A model generated the notes under the pieces. That model had not been told where the DNA came from and did not search any database. It worked only from the letters and a program-made list of their open reading frames with translations. A stretch of 35,030 nucleotides of DNA, from contig JAHDIR010000026.1 in NCBI GenBank assembly GCA_020630675.1, forward strand, positions 1 to 35,030. The letters run 5' to 3'. This DNA comes from Bdellovibrionales bacterium. Lineage in GTDB: Bacteria > Bdellovibrionota > Bdellovibrionia > Bdellovibrionales > UBA1609. The translations under genes were made by a program, and so were the position numbers. Shown piece after piece: positions 1 to 35,030 of the stretch (positions are counted from its first letter, which is position 1; each line of letters starts with the position of its first letter).

Positions 1-74
1 AACGCCCATGTGTTTATATGTTTAACAGAGTTAAATGTTGGGCAGTCCAAGGGTTATGAGCGTCTAATAAAGAG

Positions 75-102
75 ACAGAATTATCCCCCTGCTAAATTCT
101 GT
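75..102. repeat. Inverted repeat upstream of the first lipoprotein gene
   Basis: Perfect 8-base inverted repeat (ACAGAATT at 75-82, AATTCTGT at 95-102) with a 12-base loop, followed by TAGTTTTG. It could be a weak terminator of a gene left of the window or an operator for the gene starting at 178. The stem is AT-rich and the T run short, so neither role is firm. Nothing else is recognisable in bases 1-177 except the Shine-Dalgarno GGGAGGGG at 167-174. Confidence 0.3.
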
Positions 103-177
103 TAGTTTTGAGCTCTCCCTCGCTGTTTTAAAATTGGCGTATAACTTGAATAAATTATAACTAGCTGGGAGGGGAAA

Positions 178-1443
178 TTGCTAAATAGCAAGAAATACAA
201 AATAACTTTAGTGTCAATTTTATTTCTTCCTATGATTTTTGCGTTTCAAAACTGTGGTGATTTATCTTCCAGTTTTTCTGAGAAAAATTTATCAATCAAT
301 GAATTGACTTCATTAAATTCAGAAGCTTCCTCTCAGCAAACGGAAAGTGGTCAAGATTCAGTTCCAAACAGTGAGAGCACAGACAATATACAATCGCCAC
401 CAGTTCCGAATAGTGAGAGTACAGACAATACACAATCGCCACCAGTTCCACCGAACACTCAAAGCATAAGATCTCGTTTACTTTCACAAGTACAGCCAGT
501 AACAGGAATGCTCTCCAAAACAGGATGGGGGGAAAATGCAATTGGCGGTTCAAATTACATTCGAGTAAAAACAGAAAGTGAACTTTCTAGCGCGTTAAAA
601 CAATCAGGAAACTATGTTTTAATTGATAAATCTTTGTCTGGAAAATCTATTTTACTTAGTAAAGGTCTGGCCACCAAAGGGGATAATGTGACCTTGGATG
701 GAAGTGAAGCTCCTGGGTTTAAAATTAAAAACCCAGGCGGGTTTGTATCCTTACGTGTTCTTAGTAATAACGTCATTGTTCACAATATTATGTTTGAAGG
801 GCCTGAAGAAATTAGAACCACAGCCATTGCTATACTCAATGGCGAACATATTTGGTTCGATCATATAACTTTAACAAACTTTAAAAGTGACGATGGCTTT
901 AGTATAGGTGATACCAATCCAGATAATTTAACTCGAAAAATAACAATATCTAATTTAAAAACAGATTCTACAAGTTTTGGTTCAGTTCTTATTAATGTTT
1001 ACAACCCAGATTATGAGGCTGGCTTTTATGGGTACTTAACCGTTCATAATAGTCATTTAGGTGCTAATCAAAGGACTGTAAAAAATGACGGTGCTAGATA
1101 CGTACACTTATTTAATAACTATATTGATGGTGTATTATACTCTCATGTCGATGCTAAAAATAATAATAATTTACCAAAATCGGCAGTTGTAAGCAGCCTT
1201 TCTGAGTCGAATCATTTTGCCAATCAAGGAGGTTCGAACAACTGTGCCGAACGAGGAACCTTAGATGGTGTAGTGTATACGAACGGTCTTTCAATTTATG
1301 AGGGAAACTATCAAACTTGTGGTGATGTTATTGTTGCAAATGATCAAACCAATCAAGTTGATATTCCTCCTTACGATTATGAATTACTTTCAACTGTAGA
1401 AGTTAAAAACTCTGTGCTCAATAATGCAGGAGTTCTAAAATGA
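178..1443 (+). CDS. Secreted lipoprotein with pectate lyase-like (PL1-type) beta-helix domain
   Basis: 421 residues from a TTG start chosen because GGGAGGGG lies just upstream. Residues 1-25 form a signal peptide ending F-Q-N, with Cys26 as the likely lipidated residue, so outer-membrane or surface anchoring is inferred. Residues 30-100 are a Ser/Pro/Asn-rich linker with a duplicated 14-residue unit. From about 105 the sequence reads like a PL1 pectate lyase beta-helix: NVIVHNIMF (198-206), the hallmark-like IWFDHITL (225-232) and QRTVKNDGARYVHLFNNY (298-315), which resembles the substrate-binding and catalytic arginine strand. The second arginine of that motif does not align cleanly, so activity on pectate is unproven. 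The stop overlaps the next gene's start as ATGA, implying translational coupling. Alternative: a non-catalytic beta-helix adhesin. Confidence 0.75.
   Translation: MLNSKKYKITLVSILFLPMIFAFQNCGDLSSSFSEKNLSINELTSLNSEASSQQTESGQDSVPNSESTDNIQSPPVPNSESTDNTQSPPVPPNTQSIRSRLLSQVQPVTGMLSKTGWGENAIGGSNYIRVKTESELSSALKQSGNYVLIDKSLSGKSILLSKGLATKGDNVTLDGSEAPGFKIKNPGGFVSLRVLSNNVIVHNIMFEGPEEIRTTAIAILNGEHIWFDHITLTNFKSDDGFSIGDTNPDNLTRKITISNLKTDSTSFGSVLINVYNPDYEAGFYGYLTVHNSHLGANQRTVKNDGARYVHLFNNYIDGVLYSHVDAKNNNNLPKSAVVSSLSESNHFANQGGSNNCAERGTLDGVVYTNGLSIYEGNYQTCGDVIVANDQTNQVDIPPYDYELLSTVEVKNSVLNNAGVLK
361..444 (+). repeat. 42-base tandem duplication in the lipoprotein linker
   Basis: Two adjacent 42-base copies (361-402 and 403-444) differ at only a few, mostly silent positions and encode the unit VPNSESTDN(I/T)QSPP twice. 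A third copy appears to begin (VPPNTQS) but decays. This is in-frame slippage or recombination in a flexible linker that sets the distance between lipid anchor and folded domain. Confidence 0.85.
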
Positions 1444-2993
1444 AAAAAAAATCAAGATTAAATTTAAAAACAAATTTAACCTTAATTGTATTATTGTTTT
1501 TTATGCCATTTTTTCAAAACTGTGGGGCTGGTTTTAATAGCGTTTTGGTAGATTCTTCAACCTTATCAAGCCAGTTAGATAATTCCATACCTCATGTCGG
1601 CAGTCGCGAAACCTCTCCCACTAGAAATGAAACGAATGGTTCAGAAGTTAGCCAGGTAGAGCCCTTGCCTGATGAACCAAAAAATGAAAACCCAATAGTA
1701 GAAGTTAAACCTCCGTCTTTGCCCATTGAACCATCTCCTCCGAGTAGCGAAACTTCGCAGGCTAACAACTCACCAGAGCAAAGTTCAAGTGAACCCTCAT
1801 TAAAAAACTATCAGTGTGACTTTTCGAATAATAATTATGACTTAATTATAGATGCTTCAAAAGGTGGACGTTTAGATCAGGTGTCACAAATTCATCAACC
1901 AGGTCAAATGGTTCGCCTTAAAGGTCAATTTGATACGAATTTATCTTGGAACTTCCAAGGACAGCCTGGGCGCCCCGTCTGTGTGAATGCAAGTCAAGCT
2001 AGGGTGTCTGGACTATTTATGACAGGTTCTCGTTATGTAGAAATTCATGGCCTAGAAATTTCAGGTTTAAATCAATCCGGAAAGTCAGTAGGTTTAAATT
2101 TAAGCTCTAATAATTTATTTGTTACTTTTGTAAAAGTTCACATTCATAATTTTTGGCAAGGGGCCTTAATTAACAGTGATCGAAACCCTAATGTTGATAC
2201 GACTGATAACCATGATATTACTTTTGTAGATACTGTTATTGAAAAAAGTAAAGCAAATGGCATTGTGTTTAACCAGGGCAGTGGACATCGCTACCATTTT
2301 TTTGGTGGGGCTTTTTTAAATAACGCTATTGATCCAAAACCAGAAGATGGATTTCCTCAGGGAGTTTATGGGTCGGGAGGACATGGTCATATTTTTGATG
2401 GTGTTAAGTTTGATAATAATGGAATTAATCATATTACTGTTCGTCGTGGCGGGTGGATTATTAGAAATTGTGAGTTTACAAATAATGCAACAGCACTTTC
2501 CTATTTTAACCAAGACGATGGTTCTTCTAAAAATGGAAATGGTAAAATACTAATTTACAATAATCACTTCTCAAAAACACAAACGGTTTTATATCATGGT
2601 AGTAATGAAATGTTTGGCACCAATTCAGCTAATAATTCTTTTTATATTTTTAACAATGTGATTAACTACAGCTCAAATTTATTTCATGCCACGGGCCCAG
2701 AAAGTCTTCCTCAGTATTATAATTACTATATTAGAAATAACATTTTTATTGCAGGAAAAGACAATGGGTTAAAAGCACCTGCAAGTGGCAAAGAGCATAT
2801 TTACTCTCATAATTATTACCAGACTCAAGCGCAAAATATTCGAGGACAAAACAACATATTAGGAGCTGATAATAACTCTGCATTTATTTCTATTAAAGAC
2901 CGAGGAGTTGATCAAATTGGACCCGGTGTTTTAGCTTCAGATTTTATTGATGTAAAAGGGGCTGGAATTGATATTGGTTTTGAAAGTGAGTGA
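1440..2993 (+). CDS. Secreted lipoprotein with right-handed parallel beta-helix domain
   Basis: 517 residues. The signal peptide ends F-F-Q-N with Cys28 as presumed lipidated residue, the same unusual lipobox as the preceding gene. Residues 35-122 are a low-complexity Pro/Glu/Ser linker. From about 125 to the end there are Asn- and Gly-rich beta-helix coils, for example VEIHGLEISGL (around 200), NHDITFVDTVIEKSKANGIVF and NNHFSKTQTVLYHG. These resemble PbH1 repeats of polysaccharide lyases and related surface proteins. No catalytic motif could be assigned. The start ATG overlaps the upstream stop by four bases, so the two beta-helix lipoproteins are probably made together and may act on the same polysaccharide (inference). 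Confidence 0.75.
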   Translation: MKKKSRLNLKTNLTLIVLLFFMPFFQNCGAGFNSVLVDSSTLSSQLDNSIPHVGSRETSPTRNETNGSEVSQVEPLPDEPKNENPIVEVKPPSLPIEPSPPSSETSQANNSPEQSSSEPSLKNYQCDFSNNNYDLIIDASKGGRLDQVSQIHQPGQMVRLKGQFDTNLSWNFQGQPGRPVCVNASQARVSGLFMTGSRYVEIHGLEISGLNQSGKSVGLNLSSNNLFVTFVKVHIHNFWQGALINSDRNPNVDTTDNHDITFVDTVIEKSKANGIVFNQGSGHRYHFFGGAFLNNAIDPKPEDGFPQGVYGSGGHGHIFDGVKFDNNGINHITVRRGGWIIRNCEFTNNATALSYFNQDDGSSKNGNGKILIYNNHFSKTQTVLYHGSNEMFGTNSANNSFYIFNNVINYSSNLFHATGPESLPQYYNYYIRNNIFIAGKDNGLKAPASGKEHIYSHNYYQTQAQNIRGQNNILGADNNSAFISIKDRGVDQIGPGVLASDFIDVKGAGIDIGFESE

Positions 2994-3228
2994 TCAGTTA
3001 AAGGCCCCTTTGAGCCGGTGATCATAGCCCACGTACACATTTTATATTGCCACCCATTGGCATATTTTTCTTTCTCTCATTTAAGTTCCTGATAATTTTA
3101 GGAAAACTCTCCTGGGCTTAAGTCGCACGAGTAAATAAAAAATATTGTGACCTTTGTGTCTGATCTCTAGTCTTACTATTCGTAGAAGAAACACAACTGG
3201 GCGCATGGCGTCATAAGAGGAGAGAGAT

Positions 3229-3927
3229 ATGAGTTTAATGAAGAAGTCCTTTGCCGAGGGACTGGGAACATTTTGGTTAGTATTTGGTGGATGTGGAAGT
3301 GCTGTCTTAGCTGCGGCTTTTCCTGATGTAGGGATTGGTCTGCTTGGAGTCTCTTTTGCTTTTGGTCTAACAGTTCTAACAATGGCTTACACCATTGGCC
3401 CCGTTTCAGGTTGTCACTTAAACCCAGCTGTAACACTTGGTTTGGTCGCATCAGGACGTTTTCAGATGAAAGAGGCTCCAACATATATATTGGCTCAAGT
3501 GATTGGAGGAGTTTTGGCGGCAGGAGCTTTAGCTTTTATTGGAAGTGGTAATGGTACAGATGTGGTTGCTAATGGTTTGGCAGCTAATGGGTACGGAAGC
3601 CACTCGCCGGGAGGGTACTCAATGCTTTCTGGTTTTATGATAGAGGCGTTACTCACCATGTTCTTTTTATTTGTGATTATTGGGTCAACTAGCAAAAAAG
3701 CAGCAGCAGGCTTTGCACCTATTGCTATTGGTTTATGTTTAACTCTTATTCATTTAGTGAGTATCCCTGTGACAAACACGTCTGTGAACCCAGCAAGATC
3801 AACAGGTCCGGCTTTGTTTGTTGGTGATTGGGCTTTAGATCAACTTTGGTTGTTTTGGTTAGCTCCAATTTTAGGGGCTGTGATCGCTGGATTTATAAGT
3901 AAATGTTTATTTTGTGAAGAAGATTAA
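3229..3927 (+). CDS. aqpZ: Aquaporin Z (MIP family water channel)
   Basis: 232 residues, about the length of E. coli AqpZ and recognisably similar from [17 protein letters not shown] near the N-terminus onward. Both NPA boxes are present (HLNPAVTLG with Asn65, and VNPARSTGP with Asn187). The aromatic/arginine filter of water-specific channels is kept: Phe45, His175, Thr184 and Arg190. Six membrane spans are expected in the inner membrane, giving rapid water flux during osmotic change. An AGGAGAGAG Shine-Dalgarno precedes the ATG. The next gene, 54 bases downstream on the same strand, encodes a mechanosensitive-channel-like protein, so an osmotic-response pair is likely. Confidence 0.95.
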
Positions 3928-3946
3928 TAGTAACTATTTAAGACAA

Positions 3947-3969
3947 GTAGCTTACTGTTCAAAAGCTAC
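3947..3969 (+). repeat. Hairpin immediately upstream of the Shine-Dalgarno of the channel gene
   Basis: Perfect 7-base stem (GTAGCTT at 3947-3953, AAGCTAC at 3963-3969) with a 9-base loop, ending just before the AAGGA ribosome site at 3971-3975. There is no T tract, so it is not a terminator. It could modulate translation or stabilise the downstream message; this is inference from position only. Confidence 0.4.
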
Positions 3970-3981
3970 AAAGGAAAAAAA

Positions 3982-5154
3982 ATGAATATAGAAGGATTAG
4001 TGAATAAATTTTCAGAAACTCTGGGAGGAAACTTTCCGGGGTTACTGGTAACCTTGTTAATTTTAGTTATTGGTGTGTTTTTAGCGAAGCTCTTAAGAAG
4101 AATTTTTGTAGGGGCTTTTAAGAAAACCAATTTAAATAAAAAAATTATGGACTCAGGAGTTGGAATTAATGCTGCCGAGGCTGGTGGCATGCTGATTTAC
4201 TTTGTGGTTATGCTCAATGTACTGCTCATTGTGCTTGAACGAATGAATATTACAACAGTTCTAGACCCTTTAAAAAATCTGGCATCTCAATTATTAGGAG
4301 CCATTCCTAATTTAATTGGAGCAGGTATTGTTTTATATGCAGGCTTATTAATTGCTAAAATTGTTAAAAATTTAGTAGAAATCGTAGCGGTGAGAGTTGA
4401 TGAACTTATAGAAAAAAGTAACTTAGGCATTAATGTAAAAGTATCAAAGCCTCTTGGTATTTTTGTCTTTGCCTTAATCTTTTTGCCAATGGCGATTCAG
4501 GCTGTGGATATGGTCAGCTTTGATGTTATTTCCGTTCCCGCCAAAGAGTTACTCAGTCAATCCCTTGATTTAATTGTAAAGCTCGTCATTGCAACTTTAG
4601 TAATTTCTGTCACTTATTATGTGGCCAAGAAATTATTAGATCTAGTCAGTAAAATACTTTTGAGTCTATCTGTGAATGATCTCCCTCAAAAAGTAGGTTT
4701 AGACTCAGCACTTCCCAAGAGCTTAACCTTGGTTAATGTGATTGTTAAAGTGGCCATGTTTTTCATTATGCTAACAGCAATTGCAACAGCGGTAGATATT
4801 CTTGAGGTTGAACTTTTGTCTGAAGTATTCACACAAATTCTTAATTTTGGTGGAAAGCTTTTAGTGGGGGCAGTTATACTTGTGATTGGTGGTGCCTTGG
4901 CAAATATTGTTCATAGTAAATTAAGTCTAGCACCCGATGGAAAGTTTTTGGCGGGTGTCGCTCGTTTTGCCATTCTTGGGTTAGTACTTAGTATGGGATT
5001 GAAAGAGATGGGTTTGGCTGAAAATATTGTTAATATGGCTTTTGGCTTAACTCTTGGTGCGGTAGCTGTAGCCTTTGCCATCGCCTTTGGTGTTGGTGGG
5101 ATTGAAGCAGGTAAAACTCTTTCAAGTCATTGGGCTAATAAAATTAAAAAGTAA
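3982..5154 (+). CDS. CmpX/MscS-like membrane protein with repeated conserved TM-helix units
   Basis: 390 residues with many hydrophobic segments. At least four related units combine a hydrophobic helix and a basic end: PGLLVTLLILVIGVFLAKLLR (about 19-39), PNLIGAGIVLYAGLLIAKIVK (109-129), LDLIVKLVIATLV (196-208) and GKLLVGAVILVIGGALANIV (291-310). This pattern is that of the 'conserved TM helix' family found in CmpX and other small mechanosensitive-channel relatives. The C-terminal LGAVAVAFAIAFGVGGIEAG segment is also typical. No cytosolic MscS beta domain is evident. Probable inner-membrane protein acting in osmotic or cell-envelope stress; gating is not shown. It follows aqpZ and is closed by a strong terminator. 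Confidence 0.8.
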   Translation: MNIEGLVNKFSETLGGNFPGLLVTLLILVIGVFLAKLLRRIFVGAFKKTNLNKKIMDSGVGINAAEAGGMLIYFVVMLNVLLIVLERMNITTVLDPLKNLASQLLGAIPNLIGAGIVLYAGLLIAKIVKNLVEIVAVRVDELIEKSNLGINVKVSKPLGIFVFALIFLPMAIQAVDMVSFDVISVPAKELLSQSLDLIVKLVIATLVISVTYYVAKKLLDLVSKILLSLSVNDLPQKVGLDSALPKSLTLVNVIVKVAMFFIMLTAIATAVDILEVELLSEVFTQILNFGGKLLVGAVILVIGGALANIVHSKLSLAPDGKFLAGVARFAILGLVLSMGLKEMGLAENIVNMAFGLTLGAVAVAFAIAFGVGGIEAGKTLSSHWANKIKK

Positions 5155-5180
5155 TAAAATTAAACGATAAGTTTATGACC

Positions 5181-5216
5181 GCCCCATTTTTTTGATAAAA
5201 AAATGGGGCTTTTTTT
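5181..5216 (+). terminator. Intrinsic terminator after the aqpZ/channel unit
   Basis: Perfect 13-base stem (5181-5193 with 5197-5209), starting GCCCC and closing over a GAT loop, followed by seven T at 5210-5216. It lies 26 bases after the stop of the channel gene and is oriented for plus-strand transcription. The minus-strand gene ending at 5232 does not have a T run on its side. Confidence 0.9.
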
Positions 5217-5231
5217 GTTAAATATTTATTT

Positions 5232-5588
5232 TTAAGAGGCAAGATAATCACGCAATGGCCGGGTTTTTCTAATGTCCATTTTTTTCTGTTTATTCTTTTT
5301 AACTCTTTTTAAGACAATTTTTTTAGTTTTTCTTAAAAGAGAGTAAATATTTTTTCCTTTTTTCTCAATACTAATATGCTCTTCTAAGCCAAATATGGAG
5401 AGCTTGATTTCAAAACTATTTTTCCGGCTGGGGTCAGGTTTGATGTTTAATTTTACATAAGTGCTCCAGTTAGAAAAAAGTTGAATTTCTCTTACCATTT
5501 GTTCGGCGAAGCTTTCAATAAGGTCTGGGTGTTGAACCCCACTAATGTGGCACTCCAACATTAGGTCTTGGTTAATACTTGGCTTCAT
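5232..5588 (-). CDS. Small basic protein resembling HPF/RaiA ribosome-associated factors
   Basis: 118 residues with a strong GGAGGT Shine-Dalgarno on the minus strand. The order of strands and helices (acidic N-terminal strand, helix near 22-37, strands at 42-52 and 58-68, then YSLLRKTKKIVLKRVKKNKQKK) resembles short hibernation-promoting factors, which end in a Lys/Arg-rich helix after a Y-x-A-I type motif. If so it would bind the 30S decoding region and inactivate ribosomes in non-growing cells. Similarity is by fold pattern rather than by a diagnostic motif, and the C-terminal dimerisation domain of long HPF is absent. It is alone between a terminator and an AT-rich 209-base gap in which I see no gene. 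Confidence 0.5.
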   Translation of the reverse strand: MKPSINQDLMLECHISGVQHPDLIESFAEQMVREIQLFSNWSTYVKLNIKPDPSRKNSFEIKLSIFGLEEHISIEKKGKNIYSLLRKTKKIVLKRVKKNKQKKMDIRKTRPLRDYLAS

Positions 5589-5797
5589 ATAGCACCTCCA
5601 GTAGATGTGTATTATTCTGAGGTTAGTATACAGCTTGTATTTTTTTTTATATCAGAGTTTTGTTAAATAAATGTAAACTTAATTTGGTATAAATAAAACT
5701 TTGGTTAGAAATAATTTTTTATATTATAAAGCTAGGCCTTGTTTGTTTTTAATTTTAACAGGCTTTAATTTTTCTATAGTAAACCAAGCAAAACCCC

Positions 5798-6547
5798 CTA
5801 AATCGATTTGATCTTGGCTTTGGGTAAAGTGATTTCAATAAGAAGCCCGCCAGACTTAGGTGCTTTTAATGTGAAGTCTACGTTTTGTTTTGTGAAGATT
5901 TTATGGCTAATAGCAAGTCCCAAACCAGGACTCATTTTACAGTCATCACGATTGTGAAGTCGACTTAAAGGTTTAAGGGCTTTATTCAGTAATTTTTCAG
6001 GAATTCCTGGTCCATTATCAAAAATTTGAACAAGGACATGTTTTTTTGTGTTTTGAGCAGAAATTTCTAATTGAGGTTTTGAACAGCCATACTCAATGGC
6101 ATTAGCTATAATATTTTCTAAAGCAATAAGAGTTGTTTTAATATCACAGTAAACTCTAATATCTTGGCCTTTGATCATGTTTATTTTTAAAGTTGGTTCA
6201 GAGTTTTCATAGAAATTTAGAGCTGAAAAGATTAATTCCTCAAGTTTAATATGAACTTTATTGTACGACATGAAGTCCAAGGAAATATATTGTCTTAACT
6301 TTTGCACTAAATGATTGAGGTTATCAGCACTAGAGGCAATAGATTCAAGCATAAAGTTAGTTTCTTTATTTATTAGTTGATTAGGTAGTTCTTCTTTTAA
6401 AAAATTTGTAGCAAAAGATATATGCCTTACTGGTCCCAGTAGGTCATGACTAGCTAAAGAAATTAAATCATTCACTTTATTTTTGTGTTCAGTGCTATCC
6501 AATTCAGAAGGTAATAAATCTATTGGTTTCTGTTTCATTGGTTTCAT
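5798..6547 (-). CDS. Soluble sensor histidine kinase (HisKA + HATPase)
   Basis: 249 residues without membrane segments or a recognisable sensor domain. The H box is SLASHDLLGPVRHI with phospho-accepting His34, close to the phytochrome-type SHDL-x-x-P-L-R form. The ATPase domain has an N box (ENIIANAIEYG, 144-154), a G1 box (DNGPGIPE, 177-184) and a G2 box (GLGLAIS, 208-214). No response regulator is adjacent, so it is an orphan kinase, probably fed by protein-protein contacts or acting on a distant regulator. The start used has no clear Shine-Dalgarno; a second ATG three codons in is possible. Confidence 0.85.
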   Translation of the reverse strand: MKPMKQKPIDLLPSELDSTEHKNKVNDLISLASHDLLGPVRHISFATNFLKEELPNQLINKETNFMLESIASSADNLNHLVQKLRQYISLDFMSYNKVHIKLEELIFSALNFYENSEPTLKINMIKGQDIRVYCDIKTTLIALENIIANAIEYGCSKPQLEISAQNTKKHVLVQIFDNGPGIPEKLLNKALKPLSRLHNRDDCKMSPGLGLAISHKIFTKQNVDFTLKAPKSGGLLIEITLPKAKIKSI

Positions 6548-6601
6548 TTTCTAATTGGGTAGAGGTTATAGTCATGTATTTATAAGTACTAATGTTTTTA
6601 T

Positions 6602-6630
6602 ATTTTAAAAAAAAATAAAAAAAACATCAA
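6602..6630 (-). promoter_or_regulatory. Possible sigma-70-type promoter for the orphan histidine kinase
   Basis: On the minus strand TTGATG (6630-6625) and TAAAAT (6607-6602) are separated by 17 bases made almost only of T. This fits -35/-10 spacing and would give a leader of about 50 bases. The region is so AT-rich that chance matches are common. Bases 6548-6797 otherwise contain only A/T tracts and no gene that I can see. Confidence 0.35.
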
Positions 6631-6797
6631 CCTTTGTTCTAAAAACCTTTCTAAAGTCTTTTAATAAGTATTAAGAAAAGTTGTGTCATTTTTCTAAAGC
6701 AAAATAAAATAAATCTAAATTCAGAGTATGAGTTTCATTTTTTTGTTTCAAATTAATACATTTTGTAAAAAAAACAAATAACTATTGTTTTCTCGAC

Positions 6798-6824
6798 TAA
6801 AGTATTTCGAATAATCGTCGATAT
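6798..6824 (+). promoter_or_regulatory. Sigma-28 (FliA)-type promoter
   Basis: TAAAGTAT (6798-6805), 11 bases, then GTCGATAT (6817-6824). The enterobacterial FliA consensus is TAAAGTTT-N11-GCCGATAA, so 13 of 16 positions match with exact spacing. Transcription would start near 6831, which argues for the downstream ATG at 6847 as start codon. Confidence 0.6.
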
Positions 6825-6846
6825 AGTAGACATGGAACGTAAGCTC

Positions 6847-9465
6847 ATGAGATTGCCTAAGGCTATATTTTTTATAACTTCTGTTATTGTTTCAGTTTCT
6901 TGTAGTAAAGTTTCCACCAGTGTCACTTCACTCAGTAAAGCAGTTAACACAGTTTCATTTACAAACCCTCAAATAACAACTCCTAACGGTACAATAGATT
7001 TTACCATCGACTTTGAGAATGATGAAAACTCTAATTCAAATGTCCAAGTTTTTTATTGCAATGAAACAGACAACCCAAGTTGTAGTCCCAACATTTTACT
7101 TGGTGCTATGGTTCGTGGAGATGGAAGTTTTACTTTTGAGGCACCACAGTTTTCTTCACCAGACGATGAGGGAGATACTCTCAACCTTAGAGTCGTAGGC
7201 ACAGATTCCGATGGAGTGATCAATGGCACAAGCTTTGATGCTACAACCGTTGTGCCAACCAATAGCATCACAGTTTCTAACCTGGTAATTAGTAATATTG
7301 TTGAGGATGGTTTTGAAATATCTTTTGACTATTTGGGAGACGAAAACTTGAATGCCGTTTCAGCAGTTAGTTATTGTAATGAAACCGACTCTCCTGGCTG
7401 CTTGCCAACCAACCCTATGGTAGTAACCACAAATCGACAATCTTCAACTTATGAGATGACAGTGACAGGTTTAAGTGCGCCTGATCACCCTGGAGATGAA
7501 CTGAATATTTCAATAAACTTGACAGATGCTGACGGAACAAATGGTGCCCCGCTAACAACAACATTGAGTTTAAGGCTACTTCCTATTGTTGTGAGCAACC
7601 TGCAATTTTCAAATTTTGTAGCTGGTGGCTTTGATGCTAATATTGATTTTAACGGCGACGATAACAGTAATTCTGTTGTGTCTCTGCTTTATTGCAATGA
7701 AACGGACTCACCGGGTTGTACACCTACATTTAGCCCGACAGTCGCCATTACACGTTTGTCCAGCTCCATAAGGTTACAAGTTTCTGGTTTAGCTTCACCC
7801 AATGACGCCGGTGATACTTTAAATATTAGAGTGACGGCTACCGATGCCGATGGCTCTAGTGGAGGGCCATTAAATGGTCCGGTAACATTACCGATTAACG
7901 ATATTTCAGTGAGCAATATGTTAGTAGGTAATATAGGTGAGCAGAGTTTTTCTGTAAGTGTGGATTACAGTAATGATGATAATAGCAATTCAACATTAAC
8001 TTTATATTATTGTAACCTAACTGATAGCCCTGCCTGTTCACCGTCTACGAGCTTGGGAACTTTAACAAGAAGTGACTCTCACTTTTACAAAAGCATTATC
8101 TCATCGGACTTATTAGTAAGTGATAACCCGGGAGATAGCTTAAAAATCCAAGTGGTGACCGCTGATGCTGATGGTGTTTCGGGAAGTCCGCAAAGTTATA
8201 CTTTTAATTTAGTGGCGTCAGGTGGTGTTGATCATATTTATCGCTCGGTAGGGCCAGGAAATACTTTGGCTTTAGATTCTGGTGGGTCGAATGCCTTAAC
8301 AATTTCAGCTTCTACAGCCACATTTAGTTCTTCTATAGCCTTGAACGTAGGAGTTGGAGATGCAATTCAGTACGACAGTGATGGTAACTCAAGTATTGAT
8401 TCTATTGCCTTTATTCATGCTCGTTTATCGTCGACGACCTATACGGTTTACAATAATTTAGGAGCAATGCCCACACCGACAACGGCGGATCAAGATTGGA
8501 GTATTTTCAGGTCCCATACTTCTTTGAATGATGCTCGTGCGGGAACAGAAAATACAGGAATTGATATTGCCGTTAGAAACTTCAATGCCTGGTCATTTTC
8601 CCATGATATTGTGGCTTCAAATCAAGTGTGGCATTTAGCTTTATATGCTGACGCAGCAGACACCTCTGCCGTTTTACTAAATGGTTGGACCACTTCAGAC
8701 AAAAACTATTTAAGAATTTTTGCTCCAAGTTCTCAGTTTGAGGTGGGAGTTTCCCAAAGGCACAATGGCGTTTGGGATAATACTAAGGCTCGTCTCGAAG
8801 TCACAAATGATAGAAACTTGTATATTTTGGACGACCATGTGATTGTCGAAGGAATTCAGTTCAGAAGTATAATCAATAATAGTTTGAGCTCAAGAGCCGC
8901 CATCCAAACTGGAGGAGGAAATTTAGCTTCTATAATCATAAGAAATAACATTATTCGTGGAGAGATGACGGGCTCAGGCTCCAGCATTTGGGGGGTTCGT
9001 GGTTTTAATTCCAACGCCTCTTCAAAAATTTATATTGTTAATAATATTATTTACGGGTTTGATTATACCAGCGGCTTAGGAGTTTATGGTTCTACAACGG
9101 CGCCAGTTTATGTTTATAATAATTCTGTATACAACTGCTATACAGGTTATCTTGTGGGTGGCAACACAGTTTTAAAAAATAACTTTGCTCAAAATTCAGG
9201 GTCACGAGGTTATCAGGGATCAGCCTCTGCCGCCTCCGACTACAATATTTCTGATTTAACAGATGCCCCAGGTGGAAACTCTCAAAATTCAGTGAGCCTA
9301 ACTTTTGTTGATGCTGTAAATGGAAACTTTAATTTAGTTGCTGGTGACACTGATGCCATAGGAACAGGTGTGAGCTTATTAAATGATAGTTTTTTTCCTT
9401 TTTCTTCGGATATTACTGGGGCCGAAAGAAATGGGCCTTGGGATATTGGCGCCTTTAAGTATTAA
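6847..9465 (+). CDS. Surface lipoprotein with four 106-residue repeats and a beta-helix C-terminus
   Basis: About 872 residues. A signal peptide ends SVSC; the cysteine codon at 6901 is the likely lipidation site. Four Ig-like or cadherin-like repeats follow, each with Y-C-N-x-T-D-x-P-x-C-x-P (first Cys codons at 7057, 7375, 7693 and 8011, exactly 318 bases apart) and a later D-x-D-G, possibly a calcium site. The paired cysteines probably form a disulphide. A middle region (8230-8560) contains GDAIQYDSDGNSSID and FIHARLSSTTYTVYNN. The C-terminal third (from about 8820) is Asn-rich beta-helix: IIIRNNIIRG, IYIVNNIIYG, VYVYNNSVYN. Start: ATG 6847 has GGA at suitable distance and fits the promoter; an in-frame ATG at 6832 would need a nearly leaderless message. 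Function unknown; an adhesin or glycan-binding role is inference. Confidence 0.75.
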   Translation: MRLPKAIFFITSVIVSVSCSKVSTSVTSLSKAVNTVSFTNPQITTPNGTIDFTIDFENDENSNSNVQVFYCNETDNPSCSPNILLGAMVRGDGSFTFEAPQFSSPDDEGDTLNLRVVGTDSDGVINGTSFDATTVVPTNSITVSNLVISNIVEDGFEISFDYLGDENLNAVSAVSYCNETDSPGCLPTNPMVVTTNRQSSTYEMTVTGLSAPDHPGDELNISINLTDADGTNGAPLTTTLSLRLLPIVVSNLQFSNFVAGGFDANIDFNGDDNSNSVVSLLYCNETDSPGCTPTFSPTVAITRLSSSIRLQVSGLASPNDAGDTLNIRVTATDADGSSGGPLNGPVTLPINDISVSNMLVGNIGEQSFSVSVDYSNDDNSNSTLTLYYCNLTDSPACSPSTSLGTLTRSDSHFYKSIISSDLLVSDNPGDSLKIQVVTADADGVSGSPQSYTFNLVASGGVDHIYRSVGPGNTLALDSGGSNALTISASTATFSSSIALNVGVGDAIQYDSDGNSSIDSIAFIHARLSSTTYTVYNNLGAMPTPTTADQDWSIFRSHTSLNDARAGTENTGIDIAVRNFNAWSFSHDIVASNQVWHLALYADAADTSAVLLNGWTTSDKNYLRIFAPSSQFEVGVSQRHNGVWDNTKARLEVTNDRNLYILDDHVIVEGIQFRSIINNSLSSRAAIQTGGGNLASIIIRNNIIRGEMTGSGSSIWGVRGFNSNASSKIYIVNNIIYGFDYTSGLGVYGSTTAPVYVYNNSVYNCYTGYLVGGNTVLKNNFAQNSGSRGYQGSASAASDYNISDLTDAPGGNSQNSVSLTFVDAVNGNFNLVAGDTDAIGTGVSLLNDSFFPFSSDITGAERNGPWDIGAFKY
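6958..8211 (+). repeat. Four-copy 318-base protein repeat array
   Basis: Four domains of about 106 residues within the lipoprotein gene. The spacing between the conserved Tyr-Cys-Asn motifs is constant to the codon, although the DNA of the copies has diverged widely. This indicates old duplication held at fixed length by structure, not a recent slippage array. Confidence 0.85.
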
Positions 9466-10283
9466 AACATTTGTATGATATTAAATACTAAATTGGGCTG
9501 GCAAACAATGAGTTGCCCCGGTAAAGTTTTATCCCAAATGTTTTGACCCTGAAGAGGTTCGCTAGAAATTAAGAGGTGATTAACTGGGCTGTTAGGTGAA
9601 GCCTTATTTTCACAGGTTTTATTAAAATAGGGGCAAGTGTTACTTTCCGGGCAGCGAGATTTGTAGGTACTATAGTGTAGGTCTTTGCCACCATTAAAGG
9701 CAAAAAGTTCTTTTCCGTTGGTTAATATAAAAGACAAAAAAGTGTTACTGTTGTCGGCATGACTATTTTTTTCGTAATCACCCGTAATGGCTAAAACCTT
9801 TGAAATAGATTTTTCTAAGCTTAACGTGAATTGGCTGTTTTTATTTATCTCTGATAAAATTATGAAAAACAAAATCTCACTGTCGGTTTCTCCTAAAATA
9901 AACTGTCTATAATTGGGCGAGACCAACTGTAATAAGTCGTTTTTAAGTTCCTTAAAATTTTTAATATTTCCATTGTGAGCAAACACCCAAGGACCATATT
10001 GAAAAGGGTGAGTATTTAAAATAGATTTGCTGCCTAGTGTAGCCTTTCTTATATGAGCCAAAACTGTATTTGACGTTACCACACCAGAAACTTTTTGAAA
10101 AATTTTGTCTTCAATGGCTTTGTTTTCAGACTTAATAATGTGGGGAGAGTTTTCGACATAGTAGGCCACTCCCCAGCCATCAGGGTGTCTTAGGCTTTGC
10201 TGGGCAATCGCATTGTCAGCATTCACCAGGCTTTGATGAATTTGACTCTGCAGAACAGATTTGAAGGCAAACAATCTACACAT
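9462..10283 (-). CDS. Class II glutamine amidotransferase (YafJ/GATase_6 type)
   Basis: 273 residues beginning MCRLFAF. After Met removal Cys2 would be the N-terminal nucleophile of an Ntn amidotransferase. Family motifs follow in order: HPDGWGVAYY (33-42), LAHIRKATLG (75-84), NTHPFQYG (90-97), FAHNGNI (101-107) and GETDSE (131-136); LISSEPL occurs near 238. No synthase domain is attached, so the ammonia-accepting partner is unknown. The extra CPESNTCPYFNKTC segment (211-224) has three closely spaced cysteines. The gene converges on the upstream lipoprotein gene; the two stop codons share the palindrome TTAA at 9462-9465. Confidence 0.9.
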   Translation of the reverse strand: MCRLFAFKSVLQSQIHQSLVNADNAIAQQSLRHPDGWGVAYYVENSPHIIKSENKAIEDKIFQKVSGVVTSNTVLAHIRKATLGSKSILNTHPFQYGPWVFAHNGNIKNFKELKNDLLQLVSPNYRQFILGETDSEILFFIILSEINKNSQFTLSLEKSISKVLAITGDYEKNSHADNSNTFLSFILTNGKELFAFNGGKDLHYSTYKSRCPESNTCPYFNKTCENKASPNSPVNHLLISSEPLQGQNIWDKTLPGQLIVCQPNLVFNIIQMF

Positions 10284-10603
10284 AAGAACTTCTTATCGGA
10301 CTTTTCAGGCTTTAGGTTTAATCTATAGCCTCCCTTGATGGAATAAGCTTGAAACCTTTATTTTAAATCTTAAGAGAGGTTAGGTGATCGCCAATGCTGC
10401 ACTGCCCCAGCAGAGGGGGGGCTTAATAGGAGCGGTATTTTAGCTTCAAAGACGAGAAGACAAATTTGACTTTCACTGGCTTATTATTACCACCTGTTTT
10501 GATCTGAGAAAATAGCTCAAGATAAACAGGCAATAGGTTGAAATTATTGCCTATATGACAATACTGTGACACATTTTGGGAAAGATTGAGGTAAATTTAT
10601 AAC
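10284..10603. other. 320-base divergent intergenic region before the haem operon
   Basis: Holds the promoter regions of the minus-strand amidotransferase and the plus-strand hemA operon. I see a small CTGC/GCAG stem with a following G run near 10400-10425, the inverted repeat at 10528-10552, and a GAGG at 10588-10591 serving hemA. No open frame with coding character, tRNA or recognised riboswitch is visible. Confidence 0.5.
10528..10565 (+). promoter_or_regulatory. Inverted repeat over a candidate hemA promoter
   Basis: AGGCAATA (10528-10535) and TATTGCCT (10545-10552) form a perfect 8-base inverted repeat with a 9-base centre. A candidate -35 TTGAAA (10538-10543) lies inside it, with AATACT (10560-10565) as -10 at 16 bases. 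A dimeric regulator bound here would block or recruit polymerase, so it is a candidate operator for the haem operon, perhaps for the OmpR-type regulator encoded within it. The promoter match is moderate. Confidence 0.4.
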
Positions 10604-11482
10604 GTGAATTTGAACAACTTTTTTATTTGGCATTCTCAAGAGGGAGAGCTCATTTATGAAGCTTCCCAGACCTATGTATGGAAAACATGTTTAAGAACTA
10701 TTGTTTTTGGTTATGGGCAAGGACAAGCTCCATCAAAAACTAACTCTTCTTCTTTTGAACTTTTTCAGGGGAGTCGGGCCGTTGAGTTTTTAATGGAAGT
10801 GGTTTGCGGGCTCAAGTCTCCTATGGTTGGCGAAACAGAAGTTTTTGGACAATATAAAAACTTTATAGAAAATCTTAAGCCCTCAAATTATGAACAAAAT
10901 GAAATTCATAAAATTCTGATTGAAGTTAGAAATCAATCAAAGAAAATAAGAGCCCGACATTTAATTCATTTAGGAGCTCAGTCTTACGGTAGCTTATTGA
11001 GAAAAAAAATTAATTTTAGTCGCCCTATTCATATTTTAGGCGCGGGACAATTTGCCGAAGATATTATTCCTTGGCTTTCTAAAAAATCTAAAAATATATT
11101 TATTCACTCAAGAAATATTGAGAAAAGTAAACTCAAAAAAGCTTTTGCCGAGTGCACACATTTTTCTTTGCAACAACCTCCAGCTCCTATCAGTGGTTAT
11201 TTGATTGTGGCAGCTCCCTTAAGTGCTGATGCTATTCGATCTTGGTTGGGCTCGCATAACCTTGAATATGTTTTTGATCTTCGCGGTAGCTCCTGTGAAG
11301 ACGCATTAATGCTAAAGGCAGACTCAAGCAACCTTAAAGAATTCTTTGCCCTTATAAATAACAACAAAGAAGCTATTTATAAAAAAGTAGAAAATGCCAA
11401 AGTTAATATTACTCAATTTATAGATGAAAAAATAAATGAACAAAAGTTAAACCCTTTTGGCTGGGATGATTTATGCACCTGA
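10604..11482 (+). CDS. hemA: Glutamyl-tRNA reductase, short divergent form
   Basis: Reduces glutamyl-tRNA to glutamate-1-semialdehyde, the first committed step of C5 haem synthesis. From a GTG start (GAGG 12 bases upstream) it has 292 residues against about 420 usual. Recognisable parts are KTCLRT (27-32, matching the T-C-N-R catalytic cysteine motif, Cys29), CGLKSPMVGETEVFGQYK (69-86, the G-L-x-S-x-x-x-G-E-x-x-I-x-x-Q motif), and a Rossmann segment IHILGAGQFAEDI followed by HSRN for NADPH. The usual N-terminal H-K-T-A motif is missing and the C-terminal dimerisation domain is reduced to a short helix. Its 3' end overlaps hemC by 10 bases. The operon context makes the assignment secure despite divergence. 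Confidence 0.85.
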   Translation: MNLNNFFIWHSQEGELIYEASQTYVWKTCLRTIVFGYGQGQAPSKTNSSSFELFQGSRAVEFLMEVVCGLKSPMVGETEVFGQYKNFIENLKPSNYEQNEIHKILIEVRNQSKKIRARHLIHLGAQSYGSLLRKKINFSRPIHILGAGQFAEDIIPWLSKKSKNIFIHSRNIEKSKLKKAFAECTHFSLQQPPAPISGYLIVAAPLSADAIRSWLGSHNLEYVFDLRGSSCEDALMLKADSSNLKEFFALINNNKEAIYKKVENAKVNITQFIDEKINEQKLNPFGWDDLCT

Positions 11483-12954
11483 AAATGGCCGCACGTAAAA
11501 GTGACCTGGCAAGAATGCAGCTACAAACCGTAGCTAGTTTTTTAAAAGAAAAATTAGATGTTGAAGTTGAGTTAATATACCGAGAGTCTTTTGGAGATCA
11601 AAACTTAGATATTAACTTAGCTGGGTCTGAAAACAAAGGCTTGTTTACCCAAGATTTTTATGAGTCTTTGGTGCAAAAAAAAATAGATTTAGTGGTTCAT
11701 TCGTGGAAAGACCTTCCTATTGAAGATCGCGAAACTCGTATAGTTATGACTTTGCCAAGAGAAGATTGCCGAGACGTACTGCTCGTCAAAAAAAATAATT
11801 TAGATAAAATAGCAAAATCAAAAAAAATTGAAATTCTAACCTCTTCTCCTCGTCGTGAGTTTTTTTTACAGAATCATTTAGCCGAGCTATACCCCGGTGG
11901 CCTTGATCAAATTGCCTTTCAACCCATACGTGGAAATATCCCGACTCGTTTAACTAAAATGCTAAAAAGTAGTAGTGATGGCTTAGTGATAGCTAAAGCG
12001 GCCTTAGATAGAATGCTTTCTGCTGAAGCCGAAGAGTTTGTGTCGGTAAAAAAAGAAATATCAGAAACTTTAGAGCATTGTCAGTGGATGGTTTTACCAC
12101 TTTCTTTATTTCCTTCTGCAGCTGCTCAAGGAGCGTTGGCGGTAGAAGTGCTCAAGGGAACTCTCATTGAAAAAAAGTTAGAAGAATTAAATTTTAAGTC
12201 TGACTTTAATTCTGTCGCCCAAGAGCGAGCGAAGCTAAAGAAAATGGGAGGGGGCTGTCATAGCCGCTTAGGAGTTAATTATCTCCCAAGGCCCTACGGA
12301 ACCGTTCACTACTTTTCCCAAGAAGAAAATGGCAAATTGGTAGCTTATTCAGAGTTACATTCGAAGAATAAATATAAATCAGTGGATCAAGAGGCGACTT
12401 GGCCACAAAAGGGGAGTGTTAATTCTGTTCGCACTTTGCGTGCAATGAATTCTTTAAACTTAGAAAGTCATGCAGGCCTTTGGGTTGCACGCTCTCTTGC
12501 ACTTCCTGAAAATTATCAACCTTCGTTGTCTCAAAAAATTTGGACCAGCGGAGTCATGAGCTGGAAAAAACTCGCTCAGCGTGGGATTTGGGTAAATGGT
12601 TGTTCTGATTCTTTGGGAGAAAAAGAGGATATGCGTTTAAACCATTTATTATCTCCGTCTTTTTCATGGACTAAACTCACCCATTCAAAGGGGGTAGAGA
12701 GTCAACATAAGCTTTTAGCCACCTACGATGTAGATTGGAATTTTAGTATTGAGAGTCTTAAAGAAAAAACACATTTCTTTTGGATGAGCGGGCGATTATT
12801 TGAGGCGGCGATTAAGCTTTGTCCCGAGATTATTAAAGGAACTCATTTTTGTGGCCCTGGTCATACTTATGACATTTTAAAAAAATATATACCGACTGAA
12901 AAAATACATGTAACTCTTGGTTTTGATTTATGGAAAAAGGAAGTCTCTCAATGA
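11473..12954 (+). CDS. hemC: Porphobilinogen deaminase with C-terminal HemD-like extension
   Basis: 493 residues; HemC is usually about 310. Residues 1-300 carry the deaminase motifs: MAARKSDLA (4-12), NKGLFTQDF (54-62), VVHSWKDLP (74-82, catalytic Asp80), LPREDCRDVLL (94-104), SSPRREF, IRGNIPTRL (152-160) and MGGGCHSRLG (258-267), whose Cys262 would hold the dipyrromethane cofactor. From about 305 an extra 190 residues include LWVARSLALPENY, FFWMSGRLFEAAIKLCPE and HFCGPGHTYDILKKY, which resemble the phosphate- and porphyrin-binding turns of uroporphyrinogen III synthase. No separate hemD is present, so a HemC-HemD fusion is the best reading; the HemD part is divergent and less certain. The stop overlaps the hemL start as ATGA. 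Confidence 0.9.
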   Translation: MHLKMAARKSDLARMQLQTVASFLKEKLDVEVELIYRESFGDQNLDINLAGSENKGLFTQDFYESLVQKKIDLVVHSWKDLPIEDRETRIVMTLPREDCRDVLLVKKNNLDKIAKSKKIEILTSSPRREFFLQNHLAELYPGGLDQIAFQPIRGNIPTRLTKMLKSSSDGLVIAKAALDRMLSAEAEEFVSVKKEISETLEHCQWMVLPLSLFPSAAAQGALAVEVLKGTLIEKKLEELNFKSDFNSVAQERAKLKKMGGGCHSRLGVNYLPRPYGTVHYFSQEENGKLVAYSELHSKNKYKSVDQEATWPQKGSVNSVRTLRAMNSLNLESHAGLWVARSLALPENYQPSLSQKIWTSGVMSWKKLAQRGIWVNGCSDSLGEKEDMRLNHLLSPSFSWTKLTHSKGVESQHKLLATYDVDWNFSIESLKEKTHFFWMSGRLFEAAIKLCPEIIKGTHFCGPGHTYDILKKYIPTEKIHVTLGFDLWKKEVSQ

Positions 12955-14240
12955 ATTCAAAAGAAATTTTTTCTCGCTCTTATCAAGTTTCTCCGGGAGG
13001 GGTTCATAGTCCCGTCCGTTCTTTTCGCTCTATGGGGTGTGACCCTGTTGTTTTTTCGGAAGGAAAAGGCGCTTATATTACCTCTGTTGAGGGACAAAAG
13101 TATATCGACTTCTGTCAGAGTTTTGGACCTAATATTTTAGGCCATAGAGATTCTGAGGTACAAAAAAAAGTGTGTTCTGTATTTAATAAAATATGGACTC
13201 TGGGTGCTTTGGACCCTTACTCGGTTGAGTTAACCGAGTGGTTAGTGGACAATATTTCCTTTATTGATAAATTGCGTTTTGTTTGTTCTGGAACGGAAGC
13301 TGTAATGACGGCTTTAAGGCTTGCGCGGGCCTATACGGGTCGTGAGAAAGTACTTAAGTTTGATGGCTGCTACCATGGACATGTAGATAATATGCTAGTG
13401 AAGTCTGGCAGTGGGTTGGCAGGGTTAGCTGAAAGTAGTAGCCAAGGAGTTGAGTCACAAATAGTTTCTAACACTTTAGTTTGTGAGCTGAATAATCTAG
13501 AAAAAGTTGAACAGATTTTCTCTGAACACGGCTCATCCATTGGCTGTGTTATTATGGAACCTCTTCCTGCCAATTACGGCCTATTGGTTCAAGCCGAAGG
13601 TTTCAATGAAAAAGTTTTTGAAATAGCCAAAAAGCACGGAGCTTTAGTTATATTTGATGAAGTAATTTCAGGCCTTCGCGTCGGTTTTGAAGGAATGGCC
13701 GGCCGGCTTGGTGTTGAGCCTGACATTGTAACTTATGGAAAAGTAATTGGTGGTGGATTTCCAGTTGGAGCCTATGCCGCCAAGAAAGAAATTATGGATC
13801 ATATGGCTCCCGAGGGCGGAGTTTACCAGGCAGGAACTTTAGCAGCAAACCCTATTGGTATGGTGGCTGGTCTAGCTACAGTTCAAAAGTTAAAAGAACA
13901 TAATATTCAAGAAAAGCTAGAGAATAAAACGCAAGCATTTGCAGAAAAAATAAATGATGAAATCAAAAAACTAGGCCTTCCATTTCATATGGTACAGTAT
14001 TCCTCTTTATTTTGGTTAGCTCCTGATATTGGGCGTCCTATTCGTAGTCCCCATGATTTTCCAGCTGGTATGGCCGAGCGTTTTGCTAAATACTTTAGGG
14101 GTTGTTTGCAAAGAGGCTTATACATGGCTCCCAATGCTTATGAGGTTGGTTTTGTGTCTTGGGCACATAGTGAAGAAATACTTGAAGCTTCGGCTCATAT
14201 AATGATTGAGTCTCTAAAGGGTGTGGATGAGCATCATTAA
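12951..14240 (+). CDS. hemL: Glutamate-1-semialdehyde 2,1-aminomutase
   Basis: PLP enzyme converting glutamate-1-semialdehyde to 5-aminolevulinate. From ATG 12951, chosen because it overlaps the hemC stop as ATGA and has AAGGAAG upstream, it has 429 residues, normal for the family. Motifs include SPGGVHSPVR near the N-terminus, RFVCSGTEAVMTALRLAR, the PLP aspartate in IFDEVISGLRVG and the Schiff-base lysine in YGKVIGGGFPVGAY (Lys264). A longer frame with a start at 12930 is unlikely. It overlaps the following histidine kinase gene by a few codons. Confidence 0.95.
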   Translation: MNSKEIFSRSYQVSPGGVHSPVRSFRSMGCDPVVFSEGKGAYITSVEGQKYIDFCQSFGPNILGHRDSEVQKKVCSVFNKIWTLGALDPYSVELTEWLVDNISFIDKLRFVCSGTEAVMTALRLARAYTGREKVLKFDGCYHGHVDNMLVKSGSGLAGLAESSSQGVESQIVSNTLVCELNNLEKVEQIFSEHGSSIGCVIMEPLPANYGLLVQAEGFNEKVFEIAKKHGALVIFDEVISGLRVGFEGMAGRLGVEPDIVTYGKVIGGGFPVGAYAAKKEIMDHMAPEGGVYQAGTLAANPIGMVAGLATVQKLKEHNIQEKLENKTQAFAEKINDEIKKLGLPFHMVQYSSLFWLAPDIGRPIRSPHDFPAGMAERFAKYFRGCLQRGLYMAPNAYEVGFVSWAHSEEILEASAHIMIESLKGVDEHH

Positions 14241-15096
14241 AAAGTGGAAATTTTATGGGTCCATCCTTTGGGTTCTTCTTACATTATCTTTAGCAATTTG
14301 GTGGCTTATTAATGGCCTGCGCTTACTAGAAAGCCCTTCCTTAACTGAGGTTGAGGTGACACGTTACCGTTTTATGCTCATCACAGAGGGAATCACTTGG
14401 ATGATTCTATTGGTTTTAGGTGGAGCCACACTTATTTATTTCGTTTTAAAAGAGGGAAGAAAAAATTTAGAAACAAAAAAGTTTGTGGCTTCTTTTAGTC
14501 ATGATTTAAAAACTTCAATTGCAAGTTTGAGACTACAAGCTGAAAGTTTAAAAGAAGATGTCAAAGATGCCGAGGTAGAAGTTTTAGCCAACCGTCTTGT
14601 TGCTGATAGCTTGAGACTTCAGCTTCAATTAGAAAATTCGTTACAGTTTTCAAGTGAAAATAAGCTAAAAATGTTTATAGAAAAAATTAGCTTACAAGAA
14701 GTGGTAGAAAGTTTAGGTTATCATTGGCCAGAAATTAAACTTTTTTATCAGGGGCAAGATTCTGTTTACTGTGATCGACGGGCTATGGATATTATCATGA
14801 GAAACTTAATCTATAACGCTCGAGTTCATGCTGAAGCTAAAGAGGTGCATTTTGAAGTAAAAAATGAAGGCCTCTATCAAAATGTTTATGTCACGAATGA
14901 TGGCCAACCCTTTGATGGTGAAATACAAAAGTTAGGACAATTATACTATCGTCATAACCCCAGTAGTGGCAGTGGTCTTGGTTTGTACATAGTTAAGTCT
15001 CTTATGAACTCCATGAAGGGAAATGTGAGCTTTCCCTCGTCAAAAAAGGGTATTTTTTCTGTGCGCTTAAGTTTTCTGGCGGAGAAAAAATCATGA
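14227..15096 (+). CDS. Membrane sensor histidine kinase within the haem operon
   Basis: 289 residues from ATG 14227; GTG 14221 is the alternative. Two membrane spans (about 10-31 and 52-74) enclose a periplasmic loop of only about 20 residues, so sensing is likely within the membrane or through a partner. The H box is FVASFSHDLKTSIASLRL with phospho-His92. The N box is IIMRNLIYNARVHAEA, the G1-like box NDGQPFDG, and the G2 box GSGLGLYIVKS. The gene starts inside the end of hemL and its stop overlaps the response regulator start as ATGA. Co-transcription with haem genes suggests it responds to haem, a porphyrin intermediate, oxygen or iron status (inference). Confidence 0.9.
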   Translation: MSIIKKWKFYGSILWVLLTLSLAIWWLINGLRLLESPSLTEVEVTRYRFMLITEGITWMILLVLGGATLIYFVLKEGRKNLETKKFVASFSHDLKTSIASLRLQAESLKEDVKDAEVEVLANRLVADSLRLQLQLENSLQFSSENKLKMFIEKISLQEVVESLGYHWPEIKLFYQGQDSVYCDRRAMDIIMRNLIYNARVHAEAKEVHFEVKNEGLYQNVYVTNDGQPFDGEIQKLGQLYYRHNPSSGSGLGLYIVKSLMNSMKGNVSFPSSKKGIFSVRLSFLAEKKS

Positions 15097-15761
15097 ATAT
15101 TTTATTACTAGAAGACGATAAGAGTTTGGGGGCAACCTTAAAGAGTCGATTAGACAAAGAGGGGTTTCAAACCACTTGGGTAAATAATATTAAAGACGGT
15201 CAAGAAGCTGTCGCTCAAAAAAAATTCAACTTAGTCATATTAGATGTTGGTCTTCCGGATGGCTCTGGTTTTGAGTTTTCTCAGCAAGTAAAAAAAACGA
15301 CCGGATGCCCCTTTATTTTTGTTACGGCTCAAAATAGTGCCGAAGATCGTTTACGAGGTTATGAGCTTGGAGCTGAAGAGTTTATTCCTAAACCCTTTCA
15401 TTTGAAAGAGTTTTTAATAAGAGTGCGACATGTTTTAAACAATCATAGTGTAGATAGAACAGATTTAAAGTTCGGTGCCTATATAGATTTTTTAAGTTTA
15501 AACTACTTTGATGGACAAAATACTAAGGTTATGAATGCTAAAGAATCTGCTGTTTTAGCCGTTTTAGTTAAAAACAGCCCGAATGTCGTTAGTCGAGATA
15601 ATTTATTGAATGAAGTTTGGGGGGAAGATCAGTTCCCTAGCCACAGAACAGTAGATAATATCATTGTTCAACTTCGACAAATATTGGGTAAAAACTCTGG
15701 GTTTATTCAATCTGTTCGTGGCTTAGGCTATAAGGCCAGTCATGACTATGAATACGGATAA
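15093..15761 (+). CDS. OmpR-family response regulator within the haem operon
   Basis: 222 residues. The receiver domain (1-115) has the acidic pair in LLEDDKS (Asp8, Asp9), the phospho-acceptor in LVILDVGLPDGSG (Asp52), the switch Thr in FVTAQ and Lys in PKPFH. A winged-helix DNA-binding domain follows (about 125-218) with RDNLLNEVWGE and RTVDNIIVQLRQILG, ending in QSVRGLGYK. It forms a complete two-component system with the overlapping upstream kinase. A target inside its own operon, for example the inverted repeat before hemA, is possible but not shown. hemE begins 31 bases downstream. Confidence 0.95.
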   Translation: MNILLLEDDKSLGATLKSRLDKEGFQTTWVNNIKDGQEAVAQKKFNLVILDVGLPDGSGFEFSQQVKKTTGCPFIFVTAQNSAEDRLRGYELGAEEFIPKPFHLKEFLIRVRHVLNNHSVDRTDLKFGAYIDFLSLNYFDGQNTKVMNAKESAVLAVLVKNSPNVVSRDNLLNEVWGEDQFPSHRTVDNIIVQLRQILGKNSGFIQSVRGLGYKASHDYEYG

Positions 15762-15792
15762 TTTTATATTTTAGTTTTTTAGGAGAAAATTT

Positions 15793-16815
15793 ATGTACAA
15801 TGAAAAGTTTAGTAATGTTTTGCAAGGAGTGCCACAAGCGGTACCTCCCATTTGGTTCATGCGCCAGGCAGGAAGATATCATAGTCACTACCGTGCTTTG
15901 CGAGAAAAGCATAGTTTTGTCGACTTATGTAAAAAGCCTGAGTTAGCTGCTGAAGTTGCTTTGGGGCCTATAAAAGAATTTGATTTTGATATTGCCATTT
16001 TGTTTAGTGACCTTTTGTTTCCCTTAGAGGCTTTAGGTATGGGGTTAGAGTATAACCCAGGGCCTCAATTAGACCGTCAATTGAACGAAGATAACATTAA
16101 ACAGTTAAGGCCAGTCTCTGAAGCTATTGAGCATATGAACTTTCAAAGTGAAAGTGTTAAGGCCACTCGAGAACTTCTTCCTAAGAATAAAAGTTTGATT
16201 GGCTTTGTCGGAGCACCTTGGACGCTATTTACCTATGCTGTAGAAGGCTCTCATAAGGGAGGTTTGCAAAAAGCTAAAAGTAAACTGTCTCTATTTTTTG
16301 AGTTTGAAAAAATTATTTTAGATTTTTTATATCAGAATATAAAACTTCAACTTGATGCCGGTGCTGAGCAAGTGGTTGTCATGGACACTGCGGCCGGCGA
16401 GTTAAATAAAAATATGTACCTTTCGATAATAGCCCCGACGATAAAAAAAATAGCGGCCCAATTTCCTAAAAAAATTGCTTACTATTCCAAGTACACTCAT
16501 CAAGGGTACTTTCAAGATTATTTTTTAGATCAAAATATATCTGGCATTGGTTTTGATCATCGCTTAGATCTAGCTGATTGCTTAACACAAGAAAGAAGTA
16601 TTTTTGTCCAAGGAAATTTTGATAACAATATGTTGTTTTGTGATCAAGACACCTTAAAAAAATATTTAGAAATGGACTTAAGAAAAATAAAAGAACTTTC
16701 TTTAGAAGATCGTAACCAATGGATTTGTGGCCTTGGCCATGGAGTTTTACCTAAAACTCCTGAGGATAATATTAAGTTTGTAGTTAATTTTGTAAGGGAG
16801 TACTTCAGTGAGTGA
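15793..16815 (+). CDS. hemE: Uroporphyrinogen III decarboxylase
   Basis: Decarboxylates uroporphyrinogen III to coproporphyrinogen III in the cytoplasm. 340 residues, normal length. Signatures are PIWFMRQAGRYHSHYRALR (arginines 24 and 28 for substrate carboxylates), ILFSDLLFPLEALGM with catalytic Asp73, GFVGAPWTLFTYAVEG, and the C-terminal GLGHGVLPKTPEDN histidine. TTAGGAG precedes the ATG. It overlaps hemN by eight bases. Confidence 0.97.
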   Translation: MYNEKFSNVLQGVPQAVPPIWFMRQAGRYHSHYRALREKHSFVDLCKKPELAAEVALGPIKEFDFDIAILFSDLLFPLEALGMGLEYNPGPQLDRQLNEDNIKQLRPVSEAIEHMNFQSESVKATRELLPKNKSLIGFVGAPWTLFTYAVEGSHKGGLQKAKSKLSLFFEFEKIILDFLYQNIKLQLDAGAEQVVVMDTAAGELNKNMYLSIIAPTIKKIAAQFPKKIAYYSKYTHQGYFQDYFLDQNISGIGFDHRLDLADCLTQERSIFVQGNFDNNMLFCDQDTLKKYLEMDLRKIKELSLEDRNQWICGLGHGVLPKTPEDNIKFVVNFVREYFSE

Positions 16816-18163
16816 TTTCAAAACTTTATTAAATAAGTACGATTTGCCTGTTCCACGTTATACAAGTTATCCGACGGTTCCTTATTGGTCTGACTCTCCC
16901 ACCAGTGATGAGTGGATAGCTTCGCTAAATAAGCATTTAGCACCACAAGGCTCGACTTGGTCGATGTATATTCATATTCCGTTTTGCGAAACGCTTTGCT
17001 CCTTTTGTGGATGCAATACAAGTATTACCAAAAATAAAGCACGTGGCTCTGATTATGTCGAAGTTTTGCTTAAGGAGTGGGAAAATTATAAAAAAAATGT
17101 TCCTTCCATTCTTAACGGAACTTTAGGGCAAATTCATTTAGGCGGTGGTACTCCTAACTTTTTAGCCTCTGAAAGTTTTAAACAGCTTTTAGGGCCAATT
17201 ATGGATGATTGCAAAAAAGCTCAAAAGAATTTTGAGGCGTCAGTTGAAGTGGATCCACGGCGTTGCACGGTCGATCAATTGGAAACCTTAGCCTCTTTAG
17301 GTTTCAACCGCATTAGTATTGGTGTTCAAGACTTTAACTTAGAAGTTCAAAAACTAATCAATAGAGTGCAAAGTTTTGAAAAAGTGAAAGAAGTGACTGA
17401 AACCTCTCGCAGCCTAGGTCTAACCTCTGTTAATTTTGATTTAATCTATGGTTTGCCTAAGCAGAGTATGGAATTATTTAAAAAAACCATTGAACAAACA
17501 ATCCTGCTTAAGCCAGATCGTATTGCTCTGTATAGCTTGGCCATTGTTCCTTGGATTAAACCATCTCAAAAACTTTTTAAGGATGAAGACTTACCTATGG
17601 GTGCTGATAAAAGAGCCTTGTATGAGTATGGCCGCGAAGAACTTTTAAAAGCTGGTTACAAAGAAATCGGAATGGACCATTTTGCACTTCCAACTGATAG
17701 CCTCTCAATTTCGGTAGAAGATAAAACTTTACATCGAAACTTTATGGGTTATACATGCAACACATCTGACGTTTTGTTGGGCTTAGGTGTAAGCAGTATA
17801 TCAGAAACTCCGGATTGTTTTCACCAAAACGAAAAGGTGCTGACTTTATACCAAGAAAAAGTCGAAGAAAAACAAGTGCCCACATTAAGAGGCCATAAGC
17901 TCAACGAGCAAGATATTTATTTTAGAAAAAAAGTACTAGAGTTTATGACCCAGTTAGAAGTGAAGCTAGATAACAAAAATCAAGAAGCTGATGTTGTTCA
18001 GTTTTTACAGGAAATGATGGACGATGGCTTAGTGGTTGTTTCTGACGGAGTTCTTCGTTTAACAGAAAAGGGGCACCCATTTATACGTAATGCTTGTTTA
18101 GTTTGGGACGAAAGATTACGTAATAAAAAGCCTGAAATGAAAACTTTTTCAAAATCGATATAA
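16808..18163 (+). CDS. hemN: Oxygen-independent coproporphyrinogen III oxidase (radical SAM)
   Basis: 451 residues from GTG 16808 with AGGGAG upstream; close to the length of E. coli HemN. VPRYTSYPTVPYW opens the protein and HIPFCETLCSFCGC supplies the radical-SAM 4Fe-4S cysteines (60, 64, 67) plus the HemN-typical fourth Cys69. IHLGGGTPNFL, EVDPRR and RISIGVQDF follow in family order, so this is a true HemN rather than a HemW-type protein. It makes protoporphyrinogen IX without oxygen. No oxygen-dependent HemF is in the window. Confidence 0.96.
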   Translation: MSDFKTLLNKYDLPVPRYTSYPTVPYWSDSPTSDEWIASLNKHLAPQGSTWSMYIHIPFCETLCSFCGCNTSITKNKARGSDYVEVLLKEWENYKKNVPSILNGTLGQIHLGGGTPNFLASESFKQLLGPIMDDCKKAQKNFEASVEVDPRRCTVDQLETLASLGFNRISIGVQDFNLEVQKLINRVQSFEKVKEVTETSRSLGLTSVNFDLIYGLPKQSMELFKKTIEQTILLKPDRIALYSLAIVPWIKPSQKLFKDEDLPMGADKRALYEYGREELLKAGYKEIGMDHFALPTDSLSISVEDKTLHRNFMGYTCNTSDVLLGLGVSSISETPDCFHQNEKVLTLYQEKVEEKQVPTLRGHKLNEQDIYFRKKVLEFMTQLEVKLDNKNQEADVVQFLQEMMDDGLVVVSDGVLRLTEKGHPFIRNACLVWDERLRNKKPEMKTFSKSI

Positions 18164-18168
18164 ATCAT

Positions 18169-19401
18169 ATGAAACTTAAGGCAACCATAGTTGGGGCAGG
18201 GTTTTCAGGTTTAACCTTGGCTTATTATTTACAAAAAAATAATTTTCAGGTGGAAGTGTATGAAAAACAACCACGTGCTGGCGGTTTAATTCAAAGCCCT
18301 GAAACTCCATATGGTCCGATAGAATGGGCAGCCAATGGTTTATTGCTTTCTCATGAGTTAATAGATCTTTGCCAAGATATTGGTCTTGATATTTTATACC
18401 CAAGTGAAAACGCCAAAAAAAAATTTATTTGGTATAAAAGTAAACTTTCCAGGTGGCCCTTTTCGTTATTTTACACCTTTTATATTGTATTACTTTTAAT
18501 TCGTTTTAAGTGGAGTAAAAACAGTAAAAAGCCTTTAAAGCAAGAGGCCTTATCTTCATGGGTAGAAAGAGTTTTTTCAAAAAAGCTACTTCATCAATTG
18601 GTTGAGCCAGCCTTTCAAGGTGTTTATGCCGAGAGATCGTCGTCTTTAAGTGCAACATTGGTCACCCAAAATCTTTTTCGTAAAAAAAGACCTCAGAGCT
18701 CCTCTCGTGTAAAGCGACAAACGGTTAGTTTTGCAGGAGGAACGGGACAGCTGTTAACCGCTCTGGTTAAGCACCTTGAGTCCAAAGGTGTGCAATTTTA
18801 TTTTAATCGTGAATGGAAAAAAGAAAACTCGAAAGACACGACGGTTTTTACTGGCTCTCCGCAAGCTGGTTCTATAGTTTTTAAGTCGTTAGATCCTATT
18901 TTAAGTGATGATCTAAGTCGTATATCGTTGCTTTCCATTGCTAAGGTCGCCTTATTTTTTAAAAAAGATCAACTAAATCCATCTGGTTTTGGTTGTTTAT
19001 TCCCCAAAAACTCAGGGGTTAACAGTATGGGGCTATTACTAGATTCTTCTTTGTTTCCCAGCCGCTATAAGAGTCATAGTTTACAAACTTGGATATTAGG
19101 GTCTGACGAATTGAAGTCTTGCTCCTGTGATGAAGATATTTTAAATTTAGTAAAAAAAGATATTAAGACTGTTTGGGGCAAAGAATATGATTTTGAGTAT
19201 TCAGATGTTAAGCTTTGGAAAAATTGTTTACCAAGATATGACTCAACGTTAGAGATCTTTTTAAGTAAATACAACTTGGATCACCCGGTGAAAGACAATC
19301 TTTATTTGCATGGAAACTACACAGGGCAGTTGGGGTTGTCACAACTTTTATTAAAGGCTAAAAAATTAGCCGATAGGATTAATTATGAGCACACCAGATA
19401 A
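18169..19401 (+). CDS. hemG: Protoporphyrinogen oxidase, FAD-dependent HemY/PgoX type
   Basis: 410 residues, somewhat shorter than the usual 450-480. The N-terminal dinucleotide fold is ATIVGAGFSGLTLAYYL with EVYEKQPRAGGL after it. VSFAGGTGQLLTALVKHLE matches the central F-x-G-G family motif, and the C-terminal LHGNYTGQLGLSQLL matches the second FAD-contact region with an unusual Gln for the common Gly/Val. The enzyme oxidises protoporphyrinogen IX to protoporphyrin IX. Symbol use varies (hemG in some annotations, hemY or pgoX in others). No good Shine-Dalgarno is seen five bases after hemN, suggesting translation by re-initiation. It overlaps hemH by 17 bases. Confidence 0.9.
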   Translation: MKLKATIVGAGFSGLTLAYYLQKNNFQVEVYEKQPRAGGLIQSPETPYGPIEWAANGLLLSHELIDLCQDIGLDILYPSENAKKKFIWYKSKLSRWPFSLFYTFYIVLLLIRFKWSKNSKKPLKQEALSSWVERVFSKKLLHQLVEPAFQGVYAERSSSLSATLVTQNLFRKKRPQSSSRVKRQTVSFAGGTGQLLTALVKHLESKGVQFYFNREWKKENSKDTTVFTGSPQAGSIVFKSLDPILSDDLSRISLLSIAKVALFFKKDQLNPSGFGCLFPKNSGVNSMGLLLDSSLFPSRYKSHSLQTWILGSDELKSCSCDEDILNLVKKDIKTVWGKEYDFEYSDVKLWKNCLPRYDSTLEIFLSKYNLDHPVKDNLYLHGNYTGQLGLSQLLLKAKKLADRINYEHTR

Positions 19402-20428
19402 ACTGTTATTACTTGTAAATTTAGGATCTCCTAAAAAACCTGAAGCTCCAGAGGTGGGTGAGTTTTTAGATGAGTTTTTAATGGACCCTCTTGTTATTAA
19501 TATTCCAAAGCCTTTGCGTTGGTTATTGGTAAAAAAACTCATTGTTCCGAAAAGAAGTCATGAGTCGGCTGAGGCCTATAGCGCTATTTGGGATAAGCAA
19601 ACAGGCTCGCCCTTAGTGCATTATACCAAGAAGTTGGTGGAGCATTTGTCTCCTTATGTCGATGATTTTACTGTCGACTATGCCATGAGGTATAACGGGC
19701 CAAGTATTGAAAGTTTAATAGAGAAGTACAAAGACTATAAAGAAATCTATTTGTTGCCCGTATACCCTCAATATGCTGAGTCGAGTACCGAAACTGTCTT
19801 TGTTGAAACACAACGGGTGATGGCTAATAAGCCAGCCTCTTATCCAAAGATTAAAAAAGTCGATTATTTTTTTAATCAAAAAGAGTACATCGATGCCCTG
19901 ACAAAGCATATTCAAAAAGAGCTTGTAGGAAAAGACATAGATCATCTTTTATTTAGTTATCATGGTTTACCTGAAAACCACATTAAAAAGCTGGGAGCTG
20001 ATTACAAAAAAAACTGCTTAAAACCAGGCTGTTGTGAAAAGCGATTTGGCACTAACCACCTTTGTTATAAAGGTCAGTGTGTAGAGACAACACATCTTGT
20101 TTCTAAGGAATTATCTGTTGCTACCTCAACAAGTTTTCAATCCCGTCTTGGTCGAGCTCAATGGATTAAGCCCTACACAACGGAGCATTTAGATGAGCTG
20201 GTTAAAGTGAAAGGGGTTAAAAATTTAGCTGTTGTTTGTCCGAGTTTTGTTTGCGACTGTCTGGAAACTTTAGAGGAAGTTGATATGCAATTGCGTGAAC
20301 AGTTTGAAGAAGCTGGAGGTAAAAACTTTTATTATATTCCGGCTTTTAATACCGAAGAGGTTTGGTTAAAGCATTTGTCGCAGTGGTTTCAACGATCTCA
20401 AGGCCAGTGGCCTGAGCTCATTCTATAA
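19385..20428 (+). CDS. hemH: Ferrochelatase with internal cysteine cluster
   Basis: Inserts ferrous iron into protoporphyrin IX. 347 residues. LLLVNLGSPKKPEAPEV opens the protein, followed by YPQYAESSTETV, the catalytic-histidine motif LLFSYHGLPENHI (His193) and VVCPSFVCDCLETLEEV with the conserved glutamate. Residues 211-232 contain five cysteines (211, 216, 217, 227, 232) in the position of the internal 2Fe-2S-binding segment described for Myxococcus xanthus ferrochelatase, so an iron-sulphur cluster is likely. It is the last gene of the haem operon. The T tract of the opposing gene's terminator begins at its stop codon. Confidence 0.96.
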   Translation: MSTPDKLLLLVNLGSPKKPEAPEVGEFLDEFLMDPLVINIPKPLRWLLVKKLIVPKRSHESAEAYSAIWDKQTGSPLVHYTKKLVEHLSPYVDDFTVDYAMRYNGPSIESLIEKYKDYKEIYLLPVYPQYAESSTETVFVETQRVMANKPASYPKIKKVDYFFNQKEYIDALTKHIQKELVGKDIDHLLFSYHGLPENHIKKLGADYKKNCLKPGCCEKRFGTNHLCYKGQCVETTHLVSKELSVATSTSFQSRLGRAQWIKPYTTEHLDELVKVKGVKNLAVVCPSFVCDCLETLEEVDMQLREQFEEAGGKNFYYIPAFNTEEVWLKHLSQWFQRSQGQWPELIL

Positions 20429-20453
20429 AAAAAAGGCCAGCATGAGCTGGCCT
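20427..20453 (-). terminator. Intrinsic terminator of the small secreted protein gene
   Basis: Stem AGGCCAGC (20434-20441) with GCTGGCCT (20446-20453) around ATGA. Read on the minus strand it is followed by eight T (20434-20427). On the plus strand it follows hemH but has no T run, so it may only weakly stop the haem operon transcript. Confidence 0.8.
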
Positions 20454-20487
20454 ACAAAAAATGTAATATTGTCTTGGGAGGGAAGAA

Positions 20488-20994
20488 TTACATTTTAGGG
20501 ATAACTGGTAAAATCACAGGGTTGTTATTAAATAAGCCTTCTTGGCCCACTGAAATTACAAGGTTTTGAAAGTCTATAACCTCAAGGTCAGTTCCATCAA
20601 AACGCGAGGTAAATACCGTTTCGTTTTCTATGGTTTCGTACTTTAAGGCCACGCTGAAATTATAAGATATACCGCAGTTAGCTTGTGAGCGATCCTCAAG
20701 AATAAGGGCTTTATCGTTAGCCACAGCTTCGTAAGTAATTAAGCCACACTCAAGTACCTTTACATCCGTAATATCTAGCGCAACCACTTTTTCTTCAAAT
20801 TTTGAAGGAGTGGGTTCCATAACAAGATTTAGCATTAATGTTTTGGGTGTGATCGTTATGATTCCCATGCGAAAATGAACAGGGTTAAAATGAGCGGAGT
20901 TAATTCTAGACCTAAGAATATCAGAGGTTCTTGTATTGGCTTGGGCTAAGACGACTTGGCTGACGAAGATAATAAGAATACTAAAAAATTTCAT
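20488..20994 (-). CDS. Small exported protein of unknown function
   Basis: 168 residues with a clear signal peptide (MKFFSILIIFVSQVVLAQA, probable cleavage around residue 19). A very strong AGGGGGAA ribosome site precedes the ATG. The mature part is predicted mostly beta (HFRMGIITITPKTLMLNL, VVALDITDVKVLE) with two cysteines, in LECGLITYE and ANCGISYNF, that could form a periplasmic disulphide. I do not recognise a family. A candidate promoter, TTGATT and TATAGA 18 bases apart, lies at 21044-21015. It is monocistronic with its own terminator. Confidence 0.7.
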   Translation of the reverse strand: MKFFSILIIFVSQVVLAQANTRTSDILRSRINSAHFNPVHFRMGIITITPKTLMLNLVMEPTPSKFEEKVVALDITDVKVLECGLITYEAVANDKALILEDRSQANCGISYNFSVALKYETIENETVFTSRFDGTDLEVIDFQNLVISVGQEGLFNNNPVILPVIPKM

Positions 20995-21123
20995 GATTCC
21001 CCCTATAAGTAAATTCTATACTTGTTTTTTCACAGTTCAATCAATTTGAAAAATTAATCTTTATAATAAAAATTCATTAGTTTTTCTAATGCTATTTTTA
21101 GGGGGTGTTACGGTATTTTTTGT

Positions 21124-21177
21124 CCTAACGCAACAAGCAATGAGCGGTGAAGTCCTGCCTTCATATCCTGAGTTAGG
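21124..21177 (+). repeat. Nested inverted repeats upstream of the cystathionine beta-synthase-type gene
   Basis: Outer arms CCTAAC (21124-21129) and GTTAGG (21172-21177) enclose an inner stem TGAAG/CTTCA (21148-21152 with 21159-21163). A TATAAA at 21179-21184 just downstream could be a -10, which would place the element in DNA before the start site rather than in the leader RNA. It does not match a riboswitch that I know. Confidence 0.3.
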
Positions 21178-21252
21178 GTATAAAACTGTAAATACAAATT
21201 GAACGACTTAAACTTTGCTTTTATTTTTTTATGCTCTACGGGAGGAATATTC

Positions 21253-22209
21253 ATGAATACTTTTGATAATATACTAGGAACTATTGGAAAAACTCCTCTT
21301 GTAAAATTAAACCGTGTCGGTTCCGACCTTGCTTGTAATCTCTATGTGAAGTGTGAGTTCATGAACCCCGGTGGGTCAGTGAAAGATCGTATTGGGTATA
21401 AAATGGTTGCTGATGCTGAGAAGTCAGGGCGTATTAAGCCAGGTGACACTCTTATTGAGCCTTCTAGTGGAAATGCTGGAATTGGAATTGCCTTAGCTGG
21501 GGCTGTAATGGGTTATAAAGTTATCATTACAATGCCTGAAAAAATGAGCCATGAAAAACAAGTGGTTTTAAACGCCTTAGGTGCTGAGGTCGTTAGAACA
21601 CCGACAGAAGCGGCCTTTGATGACCCAGATAGCCATATTGGTGTAGCTAAAAAAATGCAGCAAGAGCTTCCTAATGCACATATTTTAGACCAGTATGCAA
21701 ACCCTTCTAACCCCAATGCTCATATTGAAGGTACAGCCATTGAAATTCTGGAAGATCTAGATAACAAAGTAGATATGATTGTTATGGGGGCTGGGACTGG
21801 TGGTACTATTACTGGAGTTTCCAAAAAAGTGAAAGAAGTGTCGCCGGAGACAATCATTGTTGGCGCCGACCCAGAAGGTTCCTTATTGGCTGGTCCCTCG
21901 GAAATTAAATCTTACCATGTAGAAGGAATTGGTTATGACTTTATTCCTGATGTGCTTGACCGTTCTTGTATTGATAGATGGGTAAAAACTAATGATGTTG
22001 AGTCCTTTAAATTGGCTCGCCGTTTAGTCCGTGAAGAAGGCTTGCTGTGTGGTGGTTCATGTGGGTCAGCTATGCAAGCGGCTTTACAGGAAGCCGCTCA
22101 CTTAAAAGCAGGACAAAACTGCGTGGTGGTTTTGCCTGATAGCATTCGGAATTATCTCAGCAAGCATATTGATAACAGCTGGATGACTGAGCATAACTTT
22201 GAGCTTTAA
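21253..22209 (+). CDS. Cystathionine beta-synthase-type PLP enzyme (catalytic core only)
   Basis: 318 residues from ATG 21253, chosen for its GGGAGGAA site; the frame extends upstream to a poor TTG at 21199. It belongs to the cysteine synthase/CBS fold: NPGGSVKDR with Schiff-base Lys44, EPSSGNAGIGIA for substrate carboxylate, and GTGGTITG (181-188) for PLP phosphate. Segments such as YHVEGIGYDFIPDVLDR and EEGLLCGGS resemble the core of animal cystathionine beta-synthase more than O-acetylserine sulfhydrylase. It lacks the haem-binding N-terminus of animal CBS and the C-terminal CBS pair. Probable role: cysteine or cystathionine formation from serine and a thiol, possibly H2S production. CysK/CysM activity cannot be excluded. 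Confidence 0.85.
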   Translation: MNTFDNILGTIGKTPLVKLNRVGSDLACNLYVKCEFMNPGGSVKDRIGYKMVADAEKSGRIKPGDTLIEPSSGNAGIGIALAGAVMGYKVIITMPEKMSHEKQVVLNALGAEVVRTPTEAAFDDPDSHIGVAKKMQQELPNAHILDQYANPSNPNAHIEGTAIEILEDLDNKVDMIVMGAGTGGTITGVSKKVKEVSPETIIVGADPEGSLLAGPSEIKSYHVEGIGYDFIPDVLDRSCIDRWVKTNDVESFKLARRLVREEGLLCGGSCGSAMQAALQEAAHLKAGQNCVVVLPDSIRNYLSKHIDNSWMTEHNFEL

Positions 22210-22212
22210 ACT

Positions 22213-23088
22213 TTAAAAGTGCCAAGGGTATTTGGAAAAATCTCTTGGTCTTTTTTCTAAAAAGGCCTCTTTACCTTCAGCGGCTTCATCACTGTCGTAA
22301 GCAAGCCGAGTGGCTTCTCCGGCAAAGAGCTGCTGGCCGACCATTCCATCATCAGTTAAATTAAAGGCATACTTTAGCATTCGTATGGCCGTAGGGCTTT
22401 TACTATTGATTTCTTTACACCAGGCTAAAGCTTCTGTTTCTAATTGACTATGTTCAATGACGGCGTTGACCATACCCATTTCAAAAGCCTCTTGAGCAGA
22501 ATAGCTTTTTCCTAGAAAGAATATTTCACGAGCTCTTTTTTGACCGACCATTTTAGCTAAGTAAGCCGAGCCATAGCCTCCATCAAAACTAGCAACATCA
22601 GCATCAGTTTGTTTGAATTGTGCATGCTCTTTACTTGCTAGTGTTAAGTCACAAACAACATGTAAAGAGTGTCCGCCGCCGACTGACCAACCAGGCACTA
22701 CGCATACAACCACTTTGGGCATAAAACGAATTAATCGTTGAACCTCTAATATATGCAGGCGTCCCATTTGAGTTTGGTCTCCATATTGATAGCCAGTTCG
22801 CCCTCTAACTCTTTGGTCGCCACCAGAGCAAAAAGACCAGCCACCGTCTTTTGGTGAAGGTCCGTTGCCTGTAAGAATAACAGACCCAACTGAGCGATCC
22901 TGTCTTGCGTGTTCAAGGGCAGTAAAAAGCTCGTCTACGGTTTGAGGGCGAAAAGCATTTCTGACTTCTGGGCGGTTAAAAGCCACTCGCACAGTTCCTT
23001 GGTTTTTTGCTTTATGATAAGTGATATCTTGAAAAGAAAATCCCTCGACGTCTTGCCACAAGTTGGCGTCAAATATTCCAGTAGACAT
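22213..23088 (-). CDS. menB: 1,4-dihydroxy-2-naphthoyl-CoA synthase
   Basis: 291 residues, crotonase fold, closely resembling E. coli MenB: NRPEVRNAFRPQTV, FCSGGDQRVRG, GWSVGGGHSLHVVCDLTLA and the C-terminal RPRDFSKYPWHF. It cyclises o-succinylbenzoyl-CoA in menaquinone synthesis. At the active site the sequence is QTDADVASFDGG with Asp162, where bicarbonate-dependent enzymes have Gly, so this is the type II form that uses its own carboxylate. GAGGT precedes the ATG. Other men genes are not in the window. Its stop lies three bases from that of the convergent PLP enzyme gene, leaving no room for a terminator. Confidence 0.96.
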   Translation of the reverse strand: MSTGIFDANLWQDVEGFSFQDITYHKAKNQGTVRVAFNRPEVRNAFRPQTVDELFTALEHARQDRSVGSVILTGNGPSPKDGGWSFCSGGDQRVRGRTGYQYGDQTQMGRLHILEVQRLIRFMPKVVVCVVPGWSVGGGHSLHVVCDLTLASKEHAQFKQTDADVASFDGGYGSAYLAKMVGQKRAREIFFLGKSYSAQEAFEMGMVNAVIEHSQLETEALAWCKEINSKSPTAIRMLKYAFNLTDDGMVGQQLFAGEATRLAYDSDEAAEGKEAFLEKRPRDFSKYPWHF

Positions 23089-23326
23089 ATTACCTCACTT
23101 TATTGGAGTTTATTTTATATATCTTAAGGTTTAGTACAAAATTTTTATTTGAACAACTTGAAACCTCGTAAAACATAAACTGACTTTTAAATGGAAAACC
23201 TTTTAAACATTATTTTGTATAGATTGAAAATGTGAGAAGACGTGAGAATTATTTTCTAAAATATAGCTCTTTATTCAGAAACATGATTCAATTCATATAG
23301 ATGCTATTTATAAGTAGGAGACCATT

Positions 23327-25402
23327 ATGAAGCCCCCTTGTGCCCCCAAATACCCTAAAAAAATTGTTCAACACGATGAAGCTCGTACGGACAATTACCA
23401 CTGGTTAAGAGATAAAAATTGGCAAAAATTTTTACAAGGAGATTTAAACTTTGATAACTCAGAAGTGAAGGCTTATTTAGAGGCAGAGGCTTCTTATACT
23501 GAATCAGTGATGGCCAGCACTCAAGAACAACAAAATAAGTTTTATCAAGAAATTTTAGGGCGAATTAAAGAAGATGATGAAACCTATCCTTTTGAACGCA
23601 ATGGTTACTTTTACTTTCAAAGAACAACAGAAGGAAAAAACTACCCACAGTTATTTCGTAAAAAAGGAAGCCTGGAGGCTAAAGAAGAGCTTTACTTTGA
23701 TGTTAATCAAGAGGCTGAAGGAAAAAAATTATACCTTTTTTCAGGCGGTCAGCCCAACGACAATAATCAGTGGCTAGCTTATTCTTTTAACTTAACCGGT
23801 TCGATGGAAAAAACTTTAAAGGTTAGAGACTTAAGCACAGGGAAAGACTTCCCTTGGGAAGTAAAAAACTGCACAGGGTCTTTTATGTGGGCTAACAACG
23901 AAGAAATTTACTTTGTAGAAAGGGGGCCTGAGGGACGGGGGCAAAAAATCTTTTTGTTTCGTGTTGATAAAGGACCAGAGTCCAAAGAACTCATTTTTGA
24001 AAAACCAGAGTCTTGTAACGATATGTTTATGAGTATTTCAAAAAGTAAAACTAAAAAAGTGCACTTTGTTTATATGGCTAGTGGGTCAGAGACCAAAGTT
24101 TATTATAAGTGGAGCACAGAAAATAAGTTTAAATTATTTTCCGAAGGCAAAAATGATGTTGATTTTAGTATTGATCACCGAGATGGGTGCTTTTATATAA
24201 GAACTAACCATGGTCAGGCCAATAACTACCAAATTTATAAATGCTCTGAAAGCAATGTTCAATTTTCAAATTGGCAAATTTTTATTAATGAGCAAAACAG
24301 TAAATATCTAACCGACTTTGCTATTTATGGGTCTAAAATGTTGTTGATGTATAAAAATAATGAAACAGCAGTGGATGAAGTTTCTATTTTAGATTTAAAT
24401 GATAAAACTCAAAAAAAAGTTTCTATGTCTGAACCAGCTTATACATTAAGTTACTCCGGTGCCTTTGACCCACAGTCAACAAAGGTAAGGTTTTACTACG
24501 AGTCTTGTCGTCAGCCGTCTCAAGTTCTTGACCTTGATCTTTTGTCAGGACAGTTCCAAGTTTTGAAAAGCAAAGAAGTGCCCAATTTTAACCCTGACAA
24601 CTATGTACTCAAAAGAGAGTACGCCAAAGGTCATGATGGCGAGATGATCCCATTATCAATTCTTTATAAAAAAGGCTTTAAAGAAATGACTAATAAAAAA
24701 GCCTTTGTTTATGCTTACGGTTCCTATGGCCTTGGCATGCCAGCCTTTTTTTCGCCGGGTATTTTTAGTTTAGTTGATCGCGGCTTTGTGTCTGTTATTG
24801 CCCATATAAGAGGAGGGGATGAAAAGGGTTTTGATTGGTATTTAAGTGGAAAAAAACAAAATAAAATGAACACCTTTAAAGATTATATAAGCTCTTGTGA
24901 GTACATGATAAGCCAAGGTTATGTTAAGGCAGGGGATATTGTAGCTAATGGTGGAAGTGCTGGCGGAATGCTTATGGGGGCTGTTGCGAACATGAGGCCT
25001 GAGCTTTTTCGTTGTGTGATTGCTGATGTTCCATTTGTGGATGTTATAAATACAATCTCAGACGAGACTTTACCATTAACGCCTCCTGAGTGGGAAGAGT
25101 GGGGCAATCCCATTTTAAATAAAAAAGATTATCAATATATGATGAGCTATTCCCCTTATGATAATATTGAAAAAAAAGAGTACCCCTCAATGCTTTATAA
25201 CTCAGGTATTTCTGATGAGCAGGTCACCTATTGGGAGCCTGCGAAAATGGTAGCTAAACTTAGAGAGTTAAAAACCGACAACAACACCTTGTTGTTAAAT
25301 ATTAAAATGCACGCAGGCCATGTCGGAGCCTCTAAAAGATATGAAGCTATTAAAGAAAGAGCCTTTAATTTTGCTTTTATCATGAAAAGTTTTAGCTTTT
25401 AA
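23327..25402 (+). CDS. ptrB: Oligopeptidase B (S9A serine peptidase)
   Basis: 691 residues, typical length. The N-terminal DNYHWLRD and a beta-propeller region (about 80-410) precede the alpha/beta-hydrolase domain. The catalytic triad is Ser544 (NGGSAGGML), Asp630 (SGISDEQVTYWEP) and His665 (MHAGHVG). PPEWEEWGNP and YSPYDNI are typical of oligopeptidase B, which cleaves short peptides after Lys or Arg in the cytoplasm or periplasm. No signal peptide is seen. TAGGAGA precedes the ATG. In a predator such an enzyme could finish degradation of prey peptides, which is inference. Confidence 0.93.
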   Translation: MKPPCAPKYPKKIVQHDEARTDNYHWLRDKNWQKFLQGDLNFDNSEVKAYLEAEASYTESVMASTQEQQNKFYQEILGRIKEDDETYPFERNGYFYFQRTTEGKNYPQLFRKKGSLEAKEELYFDVNQEAEGKKLYLFSGGQPNDNNQWLAYSFNLTGSMEKTLKVRDLSTGKDFPWEVKNCTGSFMWANNEEIYFVERGPEGRGQKIFLFRVDKGPESKELIFEKPESCNDMFMSISKSKTKKVHFVYMASGSETKVYYKWSTENKFKLFSEGKNDVDFSIDHRDGCFYIRTNHGQANNYQIYKCSESNVQFSNWQIFINEQNSKYLTDFAIYGSKMLLMYKNNETAVDEVSILDLNDKTQKKVSMSEPAYTLSYSGAFDPQSTKVRFYYESCRQPSQVLDLDLLSGQFQVLKSKEVPNFNPDNYVLKREYAKGHDGEMIPLSILYKKGFKEMTNKKAFVYAYGSYGLGMPAFFSPGIFSLVDRGFVSVIAHIRGGDEKGFDWYLSGKKQNKMNTFKDYISSCEYMISQGYVKAGDIVANGGSAGGMLMGAVANMRPELFRCVIADVPFVDVINTISDETLPLTPPEWEEWGNPILNKKDYQYMMSYSPYDNIEKKEYPSMLYNSGISDEQVTYWEPAKMVAKLRELKTDNNTLLLNIKMHAGHVGASKRYEAIKERAFNFAFIMKSFSF

Positions 25403-25450
25403 ATATAAATAAAATTTTTCGTTTTTAACGAGGTGTTAAGGGGTGTGTCA

Positions 25451-25474
25451 ATGGGCTTTTTTTAAAAAGCCCAT
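25451..25474. terminator. Terminator-like perfect inverted repeat between convergent genes
   Basis: ATGGGCTTTTT (25451-25461) and AAAAAGCCCAT (25464-25474) form an 11-base stem with a two-base loop. It sits between the ends of the peptidase and RND genes. There is no external T run on either strand, but the stem carries its own T/A tracts, so it may act weakly in both directions. Confidence 0.4.
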
Positions 25475-25482
25475 AATGTATG

Positions 25483-28400
25483 TCATTGTAATACAGGTGG
25501 CTGCGAAGAAGGCGGTGGCGGCGGAAAGCTAGCCGGGTGTAAGTCTTCTGAAATTTCTGGGGTCTTTTTGTTTTGTGGTTCTTTTTCTGCCAATGGTTTT
25601 CTTGTATTGAATTTATTGTTTTGACTCTTTGACCCTAGCCCTATTTTTTTCAAAAGCCATCTTCCGCCTCTTAAAATATCTTCACGAATTTCTAGTAAAG
25701 CTGGTAAAACAAAAAGAGTGAGCAGTGTTGAAAAACTAAGGCCCCAAGCCATCGAAAAAGCCAATGGCTGTGTAAAACCCGACTCTCCGCCAAAGGCATA
25801 AGCCATGGGGAAAACACCTAGTAAAGTTGTGAGTGTGGTGAGTAAAATGGCTCTTAATCGCGATGAGCAGGCATCAATTAAAATGCCTCTGTTCATTATG
25901 CCTCCACGGGCTTTTTGGAGTCTATTAATTTGATCCACCATAATGATAGAAGAGTTGACTGAAACGCCTATGGTTCCCACCAATCCCACCATGGCCATAA
26001 GCCCCATTGGCAAGTTATGAAAATAAAGGGCTAAAATAATTCCAATCACCCCAAAAGGAATAGGAAGTCCAACAATAAGAGGCTGAGTGAGTGACTTTAA
26101 AATAATAGCTAAAACAAAAAGTACACCCAACATACATATAATAGCGACTTTAAGGGCCCAGGATTGGTTACTTTGCTCTTGGTCAGATAAGTATTGAGCG
26201 TCAAAGGTGTATTGATTAAACTTGATAGTAAGGGGCTCAATGGCAGCGGCCAGTGCTTTATTAGCTTGGGCGCGGTTAGAGCTTTTTGCCACTTTAAAGT
26301 CCATCGAAAACTGTCTGTCTCCGTTTTTATGAATAAGCTTTTTTAAATTTTCTTTTTTTTCCCAGCTCCCTAAAAGATAGGCCGGTACTGATACACCTTG
26401 AGGCGAAATGATTTCTAGTTGATCAAGGTCTTTTTTAATCCAACTTTCTTTATTCTGAAGCTCAGTATATACCCAAACGCTCTCACCATTCATTCGAGTT
26501 TCTATGAGATGATCTGCAGAAAAGTAACTTCTTATTTGTTGAGCTAACTCTGGCGGCGGAATTTTATGTAAACTCAAATTAGCAACGTTGGGGTTGAACT
26601 GCCATGAGGTCTGAAAAAGTTCAGTATCTGGAGAGTACTCTTTTAATTCTTTTAAACCCTTTGTGGCTTCTAAAACTTCACTCTCTAAAGATTTAAAATT
26701 GAGCTGATCAGAGCCTCTAATGTAGAGAGTCACCATATTTTCTTTAGATTCATTATTTCCTTCTTGATGAGTAGAAACTTCAATTTTTTCAAACTGGTTT
26801 TGGTTATATTTTTTTATAATTTCATCAACCAGGGGAGTGATACGTTTCATTTGTTTTTGCGGGTAGTTGTCGGTTCGGTTTGGAAATAATGATATTTGTA
26901 CATAACGAGGAGAGTTTTTAACTTTACCATCAGTCCATACAGAGCCAATTTGCGTGGACACATTTGTGACTTCTTTTTTGGGAAGTTGTTGTAAAGCCTT
27001 TTCAAGATCTTTAACTTGCTCAAAAGAATGATCTAATGAGGTCGATTTTTTGAGGGTTGCATTTATGGTTATGTATTCTGGGTTAATTCTAAAATCAAAA
27101 TTCTTTTTAATTTTTGTTGAAGCAATATACCCAGCACAACCGACTAATCCTATTAGAACTAAAAAGGCAATGTAGCGTCCCTTAATAATAAAATGCAAAA
27201 CATCTTTATATTTTTTAGTGACTGAGTTCATAAACTTGTCTGCTTTTGGAAGGGAGGGCTTTTGCGCAAAGTGAGCAAGGTGATTGGGAAGAATAAAAAA
27301 TGATTCAAACCAACTAATAGCCAATGCTGAAATTACGACAATGGGAACGGCATAAAGAAGAGTGCTCATTTCACTTTTAATAAAAATAAGTGGAGAGAAG
27401 GCTATAACCGTAGTAAGAATAGTGCCCGTGACTGGAATAATTAATTCTTCAACTGCTTTTTGGGCGGCTTCTTTAGGGGGTAGGCCCGAGCTTAAAAGCT
27501 CATTGTATTTTTCAGCAACAATAATGGCATCATCAACCAAAACACCGATAACTAAAATCATACCAATGATAGAAAGCAAATCAATATTTAAACCAAAAGA
27601 GTATAAGATAATGAGTGTTCCAAAATAGGCCAGTGGTAAGCCTAGGGAGGTCATAATTGCTGTTTTAAAATTTAAAAAAATAATAAGAGTCAATAAAACA
27701 AAAATAAAGCCAATAAAGCCATTTTTTGTGAGCACTTCAATTTGTTGTAAAATAAAACGAGGGCCATCAAGAAAAGAGGAAATTTTAATATTATCAGGAC
27801 TATTTTTATTAAACCTCTTAATAACCTTATCCGTTTTTTCTTTTAAGTCGATAGAGTCTGAGTTGAGGTCTTTTCTGACTCCGGCGGAGATTCCTGGCAG
27901 ACCATTAACCATTTGCTTTGTTTTTACAGTCCCTAGCTTATAAGAAACATCAGCAATATCTTCCAGCTTAACTTCAAAGCCAGAGGCATTTTTTCTTAGA
28001 ACCAATTTTTTTAAGTCTTGGATATTGTTAACAGTGCTGTTTAATTTGACTTCAATTTTATCTTTACCGTTATCAATTTCACCCACGGGCAACATGACAA
28101 GGGCGCCACGCAATAAATTTCTTACACGAGTGGTTGATAAGTTATGCTTATCTAATTGTTTTGGTTTTAATTTAATATAAATATCTCTATCTTTAAAGTC
28201 AGAGTTTGTTTTGGCCACTCCCTTAATTTTTAATAATGAGTTTTTAAAGTTCTTAAAAAACTGCCTATGTAGTGTATTTTCTTGTTGAAGCCCTTCTAAT
28301 CCTAACCAGTATAAAAAAGTATCTTTAATTTCGGCACGGCGAACATTAATTGATCTTATGTTTTCAGGTAAAGTAGACCTGATTCTATCAATTTGAGAAC

Positions 28401-28731
28401 GAACCATTTCAGCGGATTGATCCATTTGATCGTAATCAGAGTTATATTTTATTGATAAAGAAGATAAACTATTGGAGCTGGTAGATGTTACCTCTTTGAC
28501 TCCAACTAAATTTTTTAAACTATCCTCAACCGGGTAGGTCACAAACTTTTCAACCTCTTCAGCTGTCCCACCAAAAAGGCTGATGTTGACCTGAACACTT
28601 GGAAATTGCAGAGCCGGAATGAGGTCTCTATTCATAAGGCTCATACAAACTAAGCCAACAATAATAATAAAACCTGAAATTAGGTTTACGATAAAGCTAT
28701 TTTCAATGAAGTAGGTAAATATTTTTTTCAC
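25483..28731 (-). CDS. RND efflux transporter permease
   Basis: About 1082 residues from GTG 28731, chosen because GTGA overlaps the upstream stop and gives the usual RND N-terminus (KKIFTYFIENSFIVNL); a TTG at 28749 would add six residues. Twelve membrane spans in two halves with large periplasmic loops are expected. TM4 carries GVLVDDAIIVAEKY with the paired proton-relay aspartates (about 400-401). The TM10 region reads GVSVNSSIIMVDQ, where the AcrB lysine is replaced, as in the V-N-N/S subgroup. The cytosolic C-terminus is a Lys-rich then proline-rich tail with five consecutive prolines. It exports drugs, lipids or metals; the substrate cannot be read from sequence. It forms an operon with the TolC-like gene, without a membrane fusion protein gene. 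Confidence 0.92.
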   Translation of the reverse strand: MKKIFTYFIENSFIVNLISGFIIIVGLVCMSLMNRDLIPALQFPSVQVNISLFGGTAEEVEKFVTYPVEDSLKNLVGVKEVTSTSSNSLSSLSIKYNSDYDQMDQSAEMVRSQIDRIRSTLPENIRSINVRRAEIKDTFLYWLGLEGLQQENTLHRQFFKNFKNSLLKIKGVAKTNSDFKDRDIYIKLKPKQLDKHNLSTTRVRNLLRGALVMLPVGEIDNGKDKIEVKLNSTVNNIQDLKKLVLRKNASGFEVKLEDIADVSYKLGTVKTKQMVNGLPGISAGVRKDLNSDSIDLKEKTDKVIKRFNKNSPDNIKISSFLDGPRFILQQIEVLTKNGFIGFIFVLLTLIIFLNFKTAIMTSLGLPLAYFGTLIILYSFGLNIDLLSIIGMILVIGVLVDDAIIVAEKYNELLSSGLPPKEAAQKAVEELIIPVTGTILTTVIAFSPLIFIKSEMSTLLYAVPIVVISALAISWFESFFILPNHLAHFAQKPSLPKADKFMNSVTKKYKDVLHFIIKGRYIAFLVLIGLVGCAGYIASTKIKKNFDFRINPEYITINATLKKSTSLDHSFEQVKDLEKALQQLPKKEVTNVSTQIGSVWTDGKVKNSPRYVQISLFPNRTDNYPQKQMKRITPLVDEIIKKYNQNQFEKIEVSTHQEGNNESKENMVTLYIRGSDQLNFKSLESEVLEATKGLKELKEYSPDTELFQTSWQFNPNVANLSLHKIPPPELAQQIRSYFSADHLIETRMNGESVWVYTELQNKESWIKKDLDQLEIISPQGVSVPAYLLGSWEKKENLKKLIHKNGDRQFSMDFKVAKSSNRAQANKALAAAIEPLTIKFNQYTFDAQYLSDQEQSNQSWALKVAIICMLGVLFVLAIILKSLTQPLIVGLPIPFGVIGIILALYFHNLPMGLMAMVGLVGTIGVSVNSSIIMVDQINRLQKARGGIMNRGILIDACSSRLRAILLTTLTTLLGVFPMAYAFGGESGFTQPLAFSMAWGLSFSTLLTLFVLPALLEIREDILRGGRWLLKKIGLGSKSQNNKFNTRKPLAEKEPQNKKTPEISEDLHPASFPPPPPSSQPPVLQ

Positions 28732-30152
28732 AGTTGGCTCGCTTTGCAAGAGTTAATATCTGGGTGAATTAACAGAGACACTCGAACTTTGTTTTTTAAG
28801 TAAGACTGAACTAAATCAATCCAGTTGAGTTCGCTGTTTAACTCAAAATCTCTATATTGAATGTAGTCTCTGAGTTCGATTTGCCCAGATTTTAGAAGTT
28901 TAAAAGCCTCTTTAGTTTGCTTTTGTTGTAATTTTTTTTGTTTAGCAACAACATCAAGCTGCTGCTTTAAAAGTTTGTCCTGTTTAAGAGAGTTTTCAAG
29001 ATCATTAGCTAAGCTTCTTAGTTGAAGGTTTCTTTCATTTTCGGCTTTTTTCCACTGGTAATGACTTTCTTGTCGGTTAGCTTTTAAACTCTTGTCATTT
29101 ATAGGTATATCTATGGATAGGCCTATGGTTGTTGATTCGGCATTTTCTAAGCCGTTAGGTATTACAAATTGATTATCATTTTTAGAGGCTTCGGCGTAGA
29201 AGGTCAATTCTGGCTTGGCAAGATTAGATTGCGATTTAAAGGTCCATTTTAAAGATTCAATATTTTCGTCAAAAGCCTCTTTATATTTTGGAGAAAGTTG
29301 GGAGCTCGTCACTAAGGCCTTAGAACTAGAGTTGAGGTTTGGTGTGTGAAGCTCTTCAATAGAGTCAACAGGCCTTTTAATAGCTGTCGCTAATTGTGTT
29401 TTTTGTAGGTTAAATGAAATTTTAGAAGCTGCTAGTTTTTGTTCATTGTTAAGGTGGTCAGACTGAGCTGTAAGTAATTCGATGTTACGAACAAGTTTTG
29501 CTCGATGAGATCTTTTAATGGACTTTAAAACTTTTAGTGAGTTTTTAAATATTTTTTCACTGATTTGAAGTTGAGCCTGACTTTTTAATGTATCTAAATA
29601 AAGGTCAATAGCATCTGAGCAAAGTTTAGCCTGTTCGATGGCGTTGTTAAGGGCTTGGCTTTTATATTTTGCCTTAGCTAGGCGAGTGTTTGACCTTTGA
29701 TTGTAGCCCAGGCCATTGCGCCACAAACTTTGCTCTAACCTTATGTAATAGTTGTTATCGATAGTTCTGTCATATTCAAAAAATGAAGTGACTGTTGAAT
29801 TCTCTAGCCATTTTTTAGCACCAGCACGAAGTAAGGTTCCTGAGGCTAAGTTTTGCTGATAATCCACACTAATAGTTTTTTCTCGGTCCCAAGATTGATT
29901 CACCAAATTATCTTTTTGGCTTCTTTGTTCTGGACGAAAAGATAGAATTGCGGAGTATTGGTTATCGACTTTATCTCGTTGAGCCGCAGAGGTTTTTAGG
30001 TCTAGGTTTAAATTTTTAGGACTTTCGTTTTCGTTAAAATAATTATTGAGAAAGTCGTGTAAACTGATTTTATTTGGCAGATTGGCAGTAGCCAAGTGAC
30101 AGTAAAGATTAAAGAAACAAAATAAACCTAGACATAATAGTTGCTTAAACAA
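28728..30152 (-). CDS. TolC-family outer membrane efflux protein
   Basis: 474 residues from a TTG start with GGGGAGG five bases upstream. A signal peptide ends near ATA-N at 21-24. The remainder alternates long amphipathic helices (about 165-255 and 370-455) and short beta segments, with YIRLEQSLWRNGLGYNQRSNTRLAKAKY and LSIDIPINDKSLKANRQESHYQWKKAENER matching the two OEP repeats. It would form a trimeric channel through the outer membrane for the coupled RND pump. First gene of the two-gene unit. Confidence 0.85.
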   Translation of the reverse strand: MFKQLLCLGLFCFFNLYCHLATANLPNKISLHDFLNNYFNENESPKNLNLDLKTSAAQRDKVDNQYSAILSFRPEQRSQKDNLVNQSWDREKTISVDYQQNLASGTLLRAGAKKWLENSTVTSFFEYDRTIDNNYYIRLEQSLWRNGLGYNQRSNTRLAKAKYKSQALNNAIEQAKLCSDAIDLYLDTLKSQAQLQISEKIFKNSLKVLKSIKRSHRAKLVRNIELLTAQSDHLNNEQKLAASKISFNLQKTQLATAIKRPVDSIEELHTPNLNSSSKALVTSSQLSPKYKEAFDENIESLKWTFKSQSNLAKPELTFYAEASKNDNQFVIPNGLENAESTTIGLSIDIPINDKSLKANRQESHYQWKKAENERNLQLRSLANDLENSLKQDKLLKQQLDVVAKQKKLQQKQTKEAFKLLKSGQIELRDYIQYRDFELNSELNWIDLVQSYLKNKVRVSLLIHPDINSCKASQL

Positions 30153-30339
30153 GAAGCCTCCCCCGATGCTTTAGTCGAGACTACTAAATTAAAAACTCTC
30201 AAGGCAACTTGTTTAGTGAAATGAAAAAAATGCCTAGACTGAAATAGTAAAATTGTCGAAATAGCTAAAAGTGCTGAATAACTGGACTTTTCTAGCCAAA
30301 AATTAATCTTTAAACTCTGAGTTAAACATCTAAAAAGTG

Positions 30340-30366
30340 TAAAGTTTTATAGAAATACCCCGATAA
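30340..30366 (+). promoter_or_regulatory. Sigma-28 (FliA)-type promoter of the giant lipoprotein gene
   Basis: TAAAGTTT (30340-30347), exactly 11 bases, then CCCGATAA (30359-30366). Only one base differs from the FliA consensus TAAAGTTT-N11-GCCGATAA. Transcription would begin near 30373, about 60 bases before the ATG, with AGGGGAA as ribosome site. The rest of the 282-base divergent gap (30153-30434) shows no gene. Confidence 0.8.
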
Positions 30367-30434
30367 GAACTGGTCTTTCTATGTAAATGTTAGATGAATA
30401 AGTGCGTTAAATGTGGGAATAACAGGGGAATAAT

Positions 30435-33400
30435 ATGAGCAAGTATATTGCGATAATAACTATTATGGTGTCTACGGCATTCGTTGCCTTCAACTTTCAA
30501 AACTGTGCCAAGTCGAGCTTTAGTATAAGGGATTCTCTAAGTGATGACCCAGCTCAAGGCTTAAATACATACCCACGTTCTTGCCGAGAGTATTATGAAA
30601 ATGGATCTTGTCAAAGTGGCGTTTATAAAGTGGACCCAGATGGCAACGAACTTGGTCTTGACCCTTTTGATGTTTATTGTGATATGGAAAATTATGGTCG
30701 AACTCTTGTGGTGAATGCTCCTAGTGACGGCTATACTGGAATTCCAGAAGCCAACGAGGTAACAACCCCAGATAAGCTCGGTCGATTGTCAGATACAAAA
30801 ATTTCCTTACTTTTACAAAATACGCAAAATTCTACTTATAATAATGTGGCCGTTGATGTTTCTACCGGTCAAGAAAATCATACTGTTTCTTTAAATACGA
30901 ACTCTTCAAGTAGCAAGGGTCAGTATGTAGTGGGAGACTCGGCTAACGAACTTTGTGACAATTACGATGCCGGAGTAGATGGGGCAGTTTATACCAATTC
31001 TGACAAATGGGCCTTTGGTAATGGTTCTGGGGACGGTTTTATTGGTTATTTAGACGATCAAGTTTCATCAAGCCCATATACAGGTTTTACAATGGAAATT
31101 GTTGGAGCCGGCGATAAAGCTTGTAACAAAACTGGTCCGATTCCTGCCGCACAATATTTAAAAGGATCTATGTGGGTTGTTGAAGGTTACACACCACATG
31201 AAGCTTGTCAGCAACCACCAGAAGCTATTAATGGTGGTTGGAGTGATTGGTCTGATTTTGCAGATGTGACAACTTGTAGCGCTGATTGTAATAAAAAACA
31301 ATCCAGAGTGCGTGCTTGTACTAACCCTGAGCCAGCTAATGGTGGTTCAGATTGTACATTAGTAGATGGAGGTAACTCTAAAGAAGAACGTGATATTTCT
31401 TGCTCTTATGGAGAAGGGGAGTGTGTTGCTCCTCCGGAAGATGTTGATGGTGGTTGGACAGATTGGAGTGACTGGACAGAGTATAAGCCATGTGATGAGT
31501 CTTGTACTAAGCAAGAAGTTTACTCACGAACTTGTACTAATCCTACACCGGTAGGTAACGGGAAGTTATGTGAAGGTGGAGATGGTCACTCGGAGTCAAA
31601 AATTAGAATCGTTTCTTGTTCACCAGGGGAAGGAGCATGTGCCCCATTACCAATCCATGGTGGTTGGAGCCCTTGGTCGGCTTGGACAGATGTTGGTCAG
31701 TGTGGACCGAACTGTTTGAAAGATCAAAAGCGAACTCGTACATGTACAGAGCCAGCACCAGCTAATGGTGGTAATGATTGCTCACAACTCGATGGCGGCT
31801 TAGCAGAAGAAACTAGAACAGCAAGTTGTCAAGATGGAGAAGGTCAGTGTGATGCCACACCTCCGATTGATGGTGGTTGGACGAATTGGTCAAACTGGGA
31901 GCCTTATAGTCAATGCTCTGCTGATTGTGAAAAAGATGTAAGACGAGTGAGAGCTTGTTTGAACCCGGCTCCAATGAACGGTGGAAATGATTGTTCTCAG
32001 TTAGATGGTGGTAATGATTTTGAATTAGAAACTAGAACTTGTAGTTATGGTGAAGGTCTTTGTAAGCCGGCTCCAATTGACGGTGGATATACGGATTGGA
32101 GTTCTTGGGAGCCTGCTGGGGAGTGTTCTCAGTATTGTAAGCAAGACATTATTAGTACAAGATCTTGTACAAACCCAGTGCCTCAGTATGACGGTAAAGA
32201 CTGTTCATTACTTGGGCCAAATATTCAATCTAAAATGAGAGAGTGTGAAATTGGCGAGGGCTTATGTAATGGCTTAGCTAATGTGATCCTATTAGGTGAT
32301 AACCCTGAAAATTATGGTTCGAATGCCCCAGGTGTTCCAAATGATCATACGATTACTTACAAAAACATTGGTGGGCTTCCGGCCACAGATTTCACACTGT
32401 CTGGCTTAGGGGATAAGTTTCAGTTTAAAGGCGGAAACTTCCCTGGTGAAGGCGGAACTTGTACAAGTGATAAGGTCATCAAGACTGGAGTTTCTTGTAA
32501 TGTGATTGTGACCTTCTTATCTAATGACTTAGGAACTTTTAATGGTCAACTTGTTGCTGACTATAATAATGGAAAAGAAGTTAAACAATTAACTCGCGAC
32601 TTAGTGGGTGTTGTTGATCAAGATGGACCTGCAAAATTAACAATCACTGGAGGAGACTTTGGTGTGACTTCACCAGGGTACCCTGTTGATGGCACAGTGA
32701 CTGTTACTAACGAAGGTGAAACAGACGCAACCAATTTATTAATACCAAATATTGATCCTCCATTTGTATTAAAAGGAGGAGAGTATCCTGGTACGGGTGG
32801 AACATGTGATAAAGACCCAGCTGTTTTAAAAGCGGGAGCTTCATGTACTTTAGTTCTTACTTATAACCCGACAGAACTTGGAAGTCATATTGTTCCTCTC
32901 AACCTAAATTATAATACTGGTTCGGCACAAAACACAGCTTCGGCTCCTTTGAAAGGACAAGCCTCTGACAACTGCCCGACTTGCCCAATTGATGGTGGAT
33001 GGTCGAATTGGACCTCTTGGGTTAAGAAAGGAGAGTGTGGATTAGACTGTAAAAAAACAGAAAAAAGATACAGACAGTGTAACAACCCAGCTCCGCAAAA
33101 TAATGGAAAAGATTGTGTGGGAGAGTCCGAGCAATCAAGAGATGGAGTTTGTAACCCGGGTGAAGATTTCTGTCCTCTTCTGGCTCTTTTAGAAATTGAA
33201 GGAGACACTCAGTTTGGAACCATCACCGTAGGAGAAAGATCTCCGATACATACATTCACTGTTACTAATGTTGGTGGTCGAACGGCAACAGAATTAAATG
33301 TTAGTCATTTAACCAATGGTATGACAGGAAACTTCCAAGTTTTAGGGGGTACATGTATTGGAAAGAACACATTAGCTTCGAAAGCAAGTTGTACAGTTGA

Positions 33401-35030
33401 AGCTCAATATGTTCCTGTGGCTCCAGGAATGCATTCTCACTTAATTTCTGGAACTTATAATAATGGTGCAGAGAAAAAGACTGTGAGTACAACAGTTTCG
33501 GGCTCAGCCAATTTAGGACCGGCACTTGTTGAAATTACGGGTGATGGAGATTTTGGTGAGCAGTTAGTTGATTCAACAACACCAGCTACTTTTACATTAA
33601 CAAATATTGGAGCGCAAACTGCAACAGGTATCAAGTACGACGGCTTAGAAGAGCCTTTTGTAAGAGACGGCGGAAGTTGTACAACAACATTGGCAAAAGG
33701 AGCCTCTTGTACCATCATTGTTAAGTTTAATCCAAAAGACGACGGAGACTTTAATGATGTATTAGAAATTCCATTTAATAATGGAGTGGCTAGTCAAAAC
33801 TTAACTCAGTCAGTGGTAGGTAAAGGTAAACATAAGCCAGCAGAAATTAAAATGACTTGTGTGCCTAAAGATTTTGGTGCAGTAGAAGTGGGACAAACTC
33901 AAACTTCCACTTGTACTCTTACAAATGTGGGAGGCCAGCCGGCACAAGGGTTTGTTGTTGGTGAAATGAACCTTCCTTTTGTACACACCGGCGGAACTTG
34001 TAAGCCAGAAACTATTTTGGTGCAAGAAGGTTATACTGTAAACCCAGAAGGGGGAGAGGCCATTGCACTTCCTGAAGATGGAGTTGAAAGTTGTACTTAT
34101 GTATTTACATTCACTCCGACTGAAAATGGAAACTTCACAGGCCCTGTGAACATCACATACAACAATGGTGATGGTCCAGGAACTGTTGGTCAAACTTTGA
34201 CTGGTCAAGGTAAGAGCTTACCGGCAAGGTTGACCATTACAGGAAACCAAAACTTTGGAAACGTAAGTTTAGGTGCAGATCCTGCGAACACGAGAACATT
34301 CACTGTTGTAAATGTTGGGGGAAGAACAGCCACAAATATTAAATTAAAAGACTTTGTGGTTCCTTTTAGCCTTCTAGATAGTGGAAGCTGTAATGGAACT
34401 TTAGCTAAAGATAAAAGCTGTACCTATGTAGTTCAGTTTGATCCAAAAAGAGAAGGTGCTTACCAGCAAGATATCACTTTTAGTTATAGTAACGGAGTCA
34501 ACACTCTTGAGCGTCCGTTACAAATTAGAGGATTTGCAAACTACTCTTTAGCAGCCTTAGGCGCTGATATCAATCCACCTGACTTTGGAACAATTAATGT
34601 TGGTGGTGAAGAAACAGCTATCGTTACAGTTACCAATGGTGGAGGCCAAACGGCAAAAGGTATTCAAGTTTCAGGAATATCGGCTCCATTTACTCAAGTG
34701 GGAACTTGCCCTGCAACTTTAGAAAAGGGAAAGAGCTGTACATTTGCAGTTAAATACAACCCTAAAAAAGTGGGAGTAAGCCGAGACACTGTGATTATAA
34801 ACTATAACAATGGTCGACAAGTAAGAACTTTCGAACTTCCAATTGTTGGTAGAGCAATAGCACAGCCAGCTGACCTCGTCGTTGATTGTCAGCATAACTT
34901 TGGAACTGTTAATGTTGGTAGCACTTCAGAAAGAGTTTGTGTTGTAACAAATACAGGCCATCAAACCGCAAAATCGATAAGAATTGATGGTTATAAAAAG
35001 GATATAGAACTTTATAAGCAAGGTAAATTA
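30435..35030 (+). CDS. Giant surface lipoprotein, fibrinogen-like + thrombospondin repeats + ASH-type domains (3' end outside window)
   Basis: Open for 1532 codons from ATG 30435 to the window edge. The signal peptide ends NFQN with presumed lipid-bearing Cys24. Residues 46-265 resemble the bacterial fibrinogen-like domain: PRSCREYY, CQSGVYKVDPDG and PFDVYCDMENYG, but the G-G-G-W-T motif is replaced by G-R-T-L. Residues 267-611 are five thrombospondin type 1 repeats, each with W-x-x-W, C-x3-C, R-x-R-x-C-x-x-P and G-E-G-x-C. Residues about 615-845 are two ASH/choice-of-anchor-D-type beta domains. A sixth TSP1 repeat (853-915) and at least six more ASH-type domains (FGTVNVGS...VTNTG pattern) follow, the last cut by the edge. 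Anchored surface adhesin or fibre is the likely role (inference). The reading frame has no stop in the window. Confidence 0.9.
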   Translation, partial: MSKYIAIITIMVSTAFVAFNFQNCAKSSFSIRDSLSDDPAQGLNTYPRSCREYYENGSCQSGVYKVDPDGNELGLDPFDVYCDMENYGRTLVVNAPSDGYTGIPEANEVTTPDKLGRLSDTKISLLLQNTQNSTYNNVAVDVSTGQENHTVSLNTNSSSSKGQYVVGDSANELCDNYDAGVDGAVYTNSDKWAFGNGSGDGFIGYLDDQVSSSPYTGFTMEIVGAGDKACNKTGPIPAAQYLKGSMWVVEGYTPHEACQQPPEAINGGWSDWSDFADVTTCSADCNKKQSRVRACTNPEPANGGSDCTLVDGGNSKEERDISCSYGEGECVAPPEDVDGGWTDWSDWTEYKPCDESCTKQEVYSRTCTNPTPVGNGKLCEGGDGHSESKIRIVSCSPGEGACAPLPIHGGWSPWSAWTDVGQCGPNCLKDQKRTRTCTEPAPANGGNDCSQLDGGLAEETRTASCQDGEGQCDATPPIDGGWTNWSNWEPYSQCSADCEKDVRRVRACLNPAPMNGGNDCSQLDGGNDFELETRTCSYGEGLCKPAPIDGGYTDWSSWEPAGECSQYCKQDIISTRSCTNPVPQYDGKDCSLLGPNIQSKMRECEIGEGLCNGLANVILLGDNPENYGSNAPGVPNDHTITYKNIGGLPATDFTLSGLGDKFQFKGGNFPGEGGTCTSDKVIKTGVSCNVIVTFLSNDLGTFNGQLVADYNNGKEVKQLTRDLVGVVDQDGPAKLTITGGDFGVTSPGYPVDGTVTVTNEGETDATNLLIPNIDPPFVLKGGEYPGTGGTCDKDPAVLKAGASCTLVLTYNPTELGSHIVPLNLNYNTGSAQNTASAPLKGQASDNCPTCPIDGGWSNWTSWVKKGECGLDCKKTEKRYRQCNNPAPQNNGKDCVGESEQSRDGVCNPGEDFCPLLALLEIEGDTQFGTITVGERSPIHTFTVTNVGGRTATELNVSHLTNGMTGNFQVLGGTCIGKNTLASKASCTVEAQYVPVAPGMHSHLISGTYNNGAEKKTVSTTVSGSANLGPALVEITGDGDFGEQLVDSTTPATFTLTNIGAQTATGIKYDGLEEPFVRDGGSCTTTLAKGASCTIIVKFNPKDDGDFNDVLEIPFNNGVASQNLTQSVVGKGKHKPAEIKMTCVPKDFGAVEVGQTQTSTCTLTNVGGQPAQGFVVGEMNLPFVHTGGTCKPETILVQEGYTVNPEGGEAIALPEDGVESCTYVFTFTPTENGNFTGPVNITYNNGDGPGTVGQTLTGQGKSLPARLTITGNQNFGNVSLGADPANTRTFTVVNVGGRTATNIKLKDFVVPFSLLDSGSCNGTLAKDKSCTYVVQFDPKREGAYQQDITFSYSNGVNTLERPLQIRGFANYSLAALGADINPPDFGTINVGGEETAIVTVTNGGGQTAKGIQVSGISAPFTQVGTCPATLEKGKSCTFAVKYNPKKVGVSRDTVIINYNNGRQVRTFELPIVGRAIAQPADLVVDCQHNFGTVNVGSTSERVCVVTNTGHQTAKSIRIDGYKKDIELYKQGKL
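31233..32267 (+). repeat. Five tandem thrombospondin type 1 repeats
   Basis: Units begin with Gly-Gly-Trp (Gly-Gly-Tyr in the fifth) at residues 269, 341, 411, 482 and 552, so the period is 70-72 residues (210-216 bases). Each has six cysteines in the TSP1 group 1 order and ends G-E-G-x-C. Motifs such as NGG-x-D-C and SQLDGG recur almost unchanged between units three and four, so some duplications are fairly recent. A sixth, separate unit lies around 32990-33180. Confidence 0.9.
33180..35030 (+). repeat. Array of ASH/choice-of-anchor-D-type domains
   Basis: Consecutive units of about 100-120 residues start with patterns such as LEIEGDTQFGTITVGE, VEITGDGDFGEQLVDS, LTITGNQNFGNVSLGA and INPPDFGTINVGG. 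Each continues with VTN-x-G, a G-x-C...L-x-K-x-x-S-C pair and F-x-P-K. Five complete units and one cut by the window edge are visible here; two related ones precede the sixth thrombospondin repeat (32280-32930). Confidence 0.85.

Follow-up and report, generated by a model that had tools for sequence, protein, structure and literature searches.

Thrombospondin type 1 repeats joined to fibrinogen-related and ASH domains in a lipoprotein-type gene of an uncultured Bdellovibrionales genus

Gene extent and domain order

The window, a stretch of 35,030 nucleotides, corresponded to contig C43:1-35030 of a 3.1 Mb genome (99.9% complete, 110 contigs), and the contig runs on past it to position 38763. 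The last part of the window (30435–35030, + strand) is occupied by the first 1532 residues of a large gene, whose frame is open at the window end. An assembly gap of 10 N (35031–35040) lies directly behind the window, after which the frame resumes to the stop at C43:37031. The complete gene (C43:30435-37031, equal to L003:2436-9032, + strand) encodes 2198 residues, including 93 cysteines, so that its completion to the stop, which the preliminary description of this locus had proposed, was achieved across the gap. The 10 N are probably a placeholder for a gap of unspecified length, with the frame across it unproven by this genome itself. Two orthologues (L032 and L033; 2335 and 2284 residues) were ungapped and colinear with the gene on both sides of the gap, which makes it very likely that a single gene comprises the two halves. 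In both orthologues, the counterpart of the final 30 bases of the window (35001–35030, encoding DIELYKQGKL) was missing, and no second copy of them was detected across the genome; they may represent a contig-edge error or an insertion.

Judged from its sequence, the gene is of the lipoprotein type and combines a fibrinogen-related domain, real thrombospondin type 1 repeats (TSRs) and ASH domains, a composition given in the preliminary description and borne out by Pfam and NCBIfam profiles. The order of domains in the window was a signal peptide with an FQN-C lipobox, a GGGWT-type domain, TSRs 1–5, ASH domains 1–2, TSR 6 and ASH domains 3–8. Past the gap, the series continued with a seventh, degenerate TSR, then a ninth ASH domain and an undescribed domain of ~145 residues in two copies, and it closed with two terminal TSR-like repeats. 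The TSRs had been placed between a head and a stalk; five of them do follow the head, but the sixth lies inside the ASH series and the degenerate seventh outside the window. In both orthologue genomes, an enoyl-CoA hydratase-like gene was the ORF just upstream of the lipoprotein gene; in the window, genes for a prolyl oligopeptidase, an AcrB-type transporter and an outer membrane efflux protein (22213–30152) intervene between the two.

Lipid anchor and domain composition

The protein starts with a predicted signal peptide and lipobox (30435–30506, + strand; Cys 24) of a lineage-type form. A canonical lipobox, with G/A/S at position −1 and the usual residues at −3 and −2, was not found, since the sequence reads F-Q-N-C with Asn at −1. 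The corresponding FQNC codon pattern was present at 36 sites genome-wide vs. 13 for the backwards-read pattern. Under a strict rule (ATG 12–45 residues before the motif end, a hydrophobic stretch, and at least 60 residues after), 17 of the 30 FQNC sites read (L084–L113) qualified, and about 22 of the 30 were judged by eye to lie behind an N-terminal-type hydrophobic stretch. TSR proteins from other genera of the order carried FQNC or NNC at the equivalent position. Because FQNC is over-represented and N-terminal in this genome, and FQNC or NNC occurs in TSR proteins of the order, lipidation is likely, and the gene was assigned as a likely lineage-type, rather than canonical, lipoprotein. The bacterial lipobox described earlier was therefore retained as a motif common behind hydrophobic stretches in this genome, although a non-canonical one. 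Signal-peptide predictors trained on canonical lipoboxes may overlook FQN-C lipoproteins. Besides the one at 30435, FQN-C lipoboxes were also present within 178–1443 and 1440–2993 of the window.

The fibrinogen-like (GGGWT_bact-type) N-terminal domain (30573–31208, + strand; residues 47–258) was matched by known models over residues 47–94 only. Fibrinogen_C (Pfam) scored 24 bits against a cut-off of 22, with only profile positions 2–47 of 221 matched; a full-length match to a complete fibrinogen C-terminal domain (~220 residues) was not obtained, and matches to PDB sequences stopped near residue 61. Scores for GGGWT_bact (NCBIfam NF040941; cut-off 30 bits) were 34.7 bits in the window gene and 36.5 and 36.6 bits in the orthologues. 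The N-terminal ~40 residues of the head thus resemble the YCDxxxxGGGW domain over the cut-off, whereas the GGGW motif is replaced by YGRT in the window gene and no model matched the other ~160 head residues. Most of the head could be aligned with one relative in the order (L123), which retains DGGGW. The structure model of the head had pLDDT values below 50, too low to be of use. Since the protein would be lipidated at its N-terminus, the fibrinogen-like part would adjoin the membrane and the C-terminus would be the far end, the reverse of a head at the tip. Of the fibrinogen-like head proposed before, the likeness was recovered for the first ~50 residues and not for the remainder, and the domain is predicted to be membrane-proximal, with the distal tip outside the window. 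Two more GGGWT_bact proteins were encoded in the same genome (L030:174-4301 and L031:3085-5535, both on the − strand), with the domain located towards the C-terminus.

Five TSRs follow on the + strand (31230–31424, residues 266–330; 31446–31640, residues 338–402; 31656–31850, residues 408–472; 31869–32063, residues 479–543; 32079–32267, residues 549–611), and the sixth (32991–33173, residues 853–913, + strand) is located between ASH domains 2 and 3. As previously stated, each contains exactly six cysteines (30 in repeats 1–5 and six in repeat 6); the W-x-x-W pattern assigned to all of them was present in five, with Tyr in place of the first Trp in repeat 5. The spacing from C1 to C4 was identical in all 18 repeats of the three orthologues, and every TSR cysteine was invariant. 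Profile searches for TSP1, an empty result of which had been named beforehand as a refutation, returned matches: Pfam TSP_1 passed marginally (21.7 vs. a cut-off of 21.6 bits), TSP1_CFP_C reached 31.8 (cut-off 27), and a profile made from five animal repeats gave the whole protein 181 bits and recognized seven domains in it (21.9–42.0 bits). With the animal-repeat profile, neither the reversed protein nor the ASH region produced a score, and none of 200 shuffled versions of the TSR region exceeded 5.0 bits. Compared to PDB sequences, the array matched UNC5B (2.5e-13) and thrombospondin-1 (6e-13), and a profile of the bacterial repeats matched thrombospondin-1 at 6.6e-22. An AlphaFold model of head and array contained two long strands per repeat. 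With the modest confidence of its TSR part (pLDDT mostly 53–79), Foldseek ranked properdin on top (2.5e-10), with thrombospondin-1 at 2.9e-6, and VIA gave a best Z of 4.8 to a BAI1 TSR.

On these sequence characters, the six window repeats are genuine TSRs. They have WxxWxxW, the six ordered cysteines, the R-x-R-x-C strand and the NP-x-P-x-NGG-x-x-C stretch in common with animal TSRs (PF00090; thrombospondin-1, UNC5, properdin), but differ from them in the spacing from the last Trp to C1, which is three residues longer, in a longer C4–C5 loop and in the bacterial lipoprotein that hosts them. The sequences of repeats 1–6 also lack the C-x-x-S/T-C-x-x-G motif for O-fucosylation, which makes them a case of TSRs that would have to fold without this animal motif. 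A search for the C-mannosyltransferase Dpy19 gave no match, and its control likewise matched nowhere. The window gene was not assigned to the animal thrombospondin whole-protein family, as no Pfam match to type 3 repeats or to the thrombospondin C-terminal domain was found.

The ASH (choice-of-anchor D) domains were detected with Pfam and NCBIfam profiles, with boundaries set by eye, and comprise domains 1–2 (32280–32963), 3–7 (33183–34856) and 8 (34863–35030), all on the + strand, the last being cut by the assembly gap; the boundary of the ninth, beyond the gap, was also set by eye. HYDIN Ig (PF22544) scored 152.8 bits in eight stretches (cut-off 25.5) and choice_anch_D (NF012200) 207.6 bits in seven (cut-off 45). 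Eight domains of the choice-of-anchor D/HYDIN-ASH type (NF012200, PF22544, PF15780) thus start in the window, far over the cut-off, in a series that differs from others of this type in being broken by a TSR.

The distal part of the gene contains a conserved cysteine-containing domain of ~145 residues (L003:7768-8649, C43:35767-36648) that reads CTVV-x-SIGTALPPANVVQAEF...WKQFIKFEKC, its start also being written CTVV-x-SIGTALPPANVVQ. Two copies were present in the window gene and one in each of the two orthologues; no Pfam or PDB sequence match to this domain was found, and a C-terminal profile searched against PDB sequences was also empty. Both orthologues end in GH115_C (PF17829; 30.1 and 37.4 bits, cut-off 24.1), and a fold search with a weak model of the orthologue distal end placed GH115, CBM35 and CBM6 structures nearest. 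The orthologues have no glycoside hydrolase catalytic domain, and the window gene has no such GH115_C/CBM35-like terminal module.

Distribution and evolution

The two full-length orthologues belong to the same uncultured Bdellovibrionales genus and retain the architecture at 52–54% identity. Of the three further genomes of this genus, two contained the TSR array; in the third (64% complete), the head was present and truncated by the contig end. A whole-genome search with PF00090 alone gave no match, not even in the genome that contains the window. Individual repeats of the long-loop type score too low for this model, and the bacterial-repeat profile was used in its place. With this profile, 14 of the 369 genomes of the phylum were found to carry TSRs, on secreted proteins that included a subtilase, a trypsin-like protease and a di-haem peroxidase bearing lectin domains. 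Within the order, further lipoproteins with TSRs contained B_lectin and Laminin_G_3 (L028) or a weak Glyco_hydro_99 match (L027). As to the survey for the same architecture that had been suggested, GGGWT, TSR and ASH domains occurred together, among the loci looked at, in the focal genus only. One orthologue genome encoded a second TSR lipoprotein (L024:2554-4062, − strand), in which two long-loop TSRs precede a repetitive region that appeared propeller-like by eye.

In textbooks, TSRs figure as domains of adhesion and matrix proteins from animals and apicomplexans, the groups from which, as the preliminary description stated, they are best known; the domain is yet scattered over several bacterial phyla and not confined to eukaryotes. 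A scan of 84,980 species genomes with short patterns, the count being a lower bound, returned at least 20 related loci, among them loci from Patescibacteria, Thermodesulfovibrionia, Halobacteriovoraceae, a Burkholderiales MAG and a Pacearchaeota archaeon. Several TSRs of Patescibacteria, unassigned bacteria and the archaeon (L036–L048 and L050) were very near animal repeats. A phage or plasmid origin was rejected, as there was no match in phages or plasmids. A viral contig collection contained one TSR on a cysteine-protease-like ORF (L052), a different protein.

In a tree of the repeats of the three orthologues, starred support was obtained for the grouping of repeats 1, 4 and 5 with the repeats at the same positions in the orthologues; repeat 2 joined one such counterpart, repeat 3 grouped by position with a weaker signal and repeat 6 had no resolved placement. 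This grouping by position indicated that most of the array predates the split of these species. The dN/dS of the array was ~0.22–0.26 between the window gene and its orthologues, with synonymous sites near saturation. Together with the architecture and TSR cysteines kept at 52–54% identity, these values indicated that the protein is functional.

The proximity of the TSR sequences to UNC5B and thrombospondin-1 could point to a recent gene transfer from an animal, or to eukaryotic contamination of the assembly. The gene was, however, present in separate MAGs of the genus and has bacterial neighbours, and the lipobox and bacterial-type ASH domains are located within the same ORF as the repeats. 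Moreover, the long-loop TSR type is unlike animal repeats, and GC3 of the TSR part (0.25) equals that of the rest of the gene, so that no recent import is visible. The results contradict transfer or contamination, which is highly improbable. The repeats are too short to settle an animal vs. a bacterial origin of the domain.

Proposed function and comparison with known systems

We propose that the gene product may be a very large outer-membrane-anchored lipoprotein that acts as a multi-domain adhesive stalk, a reading to which we assign a probability of about 0.5. The lipid would keep the N-terminus in the outer membrane, as suggested by Ala at +2 and the absence of the inner-membrane Asp signal. 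The TSRs, locked by disulfides, and the ASH domains with their cysteines could together make up an extended rod measuring some tens of nanometres, and the DsbA-family proteins encoded in the genome were counted in favour of disulfide formation. The TSR faces and the distal modules (in the orthologues, the GH115_C/CBM35-like fold) might attach to glycans or proteins, be it on the surface of other cells, on matrix or on particles, with prey as one conceivable target. The carbohydrate-binding-type terminal module of the orthologues and the lectin or carbohydrate-related domains on other TSR lipoproteins of the order argue for an adhesive stalk. Arguments against it are the missing CBM-like end of the window gene, the non-canonical lipobox, the low to moderate confidence of the structural models, and the many roles that TSRs and ASH domains serve, plain spacers included. 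A further-reaching version, in which a matricellular-type adhesion protein of genuine TSRs serves surface contact with prey or other cells as in animals and apicomplexans, and in which bacterial TSRs form a pool exchanged among phyla whose age equals or exceeds that of the animal repeats, seems unlikely.

Rather than being a cell-to-cell adhesin, the protein could instead serve feeding, with the GGGWT domain and the CBM-like end binding sugars for the capture of polysaccharides or particles and the rest acting as a spacer. The GH115_C module in both orthologues, the GH115, CBM35 and CBM6 structures as nearest folds, and the proteases and lectin-domain proteins that carry TSRs elsewhere in the phylum are consistent with this. 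However, linked polysaccharide-utilisation genes were not found, the neighbours encoding an AcrB-type pump, an outer membrane efflux protein, a prolyl oligopeptidase and an enoyl-CoA hydratase, and the CBM-like end is missing from the window gene, which leaves capture for feeding rather doubtful. A structural role in the envelope or extracellular matrix, by self-association in an S-layer or biofilm-like form and with no foreign ligand, would suit the length, repetition and disulfide richness of the protein (93 Cys in 2198 residues), and ASH/choice-of-anchor D domains are frequent in repetitive bacterial surface proteins. Envelope scaffolds, however, tend to have a broader distribution than this protein, which was confined to a single genus, and its C-terminal modules vary between orthologues, which fits a changing ligand better than a scaffold; we therefore consider a purely structural role improbable.

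Every domain type found here is already known, and TSRs occur in other bacteria of our survey; in the literature searched, no description appears to exist of the way the domains are combined, of the TSR subtype with long loops or of the giant architecture restricted to one genus. In that literature, which included few subscription papers so that absence is weak evidence, 'thrombospondin type 1' appeared nowhere together with Bdellovibrio or Planctomycetes, and the term was absent, within the same scope, from the top papers on Patescibacteria, Myxococcota and Bdellovibrionota. A conserved TSR array in an outer-membrane-type lipoprotein, together with the scattered bacterial TSRs, provides material for asking about the origin of the fold and about a possible use of it by bacteria for contact.

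Among known systems, myxobacterial TraB contains thrombospondin type 3 repeats, a domain other than the TSR. The MAT trimeric fibres of Bdellovibrio are long surface fibres with exchangeable tips within the Bdellovibrionales, described in a paper that mentions no thrombospondin or fibrinogen domain (PMC10769870). S74 fibre-type proteins were also encoded in the genome studied here, as in Bdellovibrio, and Pfam searches gave no match to the S74 chaperone domain in the window gene or its orthologues. The lipoprotein differs from the MAT fibres in having no S74 or phage-type beta-helix match and in its predicted attachment through an N-terminal lipid anchor.
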